Assembly: GCA_003242085.1 (NCBI GenBank)
Contig: QBML01000015.1
Coordinates: 1-64,000 of the forward strand
DNA from: Pseudanabaena frigida
GTDB lineage: Bacteria > Cyanobacteriota > Cyanobacteriia > Pseudanabaenales > Pseudanabaenaceae
Length of the DNA stretch: 64,000 nt
Direction: 5' to 3'
Shown: positions 1 through 64,000 of the stretch, piece after piece
Layout of the letters: each line of letters starts with the position of its first letter
How positions within the stretch are numbered: the first letter of the stretch is position 1
The notes under the pieces: generated by a model
Database searches by the model: none
Seen by the model: only the letters and a program-made list of their open reading frames with translations
What the model was told of the DNA's origin: nothing
Position numbers and translations under genes: made by a program

Positions 1-30
1 GCGCTGCCCCTCCTATTCTATTTAATTGCT

Positions 31-71
31 CTAAAAAATAAAGGGACGCATTGCGTCCCTTTATTTTTTAG
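31..71. terminator. Hairpin terminator at the end of the 61-774 gene
   Basis: An inverted repeat with arms ending in CTAAAAAATAAAGGGACG and its complement forms a long stem around a short loop. The TAA stop of the leftward gene lies inside the stem, and the outer part of the arms is A/T-rich. It therefore fits a Rho-independent terminator and could work in both directions. Seen directly in the sequence; function inferred. Confidence 0.7.
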
Positions 72-774
72 TTTTTGGTTTAGGAACGATCGCTTCAATG
101 GGCAAATCTTCACTTAATAAGTAAGTAACCGCTTTTTCGCTGAGCAACATGGCTTTGGCGAGTAGCGATCGCGCTGTACTGCTGGGCGGTGGATATAGCT
201 GGATGATTTTGCGCTTGATTAGCGGTGATGTTGCTGCGAGCGTACTACGAGCATTGCGCCATTCCGCATCAGATCGACAGAAAAGGCGGAGAGCAAGATC
301 GACGGTGGGTTGCTTACAATTAGTTTCATCATTGTTTAAAAAAGCATAGAGCTTTTCATAGCGGCGGCTAATTTCAGGAGCAAGGCACAGAATTAAGAGA
401 TCGCGCTCGAATTGACCTAGCTCTAAGCGATCGCATAAGGTCGGAATCGCTAACCGAATATTTTGATCGCGACTGACTTCAATGCGATTGCCATAGCGTC
501 CAAGGGGATGCTGAGTTTGGGGTGGATTTTGCGGAACTAGGCTGCCTCCTTTAGAAGGATCGATCGCAATAAATCCTTTCCACCAATGACTAGTTGAACG
601 ATCTAGTGGCGAACGGGCAACGCGATCGATTTCCTGATTGTTTTGACGCTGCTTAGAAAGCGATCTCATGAGTACGCGATCTAACCAAGCAAGTTCTGCT
701 TTGAGATATGACCAGTTATCCGCAAATGGTTGAACATCAGGAAAAGAAGGAACTTCGCCTGTTTCCGCAATCAT
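61..774 (-). CDS. Conserved cyanobacterial protein of unknown function, possibly an AAA-ATPase N-terminal-like domain
   Basis: A 237-residue protein. The ATG at 774 overlaps the TGA of the upstream permease gene as ATGA, so I prefer it to the in-frame start at 873; this implies translational coupling. I see no signal peptide, membrane segment or P-loop. The sequence is helical and Arg/Leu-rich, with blocks such as ELAWLDRVLMRSL, SHWWKGF, FERDLLILCLAPEISRRYEKLY and DLALRLFCRSDAEW. From memory these resemble the N-terminal region of a cyanobacterial AAA-ATPase family, but no ATPase domain follows before the stop and the terminator. It could be a stand-alone version of that domain or a truncated one. 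Function unknown. Confidence 0.75.
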   Translation of the reverse strand: MIAETGEVPSFPDVQPFADNWSYLKAELAWLDRVLMRSLSKQRQNNQEIDRVARSPLDRSTSHWWKGFIAIDPSKGGSLVPQNPPQTQHPLGRYGNRIEVSRDQNIRLAIPTLCDRLELGQFERDLLILCLAPEISRRYEKLYAFLNNDETNCKQPTVDLALRLFCRSDAEWRNARSTLAATSPLIKRKIIQLYPPPSSTARSLLAKAMLLSEKAVTYLLSEDLPIEAIVPKPKTKK

Positions 775-1667
775 GCTACGCCTCGACGCAAAGTACCACG
801 AATTAATACACCTACTAATATGCCAAAACTCAACAAGGCGATCGCGGCTTTGAACATTGTCATATTTCCCCAAGGTGCTGTGAATATAATGCTATCCCAC
901 GCCCAAGTGCTGTGACTGTATACATATCGAATTGGCTCGATCGCCCAAGATAAAGGATTGAGGCTGGCAATCCATTGCAGCCAAGTCGGCATAAACGCTA
1001 AGGGCGCAAGAGCAGTACTAGAAAACATTAAAGGCAAATTAACTAAGAAAATAAAGGCAAGCATCTCTTGATGCCCCGGCATCGCGAAAGCAAGCCCCAA
1101 GCTCAGCATCGTAAAGTCGATAATCAGCAGCGTCAAGATCAACGCCATCACGGTTAAGCCGCTGAGACTTGGTAAACCCGCCCCCATCAATCCACTTACC
1201 ACCACGATCGCCACAGTTTGCACAAAACTCAGGGTGACAATAAAAATTGCGGAAGCGGCAATAATCGAAAATCTTGAAACTAAGGGCGCGACTAAAATGC
1301 GATTGAGAAAACCAAATTCGCGATCGAACAGCATCGGCAATCCCGAATTAAGAGCGCTGCTAAATGCTGTAAAGACAATAATTCCTGCTGCTAAAAATTG
1401 CACATAGGTTTGACCATCTCCGACTAGCCCTTCAGGTAACCCACTAAACAGTGCACCAAACAAAAGCAACCACATCAGAGGTTGCAATACCCCTGCGATC
1501 AAAGTTGTAGGGCGACGGCGCAATTGGATAAATAGGCGCGTAGTCAAAGCCGCCACCTCTTGTCGAAAATCAGCCGACCAAAAGTTGGGTTGAGGACTTT
1601 TAGGTGTGAGCTGGCGATCGGTTTGTGGTTCTTGGGTTAGTAAAGGTGGAAGGGATGTTTGAGTCAT
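771..1667 (-). CDS. ABC-2 type transporter permease (DrrB-like)
   Basis: Integral membrane subunit of an ABC exporter with about six transmembrane helices. A 50-residue polar N-terminal tail is followed by RRRPTTLIAGVLQPLMWLLLFGALF, the usual first helix of ABC-2 permeases, and further hydrophobic segments (ILTLLIIDFTMLSLGLAFAMPG, the ABC-2 signature region, and MLAFIFLVNLPLMFSSTALAPL). I chose the ATG at 1667 (298 residues) because homologues begin MTQT-like; an ATG at 1700 is also possible and neither has a clear ribosome-binding site. The gene ends in an ATGA overlap with the 61-774 gene. No ATPase partner is visible in the window; it would lie elsewhere. The substrate cannot be told. Confidence 0.9.
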   Translation of the reverse strand: MTQTSLPPLLTQEPQTDRQLTPKSPQPNFWSADFRQEVAALTTRLFIQLRRRPTTLIAGVLQPLMWLLLFGALFSGLPEGLVGDGQTYVQFLAAGIIVFTAFSSALNSGLPMLFDREFGFLNRILVAPLVSRFSIIAASAIFIVTLSFVQTVAIVVVSGLMGAGLPSLSGLTVMALILTLLIIDFTMLSLGLAFAMPGHQEMLAFIFLVNLPLMFSSTALAPLAFMPTWLQWIASLNPLSWAIEPIRYVYSHSTWAWDSIIFTAPWGNMTMFKAAIALLSFGILVGVLIRGTLRRGVA

Positions 1668-1762
1668 ATAGTTTTTACGCAAATTAGCCACACAATCCAT
1701 AATAACGTTAATGTCAGAATCAATGGCTGACAGGCAAGGCGCTTAAACTCCTTGCTGCTAGA

Positions 1763-1846
1763 AAACCCAAATAAATAGAGGCGGCGCGAAGCGCCGCCTC
1801 TATTTATTTGGGTTTGATGCCCTAAGTAAAACTTGCAATGCTATAG
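1763..1846. repeat. Family 1 hairpin element, copy 1 (subfamily A)
   Basis: Perfect hairpin 1763-1815 with inner arm AAATAAATAGAGGCGGCGC and a GAAG loop, bounded by AAACCC and GGGTTT. The right outer arm (CCCTAAGTAAAACTTGC and CTATAG) is recognisable; the left outer arm has diverged. It sits between the divergent ABC permease and response regulator genes. No coding potential. Confidence 0.85.
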
Positions 1847-1881
1847 AAAGTAGAAGCGATGATTTACCCCCTTCTACTTTC
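1846..1881. repeat. Short inverted repeat next to hairpin copy 1
   Basis: Arms GAAAGTAGAAG and CTTCTACTTTC (11 bp, perfect) separated by 14 nt, directly after the family 1 copy and about 75 nt before the response regulator start. It could be an operator or an old element end; nothing more can be said. Confidence 0.5.
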
Positions 1882-1956
1882 TCGGTTTTGTGTATTAACC
1901 GTCTTGACGGTTGCTATAGTGGTAAATATGGCGATCGCAAAAATGAAAGGATGACT

Positions 1957-2655
1957 ATGTCAGGACATATCCTGCTTGTAGATGATGAACCAGGATTACG
2001 AGAAGCGGTGCAGGCTTATCTCGAAGATAGTGGCTTTGCGGTGCAAGTTGCTAACAATGCTCGTGATGCATGGCAACTGCTCGAACAAACTACGCCCGAT
2101 CTGGTGATTTCGGACATCATGATGCCACAGGTGAGTGGTTATGAATTTCTGAAGCAGATGCGCGAAGATGTGCGATTTTTGAATTTGCCAGTTGTTTTTT
2201 TGACTGCCAAGGGCATGACCAAAGATCGGATTGAAGGTTACAACGCGGGTTGTGATGCTTATTTGTCAAAGCCTTTCGATCCCGATGAGTTAGTGGCGAT
2301 CGCTGAAAATTTGATCGCACGTCGGGCAATTCAAGCAGTTACAGCCAACAGTAATACTTCAGAAATGACGGATCTGGCTGGACAACTTGCCGAAATTAAA
2401 GCTTTACTAAAACAAAAACCCGCAATTAATGTTACGCCGCCACCAATCAAGATTGAGTTTACTCCCCGAGAACAGAGCGTTTTAGAGCTTGTAGTTGAGG
2501 GGTTGATGAATAAAGAAATTGCTAAACGACTCGGCACAACTATCCGTAATGTTGAGAAGTATGTCAGTCGATTGTTTGGCAAAACTGGTACGAGCAGCCG
2601 CACTGAGTTAGTACGCTATGCGCTACAACATGGCTTGATTGATTCCTATTCTTGA
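1957..2655 (+). CDS. NarL/FixJ-type response regulator (Rre1/Ycf29-like)
   Basis: A two-component transcription factor of 232 residues. A receiver domain (about residues 3-120) has the acidic pair D9/D10, the predicted phospho-acceptor D53 in LVISDIMMP and the conserved K105 in YLSKPF. A linker of about 45 residues follows, then a LuxR-type helix-turn-helix (about 168-225; FTPREQSVLELVVEG, NKEIAKRLG, VEKYVSRLFGKTG). Overall sequence resembles the cyanobacterial Rre1/Ycf29 group, linked to Hik2/Hik34 stress signalling; the exact orthologue is not certain. ATG 1957 follows AAAGG with six-base spacing; ATG 1951 is an alternative. It stands alone, with no kinase beside it. Confidence 0.9.
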   Translation: MSGHILLVDDEPGLREAVQAYLEDSGFAVQVANNARDAWQLLEQTTPDLVISDIMMPQVSGYEFLKQMREDVRFLNLPVVFLTAKGMTKDRIEGYNAGCDAYLSKPFDPDELVAIAENLIARRAIQAVTANSNTSEMTDLAGQLAEIKALLKQKPAINVTPPPIKIEFTPREQSVLELVVEGLMNKEIAKRLGTTIRNVEKYVSRLFGKTGTSSRTELVRYALQHGLIDSYS

Positions 2656-2760
2656 AAAATTACGACGGAGAAAGATGTTTTTGGGTTAGCGTAACATCAG
2701 TTATCTACTAACATTTTCTTTGAGATTTCCAATCTAAAATACATTGCTCTTAATATATTG

Positions 2761-2803
2761 AGCTCAAGCAAGACAAGCATTTATCACTTGTCTTGCTTGA
2801 GCT
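2761..2803. promoter_or_regulatory. Perfect 17-bp inverted repeat ahead of the cyclase gene
   Basis: Arms AGCTCAAGCAAGACAAG (2761-2777) and its exact complement (2787-2803) flank a 9-nt loop and end 16 nt before the cyclase ATG at 2820. No T-run follows, so it is not a typical terminator. It could be a leader RNA hairpin affecting ribosome access or a dimeric operator. It does not match hairpin families 1 or 2. Confidence 0.6.
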
Positions 2804-2819
2804 AATAAATGTTTTTAAT

Positions 2820-4946
2820 ATGCAGTGGTTTAAATTCAACTGGCTAAGTATCAAATCAAAACTGATTGTGATGTTGCTTACGGTTAGCAGTAGTTCGATC
2901 TTGGTAACTGCCTATCTTGGCTATCGTAGCGGACAGTCAAATCTGACCGATCGCGCCTTTAATCAGTTAACTAGTGTAAGAGCCTCCAAAGCCTATCAAA
3001 TCGAATCCTATTTCAAAACAACCCGCAATCATATTCAAACACTGAGTAACGACCCTTCGATTGTTTTGGCGATCGCTGAATTTACAAATGCTTATCAACA
3101 GCTTGACAATGTGAGCTTACCAACCGATGCATCGCAGAAAATTAATGACTATTATAAAAATGAATTTCTGCCAAAGCTAGCCAAAACTGAGCAGGGATCT
3201 CCAGTTCTCAATTCATTTTTGCCTGAATCAACTGCTAGTAATTATCTGCAATATCATTACATCGCTGCAAATTCTAATCCAGTTGGTAAAAAGCATTTAT
3301 TAGACAAAGCCAATGATGACAGTGAATATAGCCGCGTCCACGAACGTTATCATCCCATCTTTCGGAATATCATTGAGAAATTTGGTTATTACGATATGTT
3401 CCTGATCGATCCACAAGGAACTGTCGTCTACACAGTTTATAAAGAGACAGATTTCACCACCAACTTTACGACTGGAGTCTACAACGATAGTAATCTTTCG
3501 CGTTTAGTAGCATCGGTGCGGCGCTCCAAAGAAAAGGATTATGCCAGAGTCATCGATTTTGAATCCTATGCTCCTTCCTATGGCGCTCCAGCCGCATTTA
3601 TCGCTGCGCCAATCTTTAATCAATCTAAATTTATCGGTGTACTAGCAATTCAAGTACCTGTAGACGAAATTAATAATGTGATGACGGGCAATCGCAGATG
3701 GGAAAGTGATGGCCTAGGCAAAAGTGGTGAAACCTATTTAGTTGGTCAAGATTACCTAATGCGATCGGTTTCGCGATTTTTAGTGGAAACCCCTGAAGAA
3801 TACATCCAGACATTAATTGCATTGGGGGTAAATAAGGAAACTATTAATCGTATTCGTCAATATAAAACTTCGATTTTGGAGCAGAAAGTACGTACCCTTG
3901 CTGTTGAAGAGTCACTCATCGGCAAGCAGGGAATTAAAATCATCCGTGATTATCGCGATATTCCCGTGTTGAGTTCCTATGCTCCATTGCAAATAGAAGG
4001 ATTGAACTGGGCAATTTTATCAGAAATTGATTTGGCGGAAGCCTATGCACCAATTTATGATTTTGAGCGCCAGTTATTGATTTCGGCAACTTTGTTAATG
4101 TTGCTGGTGACGTTGTTGGCGATGGTGATGGCTTCGTTTTTTGTTAAGCCGATCAATCAATTGATTAATAGTGCTCGTAAGGTTGCGTCGGGGCAATTAG
4201 ATGCGATCGCTGTTTTAGAATCTCAAGATGAATTTGGTGAACTTGCTCAATCATTTAACGCGATGGTGACGAGCTTGCACGATCAGACCAATTTAGTCGA
4301 GGAGAAAAATCGCGAGAACGAACAATTATTGCTGAGTATCTTTCCTGCGGCGATCGCCAAACGTCTCAAGCAAGGCGAAAAAAATATTGCTGAAAGCGTT
4401 TCTAATGTAACGGTGTTATTTTCAGATTTAACAGGATTTTCTAAACTGTCTGATTCGCTTACTGCCTATGAAATTGTCAGTATTCTTAACGATCTGGTTA
4501 CGATTTTTGATGAGACTTCCGAGCGTTATGGCATGGAAAAAATCAAAACAATCGGTGACAGCTATATGGCTGTTTGTGGTCTATCGGTTCCCTATCTCGA
4601 TCATGACAAACGCGCGATTGATTTTGCTCTAGAGATGCAAGCGATCGTGCGACGTTTTAGCCAAGAGCGTAATTTTCAGCTAAATATTAGTTTAGGAATT
4701 AACTCAGGCGATATTGTCGCGGGGATTGTTGGTAGAAATAAATTTATTTACGATGTTTGGGGCGACACGATTAATATTGCTAGCGCCCTAAAGTCAGCTT
4801 GTCCCGAAGGTGCGATTTTAGTTTCTAACGAAATTTACAATCGGTTATGCGATCTCTATGAGTTTGTGCCATTAGCCAACAAAGTGGAGATTAGTAATAG
4901 CTTTTTGCAGGCATGGCAGCTCAAAAGTACGATAAAACCCAGATAA
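2820..4946 (+). CDS. Membrane class III adenylate/guanylate cyclase with extracytoplasmic sensor and HAMP
   Basis: A 708-residue membrane receptor cyclase. A first membrane helix lies at about residues 13-36, then a Cache-type extracytoplasmic sensor (about 45-400), a second helix (about 418-445), a HAMP domain (about 445-500), a short coiled linker and a C-terminal class III cyclase domain (about 525-700). The metal-binding aspartates are seen in VLFSDLTGFSKLSD and KTIGDSYMAV; the Lys in EKIKTIGDS and the DVWGDTINIAS motif fit ATP rather than GTP specificity. I chose ATG 2820; an upstream in-frame TTG at 2793 lies inside the inverted repeat. The next gene, an MscS channel with a CNBD-like domain, starts 63 nt downstream, suggesting a shared signalling unit. 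Confidence 0.93.
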   Translation: MQWFKFNWLSIKSKLIVMLLTVSSSSILVTAYLGYRSGQSNLTDRAFNQLTSVRASKAYQIESYFKTTRNHIQTLSNDPSIVLAIAEFTNAYQQLDNVSLPTDASQKINDYYKNEFLPKLAKTEQGSPVLNSFLPESTASNYLQYHYIAANSNPVGKKHLLDKANDDSEYSRVHERYHPIFRNIIEKFGYYDMFLIDPQGTVVYTVYKETDFTTNFTTGVYNDSNLSRLVASVRRSKEKDYARVIDFESYAPSYGAPAAFIAAPIFNQSKFIGVLAIQVPVDEINNVMTGNRRWESDGLGKSGETYLVGQDYLMRSVSRFLVETPEEYIQTLIALGVNKETINRIRQYKTSILEQKVRTLAVEESLIGKQGIKIIRDYRDIPVLSSYAPLQIEGLNWAILSEIDLAEAYAPIYDFERQLLISATLLMLLVTLLAMVMASFFVKPINQLINSARKVASGQLDAIAVLESQDEFGELAQSFNAMVTSLHDQTNLVEEKNRENEQLLLSIFPAAIAKRLKQGEKNIAESVSNVTVLFSDLTGFSKLSDSLTAYEIVSILNDLVTIFDETSERYGMEKIKTIGDSYMAVCGLSVPYLDHDKRAIDFALEMQAIVRRFSQERNFQLNISLGINSGDIVAGIVGRNKFIYDVWGDTINIASALKSACPEGAILVSNEIYNRLCDLYEFVPLANKVEISNSFLQAWQLKSTIKPR

Positions 4947-5009
4947 ATCGCAAAAAGCACTTTCAATCGGTTCTTTTTGCGGGTTACTTACAATTTTGGA
5001 AATCGCGAT

Positions 5010-6455
5010 ATGCTCCAATCAAGTTTCAGTTATTTGTTTATTTGGGCGATCGCCTTAATTGTCGGATTGGCACTATCCGTGATTATTCTTGGCGAAGTTA
5101 TTTATCGGTTACAAAATCGCCGCCGTCCCCTTGCTAGCACTTTGCTGGTAGTGCGTAACTTCGTACTGCCCATGTTTGCCTTCATGCTCTTTGTTCAGTA
5201 TGTGCTGCAACGCCCTGCTAGCGATGAGATCGTCAAAGCTGTGCAAACTCTATTTTGGGTTTGTGTACTCCATGCGGCACTCTCTCTACTCAATGCCATC
5301 ATTTTTGAGCAGGCAAAGGCTGACACATGGAGAGCCAGAGTTCCCAAACTGTTAATCGATCTTTTTCGGCTGTTCTTAGTACTTTTGGGAACGGCGATCG
5401 TATTAGCGACGGTTTGGAATGCTGACTTAGCGGGCTTGGTTACTGCTTTAGGCGTAAGTTCAATTGTGATTGGTTTAGCTCTTCAGGATACTCTTGGCAG
5501 TGTTATGTCAGGCATTGCTCTACTATTTGAGCGTCCATTCTCAGTCGGTGACTGGCTCAAAATTGGGGACATTCAGGGGCAAGTGATCGATATCAACTGG
5601 CGAGCTGTGCGGTTGATTACCTTTGAGCGCGAGATGGTGATTATCCCGCATAAACTCATGGGTAGCGAGATTATCCGTAATTTTAGCCAGCCGCAATCCC
5701 TTCACGCCGAGCGGATCAGCGTAGGTTTTTCTTACAAAGATCCACCCAACTTGGCTAAACACGTACTCCACAGTACCGCTCTAGAAACTCAAGGAATTCT
5801 CAAACATCCCGATCCACAGATTTTTACGGTTTCCTATGATGATTCGGCGATTACCTACGAAGTGAAGTTTTTTATTGCGGATTATGGAGAGTTAGAAGAA
5901 ATCCGCGATCGCTTTATGAGTCGTCTCTGGTATGCCGCCCAGCGTAATAGTTTAACGATTCCATTCCCAATTCGCACGCTTTACCATTTTCATGGGCCAA
6001 CCTCACAAGCAGAAGGAACTTCCAAAAAATTTACCGAAAGTTTGCAATCGCTTCCTGCCTTTGTTCCACTTGATAAATCCACAAATACAGATAACACTGC
6101 ATCGGGTATTGCCCTGCAACACTTTGGCTCAGGCGAAACTGTAATTAAACAGGGTTCTGAAAATAATTCTCTCTATATCATCGTTGCAGGTAGCGCGATG
6201 ATAACGGTTAAGGATTCATCTGATGAAAGTCACGAGATGTTAACAGTAAAGACTGGAGAGTTTTTTGGCGAAATGACTCTATTCTCTGGTGAATCAAGTC
6301 CAATTAGCGTGACAGCTGTTGAAGATCTTGAAGTGATGATGATATCGGCTACTGCGGTAAATCAAATGATCGATCGCCAACCCAACTTTGCCCGCGAAAT
6401 TAGCCAAATTCTCGAAACCCGTCGCCGAGTCGTCAATACTATTCAAAATAACTGA
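5010..6455 (+). CDS. MscS-family mechanosensitive channel with C-terminal cyclic-nucleotide-binding-like domain
   Basis: A 481-residue channel protein. Several N-terminal membrane helices lead into the MscS pore and beta domain (about residues 140-260; GLVTALGVSSIVIGLALQDTLGSV is the pore-lining helix region). A cNMP-binding-like domain occupies about 367-474 (LQHFGSGETVIKQG, FFGEMTLFSGESS). The family is the bacterial CNG-type MscS channel described in Synechocystis. The phosphate-binding cassette keeps FGE but has Ser where Arg normally follows the FGExxLxxGE-P pattern, so canonical cAMP/cGMP binding is in doubt. ATG 5010 is preferred over an upstream TTG at 4977. It lies 63 nt downstream of a nucleotide cyclase gene, probably co-transcribed. 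Confidence 0.92.
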   Translation: MLQSSFSYLFIWAIALIVGLALSVIILGEVIYRLQNRRRPLASTLLVVRNFVLPMFAFMLFVQYVLQRPASDEIVKAVQTLFWVCVLHAALSLLNAIIFEQAKADTWRARVPKLLIDLFRLFLVLLGTAIVLATVWNADLAGLVTALGVSSIVIGLALQDTLGSVMSGIALLFERPFSVGDWLKIGDIQGQVIDINWRAVRLITFEREMVIIPHKLMGSEIIRNFSQPQSLHAERISVGFSYKDPPNLAKHVLHSTALETQGILKHPDPQIFTVSYDDSAITYEVKFFIADYGELEEIRDRFMSRLWYAAQRNSLTIPFPIRTLYHFHGPTSQAEGTSKKFTESLQSLPAFVPLDKSTNTDNTASGIALQHFGSGETVIKQGSENNSLYIIVAGSAMITVKDSSDESHEMLTVKTGEFFGEMTLFSGESSPISVTAVEDLEVMMISATAVNQMIDRQPNFAREISQILETRRRVVNTIQNN

Positions 6456-6482
6456 CCGTTACAGCAATGACCGATCGAACGA

Positions 6483-6588
6483 CCCACAATAAAAATTTTG
6501 CAAGTGTTGCTTCGCAACGCTTGCAAAATTTTTATTGTGGGTTTGAGCGCAAAGCACTGCAAGTTGACTGCCGCAGGCAGTCAACTTG
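6483..6588. repeat. Family 2 hairpin with constant tail, plus a second hairpin
   Basis: Perfect long hairpin at 6483-6541 (outer CCCACAAT, tip GTTGC-TTC-GCAAC), followed by the family 2 tail TTTGAGCGCAAAGCACTG. A second perfect 13-bp hairpin follows at 6560-6588 (CAAGTTGACTGCC with a GCA loop). It lies between the 3' end of the channel gene and that of the opposing tRNA gene, so it may terminate transcription from both. Confidence 0.8.
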
Positions 6589-6601
6589 CTATCGAGAAAA
6601 T

Positions 6602-6672
6602 GGGTGACCTGGGATTCGAACCCAGGACCAGCGGATTAAGAGTCCGATGCGCTACCACTGCGCCAGTCACCC
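6602..6672 (-). tRNA. tRNA-Lys (anticodon CUU)
   Basis: Read on the minus strand, the 71-nt sequence starts GGGTGAC and ends GTCACCC, giving a seven-pair acceptor stem. It has a D arm (GCGC AGTGGTA GCGC), an anticodon loop CTCTTAA giving anticodon CTT, and a T arm with CTGGG TTCGAAT CCCAG. The 3' CCA is not encoded. The anticodon reads AAG lysine codons. The anticodon stem has four good pairs and one terminal mismatch. It is an isolated tRNA gene transcribed toward the family 2 hairpin. Confidence 0.95.
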
Positions 6673-6762
6673 GTAAATTGCTTTTAGAGCGATACTTATA
6701 CTAGCAAATGTTTGCGTAAATGCATAAAAAATTTGCAATAAAAATTTGCGATCGCTATTAGT

Positions 6763-6873
6763 TATAGCATTAGCCAGTTATGTTAGGACAAAAGCAAAAC
6801 CCAGAAGTGAGTTGCGGCGCTTCGCGCCGCAACTCACTTCTGGGTTTTATGTCTTAACTTCCTTGGCTATAGC
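6763..6873. repeat. Family 1 hairpin element, copy 2 (subfamily B)
   Basis: Core 6796-6848 is a perfect hairpin (inner arm AGAAGTGAGTTGCGGCG, CTTCG tip) between AAAACCC and GGGTTTT. The outer arms TATAGCATTAGCCAGTTATG and GTCTTAACTTCC-GGCTATAGCC mark subfamily B, which has GCCAGTTATG in place of GCAATGCAAG. Confidence 0.85.
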
Positions 6874-6918
6874 CATACCATAATTATCAACCCAAGCATA
6901 AAAGCAAATAATCCCTAG

Positions 6919-6967
6919 GTGAACAATTAGTGGTGTGCGGCGAAGCCGCGCACCACTAATTGTTCAC
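6919..6967. repeat. Hairpin element with GAA tip
   Basis: Arms starting GTGAACAATTAGTGGTG and ending in the complement around GTGCGG-CGAA-GCCGC. One G-T wobble interrupts otherwise complete pairing. It shares the GC-rich tip style of family 1 but lacks the AAAACCC boundary. Together with copy 2 it fills the 387-nt space between tRNA-Lys and the kinase gene; I see no gene there. Confidence 0.75.
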
Positions 6968-7059
6968 TGGGACGCAAGTCACTTCACGATCGTCTATTTT
7001 GCTAGGTTTTAATCTGCTAGTCTTTGCCATAATAGCTATAGATTTTTCATAGATAAAAT

Positions 7060-8583
7060 GTGCTAGATACAACTCTTAGAGGTCATTACAAAATTGTTAG
7101 TCACCTTGGTGGTGGTGGTTTTGGGCAAACATATCTAGCTGAAGATCTGGATTTGCCAAACCATCCCATATGTGTGGTCAAGCAACTCAAGCCCTTATCG
7201 CATGAGCCTTTTGTTTTGGAAACTGCCAAGCGTCTTTTCGCGCAAGAAGCGGATGCGCTTTATTCATTAGGTTCTCACGATCGCATTCCGCGCTTACTTG
7301 CCCATTTTCAAGAGGGTGAAGAATTTTATCTAGTCCAAGAATTTGCCGATGGTACGGATCTCACTCACGAGATTGGTAATGGGGAGCGATTGCCTGAAGC
7401 TGTAGCGATCGCCTTACTCAAAGAGGTTTTAGATATTCTGGTTTTTGTCCACGAGCGCGGTGTAGTCCATCGCGATATTAAGCCAGCCAATTTGATACGC
7501 CGCAAATCAGATCGCAAAATTGTGCTGATCGATTTTGGGGCAGTAAAAGAAATCGGTGGTTTGGCTGGCGATTCGCAAGGAAATACGAACTTGACGATCG
7601 CGATTGGTTCGCCTGGATATATGCCGATCGAGCAACTCAACGGCAAGCCACGCCTTAGTAGCGACATTTATGCGGTGGGGATGATGGGGATTCAAGCGAT
7701 CGTGGGTGCGGAGCCGCGACTATTTACTGAAAATCCTGACACCGCTGAACTTGTCTGGCGCGATCGCTTACAGGGGAAATATTCACCACAATTTCTGGAT
7801 ATTCTCGATAAAATGGTGCGTTACGATTTTCGGCAGCGCTATCAGACAGCTTCAGAAGTGTTGGAGGCGATCGCCGCTTTGCCCAATGTTACAGAGCACG
7901 ATCTACCGACTGTCCTGAATGTGAATAACAGCAATCTAACTAGTAATGCTGAAACAATAATCACTCCAACTCAAATCGTTCCCCAGTCGCCTTACTCTCA
8001 AGATGAGCATCCCAGTCAACTTAACACCGTTGCCTTTCAAAAATCATCGCCTCGCCCATCATTTCCGCTATTTCCACTCTGGATGTGGATTGCTGGTGGA
8101 GGAGCATTACTGCTACTGATCAGCCTAGCGATTATTAGTAAATCTGCAAAAACTACACCTGAACTTACCAAGAACCCAGCTCCACAAAATTTACCTTTAC
8201 CACCAATAACTCCTCCATCACTAAAAGCTACTTCTCCATCCCCGACCGTAACTTCATCTCCGACAGCAACTCCAGCTCCATCTGTAACAATTGCAACTCC
8301 ACCCCCACCTCCTTTATCTGTCGAAGAATTACTTGCTCAAGCGCTGCTGCTAAATCGAAATAACAAACCTCAAGAAGCCTTAGCCAAAATAGAGCAAGCC
8401 ATAAAAGTCGATCCAAATAGTGCTGATGCTTGGGGAGCAAAGGGATTATTGCTAAGAAGTCTTGGGCGTGAGAATGAGGCGATCGCTGCTTTTACTAAAG
8501 CACTGGAACTAAGACCTGAAGAGCGCGTGATTGCACCGATAAATCTTGAGCCACCTTCCAAAAAAGGTGGTAAGAAAAAGTAA
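7060..8583 (+). CDS. Serine/threonine protein kinase, membrane-anchored, with C-terminal TPR
   Basis: A 507-residue Hanks-type kinase. Kinase domain is at about residues 10-270: glycine loop LGGGGFGQTY, lysine in CVVKQLK, HRDIKPANL catalytic loop, DFGAVKEIG in place of the plain DFG segment (usual in cyanobacterial kinases), and GSPGYMPIEQ. A Thr/Ser-rich linker, one membrane helix (about 341-362), a Pro/Thr-rich stretch and two TPR-like repeats (about 430-495) follow; the C-terminus is basic. The start is GTG 7060 (MLDTTLRGHYKIVSHLG fits the family). An overlapping ATG at 7058 opens a two-codon frame (ATGTGCTAG). No neighbouring phosphatase or substrate is visible. Confidence 0.93.
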   Translation: MLDTTLRGHYKIVSHLGGGGFGQTYLAEDLDLPNHPICVVKQLKPLSHEPFVLETAKRLFAQEADALYSLGSHDRIPRLLAHFQEGEEFYLVQEFADGTDLTHEIGNGERLPEAVAIALLKEVLDILVFVHERGVVHRDIKPANLIRRKSDRKIVLIDFGAVKEIGGLAGDSQGNTNLTIAIGSPGYMPIEQLNGKPRLSSDIYAVGMMGIQAIVGAEPRLFTENPDTAELVWRDRLQGKYSPQFLDILDKMVRYDFRQRYQTASEVLEAIAALPNVTEHDLPTVLNVNNSNLTSNAETIITPTQIVPQSPYSQDEHPSQLNTVAFQKSSPRPSFPLFPLWMWIAGGGALLLLISLAIISKSAKTTPELTKNPAPQNLPLPPITPPSLKATSPSPTVTSSPTATPAPSVTIATPPPPPLSVEELLAQALLLNRNNKPQEALAKIEQAIKVDPNSADAWGAKGLLLRSLGRENEAIAAFTKALELRPEERVIAPINLEPPSKKGGKKK

Positions 8584-8589
8584 CTTGCC

Positions 8590-8706
8590 GTATGGCAATG
8601 AAAGAGATAGCTAAGACAAATCAAAACCCAAATAAATAGAGGTGGCGCGAAGCGCCACCTCTATTTATTTGGGTTTTATGTCCTAAGCAAAACTTGCATC
8701 GCTATA
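8590..8706. repeat. Family 1 hairpin element, copy 3 (subfamily A)
   Basis: Core 8623-8677: AAAACCC, inner arm AAATAAATAGAGGTGGCGC, GAAG loop, complement, GGGTTTT. Both outer arms are present: TATGGCAATGAAAGAGATAG with GACAAATC on the left and ATGTCCTAAGCAAAACTTGC with GCTATA on the right. A compensated change (GGTGGCGC against GCGCCACC) distinguishes it from copy 1. Lies between the kinase and rph. Confidence 0.87.
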
Positions 8707-8786
8707 GTTCTGGATAATCTCACTCGAAGGGGAGGCTTTTCAAGATTGATATATGATTGGATAGACCGATCTTATAAAGAGTGCTC

Positions 8787-9497
8787 ATGAGCGATTTGCC
8801 TATTCTCCAACGTCATGATGGTAGAGCTTGGGATCAACTGCGACCCGTTCATTTGGAGCATCATTTTACTAAAGCACCTGCGGGTTCGGTATTAGCAAAA
8901 TTTGGAGATACTCAACTAATCTGCACGGTATCAATCGAGGAAGGTGTCCCCAAATTTCTAACTGGTAGTAATCAAGGTTGGCTCACCGCAGAATATCGCA
9001 TGTTGCCTGCGTCAACGATTCCGCGTCAACAGCGAGAATTTACAAAATTATCAGGACGTACTCAAGAGATCCAAAGGTTAATCGGTCGTAGTTTAAGGGC
9101 AGCGCTGGATATGACGGCGATCTCTAACTACACTTTTACTGTGGATATTGATGTCTTACAAGCTGACGGTGGTACTCGCACAGGCGGGATCACAGGTGGA
9201 TTTGTAGCGCTAAAAGCAGCCTGCGATCGCTTACTTGCTGAAGGTAAAATCACCAGATCCCCAATCCGTAACGCCGTTGCTGCTGTTTCAGTGGGTTTAC
9301 TGGATGGCACACCAATTTTGGACTTAAATTACAAAGAAGACGTAGCGGTAAGTGTAGATCTTAATGTGGTGATGGATAGTACTGGTAGGCTAATCGAGGT
9401 GCAAGGAACTGGTGAATCTGATACATTCTCGCGATCGCAACTCAATCAGATGCTAGATGTCGCTGAAAAGGGTATAAAAGAGTTATTAGCTATCTAA
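8787..9497 (+). CDS. rph: Ribonuclease PH
   Basis: A 236-residue phosphorolytic 3'-5' exoribonuclease that trims the 3' ends of tRNA precursors, using phosphate and releasing nucleoside diphosphates; active as a hexameric ring. Family hallmarks are [13 protein letters not shown] at the N-terminus, EYRMLPAST and [20 protein letters not shown] in the phosphate/RNA-binding region, and [20 protein letters not shown]. The length is normal for the family. ATG 8787 is chosen over GTG 8781 because AAAGAG lies at better spacing. It is a single gene bracketed by two family 1 hairpin elements. Confidence 0.97.
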
Positions 9498-9528
9498 AAA
9501 AGAGAAGCTATACAAAGTGCATCTTCAT

Positions 9529-9638
9529 AGCTATAGCGGTAGCCAGTTATGTTAAAACCCAAAAACCAAAAGAGGGTTGCGGCGCGAAGCGCCGCAACCC
9601 TCTTTTGGTTTTTCAAAATGACTATAACTAGCTATAAG
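9529..9638. repeat. Family 1 hairpin element, copy 4 (subfamily B)
   Basis: Core 9561-9613: AAAAACC, inner arm AAAAGAGGGTTGCGGCGC with GAAG loop and complement. Outer arm CTATAGCGGTAGCCAGTTAT is subfamily B. It lies between the convergent rph and cytM genes. Confidence 0.85.
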
Positions 9639-9646
9639 AGCTAAAC

Positions 9647-10111
9647 TTACAACTGCTTCAAATAACTCAATAGATCGGCCATATCTTGCGGACTCGGCTG
9701 AAACTGCGGCATTGGAGGTGTTTCACCGCTAACTACTTGCTGTACAAGCCTTGCATCAGATTTCCGTTCAGATACACCATGCAAATTTGGCCCAACTTTT
9801 CCGCTCGCCCATTCTCCATGACAGGCAACACAATTCATCACAAAAATAGAGCGCCCTTGGACGGGATCGCCTGATAGATTTAAAACTGACTGCGTATAAG
9901 CATCAATGGGTGGACGTAGCAGCCATAACACTACAGCGATTACTACGACAAAAAAAGTTATGGCGATTGACAGCCCAGTTGATAGAGGTGATTTTGCCTC
10001 TTGATTAGCCAATACCGCTTCTGATGTCTTATCTGCTAATACATCAGCCTCTGTTGTCAAATTTGCCCCTTCATTAATCACAGTTTTTAAACCTAGACGC
10101 TGGTTAGCCAA
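9647..10111 (-). CDS. cytM: Cytochrome c-M (membrane-anchored class I cytochrome c)
   Basis: A small heme protein of cyanobacterial electron transport whose exact role is debated; it is linked to stress and dark or mixotrophic growth in Synechocystis. One membrane anchor (FFVVVIAVVLWLL) is followed by a class I c domain: heme motif CVACHGE (CxxCH), GPNLHGV and the axial methionine candidate in PPMPQF, then DMADLLSYLKQL. The mature part DAYTQSVLNLSGDPVQGRSIF matches CytM style. No ATG lies in frame ahead of the anchor: an in-frame stop occurs at 10129, so translation must start at TTG 10111 or GTG 10081. The start is uncertain. Transcribed divergently from hemE. Confidence 0.88.
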   Translation of the reverse strand: MANQRLGLKTVINEGANLTTEADVLADKTSEAVLANQEAKSPLSTGLSIAITFFVVVIAVVLWLLRPPIDAYTQSVLNLSGDPVQGRSIFVMNCVACHGEWASGKVGPNLHGVSERKSDARLVQQVVSGETPPMPQFQPSPQDMADLLSYLKQL

Positions 10112-10446
10112 AACTCTTACTGATTTTTAGAAGTTTATGTGATGAAGTTGTGAGATACATTGGGTAGCTCCTCATTTCATGGCTCTAAAACTTTACTAAC
10201 TTAAGTATTAATAACATATCTTAAAGAAAGTATAAGTAATCAACCTAAAAATTAGGAATTAAATAAAAACAAAGTTTTGTCGTGAATTAGAGACTAACTC
10301 AAGGATTTGGTGGTGCGATCGCAATCTAATGAAGCAGAGTGAGAGATGCTTCATGCCTCTCTACTTTATGAGTGCTGTGTACTTCACGTTCTATAATTCA
10401 TAAGCACAATCATAAAAAAGTTTAAAAATACAGGAAAGAATTGATT
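10112..10446. other. Divergent intergenic region between cytM and hemE
   Basis: About 335 nt, A/T-rich, with no ORF I can support. It should hold promoters for both flanking genes. TATAAT at about 10391-10396 is a candidate -10 for hemE, but no good -35 sits at the right spacing. A small inverted repeat TGAAGCA/TGCTTCA lies at 10330-10353. Confidence 0.5.
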
Positions 10447-11484
10447 ATGGGAGGAAATGATCGCTTGCTAAGGGCAGCAAGAGGTGAAGTACTGGATCGT
10501 CCACCAGTATGGATGATGCGCCAAGCAGGAAGATATATGAAAGTGTATCGAGATCTGCGTGACAAATATCCAACATTTAGAGAGCGATCGGAAATCCCTG
10601 AACTCGCCGCCGAAATTTCTTTGCAACCATTTCGTGCTTTCCAGCCTGATGGCGTGATTATGTTCTCCGATATCCTCACTCCGCTTACAGGTATCGGCAT
10701 TAACTTTGACATCATCGAAAGTAGGGGGCCAATTATCGAGTCGCCAATTCGGACTCAGGCTCAAGTTGATGCACTTACAGAATTCGATCCCGATACTGCC
10801 GTTCCCTTCATTCGTCAGATTTTAAGCGCAATCAAAGAAGAAGTTAAAGATCGAGCAACTATTCTTGGCTTTGTGGGCGCACCTTGGACATTGGCAGCCT
10901 ATTCGGTAGAAGGCAAGGGTTCCAAGGATTACTCCACAATCAAAGCTATGGCATATAAAGAGCCAGCGATTATCCATAGCTTTTTGACAAAAATTGCCGA
11001 AATGATCGGCACTTACGTAATTCATCAGATTGAGTGTGGCGCTCAGGTAGTTCAGATGTTTGACTCTTGGGCTGGACATCTTTGCCCAACGGATTATAAA
11101 ACCTTTGCGCTGCCCTATCAGAAGATGGTAGTGGATAAGGTCAAGGCGAAATATCCCAACACGCCAATGATTCTTTATATTAGTGGTAGTGCAGGTGTAC
11201 TTGACCTGATGCATAAGTCTGGTGTGGATATCGTCAGTGTTGACTGGACTGTCGATCTTGCCGATGCTCGCGATCGCCTCGGTCACCATATCCCCGTACA
11301 AGGTAACCTCGATCCCTGCGTGCTATTTGCCGAACAAAGCTACATTCGCGAACGTATTTTGGAAGTAGTTGCTAAGGCTGGCAATAAGGGTCACATCATG
11401 AACCTCGGACATGGCATTTTGTCCACTACGCCCGAAGATAATGCAAGATTCTTCTTCGAGACTGTCAAAGGACTCAGCTACTAA
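10447..11484 (+). CDS. hemE: Uroporphyrinogen decarboxylase
   Basis: A 345-residue cytosolic enzyme that decarboxylates the four acetate side chains of uroporphyrinogen III to give coproporphyrinogen III for heme, chlorophyll and bilins. Signatures are [20 protein letters not shown] (the substrate-binding PxWxMRQAGR), [10 protein letters not shown] with the catalytic Asp, [12 protein letters not shown] and [10 protein letters not shown]. The length is typical. ATG 10447 has AGGAAAG eight bases upstream; TTG 10441 is a poorer alternative. It ends in a hairpin terminator shared with convergent mtnP. Confidence 0.98.
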
Positions 11485-11486
11485 AC

Positions 11487-11515
11487 AAAAAGGCGGCGCA
11501 TCGCGCCGCCTTTTT
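11487..11515. terminator. Bidirectional terminator between hemE and mtnP
   Basis: AAAAAGGCGGCGC, loop ATC, GCGCCGCCTTTTT: a compact GC-rich stem flanked by A-run and T-run, which suits termination on both strands. It starts three bases after the hemE stop and ends just before the mtnP stop. Confidence 0.85.
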
Positions 11516-11518
11516 TGA

Positions 11519-12394
11519 TTAGAGGTATTTTTGCAGAATTACTTTTAAGCGATCGCGACTTGCATCAGATACTTTGTTCAAATCGGTCAAGATCGAAGTC
11601 TTCAGTGCGTGGTGAGCTTCAGATCTAGGAGGGTTTGCGGCAATTTTAGCAACTGCATTTTGAATTACTTTTTGGGCGTTCAGCGCATTTTTTTGCAAAT
11701 TTTGGATGATCATCTCGACTGTCACACTTTCATGATCGTCGTGCCAGCAATCATAATCAGTGACAAGGGCGATCGTCGCATAGGCGATTTCCGCTTCACG
11801 GGCAAGCTTTGCCTCGGTGAGATTAGTCATCCCAATCACCTTAGCGCCCCAACTACGATAAAGCAGTGACTCCGCTTTAGTTGAGAAGGCAGGCCCCTCC
11901 ATGCAGAGATAAATTCCGCCTTTGTGAACTTTATTGCGTTCTAAGTCTATGCCTTCCGCCGCAGAGGCGACTACAGATAGCAGTGATTTGCAAATTGGCT
12001 CGCCAAAAGCAACGTGAGCAACAATACCTTCACCAAAGAACGTCGAAGTGCGACTGGTAGTGCGATCGATAAATTGATCGGGAAGGACGATGTCAAGGGG
12101 CCTAGCATATTCTTGTAAGGAGCCGACTGCCGAAGCGGAGATGATGTATTCCACGCCGAGACTTTTTAGAGCGTAGATATTGGCTCGATAAGGAACTTCT
12201 GATGGCAGTAAATGATGCGATCGCCCATGTCTAGCTAAAAATAATACAGGTGTTCCCGATAATTTACCGTAGATAAAGGCATCCGATGTTTTACCGAAGG
12301 GGGTGTCGATATTGATTTCTTGAATATCAGTCAAAGCCGACATTTTATAGAGACCGCTACCACCAATAATGCCAATTTGTGCGCTAACTGTCAT
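11519..12394 (-). CDS. mtnP: S-methyl-5'-thioadenosine phosphorylase
   Basis: A 291-residue enzyme that splits methylthioadenosine with phosphate into adenine and methylthioribose-1-phosphate, in methionine salvage and polyamine by-product recycling. Phosphate-binding [69 protein letters not shown] and the base-binding [10 protein letters not shown] are all present. The family length is usual. An ATG start at 12394 gives [14 protein letters not shown]. It converges on hemE with a shared terminator and has no other salvage genes beside it. Confidence 0.96.
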
Positions 12395-12512
12395 AGGTTT
12401 TATAAATTACGCAAGTTTATCAAGAAGTTTCTAGAAGTTGAAATTACCATATCTGTATGGCGTTTTGCGCTTCGATCGATGCCATAAAATATAAAGCCCG
12501 CAAAAATAAACC

Positions 12513-12597
12513 AAAACCCAAATAAATAGAGGCGGTGCGAAGCACCGCCTCTATTTATTTGGGTTTTATGTCTTAAGCAAAGCTTTTATTGCTATAG
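12513..12597. repeat. Family 1 hairpin element, copy 5 (subfamily A)
   Basis: Core 12513-12567: AAAACCC, inner arm AAATAAATAGAGGCGGTGC, GAAG loop, complement with GCACCGCC (compensated change), GGGTTTT. The right outer arm ATGTCTTAAGCAAAGC and GCTATAG is present; the left outer arm is degenerate. Lies between the minus-strand genes hslO and mtnP. Confidence 0.85.
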
Positions 12598-12676
12598 GAG
12601 ATGAAACTTTGCGTCGCCTCTAATATTTTGCGGGAGATTGAGATAGAAGCATCACTGAGTTGATACTCCGAAAAAG

Positions 12677-13615
12677 TTATGCTTTTGCCTCAACCTGCAA
12701 TTCCATTAATAAACTGTTTAGTTGCTCAGTGCTGGCTCGATAAACTTCACCACAAAAATGACAAGTTGCTTCAGCACCATGATCTTCAGCAATCATTGAT
12801 CGCAAATCTTCTTCGCCAAACATTTTCATGGCAGCTAACATGCGATCGAGAGTACAAGGACAGTGAAATTGCACGTCTTTGCTCATCGGCAAAATATCTA
12901 AATGCATGTCCGCAAATAATTCTGTCATCACATCAGCAATCTCTTTGCCTTGGATTAGCAAATCCATGAATTTTTGTGGATCGCTTTTTGTCTCAAGTTG
13001 GATTAGCAGATCTTCTTGAGAAAGGTTGCCTGTTCTAGCCGCACGCAGAGTTGCCTTAGGCATAATTTGCAATAACAGTCCTGCAGCTACCCGAACAGCA
13101 GATTTACTATCGTCGCGATCGATTATTTCTGTCAGAATTAGCTTGGAATAAGTTTGCTCGGAAGAAGCTAAGTACCAAGCAACATCATTGGCGATATCAC
13201 CTGAAATTAACTCCACAGTGCTGCTATAGGGTTCACCATAGCCAACATCACGCATCACTTTCAGAAAACCTGTATGTCCAATACCCTGACTGACGTTTTG
13301 TTGACCATCAGCAAGGGGTGGCGATTCAAACTGGGGATTAGTGACAAAGCCTCGCACCGTTCCATCGAAACCAGCATCAGCATAGACTAAACCCAGACCA
13401 CCGTCACCTGCCACTCTGACATTTACTCTGGCTTGAGATTGCTTCATATTTGAGGCGAGTAGCAAGCTGGCACTCATCGCGCGACCTAGTGAGGCGGTGG
13501 CTAATGCTGATAAATGATGGCGGCGCTTGGCTTCATTAAGGGATTGAGTTATATTCACGCCAATAACACGGACTCTGCCGTCGGCGGTGAGGGCGCGAAC
13601 TAAGCGATCGTTCAT
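12677..13615 (-). CDS. hslO: Hsp33 redox-regulated chaperone
   Basis: A 312-residue cytosolic holdase activated by oxidation. The N-terminal domain carries DRLVRALTADGRVRVIGVN and GRAMSASLLLASNMK; the C-terminal zinc switch has the four cysteines as CPC and CHFC (CxC...CxxC), which bind zinc when reduced and form disulfides under peroxide or bleach stress. Family length is slightly above the usual 290, with no extra domain obvious. ATG at 13615 gives MNDRLVRAL. Stands alone on the minus strand. Confidence 0.97.
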   Translation of the reverse strand: MNDRLVRALTADGRVRVIGVNITQSLNEAKRRHHLSALATASLGRAMSASLLLASNMKQSQARVNVRVAGDGGLGLVYADAGFDGTVRGFVTNPQFESPPLADGQQNVSQGIGHTGFLKVMRDVGYGEPYSSTVELISGDIANDVAWYLASSEQTYSKLILTEIIDRDDSKSAVRVAAGLLLQIMPKATLRAARTGNLSQEDLLIQLETKSDPQKFMDLLIQGKEIADVMTELFADMHLDILPMSKDVQFHCPCTLDRMLAAMKMFGEEDLRSMIAEDHGAEATCHFCGEVYRASTEQLNSLLMELQVEAKA

Positions 13616-13704
13616 TAACTGTTCCTAACGTTTGCGTATTAAATAAATCAACCCAGACAAAGCCTGACTTTATCTCTATTTTAACTTGAGTTCGACCGCC
13701 ACAG

Positions 13705-13741
13705 AAAGTAGGAGGTGGCGCTTAGCGATGCCTCCTACTTT
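13705..13741. repeat. Short hairpin element with degenerate tip
   Basis: Arms AAAGTAGGAGG and CCTCCTACTTT around GGCGCTTAGCGATG-like tip sequence; the tip pairing is imperfect. It resembles a decayed relative of the GC-tip hairpins. Lies between divergent hslO and the TPR gene. Confidence 0.6.
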
Positions 13742-13815
13742 TGTATTCATCAAATGCAACAGACTTTTCCAACTTTGGTATGATTGGCTTTAGTATTCAG
13801 TCAATTTGGAGAGCC

Positions 13816-15345
13816 ATGAAATACGCTGGAAACGTTTGGGATAAGGACGCTCTAAAAAATCCAGAGACAGAATATCAGAGCCTACTAGAGTTACTAAGAA
13901 AAAAACAAGACTTTGGGATGTTTTTTGTGCGCTGTTCGCCTTCAGAGGGGGAGCAAATTATCAAAAGGACAAAGGCTGATACAGCGCATCAAATAGTTCA
14001 TGTATTGAGGCTGGAGCAACCAATTACTGACTTTTATGAGATGTTTGTGGGTAGAGAGGATCTACATGATGCCAATGTCTTATTTGTTACGGGCATTGAA
14101 GAATTTTTAGAAAATAAAGTTACGGATATTACTGATAAAGGATTAAGCGAAAGGTTAGCGCATGTCCCTCGCCCTCTTGTCCACCTTAGTTTATTGCAAT
14201 CTAAACTCAAAGACCATTTCTCAATTCGCTTTGTCTTTTTATTGCCTTTATTTGCACTCAAGTTTTTTATTAATAGCTATCCTGAATTCTTTGACCATTC
14301 AGTTCAGGTGTTTGAGTTTCCCACTGATATGGAGTTATTGCGTCAGGAGGCATTTCGGTGGGTTGGGGGCGATCGCTATGAGGCTTATGCTCACTTAAGT
14401 GAGGATGAGCGCGATCGCAAGTATGAGGATTTGCAAAAACTGATTGCAGCTCAACCTCTAATTTCCGAACGTCGGGTTGAGTTGTTACTAGAACAGGGTG
14501 GGCTACTAGTAGCGGGTAATCGTTGTCTAGAGGCGATCGCAAATTGCGATCTGGCTTTGCAGATTCGCTCCGATAATCATTTAGCTTGGTATAACCGTGC
14601 AGTGGCTCTAGATCTGTCTGACCACCATGAAGAAGCTGTAGATAACTATCGTGAAGCACTCTCTTATAAAGAAGATTTTTATGCAGCATGGCACAATCTT
14701 GGCACTTCGCTAAGTATGCTAGGTCGTTATGAAGAAGCAATTAACAGCTATAACATCGCTCTAAAATATAAGCCCGATTATTATTATTCCTATGGTGGTA
14801 AAGGTCTAGTTTGTAGCGTTCTAGGCAAACATGAAGAAGCAATCGAGCATTGCGAAAAAGCCTTAGCGATCAAACCTGACTACGTGCAGGGTTGGTTTAG
14901 TCGTGCCTATGCCCTTGAAAGTATCGGACAGTATGGGGAAGCGATCGCCAGTTACGATCGTGCTTTAGAGTACAAACCTCGCGACCATCAAATTTGGTAT
15001 AGTCGTGCTAAAGCCCTCGAACAATGGGGAAATTATACTGAAGCGATCGCTAGTTACGATCAGGCTTTAGAAATTCGTCCCGATGACTACTACGCATGGA
15101 ACAATCGCGGTCTTGTCCTAAGTAAACTAGAACTATATGAAGATGCGATCGCCAGTCACGATCGAGCGTTAGAGATTAATCCCGACGATCATTTCGCTTG
15201 GTACAGTCGTGGCAATGCTCTTAGTGGTATGGGGAGACTTGAAGACGCGATCGTTGCTTACGATCGCGCAATTCAAATTTCGCCTCAGGAAACCCAAGCT
15301 TGGCAAAGTCGGCGACTTGCCTTAAGGAGACTTGGATTTGACTAA
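13816..15345 (+). CDS. TPR-repeat protein with N-terminal Rossmann/P-loop-like domain lacking Walker A
   Basis: About 509 residues. The first 200 residues form a mixed alpha/beta domain (GMFFVRCSPSEGEQII, HVLRLEQP, NVLFVTGIEEFLEN, FVFLLPLFALKFFI) that looks like a degenerate NTPase fold; I see no GxxGxGK motif. At least seven TPR units follow (about 240-500; each near 34 residues, for example EEAINSYNIALKYKPDYYYSYGGKGLV). Such proteins act as protein-interaction scaffolds; the partner is unknown. I prefer ATG 13816 because GGAG sits four bases upstream; in-frame TTG 13741 and ATG 13780 are alternatives. The same N-terminal domain type occurs in the STAND-WD40 gene at 47568. Confidence 0.85.
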   Translation: MKYAGNVWDKDALKNPETEYQSLLELLRKKQDFGMFFVRCSPSEGEQIIKRTKADTAHQIVHVLRLEQPITDFYEMFVGREDLHDANVLFVTGIEEFLENKVTDITDKGLSERLAHVPRPLVHLSLLQSKLKDHFSIRFVFLLPLFALKFFINSYPEFFDHSVQVFEFPTDMELLRQEAFRWVGGDRYEAYAHLSEDERDRKYEDLQKLIAAQPLISERRVELLLEQGGLLVAGNRCLEAIANCDLALQIRSDNHLAWYNRAVALDLSDHHEEAVDNYREALSYKEDFYAAWHNLGTSLSMLGRYEEAINSYNIALKYKPDYYYSYGGKGLVCSVLGKHEEAIEHCEKALAIKPDYVQGWFSRAYALESIGQYGEAIASYDRALEYKPRDHQIWYSRAKALEQWGNYTEAIASYDQALEIRPDDYYAWNNRGLVLSKLELYEDAIASHDRALEINPDDHFAWYSRGNALSGMGRLEDAIVAYDRAIQISPQETQAWQSRRLALRRLGFD

Positions 15346-15467
15346 GGCTTAGGGGAGGTGACACAAGGTGTTATCGCTCTTCAAATCTTGATATGGCGGT
15401 TTTTTAGTTTTTGATTTGCTTTCAAAAATTGAAAAAAGATGTCACAAAGAAACTAAATAGAAAGACC

Positions 15468-18400
15468 ATGACAATACCGATCGCTCCTCAAGAACACTCT
15501 AATGTTGTGACAGCAGCATCAATTGCTACGCATAATCGAACAAATCGCCACCCGCTTAAAGGTTTTAAAATCCCTCTCAGCTTATTGATTACAATGCCTT
15601 TTTTGCTGAGTACGTTTGGCATTGTCGGACTGATCAGTTGGTTAACCTTTCGCAATGGTCATAATGCGGTTGTCCACCTGTCCAATCAGCTACATCGCAA
15701 AGTTACCGAACAAGTCCAAGATCGCCTGCGTTCCTATTTAGAACTTCCTTATACACTCAATCAACTTAACGCCAACAGTTTTGAGTTAGGGCAAATCGAT
15801 ATTAATGACGAACAGAAAGTGCAAGCTCACTTTTGGAAACAATTACAAAGCTTTCCCCACATCAGCAATATTTATATCACTAACGTTTCAGGACAGTACT
15901 TTGGAGCGCGACGAATTAACAACAAGTTTGCAGTGGAAAATTCCATTGCAACTTATATGACTGATAATTTAGGCCGACCACAAACGCTCTTAATGGCTAA
16001 AAACCCATTTAATTTGAGCGATCGCCCTTGGTATTTATCGGTTCTTGAGACTAAAAAAAATATATGGAGTGACGTCTATACAGACCCAATCACTGAGGAA
16101 CCAGCAATTACTGCGATTAAACCGATCCATAATTCTAGTGGGGAATTGCAGGCTGTTCTGGGCGTATCAATGCTTTTAGGAGATATCAATCACTTTTTAC
16201 AGGAAACTAGAGTTAGTAATCGCGGACAAACCTTCATTGTCGATCCTTCAGGAAAACTGGTTGCCACCTCTAATTTGGAGGTTCCCATCTCAGATCGAGG
16301 TAACAAATCAGAGCGAATTTATGCAACTCAAAGCCAAGATAAATTGACCCAAACTGTAGCTGAATGGCTAAAGTCTCATCCTGAAATTAATAATAACGAA
16401 ATTCAACAATCAGTCATCTTTTTTGATAACGAACCTTACTTCGTGCAAGTCGGAAAACTCAAGAATGACTCGGAGTTTAGTGGATTGAATTGGCGAATTG
16501 TTGTAGCTGTTCCTGCTGCTGACTTTATGTCGCAAATCAAAGAAAATACAGGATCGACAATAATGTTGTGCTTGTTGGCACTTAGTTTAACTACTATATT
16601 CGGAATTCTTGCGGCTCGCGGTATTAGTCGCCCGATCGCCCAACTAAGCCTTGCCAGTCAATCGATCGCTAATGGCAATCTCGATCAAAAAGTGGAATAC
16701 TCATGTGTGATTAAGGAGCTAGTAATTTTAGCTAATTCCTTTAATCAGATGATCCGTCAAATGAAAAAATCCCATACGCGACTAGAGGAATATTCCCATT
16801 TATTAATGCAAAAAGTTGACGAACGCACCTATGCTTTGCAACAAGAGATTCTCGAACACGAAAATACAGAAGCGGCTCTAAGGGAGTCAGAAGAAAAATT
16901 CGCCAAAGCATTTCGTTCCAGTCCTGACGGTATGGCTTTATATTCAACGGAAGCTCGTGAACATATTGATGTCAATGACAAATGGACAGAAATTACAGGT
17001 TACAGTCGGGAAGAAGCGATTGGTTCAAATCCAACTGACTTAAATTTATGGATTGATTTAGAAGAGCGCGATCTGATGCTCGAGATTTTAGAACGCGAAG
17101 GCAGAATTTTTAACTACGAAGCGAGATTCTTGGCTAAAAATGGTAGAAAATTTACAGGGCTCATTTCCTCAGAAACTATTGAGTTAGGGGGACAAACTTT
17201 TGCGATCTATGCTGTCAAAGATATTAGCGATCGCAAAATCATCGAAGAAAGCATTAAAGAAAGTGAAAAGAAATATCGCGATCTCGTTGAATCTGCTAAC
17301 TGTATCATTTTGCGCTGGGATACTAGCGGCAGTATTTGCTTCTTAAACGATTACGGATTGAAATTTTTTGGCTACGAACTTGAAGAGGTTATTGGTTCTT
17401 GTGTATTAGATACGATCGTCTCAACAAAAAGCGTCACAGGTGAAGACTTGCGAAATATGATCGCTGATATATGCTGCGCTCCTGAGAAATATCAACTCAA
17501 TGAGAATGAGAACATTTGCAAAGATGGGCAGAGAGTTTGGGTGACTTGGTCAAACAAACCGATCTACGATGATGGGGGAAAACTCATCGAAATTCTATCA
17601 GTAGGTACAGATATCACTGACCGCAAACTTGCTGAAAAGGAACTCCAATCTGCTAAAGAAGTTGCGGACATGGCTAACCGTGCTAAGAGCGAATTTCTTG
17701 CCAACATGAGTCATGAATTGCGAACTCCATTAAATGGCATTTTAGGATATGCCCAAATTCTCAAACGCAGCTACGATCCAAATAAGCATATAGAAGGATT
17801 GGAGATTATTCAGCGTAGCGGCGAACATTTGTTGACTTTGCTGAACGATATCCTCGATCTTTCCAAAATTGAAGCTAAAAAACTAGAACTCAATCCCAGT
17901 GAATTTGAGCTTCCTAAGTTGTTGCAAAGTATTACTGAGATATTTCAGTTGCAGGTGCGTGCTAAAGATGTGGAGTTAGTCTATCAGCCACTGACTACTC
18001 TGCCAAACAACATGTATGGCGATGCTAAACGCCTGAGACAAGTGTTGATCAATTTATTTGGGAATGCCGTCAAATTCACCGATCGCGGGAATGTTTCTCT
18101 TTTTGTTAGCGCTCAGCCCTATGAGACTAGTTCAAGTAATTCGGGTAGCGAAAAGATTTACAAAGTCCGTTTTGAGATTGTCGATACGGGTGTGGGCATC
18201 GATCCTGACAAACTAGAAGATATCTTTTTGCCATTCCAGCAAGTTGGCGATCGGGCTAGAAGATATTCTGGCACTGGTTTAGGATTGCCAATTTGCCAGA
18301 AAATTGTTGAGATGATGGGTGGAAAACTACAAGTCAAAAGTAGTTTGAATCAAGGCAGTACTTTCTGGTTTGAAATTGACTTGGTAGAAGTTCCCAATCA

Positions 18401-19112
18401 AAGTATTTCTTTGTCTTTGGACAGTCGGACGATCGCTGGTTATTTAGGGGAGCGTCGCAAAATCTTGATCGTGGATGACAGGACTGAAAATAGAATGGTG
18501 TTGAGCGATCTGCTCGCTCCTCTGGGATTCATAGTTGCTGAGGCGATTGATGGTTATGATTGTCTTACTCAAGCTCAAAGATTTGCACCAGATTTAATTT
18601 TGTTGGATATGGTGATGCCTAATCTTGATGGTCATGAAACCACAAAACAGTTGCGTCAGTTACCAATGTTCCAGAAAACGGCGATTGTCATGGTTTCAGC
18701 AAGTGCTTTTAACCAAGATCGCGACTTGAGTCTTGAAGTAGGATGTAATGCTTTTATCTCCAAGCCCGTTCACCCCGATACTTTATTTTATACAATGCGA
18801 TCGCTGCTCAATCTAGAATGGCAATACGAAGATTTAGTGGTTTCCGATCCTGTGCCAACTAATGAAGGCGATCGAAGTATCGATCCAGTTATGCAGCCCC
18901 TAGTCGCACCACCAAGCTGCACTCTAGAGAAATTACTGCAACTGGTACGCATGGGAGATATTCTCGCTATTCAAGATGAAGTGTTGCTGTTGCAGGAAGC
19001 TGATTCTAATTTCATCCCTTTCGCCAATCAGGTTCTAGATTATGCCCGTGATTTTCAAATCAAACGCATTCGTGAATTTCTAGAAGCTCAACAGCAAGAG
19101 GTTCTTGTATAG
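15468..19112 (+). CDS. Hybrid sensor histidine kinase (Cache-HAMP-PAS-PAS-HisKA-HATPase-REC)
   Basis: A 1214-residue membrane sensor. Membrane helix at about residues 40-61, double-Cache sensor (65-350), second helix (363-384), HAMP (385-437), PAS (478-588), PAS (602-720), HisKA with phospho-His near residue 749 in SEFLANMSHELRTPLNGILG, HATPase ending in FWFEIDLVEV near 985 (GTGLGLPICQKIVEMMGG), and a receiver domain (998-1118) with Asp near 1045 in LILLDMVMPN. About 95 helical residues follow. ATG 15468 has GAAAG upstream. The stop codon TAG is formed by the TATAGC terminus of a family 1 hairpin element, so the present C-terminus may reflect its insertion. No separate response regulator adjoins it. 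Confidence 0.94.
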   Translation: MTIPIAPQEHSNVVTAASIATHNRTNRHPLKGFKIPLSLLITMPFLLSTFGIVGLISWLTFRNGHNAVVHLSNQLHRKVTEQVQDRLRSYLELPYTLNQLNANSFELGQIDINDEQKVQAHFWKQLQSFPHISNIYITNVSGQYFGARRINNKFAVENSIATYMTDNLGRPQTLLMAKNPFNLSDRPWYLSVLETKKNIWSDVYTDPITEEPAITAIKPIHNSSGELQAVLGVSMLLGDINHFLQETRVSNRGQTFIVDPSGKLVATSNLEVPISDRGNKSERIYATQSQDKLTQTVAEWLKSHPEINNNEIQQSVIFFDNEPYFVQVGKLKNDSEFSGLNWRIVVAVPAADFMSQIKENTGSTIMLCLLALSLTTIFGILAARGISRPIAQLSLASQSIANGNLDQKVEYSCVIKELVILANSFNQMIRQMKKSHTRLEEYSHLLMQKVDERTYALQQEILEHENTEAALRESEEKFAKAFRSSPDGMALYSTEAREHIDVNDKWTEITGYSREEAIGSNPTDLNLWIDLEERDLMLEILEREGRIFNYEARFLAKNGRKFTGLISSETIELGGQTFAIYAVKDISDRKIIEESIKESEKKYRDLVESANCIILRWDTSGSICFLNDYGLKFFGYELEEVIGSCVLDTIVSTKSVTGEDLRNMIADICCAPEKYQLNENENICKDGQRVWVTWSNKPIYDDGGKLIEILSVGTDITDRKLAEKELQSAKEVADMANRAKSEFLANMSHELRTPLNGILGYAQILKRSYDPNKHIEGLEIIQRSGEHLLTLLNDILDLSKIEAKKLELNPSEFELPKLLQSITEIFQLQVRAKDVELVYQPLTTLPNNMYGDAKRLRQVLINLFGNAVKFTDRGNVSLFVSAQPYETSSSNSGSEKIYKVRFEIVDTGVGIDPDKLEDIFLPFQQVGDRARRYSGTGLGLPICQKIVEMMGGKLQVKSSLNQGSTFWFEIDLVEVPNQSISLSLDSRTIAGYLGERRKILIVDDRTENRMVLSDLLAPLGFIVAEAIDGYDCLTQAQRFAPDLILLDMVMPNLDGHETTKQLRQLPMFQKTAIVMVSASAFNQDRDLSLEVGCNAFISKPVHPDTLFYTMRSLLNLEWQYEDLVVSDPVPTNEGDRSIDPVMQPLVAPPSCTLEKLLQLVRMGDILAIQDEVLLLQEADSNFIPFANQVLDYARDFQIKRIREFLEAQQQEVLV

Positions 19113-19211
19113 CAATGCAAGAGATATCTAGGACAAATTAAAACCCAAATACATAGAGTCAGCGCTTTGCGCTGACTCTATGTATTTGGGTTATATGTCT
19201 TTAAATAATAG
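19108..19211. repeat. Family 1 hairpin element, copy 6 (subfamily A outer arms, variant inner arm)
   Basis: Left outer arm TATAGCAATGCAAGAGATAT and TAGGACA; core 19142-19192 has inner arm AAATACATAGAGTCAGCGC with CTTTG-type tip and exact complement. The inner arm differs from the other subfamily A copies at paired positions on both sides. The first bases of the element supply the TAG stop of the histidine kinase gene. Confidence 0.85.
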
Positions 19212-19240
19212 GGGATGTTTTTCGCTTCCATCATTTTTCG

Positions 19241-19389
19241 AGCTTAAGCACAGCAATTCTCATCATGAACCCGATTTTGTTGTTTTCAGCACCGTAGACG
19301 CTGAAAACAACAAAATCGTTTTTTAAAAAGCCAGTCTTAGACTGGCTTTTTAAAAAACGATTTTTATAATGGGAATTGCTGACTTAAGC
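19241..19389. repeat. Composite element: long terminal inverted repeats enclosing two perfect hairpins
   Basis: Outer arms (about 24 bp, few mismatches and a 1-nt indel) contain CTTAAG and CAGCAATTC on the left and their complements GAATTGCTG and CTTAAG on the right. Inside lie hairpin H1 at 19272-19318 (arm CGATTTTGTTGTTTTCAGC, 9-nt loop) and hairpin H2 at 19317-19359 (20-bp arms from CGTTTTTTAAAAAGCC, 3-nt loop). The layout resembles a non-autonomous miniature transposable element. It occupies the region upstream of rpsU. Confidence 0.75.
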
Positions 19390-19501
19390 AAAATATACTT
19401 TACAACTGGGTTTAGATTTGCTAACCTAGATACCCGCCGCTTAAATTAAAATGCGCCAAACTACAGCATAATAAGAATAATACTTTGCTACCAGAATAAG
19501 C

Positions 19502-19693
19502 ATGACTCAAATAATCGTTGGTGAAAATGAAGGGATTGAATCGGCTCTACGTCGATTTAAGAAAAAAATCCAAAAGGCTGGCTTACTAGCAGATATTCGT
19601 CGCTGTCAGTATCATGAAACAGCAGGCGAAAAACGCAAGCGTAAAGCCGAAAATGCTAAGCGCCGTGGTCGTTTTCGCCGTCGTGATGTTTAA
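19502..19693 (+). CDS. rpsU: 30S ribosomal protein S21
   Basis: A 63-residue basic ribosomal protein of the small subunit near the anti-Shine-Dalgarno end of 16S rRNA, involved in initiation. [23 protein letters not shown] and the Arg/Lys-rich tail ([19 protein letters not shown]) are diagnostic. Length is normal. It converges on the nuclease gene with a shared terminator; a composite repeat lies upstream. Confidence 0.97.
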
Positions 19694-19730
19694 CCTAAGC
19701 AAAGAGATCGTGCCATGCACAATCCTTTTG

Positions 19731-19767
19731 AATAAAAAAAGCTGTGCATTGCACAGCTTTTTTTATT
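19731..19767. terminator. Bidirectional terminator between rpsU and the nuclease gene
   Basis: AATAAAAAAAGCTGTGC, loop ATT, exact complement. A-run and T-run flank a GC-containing stem, so it can terminate both converging genes. The last bases overlap the nuclease stop codon. Confidence 0.85.
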
Positions 19768-20335
19768 AGTAACCAACACCTAATAGTTTGTTTTCGCGCC
19801 GAAATTGGCTTGGGGTCACCACATCTATGCCATTTGCCCAGATGCCGAGTCGATCACTTTGAGCTTTTGTGGCGATTTCTTCATAGCCTTGGCAATCTTT
19901 TTCTTGCAGGCGATCGTAATGGGCAAGTCCTAAGGAAAGCATCACTTTGTTAGCATTTTGACCGCCCGCTAAAACTTCGCTAGTGTAACGCCCAAACTTA
20001 TCTTTTTTGAAAACTTTGATGTAAATTTCTTCATCGTCAAGAATGTTTTGCAATACCTTGCGTGCATGTTGCCCTTCATCTTGAAGTAATTCGGGTGCAT
20101 CGATACAAGCAAGATGGACTTTCGTTTTGATGCCCCGTTCGACCAGCGTAATATTATCCCCATCAAAAACCTGTACCTTCATTGGTGCTGCCCATATTGG
20201 TTGAATGGCGATCGCCAAACAAATTAAGTTGATAATTAGGACTGTACATAATTGCTGGATTACATAAAATCCAGAATTTTTTTGACGGACTTTATTCTCC
20301 CCAAAAATTCTGGATTTTGAATTATTAAAAGACAT
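19766..20335 (-). CDS. Staphylococcal-nuclease-like (SNase) secreted or membrane-anchored protein
   Basis: A 189-residue protein with a hydrophobic N-terminal signal or anchor (LCTVLIINLICLAIAIQPIWAAP) followed by an SNase fold (VQVFDGDNITL, VHLACIDAPE, DKFGRYTSEVL, MLSLGLAHYD). The family cleaves DNA and RNA using Ca2+ with Arg35, Glu43 and Arg87 (S. aureus numbering). Here the Glu (DAPE) and second Arg (FGR) are kept, but the position of Arg35 is His (VHLACID instead of VRL; codon CAT, one change from CGT). Activity may be lowered or lost. Start at 20335; convergent with rpsU. Confidence 0.88.
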   Translation of the reverse strand: MSFNNSKSRIFGENKVRQKNSGFYVIQQLCTVLIINLICLAIAIQPIWAAPMKVQVFDGDNITLVERGIKTKVHLACIDAPELLQDEGQHARKVLQNILDDEEIYIKVFKKDKFGRYTSEVLAGGQNANKVMLSLGLAHYDRLQEKDCQGYEEIATKAQSDRLGIWANGIDVVTPSQFRRENKLLGVGY

Positions 20336-20363
20336 TTATTTCTCAGACATTTATTTCTCGGTT

Positions 20364-20861
20364 TTAGGTAGCAGCGATCGCGAATTCGCCACGGCATTTT
20401 GCGCTGCCTTCAGCGATCGCTAATTCATGAAGTGTAAATTCATCGCCGAGCTTATGCACCAGCATCTCCAGTAAAGCCCGAATTTCGGCATCAGTTTTGA
20501 CTTCAGGGATCTCAGTGGCGATCGCTTCTAGAAAAATTGGGGACTTGAGGCAACTTTGCAAATCTTCTGAAGAAAGTTCTACATCCATAGTCACGTGAAT
20601 CGGATCTAGCAGTCGCAATGTCTCACCTTTAAGGATTTGAGAAATATTGAGGTGAATGGCTTCGGCGCATAGATCGATATTGGTAATGGCTAAGCCTTGA
20701 TATTTCGCACCTGAACCAATAACTACAGCCTTGGGAATATCACCGCTTAAAATTTGGCGGCTTTTGCCAGCGATCTCAATTTCGAGGGTTTCGATATGCT
20801 CGACCTGCGATCGCAACCATAGTTTAATGATAGGAATTAATACAGAACTAACAACAGACAT
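20364..20861 (-). CDS. DUF2993 (LmeA-type) phospholipid-binding-like protein
   Basis: 165 residues. The sequence SQVEHIETLEIEIAGKSRQILSGDIPKAVVIGSGAKYQGLAITNIDL is typical of DUF2993, whose mycobacterial member LmeA binds phospholipids at the envelope; the cyanobacterial role is not established. The start ATG 20861 has AAGG about nine bases upstream; the in-frame TTG at 20915 would add a basic tail. It lies 28 nt upstream of the nuclease gene on the same strand, so the two may share a transcript. Confidence 0.85.
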   Translation of the reverse strand: MSVVSSVLIPIIKLWLRSQVEHIETLEIEIAGKSRQILSGDIPKAVVIGSGAKYQGLAITNIDLCAEAIHLNISQILKGETLRLLDPIHVTMDVELSSEDLQSCLKSPIFLEAIATEIPEVKTDAEIRALLEMLVHKLGDEFTLHELAIAEGSAKCRGEFAIAAT

Positions 20862-21034
20862 GAGTTGAACCTTTTTACCTTTTTGGGTAAACCTTTTTGG
20901 GGTGATGGCAGTCAAAACCTATAAGTTGATAACCATCGACATTGCCTCAATAAGTATAGATGTTCACAGCGTTTCAGGAATAGTGACGCGAAGCGCCACC
21001 ATTTCTGAAGTACATTAACGGATGTTGATAGTAG

Positions 21035-21646
21035 ATGTTCAAAACGGTAACTACAGATATCGAAGAACCTCGTCTTATAGATCCCGATCTACATCTCGTG
21101 CAAGCCTGCTTGCAGGGCGATTCTCATGGCTTTAAACAGTTATATCATCGCCATCAAAATAAGGTGCGCTCAACGCTGTATCAGCTATGTGGCTCCGATG
21201 GTTTGGACGATCTAGTACAGGATGTATTTCTACGAGCGTGGAAAGGGTTAGCTAAATTTCGGCAGACTGCCCAATTTTCGACATGGCTTTATCGTATTGC
21301 TTTTAATGTGGCAAGCGATCGCCGTAAGGTTCTAGCCAAAATGCGATCGCGCAATGTTCAAGTTGAAGATGAGCAGCTTGCTAATCTATCTGACGATGCG
21401 ATCGCTCGTGAAGGCTATTCCCAGGAGGGCTTAACCAAAATTCATTACCAAGATCTGATGCAACGTGGTTTAGCCAAGCTGAGTGAGGATCATCGTGCTG
21501 TATTGGTACTACACGATCTGGAAGAAATACCGCAAAAGGATATTGCGGAAATTTTGTCTATACCAGTTGGCACAGTTAAATCGCGGTTATTTCATGCCCG
21601 TAGTGCCATTAAAAAGTTTTTAGAAGCGCAAGGAGTCGAGTTATGA
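21035..21646 (+). CDS. ECF-type RNA polymerase sigma factor (group 3/4, SigG-like)
   Basis: A 203-residue sigma factor with region 2 (about 25-95; YHRHQNKVRSTLYQLCG, DDLVQDVFLRAWKGLAKFR, FSTWLYRIAFN) and region 4 (about 140-195; LAKLSEDHRAVLVLHDLEEIPQKDIAEILSIPVGTVKSRLFHAR). Regions 1 and 3 are absent, as expected. It is the first gene of an operon: the next gene starts at an ATGA overlap and encodes a membrane protein, a usual sigma/anti-sigma pairing. The target promoters are unknown; self-activation upstream of 21035 is likely but no motif was confirmed. Confidence 0.95.
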   Translation: MFKTVTTDIEEPRLIDPDLHLVQACLQGDSHGFKQLYHRHQNKVRSTLYQLCGSDGLDDLVQDVFLRAWKGLAKFRQTAQFSTWLYRIAFNVASDRRKVLAKMRSRNVQVEDEQLANLSDDAIAREGYSQEGLTKIHYQDLMQRGLAKLSEDHRAVLVLHDLEEIPQKDIAEILSIPVGTVKSRLFHARSAIKKFLEAQGVEL

Positions 21647-22107
21647 AAGAACGATATTCTCAAGGATCTCAAGATTTTTCAGAAAACTTTGAGGAAAATT
21701 CTCATGACGACTCTGAGGCTTCTCTCGTAGCATTTCTCAGGCAAAATAAGCCGATCGCCCCTCCTCCTGTGCCAAATTTTGAGCAGCAGCTATTTGCGGA
21801 AATTAGCAAATATCCCCAGCGATCGACACGCAGGAATTTCAAGCGTTGGCTACCTTGGGCTTTGCTGATCCCCATAGCGATCGCTACAGGCATTACCTTT
21901 AATCTGGTAAACAATCGATCGCAGTTGCAAATCGCGAGTAATCCTAGTCTCAATCAAATGAGTGAATCCGAGCAAGCAGCAATCGAACAGTCTTTGATTA
22001 GTAGTTGGAATGTAACTGACGATGTCGTTTTGCAGACAACCAACGCAGCGACCACATCAACAGATACGCAATTGTTAAACGATTTATCTCCCCTTGAATA
22101 TGAATAA
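21643..22107 (+). CDS. Putative membrane anti-sigma factor
   Basis: 154 residues. A charged cytoplasmic N-terminal half (about 1-60) is followed by one membrane helix (WLPWALLIPIAIATGITFNLV, about 67-88) and a periplasmic tail of about 65 residues rich in Ser, Thr and Asn. No HxxxCxxC zinc motif is present. The role is inferred from position: ATGA overlap with the ECF sigma gene and topology. It would hold the sigma at the membrane until an envelope signal arrives. Confidence 0.75.
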   Translation: MKERYSQGSQDFSENFEENSHDDSEASLVAFLRQNKPIAPPPVPNFEQQLFAEISKYPQRSTRRNFKRWLPWALLIPIAIATGITFNLVNNRSQLQIASNPSLNQMSESEQAAIEQSLISSWNVTDDVVLQTTNAATTSTDTQLLNDLSPLEYE

Positions 22108-22166
22108 ATCCCCAAAATCACAAAGGCTCTTTAAAACTTTTAGCCATCGAAAAATACGAGAAATAT

Positions 22167-22778
22167 ATGTTTAAGTCCAAGATCTTTCAATATTGTGCGA
22201 TCGCTGTCGCAGTAGTTGCTACTAGTGGTGCGATTGTGTCTAGTACTGCTAGTTTACAATCTCAATCGTCACCTCAAGCTCAGACAAAAGTTAAGACACA
22301 GGAGCAGTTAGCAAGTCCTGATAAATTTGCCGAGTTACCAGACTCAGCAGATAAACTTAGCGAACTCCCTAATAGTCCTGACATGCCTTCAGGAAAGGTT
22401 CTCAAACAATTAAATCTCACCCCTGAGCAATTACAAAAACTCAAAGCAGTTCGAGATCGTGACCAAACTAGCCTTCGCGATCTGGCTCAGCAATCGCGCC
22501 AAGCCAATAAAGAATTACGAGACTTACTGGCAGGTACTGAAAGCAGCGATGTGATTCGGACTAAACATACTCAAGTACTGAATCTCCAGCAAGAATTACA
22601 AAAGCAACATTTTGAGAGAATGTTGGCGATGCGCGAAATTTTAACTCCTCAACAGCGATCGCAGCTAAATGAAATGATGCAAAAAAATCGTTCTCGGATG
22701 CGGGATGGCTTAAAAGATCGTATTCAAAATCGTATGGAAAAGCGCATTGAAAATTTTCGCGATCGTTCATCCTTATAA
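22167..22778 (+). CDS. Spy/CpxP-like periplasmic LTxxQ protein
   Basis: 203 residues with a signal peptide (FQYCAIAVAVVATSGAIVSSTASLQS) and a helical hairpin with two LTxxQ-like motifs, LNLTPEQLQKLKAV and ILTPQQRSQLNEM, on either side of a charged helix. In proteobacteria such proteins (Spy, CpxP, ZraP, CnrX) are periplasmic chaperones or metal sensors that set the activity of an envelope stress pathway. Here it is third in a sigma/anti-sigma operon 59 nt downstream, so it may be the sensor or a regulated chaperone. The very basic Arg-rich C-terminus is unusual. Confidence 0.82.
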   Translation: MFKSKIFQYCAIAVAVVATSGAIVSSTASLQSQSSPQAQTKVKTQEQLASPDKFAELPDSADKLSELPNSPDMPSGKVLKQLNLTPEQLQKLKAVRDRDQTSLRDLAQQSRQANKELRDLLAGTESSDVIRTKHTQVLNLQQELQKQHFERMLAMREILTPQQRSQLNEMMQKNRSRMRDGLKDRIQNRMEKRIENFRDRSSL

Positions 22779-22786
22779 ATCTGAGG

Positions 22787-22835
22787 CACTGACACTAAAA
22801 AAGCATCGTAAAACGATGCTTTTTTAGTGTCAGTG
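22787..22835. terminator. Terminator of the sigma operon (23-bp perfect hairpin)
   Basis: Arms CACTGACACTAAAAAAGC plus ATCGT, loop AAA, perfect complement over 23 bp. It starts eight bases after the Spy-like gene stop and has a T-run in the right arm. It may also insulate ctaA. Confidence 0.85.
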
Positions 22836-22973
22836 TAAATACCTAACGCGAAGAAATTGTTAAATCCGATTATCAAATATAGAACTACTCTTAATATGAA
22901 CACTTAGTACTGCTCATACTTATGTTGAGTTTTATCAAGATTAGTAAAGAAAGCCTGAACCTATTGAACTTGA

Positions 22974-23978
22974 ATGACTGACTTTTTATCTTCTTACAAA
23001 TCAGCGAAAGCATCTGAAAGCCTTGCTAATAGTAATTCTAAAGGCAAAAATAGTTTTATAGAGCCAGTTGTTCTGATCCGACGCATCACCTTTGGGATCG
23101 CGATCGCAACTTGGATGGTGATGGCGATCGGTAGTGCTACTCGTGTGATGAATGCAGGTTTAGCTTGCCCCGACTGGCCTCTATGCTATGGATCGGTATT
23201 ACCTGCCGAGCAGATGAACCTGCAAGTGTTTTTAGAATGGTTTCATCGCCTCGTTGCCTCCACCGTTGGTTTCGCCACAATTGTTTTATTTGGGGCAAGT
23301 TGGTATTTTCGAAAATATTTGCCGAAATGGTTGCCTTGGGCGACTTCGGGATCATTATCTCTAGTAATTTTTCAGGGGATTTTGGGTGGGCTGACGGTAA
23401 CTCAATTACTGCGGTTTGATATTGTCACAGCCCATTTGGGTACAGGATTATTATTTTTCTCTAGTTTGCTAGCGACCGCTACAGCTTTAACTAATCAAGC
23501 AAGTTTTGTGGAAGATTTTCGCTCGTCAACTAAACTTGCTTGGCTTGGCTTATCGGCTGCAATTTTAGTTTATTTGCAAAGTATTCTCGGTGCATTAGTC
23601 GCCTCACAATGGGCTTTACATCAATGCTTCGCCACACAAGATATGTGTATTGTTTTGAATGCACACTTGCTCGGCGTGATCCCAGCTACCCTTGCTAGTA
23701 TCGTTTTAGTAGTGACGGTCTGGCTATCAAAAGCGATTGCCTCTGTATTACGACTCGTGGCAACGATCGCGGGTGTGTTAGTAATCACTCAAGTTGCGAT
23801 CGGCTATGCCACTTATAAACTACATCTACAGGTCGAACCGCTCACTATTGCTCACCAAGCTACAGGTTCAGCATTGCTCGGAACCCTTGTTTGCTTTGCT
23901 GTGTTAGCATTTAGAGCCGCTAGACAAGACCAATCTCCAATCCAAGAACAGAATCAAGTGCAACCTGCGATTCGCTAA
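22974..23978 (+). CDS. ctaA: Heme A synthase (COX15/CtaA)
   Basis: A 334-residue membrane enzyme oxidising the C8 methyl group of heme O to the formyl group of heme A for cytochrome aa3 oxidase. About eight membrane helices; the heme-ligand histidines lie in LEWFHRLVASTVG, DIVTAHLGTG, NAHLLGVIP and TIAHQATGS, and a Cys pair (HQCFATQDMC) occurs between helices. The N-terminal tail of about 35 residues is polar. It is followed 37 nt later by ctaB, making a heme O to heme A operon. Confidence 0.94.
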   Translation: MTDFLSSYKSAKASESLANSNSKGKNSFIEPVVLIRRITFGIAIATWMVMAIGSATRVMNAGLACPDWPLCYGSVLPAEQMNLQVFLEWFHRLVASTVGFATIVLFGASWYFRKYLPKWLPWATSGSLSLVIFQGILGGLTVTQLLRFDIVTAHLGTGLLFFSSLLATATALTNQASFVEDFRSSTKLAWLGLSAAILVYLQSILGALVASQWALHQCFATQDMCIVLNAHLLGVIPATLASIVLVVTVWLSKAIASVLRLVATIAGVLVITQVAIGYATYKLHLQVEPLTIAHQATGSALLGTLVCFAVLAFRAARQDQSPIQEQNQVQPAIR

Positions 23979-24015
23979 CTGTAATAACTGCGAAATATTT
24001 TAGGAGTTAAGCGTA

Positions 24016-25017
24016 ATGCAAGAAACAGCGATCCCAGAAAGTATATTTGTTGGATCAAATCAGATAAATCAAGCAACTCGCAACTGGCGCGATGTGATTC
24101 AAGATTACACAGAATTAACTAAGCCCCGCATTATTGTCCTGTTACTAATCACTACCGCAGGAGCCATGTGGATTGCTTCTGAAGGACAAGTAGATGGATT
24201 TTTGATGTTCATTACGGTTTTAGGAGGGGCGATCGCCGCAGCTTCAGCAAACGCAATCAACTGTTTATATGATCGCGATATCGATGCCAAAATGGAACGT
24301 ACTAGTTGGCGACCAATTCCATCGGGGCGGATTCAGCCTCTTAATGCCCTGATCTTTGCGATCGCCTTAGCGATTATTTCCTTCACGTTACTGGCTGTCT
24401 ATGCTAATCTCCTCGCCGCTTGCCTAGCGATGTCGGGGATCGCCACCTATGTCGGGGTTTATACGATTTGGCTAAAGCGTTCTAGCACTCAAAATATCGT
24501 CATTGGTGGTGCCGCAGGAGCGATTCCGCCTTTGGTTGGTTGGGCGGCTGTCACTGGTGAATTAAGCTGGGCAGCATGGGTTTTATTTGCAATTATTTTT
24601 GTGTGGACTCCGCCGCACTTTTGGGCTTTAGCACTAATGATTCGTGATGAGTATGCCAAAGTGGGTGTGCCGATGTTGCCTGTTGTTAAGGGAGCAGAGG
24701 TAACGGCGCATCAGATCTTGCTCTATACCCTATTAATAATTCCTGTATCGTTATTACTGGTTTATCCTTGCAATGTCATGGGATTAGTCTATGCAGTGTC
24801 AGCCGTTGGACTAGGTGGTGCGTTTATTTACAAGGCGACCCAGTTATTAAAAGAGCCTAGTGATCGCCAAGTTGCCAGATCTGTATTCAAATATTCAATT
24901 CTATATTTAGCACTTCTATGTGTGGCGATGGGAATTGATAGTTTACCAGCAGCACATATTTCTGGTGAACACGCGATCGCGTTATTACAAACCACAATCG
25001 CAACAATAAGCCCATAA
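24016..25017 (+). CDS. ctaB: Protoheme IX farnesyltransferase (heme O synthase)
   Basis: A 333-residue UbiA-family membrane prenyltransferase adding a farnesyl group to heme B to give heme O. The prenyl-diphosphate/Mg2+ motif [19 protein letters not shown] is present, with the second motif region [20 protein letters not shown]. About nine helices. ATG 24016 has AGGAG eight bases upstream. It works directly upstream of the CtaA step and shares its operon. No oxidase subunit genes lie in the window. Confidence 0.96.
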
Positions 25018-25048
25018 AAAATGAGGCGCTTTACGCCTCGTTTTTTAT
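25014..25048. terminator. Terminator of ctaA-ctaB
   Basis: ATAAAAAATGAGGCG, short loop, CGCCTCGTTTTTTAT: near-perfect stem with T-run. The ctaB stop codon lies in the left arm. Confidence 0.8.
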
Positions 25049-25113
25049 AGTGAATTTATGGATCTAGAAAAACTTGATACATCCACTATATTAGAAACAT
25101 TCACAATTTCTCT

Positions 25114-25245
25114 CTTCGTCCTGTAGCAATGCAAGAGATCCCTAGGACAAGTCAAAACCCAAATAAATAGAGGCGGCACAAAGCGCCGCCTCTATTTATT
25201 TGGGTTTTATTCCCTAAGCAAAACTTGCATTGCTACAGGACGAAG
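25114..25245. repeat. Family 1 hairpin element, copy 7 (subfamily A, best-preserved ends)
   Basis: Core 25154-25208 with inner arm AAATAAATAGAGGCGG and ACAAAGC-type tip. The outermost 22 bp on each side (25114-25135 and 25224-25245; starting CTTCGTCCTGTAGC) are exact inverted repeats, so this copy shows the terminal repeats best. It ends two bases before the stop codon of the deacetylase gene. Confidence 0.87.
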
Positions 25246-25247
25246 CC

Positions 25248-27125
25248 TTAAAACTGATTTAAACTCACTGGGCAATTGGGCTTATCGGCAGTTTCAACAG
25301 GTGCAGGATCTGGCGGTAAAAGTGCCACAACATGGGGAACAGGACGCGGTTCGTAAGCCATTACCGATTTACCACGATAGGCAAGCGATGCACTTGCACC
25401 AGAGTCGAGCATGACGACATCGCGTAAACCAGCCTTCGCCAAGATTTTACCTAAACCGACGGAATCGATCATTTCCATCGTTACGCCGATTGTCGGTCTA
25501 CCAGAACGATCAATTCCCCAAAAGGCGCGATCGCGGCTAGCATCAAACCCGTAAAGTTTTCCAAAGGATTCTGCCGATTGTGGTTTACCATCACGGACTA
25601 GCCAACCAGCAGCTACAAACGCATCGGTTACATCTGCTAATTCAGCTCTGACTGCTTCTAGAGAATTGTGTTTAGCAGCATTAAAGGGAATGAATTTGAC
25701 AGTAGTGGGACTAATCAAAACCAAAGGGCGACCATTGAGTAATGGATTTTCGCCTTTATTGCCATTATTGAAGATTCCCGCATTAGTCGAAAACTGGCTC
25801 ATCACGGGGCCGATCATCGTATTACCATCAATACGCTCTAACGAGAAAAAGCCGCCATCAACAGCCGCGATCGCATTGGGAGTCATAGCAAGAATCTCCG
25901 CAACCTGAGCGCGTTTATCAGCATGAGTGGTAACGACACGACCGCCATGTATAAGGGTCAATTGTAATCCATCAATAGTCACTGCGCGTTTTTCCACAGG
26001 GGTAGTGAAATTGATAACTCCATTACTTACCGTTGGTAAAAGCGAAACTTGACTTGCTGAAGTTCCACCAGAAGCTTGTTCGATTGCTTCACTAAATCGT
26101 GATTGCCCAAAACGCATGATCGAGAGCAAATCGTCTGATTCGTTTGCCGAGCGCTCTTGACGTGAATCGAGGCTCATCGTGAGCGCCGCCTTATAGCCAG
26201 CATCTTTGACTTTATCTTTAGCGCGTTCTGTAAAGTCTCCTTCAGGATAGGTGAAGTAATCAATGGAAATCCCTAATTCTTTCTCAAGTACTTTCTTAGA
26301 CTCTGTTACTTCTCGTTCGATTTCTGAATCTTTGAGTGTTGTCATGTTCAAATGATTGACCGTATGGGAAGCAATGGTGATCAGACCACTTTTCTGCATT
26401 TCCCGAAGGTTATCCCATGTCGCTTTAGGCTTTTGTCCAGCAGTACCGACAAAGCGAGTATGCACAGACCAAACCGCAGGATAATTATATTTTTTGAGTA
26501 AGGGAAATGCATATTTATATTGACCAATGTAGTTATCGTCAAAGGTCAGTAATACTGGCTTTTCAGGTAATTGAGAGCCTGTCCGCAAATGGTTCACTAA
26601 GCGATCCATCGTAATTGGTGTGTATCCACCATCTTGAAGAGCTTGAAAATGCTTGTCGAGATCCTCTGGAGTGACATCCCAACTCACATCCTTAACTGCG
26701 GTGATGTCGTGATACATGATGATCGGGATTTTGGCAGTACGGGCACGATCGCTAATTTGGGGAAATGGTGCAGGCGTAAAACTAGCAATGAGATCGCTAT
26801 TAAGAGAACTGCTCAGATTTGATAGGATTGGCAGTGGATCGTTTGCGATCGCATTGATCGATCTGACCTGATAGAGTGAAGCGGTTACTGAGTCAAGAGC
26901 ATTGTATTGACAGAAAGATCGCGAGCTGTTAGCAGAGGCTAAATTATCGGTTGTTGAATTGACGCTTGTTTTGGTTGCTTCAAAAGTTACGGGGCTTGTA
27001 GATGAGCGATAACTGACTAATCGTGAAGCGAGTGCTGCTCCCATGCCTGTTCCAAGGGCTGCTAATGCTAGCACAATCCAAATCGTGTTCATGCTGCTGC
27101 TATTTTTGCCGTTGCCCCTGCTCAT
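25248..27125 (-). CDS. Polysaccharide deacetylase fused to a phosphodiester glycosidase (NAGPA) domain
   Basis: A 625-residue envelope protein. N-terminal membrane anchor (about 13-33), a CE4 NodB-type deacetylase (about 130-340) with IPIIMYHD, LTFDDNYIG (catalytic/metal Asp pair; N replaces the usual G) and SHTVNH (metal His pair), then a NAGPA-like domain (about 370-615) with RAVTIDGLQLTLIHGG, AAVDGGFF, GVTMEMIDSVGLGKILAKAGLRDVVMLDSGASASLAY. The first would remove acetyl groups from a glycan; the second family cleaves phosphodiester-linked sugars. It may act on cell-wall or sheath polysaccharide. It is bracketed by inverted copies of the family 1 hairpin element. Confidence 0.9.
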   Translation of the reverse strand: MSRGNGKNSSSMNTIWIVLALAALGTGMGAALASRLVSYRSSTSPVTFEATKTSVNSTTDNLASANSSRSFCQYNALDSVTASLYQVRSINAIANDPLPILSNLSSSLNSDLIASFTPAPFPQISDRARTAKIPIIMYHDITAVKDVSWDVTPEDLDKHFQALQDGGYTPITMDRLVNHLRTGSQLPEKPVLLTFDDNYIGQYKYAFPLLKKYNYPAVWSVHTRFVGTAGQKPKATWDNLREMQKSGLITIASHTVNHLNMTTLKDSEIEREVTESKKVLEKELGISIDYFTYPEGDFTERAKDKVKDAGYKAALTMSLDSRQERSANESDDLLSIMRFGQSRFSEAIEQASGGTSASQVSLLPTVSNGVINFTTPVEKRAVTIDGLQLTLIHGGRVVTTHADKRAQVAEILAMTPNAIAAVDGGFFSLERIDGNTMIGPVMSQFSTNAGIFNNGNKGENPLLNGRPLVLISPTTVKFIPFNAAKHNSLEAVRAELADVTDAFVAAGWLVRDGKPQSAESFGKLYGFDASRDRAFWGIDRSGRPTIGVTMEMIDSVGLGKILAKAGLRDVVMLDSGASASLAYRGKSVMAYEPRPVPHVVALLPPDPAPVETADKPNCPVSLNQF

Positions 27126-27200
27126 AAAGATTTATAACTTTGTTGATATTACTAGCGCCTATTTAATCAGACCATCTTGATGTAAACAAGTACCTAAGGT

Positions 27201-27328
27201 GATTTATATAGCAATCTAAGGTTAGCTTAGGACATAAAACCCAAATAAATAAAGGCGGCGCAAAGCGCCGCCTTTATTTATTTGGGTTTTGATTTGTCTT
27301 AACTATCTCTTGCATTGCTATATAAATC
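27201..27328. repeat. Family 1 hairpin element, copy 8 (subfamily A, reverse orientation)
   Basis: Core 27236-27290 with inner arm AAATAAATAAAGGCGGCGC and CAAAG tip. The outer arms are in the opposite order to copies 3, 6 and 7: the CTTAGGACAT arm is on the left and GATTTGTCTTAACTATCTC on the right. The extreme ends GATTTATATAGCAAT and ATTGCTATATAAATC are perfect inverted repeats. Confidence 0.87.
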
Positions 27329-27373
27329 AAAAAGGGTAGAGGCGTTAAATAGTATCATCTCTATTCTTTGCGG

Positions 27374-28213
27374 TTACGCCCATCCCAGTATTTGGTACAT
27401 AAATAATCCGATATATTCTTTGATTACATTAGTTGTGTTTTTGAGAGCATCTACACTAGGTAAGAACTCAAGTACTATTGCCCAGCCTTTACTGTTTTCA
27501 TTATCCACAGACAAAAAGTCAGTTGGCGCGGGAATGCTTTCAAACCCTACTTTACGAAAAATCTCCATCGATCGCGGCATATGAAGAGCGGAAGTAACTA
27601 GCAAAATTTTATTAATCCCTCTTTTGTCTAAAATCTGCTTTGTGTTAACAGCGTTATCACGGGTATTTAAGGATTGCGACTCTTGGATGATTGCTAGCCG
27701 AGAAACACCAAACATTTCGGCGATCGCCGCCATATCTTCAGATTCTGGATTACCGCCTTCACCTAGCCATTCGGCTCGCCCTCCCGTTACCACTAGGAAA
27801 GGTGCTTTACCCTGTTTATAGAGTAATGCACCGTACAAAATGCGATCGCCTGCTTCATTCACCTCGTACCAAGGGCGTGGAGCTATGCGCGGACGAGTGC
27901 CTCCGCCTAAAACAACGATCGCCTCCGCTTGCGGTAGTTCGCCGCTTGGTAAGTATTGCCATTCCAAGGTTCGCACGAGCCACTTAGAAAAGATTTCGTT
28001 ACTGCTTAGCAATAAAATTGTTAGCGCTATTCCTAAAAGGATGGAGGTAATACGATTTTTTCTGAATAAATTTGCAACTCTATTAGTGGTATTAGAATTT
28101 CGCGGTCGCTTGGATATCCATAACAAATTCACCAATGCGATCGTAATTAACAGGCTCGATAGACCAAGTGGATAAAAGAAAAGTGGTAAAAGTTTAGATA
28201 AAAATAACGACAC
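27374..28213 (-). CDS. YdcF/ElyC-family membrane protein (DUF218)
   Basis: 279 residues with two N-terminal membrane helices (about 5-32 and 55-73) and a DUF218 domain (about 95-270): EAIVVLGGGTRPR, FLVVTGGRAEW, ESQSLNTRDNAVNTKQIL, KILLVTSALHMPRSMEIFRKVG. ElyC in E. coli acts in envelope/peptidoglycan synthesis; SanA and YdcF are relatives. The catalytic activity is not established. Lies downstream of no close partner; on the same strand as the deacetylase fusion, which also fits an envelope role. Confidence 0.88.
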   Translation of the reverse strand: MSLFLSKLLPLFFYPLGLSSLLITIALVNLLWISKRPRNSNTTNRVANLFRKNRITSILLGIALTILLLSSNEIFSKWLVRTLEWQYLPSGELPQAEAIVVLGGGTRPRIAPRPWYEVNEAGDRILYGALLYKQGKAPFLVVTGGRAEWLGEGGNPESEDMAAIAEMFGVSRLAIIQESQSLNTRDNAVNTKQILDKRGINKILLVTSALHMPRSMEIFRKVGFESIPAPTDFLSVDNENSKGWAIVLEFLPSVDALKNTTNVIKEYIGLFMYQILGWA

Positions 28214-28266
28214 AATTTGAAAACCTAATATGGCTTTATGGATAAATAAATCTTAAATTAATTGAT

Positions 28267-28370
28267 TAAGTAGCTGGACGCAATTAAATATAAAACCAAA
28301 AAACCTGTGGCGCACGCTGCGAGTGCGCCACAGGTTTTGAATCTGGTTTTTAATTATGCTCAGCTACTTA
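28267..28370. repeat. Hairpin element with nested terminal repeats
   Basis: Hairpin 28300-28338 (AAAACCTGTGGCGCAC, loop GCTGCGA, complement) nested in outer arms TAAGTAGCTG and CAGCTACTTA. It lacks the AAAACCC boundary but has the same three-level design as family 1. The 330 nt between here and 28701 are A/T-rich with no feature I can support; they should hold the promoter of the chemosensory operon. Confidence 0.75.
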
Positions 28371-28700
28371 GGATTAAAGTAAAGTTGTTTTATCCAAGCT
28401 TTTTGAACTCAGATATGGGGTTTGTAAATTTACTGCTCGTGCAATTAGTGTTGCAAAGCTTGTCTTAGCTGTGATTTAATGAAAAGTTTAGTGAAAATAA
28501 AAGTTTATTTAATAATATTGCCTACTATTCCTTAAATTCGGGATTTTTGGCGATTACTGAATTTTATTTTAGCTGCTAAGTATTAAACAAAGTTGTATGG
28601 TACTTTCCCATATTGCGCAAGTTTCAAACACCAAAAATGTTTCAATGGCAGCTTCTAAAAAAAACTCTTACATTGATTAGCTTTTTAATTCGTGCTAACC

Positions 28701-29990
28701 ATGATGCCTGCTGCTATTGATATGGTCGAAGATCGAAAACAGTCGCCTAGAGAACTTTTAAAAAGTCTTGAGTCTAGTAAAGATGGTTGCATTTATATCG
28801 TAACCGATCGAATTAGATGGTCATTTTATATAAAAGGAGGCAAGTTAGTATATGCCTCTCATTCCCTAGAGAGTTTTGAAAGATTAGAAAGACATCTGCG
28901 ATCGCTGAATCGAGAAGTGCCAGCATTAAATGATAAATTGCGATCTCAACTGCGCTTGATGTTTGACGATCCATCTCCAGATAATGCCAAATACAAAGTT
29001 ACTAGTGAAATGCTTTGTATGGAATACCTAGCTATATTATGGCTAGTTAATGAAAACTACCTTTCCAAGCCGATTGCAGGAAAACTGGTCGCTCGGATAA
29101 TTCAAGAAGTGATTGAAGCATTTCTGTGCTTGCCCAATGGTGAATTTGCTGACAAATATTATGGGCATTTACTTCAGGATACTTACTGTAGCTTGTCGAT
29201 TATTAGGACTTTAGAAGTTATCGATAAGCGACTATTGGCATGGCACAAACTTGGACCCACAATTTCATCTCCTTATCAATGTCCTTATTTGGTTAGTCAA
29301 ACAACTGCGGAAAAACGCATGTCAACGGAAACTGTCCAGAAGTTAGGGCGGATTTTACGGGGATTTAATTTTTGTCAGCTAGGGGCATTAATGGGAAAAG
29401 ATCCACTGGCGATCGCAAAACAATTGAATCCATTAATTGACGACGGTTCGATTTTACTAAGAGATCCCTTACCTCCATTCGATCTGTTACCAAAAACATA
29501 TTATCTAGAGCCAGAAGAAGAGATTGAAGATATTGAAAACTCGCCTGAAACTGTTATATCTAAAATGCAAGAAAATGCTGAAGATATGACTAGTATTTCG
29601 CAAATTGTTTTACAGCAACCAGTGAAGACATGGAAGATTGTATGTATAGATGATAGTGAATCAATGCTAAGTATAATTAGTAGTTACTTGGGTCGTGAAG
29701 ATTTTCAAGTTACGCTAATTCAAGACTCAATGAAAGCTTTGATAAAAATCACATCTATTCGTCCAGATTTAATATTATTAGATATTGGAATGCCAAATAT
29801 AGATGGATACAAACTCTGCTCTTTGATTCGCAAGTCTTCTCATTTTAAGGATATTCCAATTGTGATGGTAACAGGTAATAAAGGTGTGATAGATCGCACT
29901 CGTGCGCGTATGTCTGGCGCAACAGATTATCTGACTAAGCCATTTCTGCAAGCTGATTTATTGAAAATGATTATGCGACATTTATTTTGA
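28701..29990 (+). CDS. PATAN (DUF4388)-receiver response regulator, PatA/PilG-like
   Basis: About 429 residues. The N-terminal region (ELLKSLESSKDGCIYIVTDRIRWSFYIKGGKLVYASHS) is a PATAN domain, followed by a helical stretch and a C-terminal receiver (about 312-427) with acidic pair IDDSE, phospho-Asp in LILLDIGMPNIDGYK and Lys in YLTKPF. In Synechocystis, PilG/PixG-type regulators of this build act with the Pil chemosensory systems that steer type IV pili. The start is unclear: GTG 28692, ATG 28701 or ATG 28704, with no clear ribosome-binding site. First gene of the operon; the CheY gene follows 181 nt later. Confidence 0.9.
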   Translation: MMPAAIDMVEDRKQSPRELLKSLESSKDGCIYIVTDRIRWSFYIKGGKLVYASHSLESFERLERHLRSLNREVPALNDKLRSQLRLMFDDPSPDNAKYKVTSEMLCMEYLAILWLVNENYLSKPIAGKLVARIIQEVIEAFLCLPNGEFADKYYGHLLQDTYCSLSIIRTLEVIDKRLLAWHKLGPTISSPYQCPYLVSQTTAEKRMSTETVQKLGRILRGFNFCQLGALMGKDPLAIAKQLNPLIDDGSILLRDPLPPFDLLPKTYYLEPEEEIEDIENSPETVISKMQENAEDMTSISQIVLQQPVKTWKIVCIDDSESMLSIISSYLGREDFQVTLIQDSMKALIKITSIRPDLILLDIGMPNIDGYKLCSLIRKSSHFKDIPIVMVTGNKGVIDRTRARMSGATDYLTKPFLQADLLKMIMRHLF

Positions 29991-30171
29991 TTGCATTTGT
30001 TTTTATGAATCGATCTTGTCTTATATATGAGGTAATTAGTAGAATTACAATAATTCTTTGATATGGCATTCTAATTGCTATCAAGAAATATAAGATTGTA
30101 AATTTTGAATTTGTGATAGAGTTGTAAAATTGTCAATTTTTTATGTGTTAGTAATTTAATTTGAGGGCATT

Positions 30172-30540
30172 ATGACCGTAGTTCTTGTAGTCGAAGATAC
30201 TGATTCCGAGCGCGACTTAATTGTTAGTTATCTAGTAGAAGGTGGCTATTCTGTGATTAGTGCAATTAATGGTCAAGAAGCTCTTAAAAAAATTGAAGGG
30301 AGAAAACCAGATGTGGTGATTACTGATTTAGTAATGCCAGGGATGAGCGGTTTAGAGCTATGCCGTAATTTAAAGAAAAATAGTGAGACTAAAGATTTGC
30401 CAATTGTGGCATGTACATCTAAGAATCAAGAGCTGGATAAGTTATGGGCAATGAAGCAAGGAATTGATGTTTATCTCACTAAGCCTTTTACCAAGGAAGC
30501 GATTTTACAAGCGCTGCGATCGCTAAATATCGGAGGATAA
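30172..30540 (+). CDS. CheY-like response regulator (PilH-like)
   Basis: A single receiver domain of 122 residues: acidic pair VEDTD, phospho-Asp in VVITDLVMPGMSG, Thr/Ser in VACTS and Lys in YLTKPF. No output domain, so it acts by protein contact, likely with the pilus motor apparatus or as a phosphate sink for the CheA-like kinase of the same operon. It is followed after a single base by the CheW-like gene. Confidence 0.93.
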   Translation: MTVVLVVEDTDSERDLIVSYLVEGGYSVISAINGQEALKKIEGRKPDVVITDLVMPGMSGLELCRNLKKNSETKDLPIVACTSKNQELDKLWAMKQGIDVYLTKPFTKEAILQALRSLNIGG

Positions 30541-30541
30541 A

Positions 30542-31042
30542 ATGAGCAATTTGACAATTGAACTACTTGAAGAAAAGACTCAGGCGATCGCAGGCTTGCC
30601 ACACTTAAGTTTGCAGCTAGAACATGATATTAATGTCGCTGTGCAATTAAAGTTTGTTCGTGAAACATTAGTATTGGCGGCAGAACGCATCACCCAAATG
30701 CCTAACGTTCATCCTTCTTTAATGGGATTAGTCGAGCATCGCAGTAATGTTTTTTGGGTATTGGACTTGCCACAATTGTTAGGATTTACACCACTTGATG
30801 TTACGGCAAGCGATATTCATATTGCTATCTTGCAAATTGCAGATATGTTTTTGGGATTAGGCGTGTATCGAGTTGGACGCGTTAAGCGTTTTACAGATAC
30901 AGATATCCAATTATCTTTCGAGCAGGGGGTACCACTCTCAATTGTGCCGTTTTTGCGTGGGTTGGTTATTGATAGCGAAGAGAAGATATATTTATTAAAT
31001 GCTGAGGCATTCTTCAAATTTAGTCTAAATTCGCCTGTTTAA
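30542..31042 (+). CDS. CheW-like adaptor (PilI-like)
   Basis: 166 residues forming a CheW fold (LAAERITQMPNVHPSLMGLVEHRSNVFWVLDLPQLLG, LGVYRVGRVKRF, PFLRGLVIDSEEKIYLLNAEAFFK). It should couple the MCP receptor at 31273 to the CheA-like kinase. It starts one base after the CheY-like gene, so the two are translationally linked. A family 1 element separates it from the receptor gene. Confidence 0.9.
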   Translation: MSNLTIELLEEKTQAIAGLPHLSLQLEHDINVAVQLKFVRETLVLAAERITQMPNVHPSLMGLVEHRSNVFWVLDLPQLLGFTPLDVTASDIHIAILQIADMFLGLGVYRVGRVKRFTDTDIQLSFEQGVPLSIVPFLRGLVIDSEEKIYLLNAEAFFKFSLNSPV

Positions 31043-31048
31043 CTAATA

Positions 31049-31163
31049 TATAGCGATCGCCAGTCATGTTAGGACAAAGTAAAACCCCAAAGAAGGATTG
31101 CGGCGCTTTGCGCCGCAATCCTTCTTTGGGGTTTAAGTCCTGATACACTTAGCGATCGCTATA
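31049..31163. repeat. Family 1 hairpin element, copy 9 (subfamily B), inside the chemosensory operon
   Basis: Core 31082-31134: AAACCCC, inner arm AAAGAAGGATTGCGGCG, CTTTG-type tip, complement. Outer ends are TATAGCGATCGC and GCGATCGCTATA, both carrying a HIP1 site. It begins six bases after the CheW-like gene stop and lies ahead of the receptor gene, within what should be one operon. Confidence 0.87.
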
Positions 31164-31272
31164 CTTCAGCACGAAGCCATTTATTTCTTCTTAATGAAGA
31201 CTAGCTTCAGCAATCTGGGGCTAACAGCACAAATTTGAATATTCCTTCAGCAAGAAATATAAGGAGATACCT

Positions 31273-33084
31273 ATGTTAGTTAAAGATGAAGTAGTTTCAA
31301 AAAATACCGTCGATGAAACTGCTAAAACAGAATCAACTTCCAAGGCATCTCAAGATGTTGATGTTTTAACTAATCTCAGCACGAGTGAAACTGTCGAAAA
31401 TTCTAAAATTATTCGCGGGTTGACTGCTTTTGTCGGTGCTAGCTTAGTTGTATTCGGTATTTCTGCGTGGAACTTGTTTGATATTTATCGAGGATTTCGA
31501 TCAATTTCCGAGAAGAATTTTCGTTTGGAGCAGCTCAACGGCGAGATTATATATCTTGATGAACTACTAACTATGTCTGCTCGTATGGGAGCGGCAACAG
31601 GTGATTTACAGTGGGAAAAGCGATATCTGAAATACGATCCTCAACTAGTCGCAGTAATCGAAGAATCATCAAAAATTGCGCCTGAAGCCTATAAAAACAT
31701 CTCCGCAGAGGTAAATGACGCTAACAACAAATTAGTGGAATTGGAAAAGAAATCCTTTGACCTAGTACGGCAAGGTAAAAAGAGTGAGGCTTCACAGATC
31801 CTATTTGGAGCAGAATACGAAAGGCTTAAGAAGATCTATGCTAGCGGTTCAGCTAAATCAGTAGCCGCAGTTCGGAAAGAGACAGCGGAACAACTGCAAG
31901 CATTTAGTCAACGTTTGTCAATCTCTCTAGGATTTACGATCCTCAGCTTGCCCGTACTTGTGGCAGCCTATCTGATCGCTCTTAACTTGATTCGCACTTA
32001 TCTAAAGGAGCGTGACCAATCGCAACAGAGTATTGCGACCCTAGAACTACAGCAATTGACAGCCGCGCAAGAACGAGAACGAAGCCAAGCTTTGCAAAAA
32101 GAATTAATCGTTTTACTTAGTGATGTTGAAGGCGCGGTTTCAGGTGATTTGACAGTACGCGCCCAAATTACAGCAGGAGAGATTGGCATCGTTGCTGACT
32201 TCTTTAACGCGATCGTTGAGAGTCTAAGAGACATTGTGACGCAAGTTAAACTCGCGACTTTACAGGTAACCTCATCGGTAAATACTAGCAATGAATCAAT
32301 TCGTGCCTTAGCTGACGATGCAACCTTGCAATCAGAACAATTAGATGGAGCACTGCAATCCGTAGAACAGATGACTGAATCAATTCAGCAAGTGGCAAGT
32401 AATGCCAGACAAGCGGCAGATGCATCAAATAAGGTAGCTGAAACGGCGGAAACTGGCAGTTTAGCAATGGAGCAATCTGCCGCAAGTATTTTACAATTGC
32501 GCCAAACCGTTGCTGAAACTGCGAAGAAAGTCAAAAGACTTGGTGAAGCTTCTCAACAGATTTCTAAGGTTGTAGTTCTTATCGATCAAATCGCACTGAA
32601 AACTAATATGTTAGCGGTTAATGCCAGTATTGAGGCAGCGCGTGCAGGGGAAGAAGGTCGCGGCTTTGCCGTAGTCGCGGAAGAAGTTGGAGCATTGGCT
32701 GCACAGTCGGCAACCGCAACTAAAGAAATTGCAAGAATTGTTGAAAGTATCCAACAAGAAACTAGTGAAGTAGTGGAATCAATGGAATCTAGTACTGTGC
32801 AGGTGGTTGAAGGTACGAATAAAGTTGAAGATGCACGAAAGAGTTTAAGCCAGATCGTGGAGGTGGCTCGCAAAGTAAATGAGCTATTCCAAGGTATTTC
32901 AAGTGCTACGACTTCACAGGTTCAAACTTCGCAGACTGTAAAGATAGTTATGGAAAATCTGTCGATCCAATCTCAAAAATCTTCAGAAACTTCACGAGAA
33001 GTGGCGATCGCTCTACAGGAAACAACTGATGTTGCGAGTAAATTGCAAGCATCAGTAGAAACTTTTAAGGTTGATGCGGCATAG
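31273..33084 (+). CDS. Methyl-accepting chemotaxis protein (PilJ-like)
   Basis: A 603-residue membrane receptor. Cytoplasmic N-terminus, membrane helix at about 43-65, four-helix-bundle-type sensor (66-217), second helix (218-240), HAMP-like segment (about 275-330, [23 protein letters not shown]) and a long signalling coiled coil with the hairpin tip [48 protein letters not shown]. It should sense a light- or redox-related cue or a pilus signal and drive the CheA-like kinase. AAGGAG lies about six bases upstream of ATG 31273. Confidence 0.94.
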
Positions 33085-33266
33085 GTCATTGGCTCAAAGT
33101 CTCTAACTATGGCGTCTTTTGTTTTGCCGTAGGCAAAATAAAAACTCAAACCCCTTACTGGAATTGATTTTTTGTTTTCAAAGGAGTATGCACTCATTTG
33201 AAAACCGCTATAGTATCTTTGAGCTAAATTTTGGGAGATTCAGTTATCTGCAAAAAAGAGGTCGGT

Positions 33267-36143
33267 ATGTCAATCAACACATTAGACGATCGCGAATGGC
33301 AAGTTCGATTGTTGTTTCTTGATGAAGTTAAAGAATTTCTCGCGAGTATTGAACTAGAAGTACTAGGCTTGAGCGATCGCGGATTGCAGCGATCGGCAAT
33401 TAATCAGATTTTGCGCTCAGCTCACTCTATGAAGGGTGGCGCCGCAATGATGGGGTTTCACGTGCTCAGTGAGTTTGCCCATCGGCTAGAAGACTTTTTT
33501 AAGATCTTACAAGTAAAAAAGCAAACTACGATCTCTACTGATATGGAAAGTCAGTTTCTAGCCGCGATCGATGGTATGGCAAAGATTGCCAGCATTCATA
33601 AACAACGTAAAATCCCTGATGAATCTTGGTTGCATGAATACATTGCTCCGCCCTTTGAACGGTTACATGACATCTTAGGCGATTTATCATTGCATGATGA
33701 AGCTACTCTTCTGTCTGAGGAGGAGGGGCAGGACATGCGTGTTCTCATGTTTTCTACAGAAGTCGATGCTTGTCTAGAGCGGATTACTAATGTGTTGGAT
33801 GATCCAAATTCTCTGGTATTGCGTGAAGAGTTTGAACTAACAAGTCAAGAATTTGGATGTTTGGGAGAAATGCTGGAATTACCAGCATTTAGCCAACTTT
33901 GTGAAGAGATTGGTCAAGCATTGCAAGATGAGCGTCTCAACCTCCGAGATGTGACAACATCAGCTTTAGAGGTATGGCGACGATCTCAAGCTCTCGTTTT
34001 GGTTGGTCAGTTTCAGGCATTACCCAATCGCTTTGAGTTAGTGCCACTAAATTCTCCGCCACTTGAAGATAGAGATTTAAGATTGCCGATCGCATCGCTG
34101 CAAGAAGAAAATCATTCGCTAATCTCTGACCGATCTTTGCTAGGCATAGTATCTCAAGATCGGTCGAAAGCCGATTTATTTAATGCTAAAGCTGACTCAA
34201 ATGCTAAAAATCCAGATGTAACAATTCGTATTCCGCTCCGTTATTTAGAGGCTCTCAACGATCGCTTTGGTGAGTTGAATGTAGAACGTAGTGGATTGAA
34301 ATTGCAAATGCGACGAATGCGTGATTTGGTACAACTTTTAAATTCAAGGATGCATAGATTAGAGCAGTCTAACGCGCACTTAAGAGAAACCTATGACCGT
34401 GTAATTACGTCCGAACCATTAATTTCAGCGAACCTAACTGCTTCAGAAACCCCAAAAGATGCTAACTATCCAAACGAAACTTCAACGAGTGAAGGATTAA
34501 TACCATATAGTAGTCGATTCGATCTCTTGGAAATGGATCGCTTTAGTAATTCCCATGTTCTATCTCGTGAAATCATGGATAGCGCCGTGCAATTACAAGA
34601 AGTCGCAAGCGATCTTGAAACTGCCTTAGACGATCTAGAAAGCACAGAAAGAGGTCTAGGCAGAGCATCTCGGCAGATGCAAACAGCGATCGAACAAGCC
34701 AGAATGCGAATGCTTAGTGAAATATTAGGGGGATTTCCTCGTTTATTGCGCGATCTGTCGGTTACTCATGGCAAGCAAGTTGAATTCTTGACACGTGGTA
34801 CTTCTACCCTCGTTGAGAGATCGGTTTTAGAGGTTTTGGAAGATCCGCTCTTACATCTAATTCGTAATGCTTTCGATCATGGAATTGAAACTCCTGAAGC
34901 TCGGATTGCAGCAGGTAAATCTGCTAAAGGGAAGATTGAAGTTACCGCTGGCTATCGTGGTAATCAAACTATAATTACTGTGAGTGATGATGGTAATGGG
35001 ATTGATTCAGCAAAACTTCGCGATCGCGCTTTGCAGATGGGTTTAAGTAAGAGCGATCTAGATGCTTCTAATGAAAATGCGCTGTTAGATTTAATTTTTG
35101 AACCAGGTTTTAGCACTGCCGATCGCATAACGGAGTTGTCAGGACGTGGCGTGGGCATGGATGTGGTGCGTTCTAATCTGAGTGCGATTGGAGGCACAAT
35201 CCGTGTTGAAACTGAAACTGGGAAAGGTTCAACTTTTATATTGACAGTTCCTGTATCCCTCTCAATTGCGCGGATTCTTTTGTTCGAGACTAACGGCTTG
35301 CAGATGGCAATTCTTACAAGTGCTGTTGAGGAAATCTTGTTGGTTCGAGATATTACCGTCCATAAAGTTGTCAATCAAGAAGTATTGGATTGGGAAGGAT
35401 ATTCAGTGCCCCTCCTGAAGCTAGGAGAGCGACTTCACTTCTCGCGCCCACATATTCAATTTGAGACAGAAAATCGTCCAATTGTTGATGAGCCTTTAGC
35501 TTTAATCGTGGCGCACAATAACGTTCCCTTTGGATTGCAAGTCGATCGCTATTGGGGTGAACAGGAAGTTACCATTCGTGGAGTCAAAAGCGAGATTCCT
35601 ATGCCATCTGGCTTTAGGGGCTGTGCGATTCTCGGCGGAGGAAAGCTAGTACCACTGGTTGACATTGACAGCCTCATTGACTGGATGATTACAGATGCTG
35701 ATTTGCTTCCTAGTAAAATATCCACACCTGCTCCTGACAGAAGAGAGCGGCGCACCACTGTTTTGGTGGTTGATGATTCGATTAACGTCCGCAGATTCTT
35801 AGCGATGACACTTGAGAAATCTGGTTATAGAGTCGAGCAAGCTAAAGATGGTTATGAGGCGATCGAAAAACTACGCAAATTACAAACGCTGTCTAACAAT
35901 TCTCAAATTAAGGCTGCGATCTGTGATATTGAAATGCCAAGGCTAGATGGATTCGGCTTTTTAGTTCAATCTCGTAGTGATGATAGTTGTAGGCATATTC
36001 CCGTTATTATGCTGACCTCTCGAAGTGGCGCAAAACATCGTGATCTGGCGATGCGTCTTGGTGCTTCCGCCTATTTTACTAAGCCTTTTAAAGACAGCGA
36101 GCTTTTACAAACTCTTTCTCAACTTGTAAGCAATGTAAAATAA
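33267..36143 (+). CDS. CheA-type hybrid histidine kinase with receiver (PilL-like)
   Basis: About 958 residues. One HPt domain with phospho-His near residue 52 (RSAHSMKGGAAMMGF), a long linker, dimerisation helices, a CheA-type ATPase (about 520-665; LIRNAFDHGIETPEARIAAGK, DDGNGID, GRGVGMDVV), a CheW-like domain (668-810) and a C-terminal receiver (830-953) with Asp near 886 (AICDIEMPRLDG). This matches PilL/TaxAY-type kinases controlling type IV pilus motility. ATG 33267 has GAGG at good spacing; the upstream in-frame start at 33231 is less likely. Its stop codon lies in the 36139 hairpin. Confidence 0.94.
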   Translation: MSINTLDDREWQVRLLFLDEVKEFLASIELEVLGLSDRGLQRSAINQILRSAHSMKGGAAMMGFHVLSEFAHRLEDFFKILQVKKQTTISTDMESQFLAAIDGMAKIASIHKQRKIPDESWLHEYIAPPFERLHDILGDLSLHDEATLLSEEEGQDMRVLMFSTEVDACLERITNVLDDPNSLVLREEFELTSQEFGCLGEMLELPAFSQLCEEIGQALQDERLNLRDVTTSALEVWRRSQALVLVGQFQALPNRFELVPLNSPPLEDRDLRLPIASLQEENHSLISDRSLLGIVSQDRSKADLFNAKADSNAKNPDVTIRIPLRYLEALNDRFGELNVERSGLKLQMRRMRDLVQLLNSRMHRLEQSNAHLRETYDRVITSEPLISANLTASETPKDANYPNETSTSEGLIPYSSRFDLLEMDRFSNSHVLSREIMDSAVQLQEVASDLETALDDLESTERGLGRASRQMQTAIEQARMRMLSEILGGFPRLLRDLSVTHGKQVEFLTRGTSTLVERSVLEVLEDPLLHLIRNAFDHGIETPEARIAAGKSAKGKIEVTAGYRGNQTIITVSDDGNGIDSAKLRDRALQMGLSKSDLDASNENALLDLIFEPGFSTADRITELSGRGVGMDVVRSNLSAIGGTIRVETETGKGSTFILTVPVSLSIARILLFETNGLQMAILTSAVEEILLVRDITVHKVVNQEVLDWEGYSVPLLKLGERLHFSRPHIQFETENRPIVDEPLALIVAHNNVPFGLQVDRYWGEQEVTIRGVKSEIPMPSGFRGCAILGGGKLVPLVDIDSLIDWMITDADLLPSKISTPAPDRRERRTTVLVVDDSINVRRFLAMTLEKSGYRVEQAKDGYEAIEKLRKLQTLSNNSQIKAAICDIEMPRLDGFGFLVQSRSDDSCRHIPVIMLTSRSGAKHRDLAMRLGASAYFTKPFKDSELLQTLSQLVSNVK

Positions 36144-36193
36144 GAAACCTTTGTGTGGCGCCGCTTCGCCGCGCCACACAAAGGTTTCTTATT
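36139..36193. repeat. Hairpin element at the end of the CheA-like gene
   Basis: Arms AATAAGAAACCTTTGTGTGG and complement, GC-rich tip around GCGCCGCTTCGCCGCGCC. The TAA stop of the kinase gene lies in the left arm. Tip style as in family 1, without the AAAACCC boundary. It lies between the kinase and the second CheW-like gene. Confidence 0.8.
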
Positions 36194-36259
36194 AAATTAC
36201 ACAACCCTCCTAACCAATGCAAAAGTGTCCTTAGCCAATTACTAAATCCTAAATTATCT

Positions 36260-36772
36260 ATGCCAGCTATTTCTTCTCTCCGATCGCAAAGACTTTTAGA
36301 ACTTCGTCCCGATATAGGCAAGCAATATGTCGCCTTTCGCCTACGACTTGCATGGTTTATTCTGCCAGTTGCATCTATTTATCGGGTGATTCCCATCGAG
36401 AGACATATTCCTAAGATTACTTGCTCAGGAGAAAGTGTTCCCACAATCGATTTGGGGAAATCGTTGTTTGGTAAAACTAAAGCTACCAGCGATCGCGCTC
36501 CACAACTAATAGTAAATGGTGCAACTGTTGCTCCTAAACCGTCTCTTATTGTTGTCCATAACCAAAATAAAAATTTCGTCGGTCTACTCAGTAATTCTCA
36601 ACCCGCGCTGCAACGAGTTTCACAAGATGAAATCGTTTCTCTCCCACCAACTTACAGTCACCAATGGAAAGTTGATTTTATTACAGCCATGACAATTCCT
36701 TCTAAAGAGTGTCCCTCCTTATTCTTAATCGATAGCGATCGCTTTGTTGCTGCAATATTGAATAAGAATTAA
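36260..36772 (+). CDS. Second CheW-like protein of the chemosensory operon
   Basis: 170 residues. QYVAFRLRLAWFILPVASIYRVIPIERHIPKITCSG and the LIVVHNQNKNFVGLLSNS stretch fit a divergent CheW fold. I chose ATG 36260; the longer frame from 36155 would read through the upstream hairpin. It follows the CheA-like gene by 116 nt and is on the same strand. It may be an alternate adaptor or a regulator of the array; sequence conservation is low so confidence is moderate. Confidence 0.72.
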   Translation: MPAISSLRSQRLLELRPDIGKQYVAFRLRLAWFILPVASIYRVIPIERHIPKITCSGESVPTIDLGKSLFGKTKATSDRAPQLIVNGATVAPKPSLIVVHNQNKNFVGLLSNSQPALQRVSQDEIVSLPPTYSHQWKVDFITAMTIPSKECPSLFLIDSDRFVAAILNKN

Positions 36773-36867
36773 CCAGCACAGGCGAAGCTTCTTACGCATA
36801 CTCACTACAAAAACATGTATTGCGATAAAATCGTTATTGATCGCCAAAATCTTCTCGCACGTTAACT

Positions 36868-39195
36868 ATGACCGCCGATACCAAAACATCCAAATTTTCC
36901 TCAGCCGAAATTAAATCCGAGGGCTTGACCCTAGATGAATATCAAATGATCTGCGATCGCCTCGGTCGTGAACCTAACAAAGCCGAATTGGGGATGTTTG
37001 GCGTGATGTGGTCAGAGCATTGCTGTTACAAAAATTCGCGACCATTGCTTAAGCAATTTCCGACCACGGGCGATCGCATTCTCGTTGGCCCTGGGGAAAA
37101 TGCAGGGGTGGTCAAAATTACCGATGATATTGCCATCAGTTTTAAAATCGAAAGTCATAACCGTCCTTCGGCTGTTGAGCCTTACCAAGGAGCGGCTACG
37201 GGCGTGGGAGGGATTTTGCGTGATATCTTCACAATGGGAGCGCGTCCCGTTGCAATTCTCAATTCTCTAAGATTTGGCGAACTCTCCGATCCTTGGGTGC
37301 GTAGTCGCGTCAATGGCATCGTTAATGGTATCGCAGGCTATGGCAACTGTATTGGCGTTCCTACTGTTGGCGGTGAAGTCTATTTTGATAAAGCTTATAA
37401 CCGTAATCCCTTAGTGAACGCGATGGCGATCGGGATTATGGAAACTAAGGAAATTGTTAAGTCGGGGGCAGCAGGTATAGGCAATCCTGTCATCTATGTT
37501 GGCTCTACTACTGGGCGCGATGGCATAAAGGGAGCGAGTTTCGCTAGTACGGAAATTTCTGGCAAATCAGAACAGAATCGCTCGGCGGTACAGGTCGGTG
37601 ATCCATTCTTGGAAAAATCTTTAGTGGAAGCTTGTTTAGAAGCTTTTAAAACTGGTGCAGTGGTTGCCGCTCAGGATATGGGTGCGGCGGGGTTGACCTG
37701 TTCCACTTCGGAAATGGCGGCAAAAGGTGGAGTGGGTGTGTCTCTAGATTTGGACAAAATTCCTGCGAGAGAAACGGGGATGACTCCCTATGAATATCTA
37801 TTATCCGAATCGCAGGAGCGGATGTTATTTGTAGCGCACAAGGGAAGAGAAGCAGAACTAATTGAGATTTTTGAGCGTTGGGGACTTCATGCGGTAGTTG
37901 CTGGTGAAGTTTTAGAAGAACCGATTGTGCGGATTCTCTGGCATGGCGAAATTGCTGCCGAGATTCCTGCAACGGCATTGGCAGACAATACACCCATCTA
38001 CCATCGCCAGCTAGCCGACACGCCCGACTATGCCAAGAAAGCTTGGGCTTGGGAAGAGAAAAAAGCGATCGCCTCTTTCCCTTCTATTACTCCTAATGAC
38101 GCACTCTTGAAATTACTCGATACCCCTGTGATCGCCTCCAAAGCATGGGTTTACCGCCAATACGATCATCAAGTTCAGAATAATACGGTAATCTTCCCTG
38201 GTGGAGCCGATGCTGCGGTGATTCGTTTACGCAGTCAAGGATTTGGCGCTGGTGAGTTAGGGGCTGCTCAATGTCAAATCGACTCGCTTGCAGGTGTTGC
38301 TGCTACTGTCGATTGTAATGCCCGTTATGTTTATCTCGACCCTTACGAGGGGGCAAAACTTGCCGTTGCTGAGGCAGCGCGTAACTTATCCTGTGTCGGT
38401 TCCGAGCCTTTATCCGTTACCGATAACTTGAACTTTGGCAGTCCCGAACATGCGATCGGTTACTGGCAGTTGCATGAAGCTTGTCGCGGGATTGCTGAGG
38501 CATGTCGCGAACTGTCAACCCCTGTCACGGGCGGCAATGTCTCACTCTATAACGAGACCATCGACTCCGAAGGTAACTCTCAACCGATTTACCCCACACC
38601 AGTAATCGGTATGGTGGGCTTAGTCGAAGATGTCACCAAGGTTTGCGGTCAGGGTTGGCAATCCGTTGGTGATGCAATTTACCTACTCGGTAGCGATCGC
38701 GCTAGTCTCGCAGGTTCTGAATATCTCGCCTCTGTAATTGGTGAAGTTACTGGTAGACCTCAACCTGTAGATTTTGAACTAGAGCGTAAAGTGCAATTTA
38801 CCTGTCGTCAAGGTATTGCTCAAGGGCTGATTCAATCTGCCCATGATTGTTCTGAAGGTGGTCTGGCTGTAGCGATCGCTGAATCAAGTATCTCTGGTAA
38901 ACTCACTGCCCAAATTCAGCTAGTCAATCCTTCAGGATTGCATCTAACTCAACTTCTCTTTGGTGAAGGAGCGAGTAGAATTGTCGTTTCTGTAAAAGAT
39001 GGCGATCGCCATGCATGGGAAGCTTATCTCACTAGTCAATTAGGCAATAGTTGGCAGTATATCGGCAATGTTAGCAATGCTGCTAGTGACTTGACGATTG
39101 TTGTGGGTGAGGAAAAGGCGATCGCTTTGCCTTTAAATCAAATCACTAAAAACTTTAACGAGTCGATTCCTAAGCGTATGGGACATACTTTATAG
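36868..39195 (+). CDS. purL: Phosphoribosylformylglycinamidine synthase subunit PurL
   Basis: A 775-residue purine biosynthesis enzyme that converts FGAR, ATP and ammonia to FGAM, working with the small subunits PurQ and PurS (not in this window). Motifs: [82 protein letters not shown] and [21 protein letters not shown]. The length fits the short PurL type that lacks a glutaminase domain. Single gene, ATG 36868. Confidence 0.97.
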
Positions 39196-39274
39196 AAGAC
39201 TCTTAATTATGCGTTCATGTACTTGAAGATTCGGGATACTTTAGGTATACAGCCTGTTTAGACTTTATGTAGTA

Positions 39275-39352
39275 CAAGAAATTTTTTAAAAGTGTTGCTT
39301 TGCAACACTTTTAAAAAATTTCTTGGGTTTTGAGAAAGCGCAAAGCGCTGTA
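39275..39352. repeat. Family 2 hairpin with constant tail
   Basis: Perfect 24-bp hairpin 39275-39325 (arms beginning CAAGAAATTTTTTAAAAGTG, loop TTT), followed by the family 2 tail GAAAGCGCAAAGCGCTGTA at about 39332-39351. It lies between the purL and sulfite-oxidase-like 3' ends. Confidence 0.82.
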
Positions 39353-39373
39353 TGAACGATTGAGGCACTAGAT

Positions 39374-39967
39374 TTAAAATGAGCTATATCGCTCCTCCGC
39401 AAATGGTTCACCTCGATGGTGATAGCCATTGCGCTCCCAAAAGCCGAGCTGCATTTTATCAAGAAATTCGAGTCCATTCAGCCACTTTGCACTTTTCCAA
39501 GCATAGAGATGTGGAACTACCAGACGCATGGGGCCACCATTATCAATCGGTAAGGGTTCATCAAATAGAGTATGAGCGAAGAAATTCTCTTCTCTGACAA
39601 AGTCTTCCATTGCAATATTTGTAGTATATCCACCGTAGCAATGTTCCATTAAATGGACTGCTTTAGGATCGACCTCAATGTACTTTAAAAAATCAGTAAC
39701 TTTGATTCCTTTCCATTTGACATCTAGCTTTGACCATGTGGTAACACAGTGAAAGTCAATCGTAAATTCAGTTTGGGGCATTGCCATAAAGTCATCCCAC
39801 GTGAAGGTTTTCTCTGTAGCTAATCCCCATACGCGAAATTGCCAATCTTGGTGCTCGATTTTTGGAGTTGCTCCATAGGTCATGATTGGGAAGCCATTAG
39901 TGAGTCTCTGTCCTTTAGGAATGCGATCTTGATTTGGCGATCGCGATTGAAATAAGCCTCCAAACAT
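39374..39967 (-). CDS. Sulfite-oxidase-like molybdopterin oxidoreductase
   Basis: A 197-residue protein formed mainly by the Mo-cofactor domain of the sulfite oxidase/YedY family. The Mo-ligand Cys is C74 in DFHCVTTWS, followed by VKWKGIKVTDFL, HCYGGYTTN, GGPMRLVVPHLYAWKSAKWLNGLEF. It lacks the C-terminal dimerisation domain and the heme domain, as usual for short bacterial members. No Tat signal is visible, so a cytoplasmic location is likely. The physiological substrate is unknown. Start ATG at 39967. Confidence 0.9.
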   Translation of the reverse strand: MFGGLFQSRSPNQDRIPKGQRLTNGFPIMTYGATPKIEHQDWQFRVWGLATEKTFTWDDFMAMPQTEFTIDFHCVTTWSKLDVKWKGIKVTDFLKYIEVDPKAVHLMEHCYGGYTTNIAMEDFVREENFFAHTLFDEPLPIDNGGPMRLVVPHLYAWKSAKWLNGLEFLDKMQLGFWERNGYHHRGEPFAEERYSSF

Positions 39968-40000
39968 AAAAATTCCTCACTCAAAATCATTTCTAATTGG

Positions 40001-40040
40001 AGTTAAGATAGGTGGTGCTTCGCGCCGCCTATCTTGAACT
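40001..40040. repeat. Short GC-tip hairpin upstream of the sulfite-oxidase-like gene
   Basis: AGTTAAGATAGGTGGTG, CTTCG loop, complement CGCCGCCTATCTT-GAACT with one bulge and one wobble. A truncated relative of the GC-tip hairpins. Together with the 40192 element it occupies the 387 nt between 39968 and 40354, where no gene is seen. Confidence 0.65.
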
Positions 40041-40191
40041 TTAGATCATATTATGGCATTCATCCACTTGTCATACGTCTGATTGATTGCCTATTTCTTC
40101 CAAAAGAAAGGCGGAAAAATTAGATTTTGCTTGTTTTTTTACACTGTAAGAATGACTCAAAGGGCAGTTAATCTCATGTATTTCTATACTT

Positions 40192-40244
40192 AAAATCCAA
40201 AGAAGGATTGCGGCGCTTAGCGCCGCAATCCTTCTTTGGGTTTT
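40192..40244. repeat. Family 1-type core hairpin, copy 10
   Basis: AAAATCC, inner arm AAAGAAGGATTGCGGCG, CTTAG tip, complement and GGGTTTT. The inner arm is the same as in copy 9 (31049). Clear outer arms are not seen, so this is a core-only copy. Confidence 0.8.
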
Positions 40245-40354
40245 GTTTTGTCGGCGATAGCTTAAGTGGGAGACTAACTGCGTACTCGGCAAAAATGCTA
40301 ATCTTAGGCAGTACAAAGCTTGGTTTCAACCTACAAAAAATTTGGTTTACGATA

Positions 40355-40948
40355 ATGTCCTTAACAGGCTTACCAAATATTCTGCATGGCATTCAGTCGC
40401 GCACCAGTTGGCAACAGCGCTGTCAATATCTGTTAATTGCTGAAAAATGGTCGGATATTGTCGGTGGGTCAGTGGCAAAGCAAACTTGTCCAATTGGCGT
40501 TTATCAAAAATCTTTGCAGGTAGCTGTATCTAGTTCTGTTTGGTCTCAGGCGCTGACTTTTGAACGAGTGCGGATTTTGGCGAAGATCAATGCGTTATTA
40601 GGTGATTCAAATTCTTTGGCGATCGCTGATATTCATTTCTCAACAGCTAAATGGGCTACGCATCAGCAAACTTTATCCCAAACCAAGGTTGTAACCGAAG
40701 ATCATCCGAGTTATCTACCAGCGATCGCTACCGATAAGCTCAGAAATAATCTCAAGCTAAATAAACTAGAGCGCATCCCGAAACCACCTGAAACCGCAAG
40801 TGAAGCTTTTCAACGCTGGCAAGCTGTGATGAAGTTAAGAACAAACCAAATGCCTAAATGTCCTCAATGCGATCGCCCCGCGCTTACAGGTGAAATATCT
40901 CGCTGGCAAATGTGTCGAGTTTGTGCGATTAATCATCTATTTCAATAA
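40355..40948 (+). CDS. DciA-like (DUF721) protein with C-terminal zinc ribbon
   Basis: 197 residues. The N-terminal region (LQKIWFTI ahead of the start is excluded; NILHGIQSRTSWQQRCQYLLIAEKWSDIVGGSVAKQTCPIGVYQKSLQVAVSSSVWSQALTFERVRILAKIN) is a DUF721/DciA fold, the ancestral replicative helicase loader family in bacteria lacking DnaC. The C-terminus has two CxxC pairs (CPQCDRP and CRVC), a likely zinc ribbon seen also in other cyanobacterial members as far as I recall. ATG 40355 is chosen. A role in DnaB loading is inferred from family. An ATPase gene follows 79 nt downstream. Confidence 0.83.
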   Translation: MSLTGLPNILHGIQSRTSWQQRCQYLLIAEKWSDIVGGSVAKQTCPIGVYQKSLQVAVSSSVWSQALTFERVRILAKINALLGDSNSLAIADIHFSTAKWATHQQTLSQTKVVTEDHPSYLPAIATDKLRNNLKLNKLERIPKPPETASEAFQRWQAVMKLRTNQMPKCPQCDRPALTGEISRWQMCRVCAINHLFQ

Positions 40949-41027
40949 TTTAGGGCTGAGGGTAAAGCCTTTAGCCTTAAATTAGTTAGGGCTTAGTCTG
41001 CTTGTTGCTAAAATTTATTCAAGAATC

Positions 41028-42284
41028 ATGCCAAATCTAAACTCTCTTCATGCTTGCAATCCCAGCTTTGCAATCTTTTCTCAGGAAGAGTCTGACTACT
41101 ACATAGATTTGGTGGTTGGAAGAGGTGAAGATGTAGTGAAGAGATTGCGAAGAACGATCGCTTTATCTCCCAACAAACCTACTTATCAACTGCTATCTGG
41201 ACATATAGGTAGTGGTAAAACAACTGAATTGCAACGTCTCAAAGCAGAGTTAGAACAGCAGGGATTTGTCGTAATTTTTTGTGCTGCTGATGAATATTTA
41301 CAAATCGACGATCTGAGCTTGACTGAACTCTGGCTAGTGATTCTCAATCTAATTTTGAAACAGCTCGAAAATAAGAGCAATTCACTACCTCTGGCGTATT
41401 TACCTAATGCGATCGCTGAAATCGAGCAATGGCTGAAAATGCCGCCTTCTATGGGAGTATCCACTTATGCATCGCGCATACAAAAAATTTTGCAAGCTTT
41501 GCAGAGCAGCACTCAGTATCGCCGCCAGTTGCATCACTATCTCGATCCACGGCTCAAAAATTCATTGCTAGCATCTGGCGAGGAAGTTTCGGCACTCGAA
41601 GTCGATCGCCTCAAGCAATTTGGTAAAAAAGGACTGGTTATTTTAGTGGATAATCTCGATCGCCTTTCTCTTGAGCGGGTTGAGGTGATTTTTGGAGAAG
41701 GTGGCAAGTATTTGAAGCAGTTCCAATGTCATACCATCTATACTTTGCCCATACAGGCGATTTTTCATGCTGATGAACAGTTGCAACATAATTTTCAGCA
41801 AAGTTTAAAGGGTAATGCGCCGATTGTATTGCCGAATTTGACTTTAAAAGATCGGCAAGGTATGACCAATCCTGAAAGTTTAAACGTACTTCGTCAAGTT
41901 GTTTTAGCGAGAATGTTAACAAAAACTTCTCCCGAGCGAGGGTTAGAGCAAGTTAATGATGTTTTTGACAATTTGGAAACTCTAGATCTCCTATGCCTTT
42001 CTAGTCAGGGGCATCTGCCCTATTTACTATTTTTGCTATCGGGGTGCTTGCAAAGTCAAGAGCCACCGATTCACCTTGAAACCTTAAGCCAAGTTTTGCA
42101 AACAGATTACTCTACTCGCTTATCAACAATCAGCGATCGCGATCGGCAGTCTTTACAAAAATGTCTGGCTAGTCCGCACCAACTTACTTCTGATACACTC
42201 AATCTATGCCGCCGCCTACTCCTTTTTGAAAATCACGATGCTCAGGGATATTGGTTTAGCAGCCCCTTTGTTTCCTTACCGTAA
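41028..42284 (+). CDS. P-loop ATPase of unknown function
   Basis: 418 residues. Walker A LLSGHIGSGKTTELQRLKAEL (about residues 55-75), Walker B KGLVILVDNLDRLS (about 203-216) and a helical C-terminal part. The layout is AAA/KAP/STAND-like, and similar single-domain ATPases occur widely in cyanobacteria; I cannot name the function. It lies 79 nt after the DciA-like gene on the same strand, so a functional link is possible but unproven. A family 2 element follows the stop codon closely. Confidence 0.82.
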   Translation: MPNLNSLHACNPSFAIFSQEESDYYIDLVVGRGEDVVKRLRRTIALSPNKPTYQLLSGHIGSGKTTELQRLKAELEQQGFVVIFCAADEYLQIDDLSLTELWLVILNLILKQLENKSNSLPLAYLPNAIAEIEQWLKMPPSMGVSTYASRIQKILQALQSSTQYRRQLHHYLDPRLKNSLLASGEEVSALEVDRLKQFGKKGLVILVDNLDRLSLERVEVIFGEGGKYLKQFQCHTIYTLPIQAIFHADEQLQHNFQQSLKGNAPIVLPNLTLKDRQGMTNPESLNVLRQVVLARMLTKTSPERGLEQVNDVFDNLETLDLLCLSSQGHLPYLLFLLSGCLQSQEPPIHLETLSQVLQTDYSTRLSTISDRDRQSLQKCLASPHQLTSDTLNLCRRLLLFENHDAQGYWFSSPFVSLP

Positions 42285-42291
42285 AGTGTTT

Positions 42292-42368
42292 CATACAGCG
42301 CTTTGCACTCAAACCACAAGAAAAAATTGCAAGCACTTTGCAGTGCTTGCAATTTTTTCTTGTGGTTT
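42292..42368. repeat. Family 2 hairpin with constant tail (reverse orientation)
   Basis: Tail complement TACAGCGCTTTGCACTC at 42294-42310 directly joins a perfect hairpin at 42311-42368 (arms beginning AAACCACAAGAAAAAATTGC, loop TTGC). Orientation is the reverse of the 6483 and 39275 copies. It begins eight bases after the ATPase stop. Confidence 0.82.
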
Positions 42369-42379
42369 GGTAATTGCTC

Positions 42380-42480
42380 TATGGCAAAGCAAGAGATATA
42401 GCTATAGCTAGGACAAATCAAAACCCAAATAAAGAGAGGCGGCGCTTCGCGCCGCCTCTCTTTATTTGGGTTTCTATAGG
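42380..42480. repeat. Family 1 hairpin element, copy 11 (subfamily A)
   Basis: Left outer arm contains GCAAAGCAAGAGATATAG and TAGGACAAATC. Core 42421-42473: AAACCC, inner arm AAATAAAGAGAGGCGGCG, CTTCG tip, complement, GGGTTT. The right outer arm is short (CTATAGG). The tip is inverted compared with copy 3 although the outer arms have the same orientation. Confidence 0.85.
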
Positions 42481-42490
42481 TGTAATTCGC

Positions 42491-43063
42491 TCAAAACTGT
42501 TTTGGCTTCCTTTTGGCTTCCGCTGAAGTGACAATTTCTCGAATTCGCTTTTGTCTTGTTTCTTCTTTTTTAGCTAAAGTTAACCACTGCAGAATATTTC
42601 TCATACTCGTGCGGCTTAGGCTCAAAAAATATTCTTGAGCAATTGGAATTTCTGATAATGCTGCCAATAGATCTTCGGGAATTACTAAAGCTTCTACTTC
42701 ATCAAGAATATTCCAAGAGTCATTTAATTTTGCAAGAGAGATCGCATCAAGTCCCGCCTTTGTTATTAATCCCTGCTCAATTAAATTGGCGACTTTCTCT
42801 TTATTAACCTTTGACCAAACACTGTTTGGCTTTCTTACACAGAAAAATTGCATGTATTTTTCTGCATCTATAGACTTTACTTTGCTATCAATCCAACCGA
42901 AGCAAAGGGCTTCATCCACAGCATCGCTGTACGTCACCGAAGGTTTACCACTATTTTTTTTGTAATAAATTAGCCAAATACAATTCTCCCGATCGTGATT
43001 GCGTGCTAACCACTCTCGCCACTGTTCACGACTCTCAGGATAAAAAGTTTTTATCTCTGTCAT
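42491..43063 (-). CDS. YdeI/OmdA-family protein
   Basis: 190 residues. EQWREWLARNHDRENCIWLIYYKKNSGKPSVTYSDAVDEALCFGWIDSKVKSID is the characteristic start of the YdeI (bacteriocin-protection, OmpD-associated) family, with the helical YdeI C-terminal repeat SRTSMRNILQWLTLAKKEETRQKRIREIV. The biochemical function is unknown. It starts three bases after the stop of the L7/L12-like gene, so it is the last gene of a three-gene minus-strand operon. Confidence 0.88.
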   Translation of the reverse strand: MTEIKTFYPESREQWREWLARNHDRENCIWLIYYKKNSGKPSVTYSDAVDEALCFGWIDSKVKSIDAEKYMQFFCVRKPNSVWSKVNKEKVANLIEQGLITKAGLDAISLAKLNDSWNILDEVEALVIPEDLLAALSEIPIAQEYFLSLSRTSMRNILQWLTLAKKEETRQKRIREIVTSAEAKRKPKQF

Positions 43064-43066
43064 GCC

Positions 43067-43372
43067 TTAATTCGATCTTTGGCGATCGCTTTCAATAAAA
43101 GCCTCTACCGCCTCTTTTGCTTCTTTAAGCCCCATTTGTGTTTCTTCCCGACAGAGCTTGATGGCATCTATTTTGCGATTGGGGTCGAGCGCAAGTTGTT
43201 TGACGCGATCGGACAGTTGAGAAGGAACCTCAATTTCCATCCGATTTAAAATCAAACTTAGAGAAAGCTCAATTCGTTTCATTTTTCGCTCAAGCCGCTT
43301 TACCGCAGACTCTATGCTAAAAATCGTAATTAATACAATCAAGAATAGGCAAGAGTAAACAAAGGGATCCAT
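43067..43372 (-). CDS. Small membrane protein with ribosomal L7/L12 C-terminal-like domain
   Basis: 101 residues. One N-terminal membrane helix (FVYSCLFLIVLITIFSIES), a charged helix (VKRLERKMKRIELSLSLIL), and a C-terminal segment DPNRKIDAIKLCREETQMGLKEAKEAVEAFIE that matches the L7/L12 C-terminal motif. Such membrane-tethered L7/L12-like domains occur as hypothetical proteins in bacteria; their role is not established. Tightly packed between the 103-residue membrane protein and the YdeI-family gene. Confidence 0.78.
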   Translation of the reverse strand: MDPFVYSCLFLIVLITIFSIESAVKRLERKMKRIELSLSLILNRMEIEVPSQLSDRVKQLALDPNRKIDAIKLCREETQMGLKEAKEAVEAFIESDRQRSN

Positions 43373-43383
43373 GATTTAATTGG

Positions 43384-43695
43384 TTACATAAAATAAGCAA
43401 CTTGTATTATAAAGACGCTCCATACAAACACGATAAAGTTAAAAAAGTAAGCCCAAACTCTCCATGTACTCGAAAGCTTTAAAAGTCTTTTGATGAGTAG
43501 TATAGTTACGAGAAAAAATGGCAAAGATATAACACTCATGCCCACAAATGCGATAGTTCCAATGCTATAGTATCCACCCCGTTGATTAATAATTAACCTC
43601 CAAAAAACTGCTATATAAGCTATTAGATGGATGTTAAGTTGAAAATATGAGGCGAACGCTAATGCCTGTGTTGAAGCCTGCTGCTTTTTATTCAT
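43384..43695 (-). CDS. Small three-helix membrane protein of unknown function
   Basis: 103 residues with three predicted membrane helices (about 15-36, 45-70, 80-102). I do not recognise a family. It is the first gene of the three-gene minus-strand operon, with 11 nt to the next gene. A family 1 element lies upstream. Confidence 0.65.
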   Translation of the reverse strand: MNKKQQASTQALAFASYFQLNIHLIAYIAVFWRLIINQRGGYYSIGTIAFVGMSVISLPFFLVTILLIKRLLKLSSTWRVWAYFFNFIVFVWSVFIIQVAYFM

Positions 43696-43725
43696 TTCTT
43701 TGGCTTAAACAAGTGATGTAGTCAC

Positions 43726-43846
43726 CTATAGCAATGAAAGTTTTGCTTAGAAGAACATAAAACTCAAATAAATAGAGACAGCGCTTCGCGCCGCCTCTAT
43801 TTATTTGGGGTTTCATTTGTCCTAGATATCTCTTTCATTACTATAT
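43726..43846. repeat. Family 1 hairpin element, copy 12 (subfamily A, reverse orientation)
   Basis: Core 43759-43813: AACTC, inner arm AAATAAATAGAGACAGCG on the left against CGCCGCCTCTATTTATTTG on the right, so here the arms have drifted apart (mispairs in the GACAG/GCC part). Outer arms: CTATAGCAATGAAAG left, CTAGATATCTCTTTCATTA-CTATA right. It is the most asymmetric copy. Confidence 0.83.
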
Positions 43847-43904
43847 AACTTGGTTAATTGGTGGATTTGAGTTGACTATAGCAATCCTAAAAAAAGTTTT
43901 GTCT

Positions 43905-43987
43905 GGCTTCGACTTCGCTCAGTCATCAGTTTAGGCTAGCTGAGCAAAGTCGTTAGTTGTTCGCGCTGGCTGAGCGGAGTCGAAACC
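43905..43987. repeat. Inverted repeat of a different, widespread-looking type
   Basis: GGCTTCGACTTCGCTCAG (43905-43922) faces CTGAGCGGAGTCGAAACC (43970-43987), with internal AGCTGAGCAAAGTCG and GCTGAGC repeats between. The motif resembles short repeats I associate with other cyanobacteria. It runs into the TolC-family stop codon; flanking GACTATAG and CTATAGTC give an outer inverted repeat. Confidence 0.7.
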
Positions 43988-45714
43988 TATAGTCCACTGA
44001 CAGCGCGTTCGAGATTAGCGCGTTGTTGGTTATAGCCGATGATCGCTTGGACTCGGTTGACTTCGGCACGAGTAAGATCTGACTCTGCAGTAAGCACCTC
44101 AAGTTGTGTACCAACTCCTGCATCAAGGCGCAGACGGGCTAGACGTAAGGCTTCAGTTGCACTTTTAACGGCTATGGTTGCAGTTTCGATTTGCTGGAAG
44201 CGCGATCCCTGATTAATGTAGGCTGATTCAACATCGTAACGGGCTTGACGAGCTGCTTGCTCGAACTTACTTTCGGCAGTAGCTTGATCGGCTTTGTACT
44301 GATCTACTTGCGCGACAGCTTTGCCGCCATCGTATAAATTCCAATTGATCGTTGCTCCGATCTGATAGCCAGTACCAATGCCGCCACCACTAGTAAACTC
44401 TGAAGATGTGTTGAAGTTAGCAAATACATTAAATTGTGGTCCTAATCTTGCTAACGACGCATTGGCGCGATCGCGTGCAACTTCACGCTCTAATTTATGA
44501 ATGTCTAGTTCAGCTCGGTTCCTTACTGCTAGGACAATCGACTCTTCTAGGGGTAATTTCCATTCGGCTACAGGTGCAATTTTATCGGCAGCCGTAAGCT
44601 CTACTGTAGGAGGAAAATTGAGTTGTCGAGCTAATTCACGTCTTGCCACCAGTTGAGCTGCTTCGGCATTGAGCAAATCTTGCTTGGCATTAGCGAGGGA
44701 GACATCAGCTTGGAGTACGTCAAACTTTGTGCCAACGCCAGCCCTTTCTCTAGCCTGAGTATCTTTCAAACTTCTTTCGGCATTTTCGACAGCTTTACGT
44801 TGAATGCGGATAGTTTCATCAGCATTTTGGAGGCTGTAATAGGCGGTGACAATACTCAAACGGATTGTTTGTCTGGCTTGATTGAGCGTTGCTTCAGCAA
44901 TTCTCAAGTTATTCTCAGCAGCACGAATCGTAGCATCATTAACACCAGAATCGAAGATGTTGTAGTCAATCCCGATTGTGCCTGTAAGTGGGTTACTGAT
45001 TGTATTCCGAGATGTCTGGAAGGTTGAATTGTTATTGTTGTTGTTATTGTTATTGATATTACTCAGCCGTGCTGAGGCAGAATCGTTATAGCTGTACTGA
45101 ATTGAACTAGATACCGTTGGAGATTTACCTGCTTCTGCTTCTCTTAGTGCTGCACGAGCACGATCGATGGCTATTCTTGCTTGAATCCAGTCAGAATTGG
45201 TCTTTTCAACTAAATCGACAACTTCTTCGAGGGTAACTGGTTTAGTCCGCTCTAATTTAACTTGGCTAGGGGTAGTTGGTACGACTAATGTCTGTTGAGG
45301 ATCGAGTTGCCCAGGGGTATAGGCAGCAGAGCTAGGAATTACTCTGGCTGGCTCGGTAGAACTAACTAGCTGAGGCTGCGATCGCTTGGTGTCTTGAACG
45401 AAAGTTGTGACTGCAGGAGTCTTGATTGCGTCTGCTGTCGATACTTCAGATAAAGCTGTAACTTTTACTGGTAATTTGGAACTATCTTGAGACTTAGCTG
45501 GACTATTGGTTAATAATTCGGGTTTTGCTTTAACTATCTCAACCTTTTGAGGTGTATCAGCTTCCGAAGTGATTTGTACTCTAGTGTCAGGCTCTAAGGC
45601 GACCTTGGTGAAAGGTCGGAGAGGCATGGTAAATTCTTGAGCGTTGGCTGTCCAAGCTGGAATCAGAAGCGATAAACTCGCACCAAGCGTCAACCAACTG
45701 GAAGAAATATGCAT
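43987..45714 (-). CDS. TolC-family outer membrane efflux protein
   Basis: 575 residues with a signal peptide (about 1-25, ending AWTANAQ). An extracytoplasmic N-terminal region of about 130 Thr/Pro/Ser-rich residues is followed by two OEP repeats of the TolC fold (TLEEVVDLVEKTNSDWIQARIAIDRARAALREAEAGKSPTV; RAELDIHKLEREVARDRANASLARLGPQFN; QLEVLTAESDLTRAEVNRVQAIIGYNQQRANLERAVSGL). It should form the outer-membrane channel for type I secretion or RND/ABC efflux. A run of eight or nine Asn (near residues 218-228) is encoded by an AAT/AAC microsatellite. No pump genes adjoin it. Confidence 0.92.
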   Translation of the reverse strand: MHISSSWLTLGASLSLLIPAWTANAQEFTMPLRPFTKVALEPDTRVQITSEADTPQKVEIVKAKPELLTNSPAKSQDSSKLPVKVTALSEVSTADAIKTPAVTTFVQDTKRSQPQLVSSTEPARVIPSSAAYTPGQLDPQQTLVVPTTPSQVKLERTKPVTLEEVVDLVEKTNSDWIQARIAIDRARAALREAEAGKSPTVSSSIQYSYNDSASARLSNINNNNNNNNNSTFQTSRNTISNPLTGTIGIDYNIFDSGVNDATIRAAENNLRIAEATLNQARQTIRLSIVTAYYSLQNADETIRIQRKAVENAERSLKDTQARERAGVGTKFDVLQADVSLANAKQDLLNAEAAQLVARRELARQLNFPPTVELTAADKIAPVAEWKLPLEESIVLAVRNRAELDIHKLEREVARDRANASLARLGPQFNVFANFNTSSEFTSGGGIGTGYQIGATINWNLYDGGKAVAQVDQYKADQATAESKFEQAARQARYDVESAYINQGSRFQQIETATIAVKSATEALRLARLRLDAGVGTQLEVLTAESDLTRAEVNRVQAIIGYNQQRANLERAVSGL

Positions 45715-45958
45715 AATCTAGTCCGTTACTCCTCGTATCTAAACAGCAGCCAAAATACCTTGATAAAAGCATCTTCTGATAGCTCACTTATCACAATCAT
45801 CATCCAATCGGGTAAAGATGTGAAAATGCATCTATTTGTCTAACAAATTGTAATACACAGAAATCTCTAGATCCAGAAATTTAAAGACCGCTAAGCAAGC
45901 ATTTCGATGTCTGGAGTTTAATGTAATATAGCGACAAAACTCAAAAAATAGATAAAAA

Positions 45959-47488
45959 ATGCATATTCTTTCATCAGTAACTGTGCCGCAAGCTTGGCGG
46001 GGTGATGCCCTTGCGATCGCAGTTTTTGCTAGTCCAAAAGCTAGTAGCGATCGGGCAGAAAGCCAAGTAACTAAAAGTCTAGAACTATCTGAGTCACTCA
46101 AAAACTTAGATGTGAGGATTTTGGGTTGCACTTTAAGCGATTTGGTTACTGAGTCAGAATTTACAGGGGAAATCGGTTCATCGGTCAGTGGACGTGTAGG
46201 TGTGGACTATGCGATCCGTAAAGTGATTTTGATCGGATTAGGCGATCCAGCTAAAGCTAATGCTGACACTTGGCGCAAGGCTGCGGCATCAGCAGTGAAA
46301 TGGGCAAATAAAGAGAAAGCAAAAACGTTAGCTCTGGCTTTTCCTGCGTACAACCAAGATATAAGTGTCACGGCTCAGGCGATCGCTGAGGGCATATTAC
46401 TCGCAGCTCATCAAGACAAGCGGTTTAAATCCAAAAATGCTAACCCCCAGTTCTTAGAACAAGTTGAGATCTTAGAAACCGATCCTGAGTTGGCAGATCC
46501 TGCGATCGCTAAGGCACAACAAATTGTCGATGGTGTAATTTTGGCGAGAGAGCTAGTATCTGCTCCTGCAAATATTGTGACTCCGATTACTTTGGCTGAC
46601 ACTGCCGTAGCAATCGCTGAGGAATCAAAGTATTTCAATGTCACAATTCTCGAACAAGCCGATTGCGAAGCCCTCAACATGGGTGCATTTCTCGGTGTTG
46701 CTAGAGCCTCAGATATTGCACCAAAGTTCATTCACCTTACCTATAGAAACGGTACACCGAAACGCAAGTTAGCGATTGTCGGCAAAGGCTTGACCTTTGA
46801 CTCTGGTGGCTTAAACCTGAAAACTGGTATTGGCAGCAGCATCGAACTAATGAAAACCGACATGGGCGGTTCCGCCGCTGCTTTGGGTGCAGCGAAAGTC
46901 ATCGCTAGCCTGCAACCCACCGACATCGAAGTGCATTTCATCGTGGCTTCTTGCGAAAACATGGTTAATGGCAGTGCCATGCGTCCTGGGGATATCCTCA
47001 CTGCTTCTAATGGCAAAACCATTGAGGTGAATAACACTGACGCTGAAGGTCGCTTAACTCTTGCCGATGCTCTGGTCTATGCCGATAAGTTGGGTGTGGA
47101 TGCAATCGTCGATCTTGCCACGCTGACGGGGGCTTGTGTGGTCGCCTTGGGCGAGGATATTGGAGGGATGTGGTCGATTGATGATGACTTTGCCGAGGCG
47201 ATCGCCAAAGCTGCAAAAGATGCTGGTGAGAAATTATGGCGAATGCCCCTCGAAGATCCCTATTTCGATCAATTAAAGTCAGTGGTTGCTGATTTCAAAA
47301 ATACAGGTTCGCGGGCTGGTGGTGCGATTACAGGGGCTTTATTCCTGAAGCAATTTGTGGAAAAAACAACGGCATGGGCGCACCTTGATGTGGCGGGGCC
47401 AGTCTGGACTGAGCGCGAGTCTGGCTACAACAATGCTGGCGGTACTGGGTTCGCAGTGCGAACTTTGGTGAATTTAATTATCAATTAA
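45959..47488 (+). CDS. pepA: Leucyl aminopeptidase (M17 family)
   Basis: A 509-residue cytosolic dizinc/dimanganese exopeptidase. The C-terminal catalytic domain shows [43 protein letters not shown] (metal-binding DAEGR) and [10 protein letters not shown]. The N-terminal domain is of normal length. The enzyme removes N-terminal residues in peptide turnover; in E. coli PepA also binds DNA for site-specific recombination. ATG 45959. Ends in a strong hairpin terminator that overlaps its stop codon. Confidence 0.97.
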
Positions 47489-47528
47489 ACAAAAAAGGCT
47501 TGCGAAGCAAGCCTTTTTTGTTTAATTG
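47482..47528. terminator. Terminator after pepA (22-bp perfect hairpin)
   Basis: CAATTAAACAAAAAAGGC plus TTGC, loop GAA, perfect 22-bp complement with a T-run. The pepA TAA lies in the left arm. Confidence 0.87.
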
Positions 47529-47567
47529 GTTAATAATGTAGCAGTCCTAAATCTGGGTCACAAAGCA

Positions 47568-50500
47568 ATGAGTGATGAGTCTACTCTGACATCAGCCAAT
47601 ATTTCTCCTGAGAATGAGGATTTATTGCAAGAGCTTTCGATGACGCTGGATATGTATGAGGGTGAGTTTAAGCTGCTCTTAGCTCGTTGCAATTATCAGG
47701 ATTTGCGCGATCGCCTAATTATTCGCCTCAAAGAAATTCATCCGCAGCCAATCCATGAGATTAGACTGCCGCGATCGCAAAAAGACTTATATAACTACAT
47801 CATTGCTCAAGTACCGTCAGAGACTCCCGCAGCATTATCTATTGTGGGGCTAGATGAACTGGATGATCTACAGGCGGCGCTGTTGGATCTAAATATCAAT
47901 CGCGAAATGTTTCGCGATCGCTGCGCCTATCCGATTGTGTGGTGGATTTCCGATGCTGTGCATAAGCGGATTATTCGGATTGCCCCAGATTTTGAAAGTT
48001 GGACGACGACTCTTGACTTTGAGATCGCCACCGATGAGTTGCTCACTTCTTTGGATGATGGCAGTGAAGCTTTATTTAGTCATGTACTTGCGCCTAGCGA
48101 AGTTCCTTTTTTCAAAAAATTGGGACAGATTCATCGGCTAGGTTCGATTTTATGTTCAGAATTGGAGACTGCGCTGAAAGATTTAGGCGATCGCGGTTTG
48201 AATCTTGAGCCAAAACTGCAAGCAAATCTTAACTTTATTCGTGGTTTAGATACGCTACCACCAAATAATTCGCCTGAAAAGGCTCTGCAATATTTGCAAA
48301 CAAGTTTTGATTATTGGCAGCAAATTGGTGATCTTGAACGTAGTGGTCTGTTGCTCAATCAAATTGGACAATTACATTATCAAATCACTAAAGCTGAAAA
48401 ATATCGTACCCCTAATTGGGAAATAGCAAGATCGTCATCCCAAGATTGTGTGACAGCTTTTGAAAGAGCAAATCGTCCTGATCTTGTTGCAAAAGTCATT
48501 CTAAGACTAGTAGCAGCAACAAAACGAATGTCTGATTGGGACGCAGTTGAGGCACTTGTCAAAAAAGCATTACCTCTTCACCTAGAGTTTCAAAATACTT
48601 ATTACATTGCATCAGACTATAGACATTTAGCTGATATTGCAATCCAAAAACAACAATGGGAAGACGCTAGAAATCATGCAAAGATGGCACTTTCCTTTTT
48701 AGTTCAATCTCCAAAAGACAATCAAGAATGGAGAAATTTATACTTATTCACAATTGCTAAAGCAGAAATAAATCTCGGCAACGCTCAAGAGGGTTTGAAA
48801 TTACTTCTTGAGTCAAAAGAAATAGGAGATAGTGGACATCCAGACATTTATATTGCAATTTTAGAGGAATTGCGATCGCTTTACACTAAACAAAAGCAAT
48901 ATCTCGAAGCCTATGTCACTAAGCAAGAGCAATATGCGATCGAGCAGCAATATGGCTATCGGGCGTTTATCGGTGCGGGTAGATTGCAGGGCAAGAAGTC
49001 GGTCGGTAAGTCGCAAACTGATGTGGCGACAGAAATCGAGGCTTCGGGACGCAAGCACGATCTGGATACTTTGATTGGTCGTATTGGCGAACCAAGATAT
49101 AAGCTGATCGTGCTATATGGCAAGTCGGGTGTGGGTAAGAGTTCGCTGGTGAATGCGGGATTGATTCCGCAGTTGGAACATACATCGTTTGAGGGTAGGG
49201 ATGTTTGCGCGATCGCTTTGCGGGTATATACAAATTGGGAAGAGGAGTTGGAGAAGGCTTTGGCTTCGGCGCAGGGGAGATCCCCCCTACCCCCCTTGCA
49301 AAGGGGGGCTTTAGATGACTTAAATAATCGAGTCCTCCTTTCTAAGGGGGATGCCGAAGGCAGGGGGATCGAGCCTATGCTTGTGGATGGAATATATGCT
49401 CAAGGCAAGGAGTTAAAACTTGATGGCATCATCTCTAAACTTAGGGAAAAAGAATCACAAAACTTGCGTTTAGTTTTGATTTTCGATCAGTTTGAGGAAT
49501 TCTTTTTTGTTTATTACAATCAACCTACCGAGCGGCGGCGCTTTTTTGAGTTTATTGGAACTTTGCTGAATGATTCACAAAATCTATCTTCGCTGAAGGT
49601 GGTTTTGTCGTTGCGGGAGGACTATCTGCATTATTTGCTGGAGTGTAATCAGATTGAAAGCATGGCTGCGATCGATCAGGATATTCTCAGTAAGAATGTG
49701 CTGTATCGGGTGGGAAATCTCAAGGTGGAGGCGGCTAAGGCTCTAATTCAAACGCTTACGGAGAAGTCGCGGTTTTATTTGGAGCCTGAGTTGATTGAGG
49801 CGATCGCTGATGACCTTAAGGATGAACTAGGCGAAGTGCGTCCGATTGAGCTTCAGGTTGTGGGAGCGCAATTGCAACAGGAGGGAATTAAGACTTTGGC
49901 ACAATATCGGCAGTTAGGAGAAAATCCGAAGGCGATATTGGTGGAGCGTTATTTGAATTATGTGATTGTGGATTGTGGTGAAGAGAATGAGCGCTTGGCT
50001 AAGTTTCTGTTGTTTATGATGACAGACGAGCGGGGGACTCGTCCTTTAAGAACTCGTGAAGAGTTAGAAAAGGATTTGCAAGATTTGCTATCTGAGATGC
50101 ATGGCGATGATTCGGCGTTGGATTTGGTGTTGGAGATTTTTGTGCGATCGGGTTTGGTGGTACTAATCCCTGAGTCACCGTTGGATCGCTATCAATTAGT
50201 ACATGACTATTTAGCGGAGTTTATTCGTGCATCGCAAGCACCCGAGATGGCGAAGTTACAACAGGAGTTGTCGGAAACCAAGGAACAATTGCAGTTGCTT
50301 TTAGCAAAAAGCCAGCAAGAACTGAAACGAGCAGAAATTGCTGAAATTGAAGCACTGAGTATTTCCTGTGAGGCTTACTGGCTAGCGCATAAAGAGTTAG
50401 AAGCAATAATTGCTGGAGTAAAAGCTGCGAAACGAATCCTCGATCCTAATATCCGTAAAATTATTCCTAATTACACTGAGGAAAAAACCTTTGGGAGATT

Positions 50501-52334
50501 GTGGGAAGTTATTTATAACATTCGTGAAGCTAACCGCCTTGAAGGTCACATTGATAGGGTTAGGAGCGTCACATTCTCTCCTGACGGTAATACCATAGTA
50601 TCTGGTAGTGAAGATAACACGATCAAGCTATGGAATCTTGATGGTCAAGAACTTTGTACACTGACGGGGCACAGTAATGGGGTTTGGAGCGTCGTTTTTT
50701 CTCCTGATGGTAATACTATAGTATCTAGTAGTGAAGACAACACGATCAAGTTATGGAATCTCGATGGTCAAGAACTGGGCACTCTAACGGGGCATAGCAA
50801 CTGGGTTAGGAGTGTTGTTTTCTCCCCTGATGGCAAAACTATTGCATCTGGTAGTGATGACAACACGATCAAGCTATGGAATCTTGATGGTCAAGAATTG
50901 TGTACTCTGACGGGGCATAGTAATTGGGTTCTTAGTGTAGCTTTCTCTCCTGATGGTAAAACTATTGCCTCTGGTAGTTCTGACAACACGATTAAATTAT
51001 GGAATCTTGATGGAAAGGAACTGAATACTCTAACTGGGCATAGTAATTGGATTTGGAGCATCGCTTTCTCTCCTGATGGTAAAACTATTGCCTCTGGTAG
51101 TTCTGACAACACGATCAAATTATGGAATCTTGATGGACGAGAACTGAATACTCTAACTGGGCATAGTAATTGGATTTGGAGCATCGCTTTCTCTCCTGAT
51201 GGTAAAACTATTGCCTCTGGTAGTTATGACAACACGATCAAATTATGGAATCTCGATGGTAAAGAACTGCGTACTCTCGCTGAGCATAGCAATGGGGTTT
51301 TGAGTGTCGCTTTCTCTCCCGATGGCAAGATTGCCTCTGGTGGTTCTGACAATATGATTAAATTATGGAATCTAGGTGGCAAAGAACAGCTTACTTTCAC
51401 AGGACATAGTAATGGCATTAGGAGTGTCGCTTTCTCTCCTGATGGTAAAACTATTGCCTCTGGCAGTTATGACAATGCGATTAAATTATGGAACCTTGAT
51501 GGCGAAGAACTGCATACTCTTACTGGTCATGATAATGGGGTTTTGAGCGTCGCTTTCTCTCCCAGTGGAAATATCGTATCTAGCAGTAATGATAGTACGA
51601 TTAAATTATGGGATCTTGATGGTAAAGAACTTTGCACTCTCACGAAACATAGTGATTGGATTCTGAGCATTGCCTTTTCTCATGATGGCAAAACTATCGC
51701 CTCTGGCGGTTGGGATAACACGATCAAATTATGGAATCTCAAAGGTGACGAACTGTGTACGCTCAGAGGTCATAGTAATTGGGTTAGAAGTTTAGCTTTC
51801 TCTCCCGATGGTGAAACCATTGTCTCTGGTAGTGATGACAACACGATCAAATTATGGAATCTCGAAGGAGAAGAGCTATGTACACTCAGAGGTCATAGTA
51901 ATAGGATTTGGAGTTTAGCTTTCTCTCCAGATGGCTCAACTATTGCCTCTGGTAGTGATGACAATACGATCAAATTATGGAATCTCGAAACTAGAGAACT
52001 GCGTACTCTCGCGGGGCACAGTAATTCAGTGTTGAACGTAGCTTTTTCTCCCAATGGCAAAACTATTATCTCGGGTAGTTCTGATAATACGATTAAATTA
52101 TGGAATCTTGATGATAATGTCTCAAGTAATCTCACAGATCGGAAAAGTGCTGTTTCGAGCAGCGCTGTCTCTCTCGAGAATAGTATTGCCTCTGGCAGTT
52201 CTAATAACTCCATCCAGTCGTGGAATCTTGATCCTGCGTCAGCAATTTCTGAAGCTTGCGATTGGCTTCGTCCTTATCTCACAAATAATCCTAATGTTTC
52301 TAAGAGTGACAGTCAACTATGTGATATTCCATAG
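47568..52334 (+). CDS. Giant TPR-STAND NTPase-WD40 protein
   Basis: About 1588 residues. An N-terminal domain (1-155; FKLLLARCNYQDLRDRLIIRLKEIHPQPIHEIRLP, SIVGLDELDD, YPIVWWISDAVHKRIIRIAPDFESW) without P-loop, related in layout to the N-terminus of the 13816 gene; a TPR-like helical region (about 200-460); a STAND/NACHT-like NTPase with Walker A YGKSGVGKSSLVN (near 515-527) and Walker B LRLVLIFDQFEEFFF; a winged-helix/helical region; then 13 clear WD40 repeats plus one degenerate (about 991-1555), enough for two seven-bladed propellers. ATG 47568 preferred to TTG 47526. STAND-WD40 proteins act as ligand-gated switches, including defence; the ligand is unknown. Contains an in-frame repeat insertion at 49279. 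Confidence 0.9.
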   Translation: MSDESTLTSANISPENEDLLQELSMTLDMYEGEFKLLLARCNYQDLRDRLIIRLKEIHPQPIHEIRLPRSQKDLYNYIIAQVPSETPAALSIVGLDELDDLQAALLDLNINREMFRDRCAYPIVWWISDAVHKRIIRIAPDFESWTTTLDFEIATDELLTSLDDGSEALFSHVLAPSEVPFFKKLGQIHRLGSILCSELETALKDLGDRGLNLEPKLQANLNFIRGLDTLPPNNSPEKALQYLQTSFDYWQQIGDLERSGLLLNQIGQLHYQITKAEKYRTPNWEIARSSSQDCVTAFERANRPDLVAKVILRLVAATKRMSDWDAVEALVKKALPLHLEFQNTYYIASDYRHLADIAIQKQQWEDARNHAKMALSFLVQSPKDNQEWRNLYLFTIAKAEINLGNAQEGLKLLLESKEIGDSGHPDIYIAILEELRSLYTKQKQYLEAYVTKQEQYAIEQQYGYRAFIGAGRLQGKKSVGKSQTDVATEIEASGRKHDLDTLIGRIGEPRYKLIVLYGKSGVGKSSLVNAGLIPQLEHTSFEGRDVCAIALRVYTNWEEELEKALASAQGRSPLPPLQRGALDDLNNRVLLSKGDAEGRGIEPMLVDGIYAQGKELKLDGIISKLREKESQNLRLVLIFDQFEEFFFVYYNQPTERRRFFEFIGTLLNDSQNLSSLKVVLSLREDYLHYLLECNQIESMAAIDQDILSKNVLYRVGNLKVEAAKALIQTLTEKSRFYLEPELIEAIADDLKDELGEVRPIELQVVGAQLQQEGIKTLAQYRQLGENPKAILVERYLNYVIVDCGEENERLAKFLLFMMTDERGTRPLRTREELEKDLQDLLSEMHGDDSALDLVLEIFVRSGLVVLIPESPLDRYQLVHDYLAEFIRASQAPEMAKLQQELSETKEQLQLLLAKSQQELKRAEIAEIEALSISCEAYWLAHKELEAIIAGVKAAKRILDPNIRKIIPNYTEEKTFGRLWEVIYNIREANRLEGHIDRVRSVTFSPDGNTIVSGSEDNTIKLWNLDGQELCTLTGHSNGVWSVVFSPDGNTIVSSSEDNTIKLWNLDGQELGTLTGHSNWVRSVVFSPDGKTIASGSDDNTIKLWNLDGQELCTLTGHSNWVLSVAFSPDGKTIASGSSDNTIKLWNLDGKELNTLTGHSNWIWSIAFSPDGKTIASGSSDNTIKLWNLDGRELNTLTGHSNWIWSIAFSPDGKTIASGSYDNTIKLWNLDGKELRTLAEHSNGVLSVAFSPDGKIASGGSDNMIKLWNLGGKEQLTFTGHSNGIRSVAFSPDGKTIASGSYDNAIKLWNLDGEELHTLTGHDNGVLSVAFSPSGNIVSSSNDSTIKLWDLDGKELCTLTKHSDWILSIAFSHDGKTIASGGWDNTIKLWNLKGDELCTLRGHSNWVRSLAFSPDGETIVSGSDDNTIKLWNLEGEELCTLRGHSNRIWSLAFSPDGSTIASGSDDNTIKLWNLETRELRTLAGHSNSVLNVAFSPNGKTIISGSSDNTIKLWNLDDNVSSNLTDRKSAVSSSAVSLENSIASGSSNNSIQSWNLDPASAISEACDWLRPYLTNNPNVSKSDSQLCDIP
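49279..49370. repeat. G/C-run repeat inserted in frame in the STAND gene
   Basis: A stretch of C-runs and G-runs (GATCCCCCCTACCCCCC with CAAAGGGGGG, later CTAAGGGGG and CAGGGGGATC), with GATCCCCC-type inverted ends. It codes for RSPLPPLQRGALDD and LLSKGDAEGRGIE, a composition unlike the rest of the protein. From memory this PLPPLxRG-coding repeat is common in cyanobacterial intergenic and coding regions. It falls shortly after Walker A and keeps the frame open. Confidence 0.78.
50538..52232 (+). repeat. Tandem 120-126 bp coding repeats (WD40 units)
   Basis: Fourteen tandem units, each with GHSN, SVAFSPDGKTIASGS and DNTIKLWNLDG. Units 4, 5 and 6 are almost identical at the DNA level across most of their length, implying recent duplication or gene conversion; unit 14 has lost most signature residues. 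Unit 7 and unit 9 are one residue shorter. Confidence 0.9.
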
Positions 52335-52467
52335 AGAATATTAGATCTATAGAATGGGCTTACTGTTGCTCTGTTAGATCAAGTGCCTTATGCTGAGCGC
52401 GAATACTAACCAAGAAGCGATCGCAAAATCTCACTTACTTGTAAGAGATGCAGCTAAGCGATCGCGA

Positions 52468-52493
52468 TATAATACACATAAACAATGTGTATT
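52468..52493. promoter_or_regulatory. Candidate -10 box and operator of the toxin-antitoxin operon
   Basis: TATAAT at 52468-52473 overlaps a perfect inverted repeat AATACACA (52471-52478) and TGTGTATT (52486-52493), eight bases before the antitoxin ATG. Overlap of an operator with the promoter is what autoregulation by an RHH antitoxin would need. Function inferred. Confidence 0.65.
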
Positions 52494-52500
52494 CACAACT

Positions 52501-52746
52501 ATGTATCAACGCATTAATATCACCTTACCCAGCGAAACATTAGAATTACTAGATCGCATCGCACCAAAAGGTGATCGGAGCCACTTGATCGATCTTGCGG
52601 TCAAGTATTACATCAACACCGAAGCAAAGAAAAATCTCAGAGAAAAACTCAAGCAGGGCGCATTACGCTGGGCAGATCGAGACTTAGGGATTACTCAAGA
52701 CTGGTTTAATGTTGATGAGGAATCATGGCAAAACAGCGACAGGTAG
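52501..52746 (+). CDS. Ribbon-helix-helix antitoxin of a MazF-type pair
   Basis: 81 residues. MYQRINITLPSETLELLDRIAPKGDRSHLIDLAVKYYI is an RHH DNA-binding domain; the C-terminal tail (QGALRWADRDLGITQDWFNVDEESW) is the likely toxin-binding part. ATG 52501 is chosen over the in-frame 52390 start because the RHH begins here and the candidate promoter lies between. The 3' end overlaps the toxin start by 22 nt. Confidence 0.9.
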   Translation: MYQRINITLPSETLELLDRIAPKGDRSHLIDLAVKYYINTEAKKNLREKLKQGALRWADRDLGITQDWFNVDEESWQNSDR

Positions 52747-53096
52747 CATTTCCCAAAAGAGGTGAAATTTATTTAGTCAACTTTGACCCCACTGTTGGTT
52801 CAGAAATTCAAAAAACCAGACCTGCGCTCATTCTACAAAATGATATTTCTAATCAGCATAGTCCTATTACGATTGTCGCTGCCCTCTCCTCCCAATTTGA
52901 CATAGAACTATATCCCACAGAAGTTTTGATTACTCCCCCTGAAGGCGGTTTAACTAAGCCATCAGTAGTTCTCCTCAATCAAATTCGCTCTATTGATAGA
53001 CAGCGTTTAGTTAAGAGAATAGGCATAGTTTCTAACCAGTTAATGGAACAAGTAAACAATGCAATACAAATTAGTTTAGGATTAATCGATCTCTAG
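52725..53096 (+). CDS. MazF/PemK-family toxin (mRNA interferase)
   Basis: 123 residues of PemK/MazF fold: FPKRGEIYLVNFDPTVGSEIQKTRPALILQND, ITIVAALSS, LTKPSVVLLNQIRSIDRQRLVKRIG. The family cleaves mRNA at short specific sites and blocks translation; conserved Arg in KTRPALI and the Thr/Ser in VAALSS fit the active site. It overlaps the antitoxin gene by 22 nt. The pair lies 166 nt after the STAND-WD40 gene. Confidence 0.92.
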   Translation: MAKQRQVAFPKRGEIYLVNFDPTVGSEIQKTRPALILQNDISNQHSPITIVAALSSQFDIELYPTEVLITPPEGGLTKPSVVLLNQIRSIDRQRLVKRIGIVSNQLMEQVNNAIQISLGLIDL

Positions 53097-53163
53097 AATT
53101 TGATCGCGACAGCAATAAAAAATCTATGGATTTACCGCTAATCTATTAGCTCAAATAAGTTAT

Positions 53164-53197
53164 GGCGATCGCTAAATATCCATCAATAGCGATCGCC
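53164..53197. repeat. Inverted repeat of two HIP1 sites
   Basis: GGCGATCGCTA and TAGCGATCGCC around a 12-nt loop, with another GCGATCGC at about 53230. Lies between the convergent toxin and carbonic-anhydrase-like genes; possible terminator or just clustered HIP1. Confidence 0.6.
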
Positions 53198-53238
53198 AAA
53201 TTTTGCTTGTCGTACGAGATGCTAATAAGCGATCGCCT

Positions 53239-53739
53239 TTACTGAACATGCAACAGCGATAACTGATAATAATTTTCGGCATGGGCGATCGCCTGTTGTT
53301 GTTCCTCTTCCGAAAGCTCGCGCATTACCTTCGCAGGCACACCTGCCACCACCACACCCACAGGCACATCCTTAGTCACCACCGCCCCCGCGCCAACAAT
53401 ACTCCCTGCCCCAATTTTCACACCTTCCAACAGAATAGCCCCCATCCCGATCAAGCAACCGCGTCCAATTTCCGCACAGTGAATCACCGCCCGATGTCCG
53501 ATCGTCACATATTCACCAATTACTAAAGGCTGGTCAGGATCACCATGCAAGATTGCCCCATCCTGAATATTCGTACAGTAGCCAATCTCCATGCGATTAA
53601 CATCAGCCCTAATCACCACCTTGTACCAAATATTCACGCGATCGCTGATATGCACATCGCCAATAACCACCGCATCACTAGCAATAAAAGCCGCGCGATC
53701 GCGATCAGGTGTAGGTAGTTGTGAATAAGGGAGACGCAT
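53239..53739 (-). CDS. Gamma carbonic anhydrase-like hexapeptide-repeat protein
   Basis: 166 residues of left-handed beta helix built of hexapeptides ([70 protein letters not shown]) plus a C-terminal helix. The three zinc-ligand histidines of gamma-CAs can be found as H in LHGDP, and H and H in GHRAVIHC. Whether it is an active carbonic anhydrase or a YrdA-type homologue is not settled. ATG 53739; stands alone on the minus strand, divergent from the ABC ATPase gene. Confidence 0.9.
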
Positions 53740-53863
53740 TATCTGGGATTTTATAGGATTTGGTGACTAAGTTTAAAGGCTAAAGCTTGGCAAAACTAAC
53801 CTTTTCGTCTTTTGCTAAATGCTTTCATATAATAATGAATAATTCTGCCAGCTAATAATCTCT

Positions 53864-55666
53864 ATGTCACAATCTCCCGCTTTAGCCCAAGATCCAAACC
53901 AGAACGAAAATTTATTGCTTTCTGTGCGTGACTTACAAGTTACCTTTCGCGGCGATGAGGGGCTTGTCAAAGCCGTAAAGAATATTTCTTTCGATCTTGC
54001 TCAAGGTCAAACCCTTGGCATCGTCGGCGAGTCTGGCTCTGGTAAATCGGCAACGGCTTTGGCAATTATGGGGCTGTTAGGAGAGTCGGGCAAAATTCAC
54101 GGGGAAGTATTATTTCGACCTAGCGGTGAATCACCTGTCGATCTGGTCAAAGTATCGCCCAAGAAAATGCTGCAATATCGCGGCGATCGCATATCGATGG
54201 TATTTCAGGAGCCGATGACATCGCTCAATCCTTTATTTACCTGTGGCTATCAGGTAATCGAAGCAATTCGTCTGCATCAAAAGGTATCGGAGCAGGAGGC
54301 AGAATCACGCACGATTCAGCTATTTCAGGAAGTGCAATTACCCAATCCCGAGCAATTAATTGAACGCTATCCCCACGAACTTTCGGGCGGTCAGTTACAA
54401 CGGGTGATGATTGCGATGGCAATTTCTTGCAATCCGCAGTTGATTATTGCTGACGAGCCGACAACGGCGCTAGATGTGACGGTACAAGCAACTATTCTCG
54501 ATCTACTCAAAGAAATTCAGCGATCGCGTCAAATGTCGATGATCTTTATTACCCATGATTTGGGGATCTTGGCAGAGATTGCGGATCGGGCGATCGTCAT
54601 GAATCAAGGGGAAGTCGTCGAAACAGGCGATACTAAGTCAATTTTGCAAACACCACAACATCCCTACACCAAAGGCTTAATTGCTTGTCGCCCCCAACCC
54701 GATCGCCAGTTGCGCCTATTACCAACGGTCAGCGACTTTATGGAAATCCAAAATGGGCAAATGGTTGTGAAAGAGCCAACGGATTCGCGATGCTTGGAAG
54801 TTGTGCCCCCTGAAGAAATTGCAGCGCGTTTAAGCAATTTACAAAAACAGGAACCGATTTTATCTGTCAAAAACTTGCGGATTGAGTTCCCAATTCGCAG
54901 CATTTTGGGACTAAAAAAACGCTATCTAGTGGCGGTGAATAATATTAGTTTCGATGTCTATCCTGGAGAAACTCTCGGACTAGTGGGCGAGTCTGGCTGC
55001 GGCAAGACCACTACAGGCAGGGCAATCTTGGGCTTGACCAACAAGTTTATGGGTTCAGTCAAATTTGAAGGGAGAGAAATCTCGCGACTTCAAGGAGAAG
55101 CATTACAAAAACTACGTTGCGATCTCCAAGTGGTTTTCCAAGATCCCTATGGTTCGCTTAATCCACGGATGACTGTTGGTGATGCGATCGCAGAACCATT
55201 GATAATTCACAGCCATCAAGAGCGCTTTCAACGCTATCGTAGCGCTGAGGCGAGAAGAGAAAGAGTGGCATATTTACTGGAGCGTGTCGGATTGACTAAA
55301 AGCGCGATGCGCCGATATCCTCACGAGTTTTCTGGCGGTCAGCGTCAGCGTATTTGTATCGCCAGAGCCTTAGCTCTCAATCCTAAGTTAATCGTTGCCG
55401 ACGAGCCTGTTTCGGCACTTGATGTATCGGTACAAGCGCAAGTTCTTAATTTACTAAAAGAACTACAAGCAGAATTCGGTTTAACCTATATTTTCATTTC
55501 CCACGATCTCGGTGTGGTTAAGTTCATGAGCGATCGCATCATGGTAATGAACAAAGGTGAAATCGTCGAACTAGACACCGCCGAATCGATCTACACCAAT
55601 CCTCAGCAGCCTTACACCCAAAAGTTAATCAGTGCCATTCCCAAAGCTTTAGTTTTATCTCCCTAA
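53864..55666 (+). CDS. Opp/Dpp-type ABC transporter with two fused ATPase domains (DppD-DppF-like)
   Basis: 600 residues with two nucleotide-binding domains. First: Walker A GESGSGKSATALA, signature LSGGQLQRVMI, Walker B LIIADEPTTALDVT. Second: GESGCGKTTTGRA, FSGGQRQRICIARA, LIVADEPVSALDVS. Each ends in the oligopeptide-type C-terminal extension (HPYTKGLIACRPQ, QPYTQKLISAIP). It energises import of peptides or nickel/glutathione-type solutes with permeases and a binding protein that are not in the window. This fused layout is like GsiA/YejF. Confidence 0.95.
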   Translation: MSQSPALAQDPNQNENLLLSVRDLQVTFRGDEGLVKAVKNISFDLAQGQTLGIVGESGSGKSATALAIMGLLGESGKIHGEVLFRPSGESPVDLVKVSPKKMLQYRGDRISMVFQEPMTSLNPLFTCGYQVIEAIRLHQKVSEQEAESRTIQLFQEVQLPNPEQLIERYPHELSGGQLQRVMIAMAISCNPQLIIADEPTTALDVTVQATILDLLKEIQRSRQMSMIFITHDLGILAEIADRAIVMNQGEVVETGDTKSILQTPQHPYTKGLIACRPQPDRQLRLLPTVSDFMEIQNGQMVVKEPTDSRCLEVVPPEEIAARLSNLQKQEPILSVKNLRIEFPIRSILGLKKRYLVAVNNISFDVYPGETLGLVGESGCGKTTTGRAILGLTNKFMGSVKFEGREISRLQGEALQKLRCDLQVVFQDPYGSLNPRMTVGDAIAEPLIIHSHQERFQRYRSAEARRERVAYLLERVGLTKSAMRRYPHEFSGGQRQRICIARALALNPKLIVADEPVSALDVSVQAQVLNLLKELQAEFGLTYIFISHDLGVVKFMSDRIMVMNKGEIVELDTAESIYTNPQQPYTQKLISAIPKALVLSP

Positions 55667-55672
55667 AAACCT

Positions 55673-55705
55673 ATTTCGTAGGTGCGCGAAGCGCACCTAC
55701 GAAAT
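55673..55705. terminator. Hairpin after the ABC ATPase gene
   Basis: ATTTCGTAGGTGCGC, loop GAA, perfect 15-bp complement. No strong T-run. GC-rich tip like the other elements. Confidence 0.7.
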
Positions 55706-55728
55706 ACTCTCAAATTAAGAAGGTAATT

Positions 55729-56304
55729 ATGCTAACTCTCACAAAAAAATATTCCCTTACAGAGTACTTCGATCGCGAAATTCTCTCAGAGACAAGAAAT
55801 GAATATATTGATGGAGAAATCAACCCGATGACTGGCGGTACACCAACACACAATACCCTTGTTGTTAACTTACTATCTCTGCTACATATAGCTTTACCAA
55901 GTCCCTATCGAGTTTTTGTCACCGATCAGCGTCTTTGGATTCCCGTTCACAAAATAGCTACATATCCTGATGTGATGGTCATGACTGAGCCATTGGAATA
56001 TCAAGAAGGACGAAAAGATACGTTAGTCAATCCGATTTTGATTGCCGAAATTTTATCTCCATCAACAGCAAGCTACGATCGAATTGGCAAATTTGCATCC
56101 TATCGAACTATTCCCTCTTTCAAAGAATATTTGTTAGTGTCTCAAGATCGCAAGTATGTCGAACATTTTTATAAAGAAGGCGATCGCTGGATATTCACTG
56201 CCTATGAAAACGATGCAACTATTTCCCTAGCATCATTTGAAGTAGCGATCGCCACATCAGTTCTGTATAACCGCATTAACTTTGAATCAGAACAGTTGTC
56301 TTAA
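55729..56304 (+). CDS. Uma2-family putative endonuclease (DUF820)
   Basis: 191 residues. Motifs: RNEYIDGEINPMTGGTPTHN, ATYPDVMVMTEP (acidic), LIAEILSPSTASYDRIGKFASYRTIPSFKEYLLV: the PD-(D/E)xK-type pattern of Uma2 proteins, which are greatly expanded in cyanobacteria. Function is unproven; some are fused to transposases. ATG 55729. Its stop codon is in the hairpin shared with gshA. Confidence 0.88.
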   Translation: MLTLTKKYSLTEYFDREILSETRNEYIDGEINPMTGGTPTHNTLVVNLLSLLHIALPSPYRVFVTDQRLWIPVHKIATYPDVMVMTEPLEYQEGRKDTLVNPILIAEILSPSTASYDRIGKFASYRTIPSFKEYLLVSQDRKYVEHFYKEGDRWIFTAYENDATISLASFEVAIATSVLYNRINFESEQLS

Positions 56305-56338
56305 GGGTTGAGAGCGCAAAGTGCTCTCAACCCTTAAG
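56300..56338. terminator. Bidirectional terminator carrying both stop codons (Uma2/gshA)
   Basis: CTTAAGGGTTGAGAGC, loop GCAAAGT, complement. TAA of the Uma2 gene (56302-56304) is in the left arm and TAA of gshA (56334-56336) in the right arm, so a single palindrome ends both convergent genes. Confidence 0.82.
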
Positions 56339-57479
56339 ATAACAATAAAGCTTCTGCTAGTTCCTTATCCATTTGTTCCGCAGAGGCGATCGCATCGGTC
56401 ATAATTTGACGTGGACTAATACCATTGTGATAAGCCGCTAGCCAACGTTGGGCTTCATTACCCTGTTCGAGAATCTTTTTTAATGGTGACAAGAAGCACC
56501 ATACGCCGTTATCTTTAGCACGCGATCGCAGTTCTTCGTATTGATTAGATATCCATTCTCTTGCAGTAACTTGTTCTCCTGTTTGCCAATGGGTTAGTAC
56601 TGCATCAAGGCTACTAGTCGCGGCAGCTATTTCATTTCGATCGGCGATATTTGCGAGTTCATCGGGAGTGAACTTGGTTGCATTGGTCGCAAGGGGATCG
56701 AGTGACGAACCGATTCCAGCTTCGAGAAATTGATTAAGGCGCATTTCTAAAAGAGCCGCGATCGCTAGTAATGCGACGGGATCGATTACCAGATCGGAAA
56801 TTCGCAACTCTAAACGGTTAAGGTTATAAGGACGATTATCGCCATTGGGACGTACCGATGACCAGAGATGACGGACATTTTGCATCGTACCTAACTGCAA
56901 TTGTTGTTCTGTCCATTCAACAAAATGACGATGGCTGCTAAATAAGGGAACTAACTTCGGAGTTTTTGGAAACATCTGCCAACGCGAAGAATGGAAGCCT
57001 GTTGCTTTACCGTCAAGAAATGGTGATGCAGCACTCAGGGCGAGATAAAGCGGTGCTTCGAGACGAATCAGACGACAGGCGGCGATCAATAACTCTAGAT
57101 CGGGGATACCGACATTAATATGAATGCTTGCCGTTACCACATCAGTTCCGTAGGTCTGCTCGATATAAGTGTGGTAAGGATTTTGAGGATCGGAACGATA
57201 AAAATGATCGACTCCACCTAGAGCTAATGTGCTTCCTGGCATCAGGGTATAGTCACCAAGCGATCGCAAATAGCTACGTAATTTTTGACGTGGTTCTACT
57301 AAAGCCATTAACAATGGCTCGTATTTATGAAAAGGCGGTGTAATGTATTCGACGTTACGACTATCTGGCTCGCGCACAAACCCATTCAAATTTGCCACTA
57401 TACGATCGCTAAAGCCGACCACATCCCCCGATGGTGTAGAGGTATAGATTTCTACTTCAAAGCCTTTTGATAAAAGCAC
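56334..57479 (-). CDS. gshA: Glutamate-cysteine ligase (cyanobacterial type)
   Basis: 381 residues. First step of glutathione synthesis: ligates glutamate gamma-carboxyl to cysteine with ATP. MLLSKGFEVEIYTSTPSGDVVGFS, NVEYITPPFHKYEPLL, MPGSTLALGG, TASIHINVGIPD, GFHSSRWQMFP and NRLELRISDLV fit the cyanobacterial/actinobacterial-like GCS2 type. The start is GTG 57479. Convergent with the Uma2 gene; 127 nt downstream of the DUF3095 gene. Confidence 0.9.
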   Translation of the reverse strand: MLLSKGFEVEIYTSTPSGDVVGFSDRIVANLNGFVREPDSRNVEYITPPFHKYEPLLMALVEPRQKLRSYLRSLGDYTLMPGSTLALGGVDHFYRSDPQNPYHTYIEQTYGTDVVTASIHINVGIPDLELLIAACRLIRLEAPLYLALSAASPFLDGKATGFHSSRWQMFPKTPKLVPLFSSHRHFVEWTEQQLQLGTMQNVRHLWSSVRPNGDNRPYNLNRLELRISDLVIDPVALLAIAALLEMRLNQFLEAGIGSSLDPLATNATKFTPDELANIADRNEIAAATSSLDAVLTHWQTGEQVTAREWISNQYEELRSRAKDNGVWCFLSPLKKILEQGNEAQRWLAAYHNGISPRQIMTDAIASAEQMDKELAEALLLS

Positions 57480-57554
57480 GGGAGGTTTCCTTTTGCTATA
57501 GACACTCTTACTAGACTACCGTGCAATGCGATCGCTTTAAAGATGCCTTAGGGC

Positions 57555-57589
57555 ATATAGAGGAGCCACACCCTGTGAATCCTCTATAT
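57555..57589. repeat. Inverted repeat between the DUF3095 gene and gshA
   Basis: ATATAGAGGA and TCCTCTATAT (10 bp) with a 15-nt loop containing CACACCCTGTG. Possible terminator of the DUF3095 gene or an operator ahead of gshA. Confidence 0.5.
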
Positions 57590-57606
57590 CATTACAAATA
57601 AGATTG

Positions 57607-58806
57607 CTAACTTTTCATCAACTCTTTCATGTTTTTGGCGGCTAATGTATAGCCGCCATCGGCTCCATCGACAAAATGCACTTGACGACCATCACGTTCA
57701 AAGACAAGACAAGTCATTAAAGCGCGATCGGAAACATGAAAGCCATATACCAAGCGACCTTCTTTAAACTTTTTTTCTAGATAATCAGTTAATCTCTGGC
57801 GTTGTCGAGTTTTACCAGAAATGACCATCCGTAATACATCATCAAACTTTTTGAAGTCCGTGGCTTCGGAAACAATCTGTTTATAATCTCCCCAATTAAA
57901 AGTCCCAGTTTTAATATTAAATGTCATCAGGAGTAATCCTAACAAGTTAATCAGACGTAGTTTCCATAAGTATAAAGTTTGATTCAACCAATCTTGAGAA
58001 GTTGTAAAAACCCGTGTTTCTGATAATAAAGTTTTTCCTCGAAAAGCAAGTTGCAAGCTCTCTGATACAACAGGATGACACTCTGTTCCTTGCCCATAAA
58101 TGCGATCGATTTGGTTAATTACGTCACGATAGAGAATGTCAATCTGGCTTTGGCTTGGTGCTGTTACAGATATAATCAAACTGAGAATCTCTTCATGGCG
58201 TGTAGGTATATCTTGCCATCGACATTCTAAACCAGAGAAATCAGCGATCGCATAGGAGCTATGAGCTTTCGGGCTATATAAATCAGTTGTTGCTTTATCT
58301 TTAACTAGACGTGTCGCATAACTGATGCCACCACCTCTGATGATAGCTTGGTCATAGTTCTCAGAGATTCGCAGTTTGGCAACTTTAATCTCATAGTTAG
58401 CTGTAATTGCCGCAAGTGGGACAATACCTATCCGTAAGACAAGGTTAAATTCATCGGCAGCTAATTTTTGCACTGCTAATAATGCTTGCTCTGCTTCTTG
58501 AATAAACCTTGGAGGAATTAGCATAGAGGCTCCATCGCCACCAAATACAAATGGAATCTCTAAGTCTTCAACTAAATTCAAGATTACAATAATCGAGCAA
58601 GCTCCTAAGAGATTGATATCTTTATATTTTCCAGTCTCGATCGCTTGTGTTGAATCGGCGATATCAGTAATAATCACAGCCCAGTCATTGGGGACTGAGT
58701 AAAAATTCTCTCCATTAGTAATATCAGAGAACTTTTGAAGAATTGGTAGATCGGCATAAAAGCTCTCAGAAATTTTATTCCTTCCCTGAAATTCTTGAAT
58801 ACTCAT
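57607..58806 (-). CDS. DUF3095 protein with nucleotide-cyclase-like N-terminal domain
   Basis: 399 residues. The start (FYADLPILQKFSDITNGENFYSVPNDWAVIITDIADSTQAI) and FVFGGDGASMLIPP give a pattern like class III cyclase or GGDEF folds: an Asp after a hydrophobic strand (IITDIADST) and a GGDG hairpin. The C-terminal half is helical with WLNQTLYLWKLRLINLLGLLLMTF, possibly a membrane contact, and a DUF3095-like end. Activity is unproven. I chose ATG 58806 (homologues start MSIQEF-like) over 58914, which would read through the 58857 hairpin. Confidence 0.84.
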   Translation of the reverse strand: MSIQEFQGRNKISESFYADLPILQKFSDITNGENFYSVPNDWAVIITDIADSTQAIETGKYKDINLLGACSIIVILNLVEDLEIPFVFGGDGASMLIPPRFIQEAEQALLAVQKLAADEFNLVLRIGIVPLAAITANYEIKVAKLRISENYDQAIIRGGGISYATRLVKDKATTDLYSPKAHSSYAIADFSGLECRWQDIPTRHEEILSLIISVTAPSQSQIDILYRDVINQIDRIYGQGTECHPVVSESLQLAFRGKTLLSETRVFTTSQDWLNQTLYLWKLRLINLLGLLLMTFNIKTGTFNWGDYKQIVSEATDFKKFDDVLRMVISGKTRQRQRLTDYLEKKFKEGRLVYGFHVSDRALMTCLVFERDGRQVHFVDGADGGYTLAAKNMKELMKS

Positions 58807-58856
58807 GGCTCTACACCTGAATATGATCGTAAATTCCGTAATATTAACAACAAAAT

Positions 58857-58896
58857 GAAGGAAGCAATACAGCCAACTGGCTGTATTGCTTCCTTC
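58857..58896. repeat. 18-bp perfect hairpin
   Basis: GAAGGAAGCAATACAGCC, loop AACT, exact complement. The first of four hairpins in the roughly 500 nt between the DUF3095 and guaA genes, which holds no gene I can support. Confidence 0.75.
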
Positions 58897-58994
58897 TCTT
58901 ATGGCAACCATCAAAAACTTAACAATTATCTATTGCTATTTATAGATATAGGTATAGATATCTAGCAATCCTTAATTATTCATGGTTTTCTAAG

Positions 58995-59031
58995 TTTGTG
59001 GAAGAACATACCCTTCGCGTTCTTCCACAAA
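58995..59031. repeat. Hairpin with CCTTCGC loop
   Basis: TTTGTGGAAGAAC and GTTCTTCCACAAA around an 11-nt loop. Second element in the same intergenic region. Confidence 0.7.
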
Positions 59032-59054
59032 TCATTTAGGATTTCTATATAGCT

Positions 59055-59104
59055 AAAATCAAAGAAGGGAGTTGCGTCTTGCCGCAACTCCCTTCTTTGA
59101 TTTT
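59055..59104. repeat. Hairpin with AAAATC boundary
   Basis: AAAATCAAAGAAGGGAGTTG plus CG, loop TCTTGC, complement. Resembles a core of family 1 subfamily B. Third element in the region. Confidence 0.75.
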
Positions 59105-59130
59105 ATTTTGTTCTAATAGAACCGACTACG

Positions 59131-59250
59131 GCTATATAGCTGTCGCCAGTCTTGTTAGGACATAAAACCCAAAAGATGAGATGCGGCGCGAAGCGCCGCA
59201 TCTCATCTTTTGGGTTTTGATTTGTACTAATACAATTGGCTATAGCTATA
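59131..59250. repeat. Family 1 hairpin element, copy 13 (subfamily B)
   Basis: Core 59164-59218: AAAACCC, inner arm AAAAGATGAGATGCGGCG, CGAAG tip, complement, GGGTTTT. Outer arms: GCTATATAGCTGTCGCCAGT with TTAGGACAT left, GATTTGTACTAATACAATTG with GCTATAGC right. Downstream of guaA. Confidence 0.86.
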
Positions 59251-59309
59251 TATGCCTAGACTAAATCTTTCTATAAAGAAAGTCTGAAGTAGATGAAGAG
59301 AAGTTTATT

Positions 59310-60968
59310 TTATTCCCATTCAATCGTGCCAGGAGGCTTAGAGGTAATATCAAGTACTACTCGATTTACACCTTCTACTTCATTGACAATCCGATTGGAA
59401 ATAGTCTCCAATAATTCATAGGGGACTCTTGCCCAGTCGGCGGTCATACCATCCTCGCTGCTGACAAGGCGTAAAACTACAGGATGGGAATAGGTTCGCT
59501 TGTCGCCCATCACGCCAACGCTGCGAACAGTTGGTAAGAGAACAGCAAATGCTTGCCATAGGTTATTGTACTGACCAGCACGATTGACTTCTTGACGAAC
59601 AATTAGATCGGCATCGCGTAGAGTATTGAGGCGATCGCTAGTGATTTCACCGATAATCCTAATAGCGAGACCAGGTCCTGGGAAAGGTTGTCGTTTGACA
59701 ATTTCTTCGGGAAGACCAAGGGCTGTACCAACTTTACGAACTTCATCCTTAAAGAGTTTGCGAAGTGGCTCCACCAGAGTGAAGCGGAGATTGTCAGGCA
59801 GTCCACCTACATTGTGATGGCTTTTGATTTTGACCGCAACCCGTTTGCCCGTTACAGGATCGGCATTGGTATCAGCAGATTCAATCACATCAGGATAGAG
59901 AGTGCCTTGAGCGAGGAAATCAAATGGGCCTAGGCGTTGTGATTCTTCTTCAAATACATTAATAAATTCGCCACCGATTAACTTCCGTTTTTGCTCGGGA
60001 TCGGTAATTCCTTTAACTTTTTCAAGGAAGCGTTCGCGAGCATTTACATACTCGACATGAATATGGAACTGTTCTTCAAAGAGTTTAACTAATCGTTCTG
60101 GTTCTAGCTTTCGCATGAAGCCTTGATCGATGAACATACATGTAAGCTGATCGCCGATCGCTCTATGTAATAGAAAGGCTAGAGTCGAAGAGTCTACGCC
60201 ACCTGACAGTGCTAGTAATACTCGTTTTTTGCCAACTTGGGCGCGAATTTCGCTGATTGCATTTTCGATGAACGCATCAGTTGTCCAACTAGGCTCACAT
60301 CCACAAATATGGTATACAAAATTGCGAAGCATCGCCATGCCACCTGCGGAATGGACGACTTCAGGATGGAATTGTACGCCATAGAGCTTTTTATGATGAT
60401 CCGCGATCGCTGCACAGGGCGTATTTGCTGTATGGGCTAAGACTTCAAATCCCTCAGGTAAATTAGTTACAGAATCACCGTGGCTCATCCACATGGTAAT
60501 TCCCGTGTCTACATTGGTTAGGAGGTCTGTGGGATCGTCTATTTGTAATTCTGCTTTGCCGTATTCCCCACGATCGGCGCGATCGACATTACCGCCGAGT
60601 TGCTTAGCCATCAGTTGCATTCCGTAACAAACGCCTAAAATGGGAATGCCCAAGTTAAAAATATTGGGATCGCATTGTGGCGCGCCTTCGTCATAAACTG
60701 AATTTGGCCCACCTGATAATATTATGCCTTTGAGATTTAACTTCAGCAGATTTTCGGCTGAAGTATGATAGGGTAAAACTTCAGAATACACCTGTGTTTC
60801 ACGAATACGTCGAGCGATTAGTTCAGAGTACTGAGAACCAAAATCGAGAATAGCAATCATCGAACGACTTTTTAGATTATCTGTGGTGCTAGCTGAATTT
60901 ATACTAGATGAAAGAGCACCTTCAAGATTTAGTACGACATTCGATGATGTTGGAGGGGAAGAAACCAC
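59310..60968 (-). CDS. guaA: GMP synthase (glutamine-hydrolysing)
   Basis: 552 residues. N-terminal class I glutaminase ([17 protein letters not shown]; nucleophile Cys in [11 protein letters not shown]; His in YGVQFHPEV), an ATP pyrophosphatase ([18 protein letters not shown]) and a C-terminal dimerisation domain (KPPGTIEWE end). Converts XMP to GMP. GTG 60968 has GAGG eight bases upstream and gives a 36-residue extension before MIAILDFG; a start at that Met is possible. Stands alone on the minus strand. Confidence 0.97.
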
Positions 60969-61060
60969 AGTAGATACCTCTATCTTGATTAGATAGCATT
61001 TAATGAGGCAGTAGGGCTTTCGATAAGCCTATTGCTGCTAAAAAAGTAGCTATTCCTACA

Positions 61061-61699
61061 ATGCTAGCAAAACGGTACGTGTTTATGTATAAAAAAGTTG
61101 TGAAAGCGATCGCATTGTTGCCAATTTTGATGGTTAACAGTGGATTTTTAACTACAAATTCTTCTAATTCACCGAATGCGATTAGTAATCTTTTAATTCC
61201 GCCAGCAGGAGCAGTACAACTGCGTGATGGTAAAACCTATTTTGTGCAGTTGCCAACATTTTTGGAAGCTGAAACAACAATAAATCGTACCTATGCTGGG
61301 GGTGCTACTTATTATTTTGCGATCGCATTACCCAAAAATATGGGAGAACCTTTGCAAAATCTAGAAATTTTTCAGACCGAAGGTTTTGATACAGTTGATT
61401 TTATTCTCAATGATACAGTTGCCTATTTACAGACCCCTTCTGGGGATCGCGTTGCTGTTAACAGCAAAACTGAGCTTGTGCCCAATCAAGATCGCGGTAA
61501 ACTTACGGTTACTTTCGATCCGCCGATACCTGCAAATAATGAACTGAATAGCAAACTGATCGTGGGTCTGCGTCCCGTCCGCAATCCTCGTTACGACGGC
61601 GTTTATTTGTTTGGCGTGGCGGCATCTCCTCAAGGCGATCGCCCGAATTCGCAATTTCTCGGCTATGGCAGGTTACACTTCTACAATCCGCGCCACTAA
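61061..61699 (+). CDS. DUF2808 exported protein
   Basis: 212 residues with a signal peptide (AIALLPILMVNSGFLTT). The rest is beta-rich and matches the DUF2808 pattern: VQLRDGKTYFVQLPTFLEAETTINRTYAGGATYYFAIALPKNMGEPLQNLEIFQTEG and LIVGLRPVRNPRYDGVYLFGVAASPQGD, ending GYGRLHFY. A cyanobacteria-specific family of unknown function. Start at ATG 61061 or 61085. Confidence 0.86.
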   Translation: MLAKRYVFMYKKVVKAIALLPILMVNSGFLTTNSSNSPNAISNLLIPPAGAVQLRDGKTYFVQLPTFLEAETTINRTYAGGATYYFAIALPKNMGEPLQNLEIFQTEGFDTVDFILNDTVAYLQTPSGDRVAVNSKTELVPNQDRGKLTVTFDPPIPANNELNSKLIVGLRPVRNPRYDGVYLFGVAASPQGDRPNSQFLGYGRLHFYNPRH

Positions 61700-61701
61700 A
61701 C

Positions 61702-61740
61702 ATTTTTAGAAATTAGTACTGCGTGCTAATTTCTAAAAAT
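61702..61740. terminator. Hairpin after the DUF2808 gene
   Basis: ATTTTTAGAAATTAG and CTAATTTCTAAAAAT (15 bp) around a 9-nt loop TACTGCGTG. It lies three bases after the stop. A/T-rich arms; probable terminator. Confidence 0.7.
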
Positions 61741-61780
61741 CTGGGCTTACAAACTTTTAAAAAGCCTATGGAATTCCTCA

Positions 61781-62233
61781 ATGACTGATAGTACCGATAG
61801 TTTAGTTGTCAAGCCCAAAAAATCTGGACTAGCGCCATTGATTCTCACCGTGGTGGAATTATTGCGCCAATTGATGGAAGCACAAGTCATTCGACGGATG
61901 GATGCTGAAAAATTAACTGAGTCTGAAATCGAGAGGGCAGCCGATAGTTTACAAGCGCTGGAGCAGCAAATTTTTAATCTTTGCGAAGTGTTAGACATCG
62001 ATCCCGAAGATCTCAATCTCGATCTAGGAGAATTTGGCAAACTGCTGCCCAAACGAGGCGCATATTATCCTGACAAATCATCCAGCGAATCATCAATTTT
62101 GGAATTGCTCGATCGCTTAATTAGCACAGGGATTGTTCTAGAAGGCGATGTGCAGATTGGACTAGCAAATATTAATCTGATTGATCTCAAACTCAAGTTA
62201 TTGCTTACTTCTGGGGATAAATCTGCTTCTTAA
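61781..62233 (+). CDS. gvpK: Gas vesicle protein GvpK
   Basis: 150 residues. APLILTVVELLRQLMEAQVIRRMDAEKLTESEIERAADSLQALEQQIFNLCEVLDIDPEDLNLDLGEFGKLLP and ANINLIDLKLKLLLTS are hallmarks of GvpK, a minor or assembly protein needed for gas vesicles. ATG 61781 is chosen. No gvpA, gvpN, gvpJ, gvpF/L or other gvp gene lies within the window, so this copy is separate from any main cluster. Confidence 0.9.
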   Translation: MTDSTDSLVVKPKKSGLAPLILTVVELLRQLMEAQVIRRMDAEKLTESEIERAADSLQALEQQIFNLCEVLDIDPEDLNLDLGEFGKLLPKRGAYYPDKSSSESSILELLDRLISTGIVLEGDVQIGLANINLIDLKLKLLLTSGDKSAS

Positions 62234-62282
62234 ATAATGGCGTGTACAAGACGTTGTTATTTACAGAAATCACCGATCGAAT

Positions 62283-62366
62283 AAACCACAAAAAGCCTTA
62301 AAAGCGTTGCGAATCAACGGATTTAAGGCTTTTTGTGGTTTGGGCTTGAGCGCAAAGTGTTGTAAG
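62283..62366. repeat. Family 2 hairpin with constant tail, overlapping the larC 3' end
   Basis: Hairpin 62283-62341 (AAACCACAAAAAGCCTTA arms, GTTG-CGAAT-CAAC tip, small internal mismatch) followed by the family 2 tail TTGAGCGCAAAGTGTTGTA. On the minus strand the element encodes the last residues of LarC (QTTKSLKSVDSQRF) and provides its TAA stop. Confidence 0.83.
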
Positions 62367-62786
62367 AAGTTTTTCTCCTGCAAGTTTTACAACTTCTTGG
62401 ACTCGCACTAGTGGAACATTCTGCGATCGCGCCAACTTCGCGCAGTCATCATATTCTGGTTGGATCGTCCAAAAATTATCACGTCTTGCAATCTTTACTC
62501 TTGCTTTGCCGTATTCTGTTTCTACTTCATGGATTTCTCGATAGAGGATTTTGCGATCTTGCAAGCGATATCTGATACCGAGAGTGCTGGTTTCCCGAAA
62601 TAGAATTTGTTCGCAAATAGATTGGCGATCGCAAGGACAGATCGCAGTAATTAATGTGCCAGTACGAGATTTTTTCATGCCGATCGCTTGGGTGTAAACA
62701 TCCAAAGCTCCATTTAGCAATAATTGCTCCATTATGTAGGCGATCGCTTGAGCGGTCATGTCATCAACTTGCGTTTCCAAAATCAC
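62298..62786 (-). CDS. larC: LarC, C-terminal part (larC2-like, reached by -1 frameshift)
   Basis: 162-residue ORF matching the C-terminal half of LarC, the CTP-dependent nickel insertase of nickel-pincer cofactor synthesis: VILETQVDDMTAQAIAYIMEQLLLNGALDVYTQAIGMKKSRTGTLITAICP, LFRETSTLGIRYRLQDRKIL, EYDDCAKLA. The only start in frame is GTG 62786 with no ribosome-binding site, and the frame stays open upstream across 62787-62857 into the A-run of the other half. I therefore read it as the second half of one protein and not a separate gene. The end is formed by a family 2 element. Confidence 0.85.
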   Translation of the reverse strand: MILETQVDDMTAQAIAYIMEQLLLNGALDVYTQAIGMKKSRTGTLITAICPCDRQSICEQILFRETSTLGIRYRLQDRKILYREIHEVETEYGKARVKIARRDNFWTIQPEYDDCAKLARSQNVPLVRVQEVVKLAGEKLLTTLCAQAQTTKSLKSVDSQRF

Positions 62787-62842
62787 GATTGTTTCATTTA
62801 CTAGATAACTTTCTTGCTTAAGGGAATGCGAATTATCTAAAT

Positions 62843-63664
62843 CTAGTGTTTTTTTTTCTTGCTCTTACCAACCCACAACCTTAAAGTATTGGGAATCTCT
62901 AAATCCTGAGTACCCGCACCAAGTCCCACTTTCTTGATTTTTATTAAAGGAACTTCACCAAATTTTTCACAGAGCGTAACGGTGATCGCGGCTCCTGTGG
63001 GTGTTACTAATTCTTTCCTAATACCATTATCAAAAGTCGTAACTTCATGCATTTCCCATAATTTTAATGTTGCGGGTGCGGGTACGGGCATTTTGCCATG
63101 TTCGCAATCCACATACCCTCCCCCCGCAGGCAAAGCCGAGCAATAGATTTTATCAACTTCTAACCAAGCAAATCCAGCACAAGTACAGACAATATCGACG
63201 ATCGCGTCCAATGCCCCCACCTCGTGAAAATGCACTGCTTCGGGAGCAATACCATGCACTGAGCCTTCAGCGATTGCCAATTCTCGAAATGTTGCCAAAC
63301 TCCAATCCTCTACTTGCGATGGTAATTTGGCATCACAAATAATCTTTTCTATATCGGGTAAGTGACGATGAACTTGATGGAAGTGATCTATGTGCCTATG
63401 GGTTAAATTATCTGTATTGGAATGATTGGAGTCAATAGTTGGCGGCTCACTGCCCACATAGTTCAGTAATTCAACATGCATCTTAGTTGCTTCGATTCCA
63501 CCCCGACGAACTAATTCTGACCATAATTTGACTTCGCGATCGAGTCCTAATTTGCGAACAATATCGCTCAAATATTCTAAAGGTACACCAGCGCTTACCA
63601 ACGCGCCCAAGCACATATCACCTGAGATTCCTGTTGGACAATCTAAATATGCAATGTTTCCCAT
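62843..63664 (-). CDS. larC: LarC, N-terminal part
   Basis: 273 residues: AYLDCPTGISGDMCLGALVSAGVPLEYLSDIVRKLGL, SVHGIAPEAVHFHEVGALDAIVDIVCTCAGFAWL, GTPAPAT-like VPAPATLKLW, ELVTPTGAAI. This is the N-terminal half of LarC with a His-rich loop (NHSNTDNLTHRHIDHFHQVHRH). LarC completes the nickel-pincer cofactor used by LarA-type racemases. The frame ends KSKKKKH at TAG immediately after nine A. A complete LarC is about 400-450 residues, so this ORF alone is incomplete. ATG 63664 starts MGNIAYLDC. Confidence 0.9.
   Translation of the reverse strand: MGNIAYLDCPTGISGDMCLGALVSAGVPLEYLSDIVRKLGLDREVKLWSELVRRGGIEATKMHVELLNYVGSEPPTIDSNHSNTDNLTHRHIDHFHQVHRHLPDIEKIICDAKLPSQVEDWSLATFRELAIAEGSVHGIAPEAVHFHEVGALDAIVDIVCTCAGFAWLEVDKIYCSALPAGGGYVDCEHGKMPVPAPATLKLWEMHEVTTFDNGIRKELVTPTGAAITVTLCEKFGEVPLIKIKKVGLGAGTQDLEIPNTLRLWVGKSKKKKH
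62849..62857 (-). other. Slippery run of nine A residues (candidate -1 frameshift site)
   Basis: On the minus strand the sequence is AGC AAG AAA AAA AAA CAC TAG. In the larC 5' frame TAG ends translation just after the run. Slipping back one base gives AAA AAA AAA ACA CTA GAT TTA GAT and an open frame to the larC 3' half. Eight bases after the run, TTAGATAA can pair with TTATCTAG further down, a weak candidate stem. Transcriptional slippage is an alternative. Confidence 0.7.
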
Positions 63665-63770
63665 AGCTAATCCTGACAGAAATTATAAAGTGACTCCTGT
63701 CTGAATCCTATCATTTACGACGAGTGTGGTGCTTTACGCCGACCATCCTAAAACGCATTGACGTTATAGC

Positions 63771-63803
63771 AAAGCTAAAAATGGCGTTGCCATTTTTAGC
63801 TTT
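63771..63803. repeat. Hairpin with GTT loop
   Basis: AAAGCTAAAAATGGC, GTT, perfect complement (15 bp). One of three hairpins in the 336 nt from 63665 to the window end, where no gene is supported. Confidence 0.7.
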
Positions 63804-63830
63804 TAAAATCCTTACTGGGTTTGTTTTTTC

Positions 63831-63862
63831 ATTCATAAAAGTGTGTTAACACTTTTATGAAT
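63831..63862. repeat. Hairpin with GTTA loop
   Basis: ATTCATAAAAGTGT, GTTA, perfect complement (14 bp). Confidence 0.7.
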
Positions 63863-63867
63863 TGGTA

Positions 63868-63922
63868 TAAAGAACTGATTTTTGTGGCGTGACTTTGTCG
63901 CGCTACAAAAATCAGTTCTTTA
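63868..63922. repeat. Hairpin near the window end
   Basis: TAAAGAACTGATTTTTGTGG and complement with a GC-containing tip (GCG...CGC) and a small imperfection. Resembles the other A/T-rich-armed elements. Confidence 0.7.
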
Positions 63923-64000
63923 TTAAATCGCAAAATTCAAAGTACTATGCATCAAAATTTTTCGATGAAAAACCGATTACTCCTTGGAGGTTAGTACCAG

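What the first reader, a model, noticed from the sequence alone, without database searches (positions are those of the whole stretch)
21035..22778. ECF sigma, membrane anti-sigma and Spy/CpxP-like protein in one operon
The trio recalls CnrH-CnrY-CnrX metal sensing, where the periplasmic LTxxQ-like sensor controls the anti-sigma. Here the anti-sigma lacks the zinc motif. The signal could be metal or envelope damage. I am not aware that this exact trio is characterised in cyanobacteria.
Basis: inference. Interest (0 to 1): 0.5.

Follow-up and report, generated by a model that had tools for sequence, protein, structure and literature searches.

The report
Cyanobacterial SigH envelope-stress operon with Spy
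This is a probably self-activating stress-response operon, found in many branches of cyanobacteria, in which a transcription switch, its likely membrane-bound lock and a periplasmic chaperone-like protein are made together; it looks built to sense damage to the cell envelope rather than metals.

Summary
The trio is real: ECF sigma 21035-21646, one-helix membrane protein 21643-22107 (start overlaps the sigma stop by 4 nt), predicted secreted LTXXQ (Spy/CpxP-like) protein 22167-22778, ending at a strong terminator-like hairpin. It is not a curiosity of this genome: in 94 of 101 loci read, from 29 families, sigma and membrane gene are followed by a Spy-like gene. The sigma is of SigH type (Tlr0317/Sll0856), not SigG; a 2009 review says nothing was known of SigH targets. 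Its likely promoter, TTGAACCTT-N15-GTCTAA, is found in looser form ahead of 94 of 101 operons; the strict form occurs in 45 of 137 genomes with this sigma and 0 of 154 without. The same sites precede unlinked Spy-like genes, HlyD-type membrane-fusion genes, a PDZ/S41 protease, small secreted proteins and a group-2 sigma: a predicted envelope-care regulon. No His or Cys column is conserved in the Spy-like protein, so a CnrX-type metal sensor is unlikely. That the membrane protein is the anti-sigma rests on position and architecture; that the Spy-like protein controls it is inferred, and 7 of 101 loci lack the neighbouring Spy-like gene.

The parts
20886..20918 (+). predicted SigH-type (ECF) promoter: GGTAAACCTT - 13 nt - CAGTCAAAAC; -35 core has TAAACC where most relatives have TGAACC
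   Evidence: position-weight match 26.8, position confirmed; same element ahead of 94 of 101 homologous operons
21035..21646 (+). ECF sigma factor, SigH type (203 aa)
   Evidence: NF009171 268.7 bits over cut-off 208; Sigma70_r2, r4_2; 53-87% identical to five relatives of its own family and 49-61% to eighteen from other families; nearest solved structures E. coli RpoE 1or7 (1.7e-34), CnrH 4cxf 2.9e-15
21643..22107 (+). putative membrane anti-sigma factor (154 aa), start overlaps the sigma stop by 4 nt; residues 22-34 and 46-54 short helices, about 70-98 membrane helix, 108-135 periplasmic helix with invariant E115 and near-invariant W122
   Evidence: position, N-in by flanking charge in 94 of 100 homologues, AF2 model pLDDT 70.7, pTM 0.26, conserved columns in 34 sequences; no family hit except NF052375 at E 0.0048, far under cut-off
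22167..22778 (+). predicted secreted LTXXQ (Spy/CpxP-like) protein, 203 aa; hydrophobic N-terminus, low-confidence linker, helical domain 76-202 with LTxxQ motifs around 84-88 and 159-164
   Evidence: PF07813 42.4 bits; profile of 34 homologues finds Spy 3oeo at E 3.6e-10; AF2 model with pLDDT 90 or more for 115 residues; Foldseek prob 1.00 to ZraP and CnrX, 0.99 to CpxP, but E 0.04-0.1
22786..22836 (+). hairpin (24-bp stem, A/T tracts), likely bidirectional terminator closing the operon
   Evidence: MFE -38.2 kcal/mol, z -12.3, 0 of 200 shuffles; exact inverted repeat of 22 bp; the simple terminator scan did not list it

Best explanation
The trio is a widespread, self-amplifying envelope-stress switch of cyanobacteria. 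The SigH-type sigma is held at the membrane by the N-terminal cytoplasmic helices of the one-helix anti-sigma. When periplasmic or outer-envelope proteins are damaged, the anti-sigma is inactivated, most likely by regulated intramembrane proteolysis through a site-2 protease, and the sigma is released. It then transcribes its own operon from the TGAACC-N17-GTC promoter, plus unlinked Spy-like chaperones, small secreted proteins, membrane-fusion proteins of export pumps, a PDZ/S41 protease and in some lineages a group-2 sigma. The Spy-like protein of the operon is both a product (periplasmic chaperone) and, by inference, a brake: it docks on the conserved periplasmic helix of the anti-sigma until unfolded clients draw it away, as CpxP is held to do for CpxA. 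Shown by sequence: operon, conservation, promoter element, predicted targets. Inferred: that the membrane protein is the anti-sigma, its proteolysis, the signal, and the brake role.
For: Operon order in 94 of 101 loci, 29 of 29 families read. Of the 80 loci of the named-genome scan, the first 19 (L139-L157; 18 titled as cyanobacteria, one Nitrospinota; seven have the contig length of loci already counted) all have sigma, anti-sigma profile hit and promoter (score over 13), and 18 of 19 the Spy-like gene (L146, Gloeomargaritales, lacks it). Promoter ahead of 94 of 101 operons, spacer exactly 13 in 90 of 94; shuffles 8 of 303. Strict motif: 56 sites in 45 genomes, all 45 among the 137 with this sigma, 0 of 154 without; reversed control 3 sites. 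Of the 56 sites 18 are the operon, 17 unlinked LTXXQ genes, 7 HlyD-type fusion proteins, 5 group-2 sigma, 2 PDZ/S41 protease (one a partial or broken frame), 4 small secreted, 3 other (46 neighbourhoods read, one of most kinds checked in Pfam; 10 assigned by coordinate). Genus: 81 sites, control 43; 19 operon, 19 unlinked Spy-like in 18 of 24 genomes, 8 small secreted. The window's own genome has such a site 45 nt ahead of its second Spy-like gene. No conserved His/Cys. Over 58 non-redundant loci the anti-sigma's periplasmic part and Spy co-vary beyond the sigma (partial r 0.25, 0 of 500 shuffles; cytoplasmic part 0.11, 18 of 500). [quoted passage not shown] PsigH-73 of Synechocystis contains an RpoE-like promoter (PMC2758279, passages).
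Against: Seven of 101 loci keep sigma, anti-sigma and promoter without a Spy-like gene next door, so Spy is not required in cis. 61 of 154 genomes without this sigma also have an LTXXQ match. A Synechocystis sigH mutant tolerated all growth and stress conditions and sigH rises late after heat shock (PMC3264485, passages). No sequence or PDB relative shows the membrane protein is an anti-sigma. The co-variation is weak, and the two halves of the anti-sigma itself do not co-vary (0.003), so the method is noisy. Seven of 101 upstream regions gave no good promoter (L071, L078, L109, L117, L122, L129, L138), and the matrix was trained on the same regions. The element is not unique to this sigma beyond cyanobacteria: 12 of 61 other ECF loci of the scan, none with the full trio, score over 9 too. 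In this genus the looser motif is only about twice the control (81 to 43), and the window's own operon promoter (TAAACC) does not match it. No expression data.
Confidence: 0.6

Rival explanations
1. The Spy-like protein is only an output: the sigma/anti-sigma pair senses by itself (for example through proteolysis of the anti-sigma), and the Spy-like gene is simply the first and most constant target, carried in the operon.
For: Unlinked Spy-like genes are predicted targets of the same promoter; 7 of 101 loci lack the cis copy but keep sigma, anti-sigma and promoter; Spy of E. coli is an output of its stress systems (recalled).
Against: Constant place in the operon in 29 families; weak co-variation with the anti-sigma's periplasmic part; conserved periplasmic helix of the anti-sigma suggests a partner.
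Confidence: 0.3
2. It is a metal sensor of the CnrYXH kind: a metal bound by the Spy-like protein releases the anti-sigma.
For: Same layout and a similar predicted helical fold as CnrX and NccX; Pfam 'Metal_resist' scores 34 bits, cut-off 29.2; fusion proteins with the CusB/HlyD domain among targets.
Against: No conserved His or Cys column among 94 proteins; CnrX is not among the 19 PDB sequences matched by the profile at E up to 1; the sigma is nearer to E. coli RpoE than to CnrH; predicted targets are mostly chaperones and secreted proteins; sigH falls to 0.30 in 3 uM copper in Synechocystis, as sigG does.
Confidence: 0.06
3. The 154 aa protein is not the anti-sigma; the sigma is controlled only by transcription, and the membrane protein has another envelope role.
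For: No family, sequence or PDB match; low model confidence.
Against: Possible start overlapping the sigma stop by 4 nt in 97 of 101 loci, membrane helix with N-in charge, conserved N-terminal segment; the parallel gene product SapG binds SigG in yeast two-hybrid (PMC2758279, passage).
Confidence: 0.04

Closest known systems
Cyanobacterial SigH (Sll0856, Tlr0317) ECF sigma
   Same: Same sigma type: in G030, whose single contig has the size I recall for Thermosynechococcus BP-1 (2,593,857 bp), the trio sigma lies at 303.7 kb (fits Tlr0317) and the SigG-like one at 2,195.6 kb (fits Tlr2109) (table in PMC2758279)
   Different: Passages seen give transcript starts, late heat induction and a mutant without phenotype; no third partner and no target set
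SigG-SapG of cyanobacteria (Synechococcus 7002, Nostoc punctiforme)
   Same: ECF sigma plus downstream partner gene product that binds it; link to cell envelope in Nostoc (study recalled, not held)
   Different: A different sigma: the SigG-type gene of this genome is L005 (27% identical); the protein encoded after it is unlike the trio's and looks RseA-like to me (by eye); no strict site was found in any of 154 genomes without the trio sigma, and the two of them that I checked (G143, G024) have the SigG type
CnrH-CnrY-CnrX / NccHYX of Cupriavidus
   Same: ECF sigma, zinc-free one-helix membrane partner with two short N-terminal helices predicted, periplasmic helical protein
   Different: No conserved His/Cys ligand positions; predicted targets point to envelope care; sigma nearer to RpoE than to CnrH; anti-sigma not alignable by sequence
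CpxP/Spy (E. coli Cpx and Bae responses)
   Same: LTXXQ periplasmic helical protein made on envelope stress; CpxP is a feedback brake (recalled)
   Different: Here tied to an ECF sigma/anti-sigma, not to a two-component system
Azospirillum RpoE8 - hypothetical - periplasmic heavy metal sensor operon
   Same: Same three-gene layout reported in passing (PMC12826043, passages)
   Different: Proteobacterial; not the subject of that paper; relation not tested here

Membership tests
SigH-type cyanobacterial ECF sigma (NF009171) | NF009171 score over curated cut-off | tested here: met
   268.7 bits, cut-off 208; that this family equals SigH type is my inference from G030
SigH-type cyanobacterial ECF sigma (NF009171) | orthologue is SigH (Tlr0317), not SigG (Tlr2109) | tested here: met
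SigH-type cyanobacterial ECF sigma (NF009171) | RpoE-like promoter ahead of its own gene | tested here: met
   94 of 101; PsigH-73 in Synechocystis
LTXXQ / Spy-CpxP family (PF07813) | two LTxxQ motifs, N-terminal export signal, helical domain | tested here: met
   hydrophobic N-region in 91 of 94; export itself not tested
CnrYXH metal-sensing system | metal ligands (His/Met/Glu) in the periplasmic sensor | tested here: not met
   best His column 44 of 94, 23 of 94 with no His in the last 130 residues; the commonest Met column in the helical domain, Met152, is kept in 61 of 94; ligand set of CnrX recalled
CnrYXH metal-sensing system | zinc-free anti-sigma with two short cytoplasmic helices then one membrane helix (class II) | tested here: inconclusive
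   helices 22-34 and 46-54 before the membrane helix (low confidence) agree with the description of CnrY in PMC7406223 (passages), but no detectable sequence relation
CnrYXH metal-sensing system | metal-efflux operon as target | tested here: inconclusive
   HlyD-type fusion proteins at 7 of 56 sites, no metal-efflux operon identified; genes beyond the first were not read
Zinc anti-sigma (ASDI/ZAS) | HxxxCxxC | tested here: not met
   0 of 101

The most novel reading that the evidence does not exclude
The operon is an ancient envelope-proteostasis response of cyanobacteria, found from Gloeobacterales to a genome titled Nostoc and since lost in many lines, in which a Spy/CpxP-like chaperone without conserved metal ligands is the sensor: it sits on the periplasmic helix of a class II-like anti-sigma and is titrated off by misfolded proteins, exposing the anti-sigma to site-2 proteolysis. 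This would be an ECF counterpart of the Cpx-CpxP switch, feeding in some lineages into a group-2 sigma cascade.
Probability: 0.35. Interest if true: 0.7.

Novelty: new variant of a known kind. Interest (0 to 1): 0.52.

Why it matters
[quoted passage not shown] The work here gives a testable promoter, a target list and a near-constant third partner, and so makes a cyanobacterial envelope-stress response open to direct experiment. It also shows a CnrX-like layout used without conserved His/Cys metal ligands.

Tried and rejected
SigG-SapG was my first reading (after); rejected when most genomes proved to hold a second ECF at about 1e-30 (251 of 291 have some match at 1e-20, 137 over the cut-off) and when positions in G030 fitted Tlr0317 for the trio and Tlr2109 for the other. 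Metal sensing: tested by residue conservation and targets, not supported. An internal promoter ahead of the Spy-like gene: 5 of 94 above threshold, top 10.9. Recurrent genus sites antisense to or inside coding frames (clusters of 5, 4, 2, 2) were read as conserved coding sequence. Profile search of the anti-sigma against the PDB gave only ribosomal protein S19 at E 0.58 and worse. A regular-expression test of the periplasmic helix gave 77 of 101, too crude to compare loci with and without Spy. VIA-align Z values near 10 for CnrX and ZraP sit among unrelated long helices, so they add little; Foldseek E-values never fell below 0.04. The sigma-70 promoter scan found no more sites than shuffles. 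One sequence per locus was chosen automatically: for L097 the anti-sigma frame was wrong (a 93 aa frame starts at -4), L118 and L119 are frames read too far upstream, and my script set a few more starts to -4 without checking; one search then found a possible start at -4 in 97 of 101. Of 137 genomes with the sigma I read 101 loci. The sigma search scored at most 10 candidates a genome, so some of the 154 'without' may be misses. Recalled only: the Nostoc SigG study, CnrX ligands, CpxP mechanism, BP-1 genome size, Spy as an output in E. coli. The trio was looked for in print; the listings (top 6 to 25 of up to 127 papers; none) did not show it for cyanobacteria; most subscription papers are not held. 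The promoter may already be predicted in Todor et al. 2020, which PMC8155712 cites for an 'extended' SigH motif; I could not read it.

Full report
What is there. The window carries, at the coordinates given, an ECF sigma gene, a gene for a small membrane protein whose start overlaps the sigma stop by four bases, and a gene for a predicted secreted LTXXQ protein. A hairpin with a 24-bp stem at 22786-22836 follows, before the ctaA and ctaB genes. A promoter-like element at 20886-20918 precedes the unit.

Distribution. NF009171, the family of the sigma, is over its cut-off in 137 of 291 sampled genomes of the class. I fetched 100 of these loci and added the window. A Spy-like frame was found in 94 of the 101, after the membrane gene in the same orientation. 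A possible start codon overlaps the sigma stop by four bases in 97 of 101; the membrane protein matches the window's in 70, and the other 31 match a profile of those 70. All 29 families read have at least one full trio. The seven misses are two genomes of one genus in the window's own family (L066, L069) and five of six loci of family f17. A scan of titled genomes returned 80 loci; the first nineteen (L139-L157) include Pseudanabaena, Tychonema, Myxacorys, Crocosphaera, Chroococcus, Xenococcus PCC 7305, Limnothrix, a genome titled Nostoc, Gloeobacterales and one titled Nitrospinota; eighteen have the trio and all nineteen the promoter; seven of them have the contig length of a locus already counted. 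None of the other 61 loci, from other phyla and with more distant sigmas, has all three. Independent evidence: PF07813 matches (E up to 0.001) in 134 of the 137 genomes with the sigma and in 61 of the 154 without.

Which sigma. Most genomes also hold a second ECF at about 1e-30 to the same family. In the window's genome it is L005, followed by a gene whose product looks RseA-like to me. In G030, whose contig length equals the size I recall for BP-1, L005's relative lies at 2,195,640 and the trio sigma at 303,651, which fits Tlr2109 = SigG and Tlr0317 = SigH in the table of PMC2758279. So the trio's sigma is SigH type. The same review states that no information was available on genes controlled by SigH-type factors; passages seen, not the whole paper. 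By profile the sigma is nearer to E. coli RpoE than to CnrH.

Promoter. Counting spaced words upstream of the operons gave TGAAC-N18-GTCT in 57 of 101 against at most 5 for any word in one set of shuffles. A weight matrix trained on them finds a site above 9 in 94 of 101, with the same spacer in 90; 8 of 303 shuffled regions pass, the best at 19.1. The matrix was trained on these same regions, so the number is not independent; the next test is. The strict form TTGAACCTT-N15-GTCTAA was searched in 291 genomes: 56 sites in 45 genomes, reversed control 3 sites. All 45 are among the 137 with the sigma, none among the 154 without. Genomes are related, so the P-value of 2e-17 overstates the case, but the split is clean and ties the element, within cyanobacteria, to this sigma; the two genomes without it that I tested have the SigG-type sigma (G143, G024). 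Outside, 12 of the 61 more distant ECF loci score above 9 as well, as expected for a general GAAC/GTC type of ECF promoter.

Targets. Of the 56 strict sites, 46 neighbourhoods were read and ten assigned by position. 18 lie at the operon, 17 ahead of unlinked LTXXQ genes, 7 ahead of HlyD-type membrane-fusion proteins, 5 ahead of a group-2 sigma, 2 at a PDZ/S41 protease (one a partial or broken frame), 4 at small secreted proteins, 3 elsewhere. Nine of these proteins were scanned against Pfam (two of the small secreted ones without a hit), the rest follow by clustering. Within the genus the looser form gives 81 sites against 43 in the control: 19 at the operon, 19 ahead of an unlinked Spy-like gene in 18 of 24 genomes, 8 ahead of small secreted proteins, and 35 others, of which a few may be real (L256, an interrupted target; L271 and L283, fusion proteins) and most look like chance or coding sequence. 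In the window's own genome the second Spy-like gene has a site 45 nt ahead of its start; the operon's own site there is weaker (TAAACC).

The third protein. Its profile finds E. coli Spy in the PDB at 3.6e-10, a VirG-like protein at 2.7e-9 and ZraP at 0.015. The model has four helices and resembles ZraP, CpxP and CnrX, but with Foldseek E-values of 0.04-0.1. Over 94 sequences the most conserved positions are the two LTxxQ motifs and Arg156/Arg164; no His or Cys column reaches half. A CnrX-like metal site is therefore unlikely.

The second protein. It has a membrane-helix-like stretch in 100 of 100 homologues scored (L097 left out), N-terminus inside by charge in 94, a conserved N-terminal segment (LxxFL...P in 97 of 101), and a periplasmic helix with invariant Glu115 and near-invariant Trp122 in 34 sequences. 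[quoted passage not shown] No homology was detected. The name anti-sigma rests on position and architecture.

Mechanism. I judge the operon and the self-activation about 0.9 likely, the envelope signal 0.75, proteolytic release 0.6 (helped by the remark on Slr0643 in PMC4284730, introduction only), and the brake role of the Spy-like protein 0.45. Support for the last is the near-constant position and a weak co-variation; against it stand the seven loci without it and the fact that Spy-like genes are targets too. Against the whole: the Synechocystis sigH mutant had no phenotype.

Novelty. The layout is known from CnrYXH and is mentioned in passing for Azospirillum. What is new here, as far as the ten paper searches show, is that it is a conserved, probably ancient cyanobacterial operon of SigH type, with a defined promoter and an envelope-directed predicted target set.

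Noticed in passing
own genome G000:C4:114724-115247 (locus L002 1144-1668): second, unlinked LTXXQ gene with a SigH-type promoter 45 nt ahead of its likely start
   Followed up: yes
own genome G000:C39:7433-7461 (locus L256): a small secreted target gene with a perfect promoter is interrupted after about a dozen codons by an insert that seems to have inverted ends, like a small transposable element
   Followed up: partly
own genome G000:C9 41208-41735 and 64701-65228 (L007, L008): two copies of another ECF sigma that score identically, 23 kb apart on one contig: a recent duplication or an assembly effect
   Followed up: no
window 20364-20915, minus strand: divergent LmeA-like (PF11209) lipid-binding gene; its longest frame reaches into the operon's promoter
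   Followed up: no
L155: a contig titled Nitrospinota carries the whole trio (39% identity) with a strong promoter match: horizontal transfer or a misassigned contig
   Followed up: partly
L176: a Pelotomaculum contig has the same promoter element (score 27.3) ahead of an ECF sigma without the trio
   Followed up: no
L296, L297, L300, L305, L334: strict SigH-type promoter ahead of a group-2 sigma factor gene in five genomes: a possible sigma cascade
   Followed up: partly
L200, L218: ECF sigma with an LTXXQ-like gene close by in an alphaproteobacterial and a Bacteroidales contig
   Followed up: no
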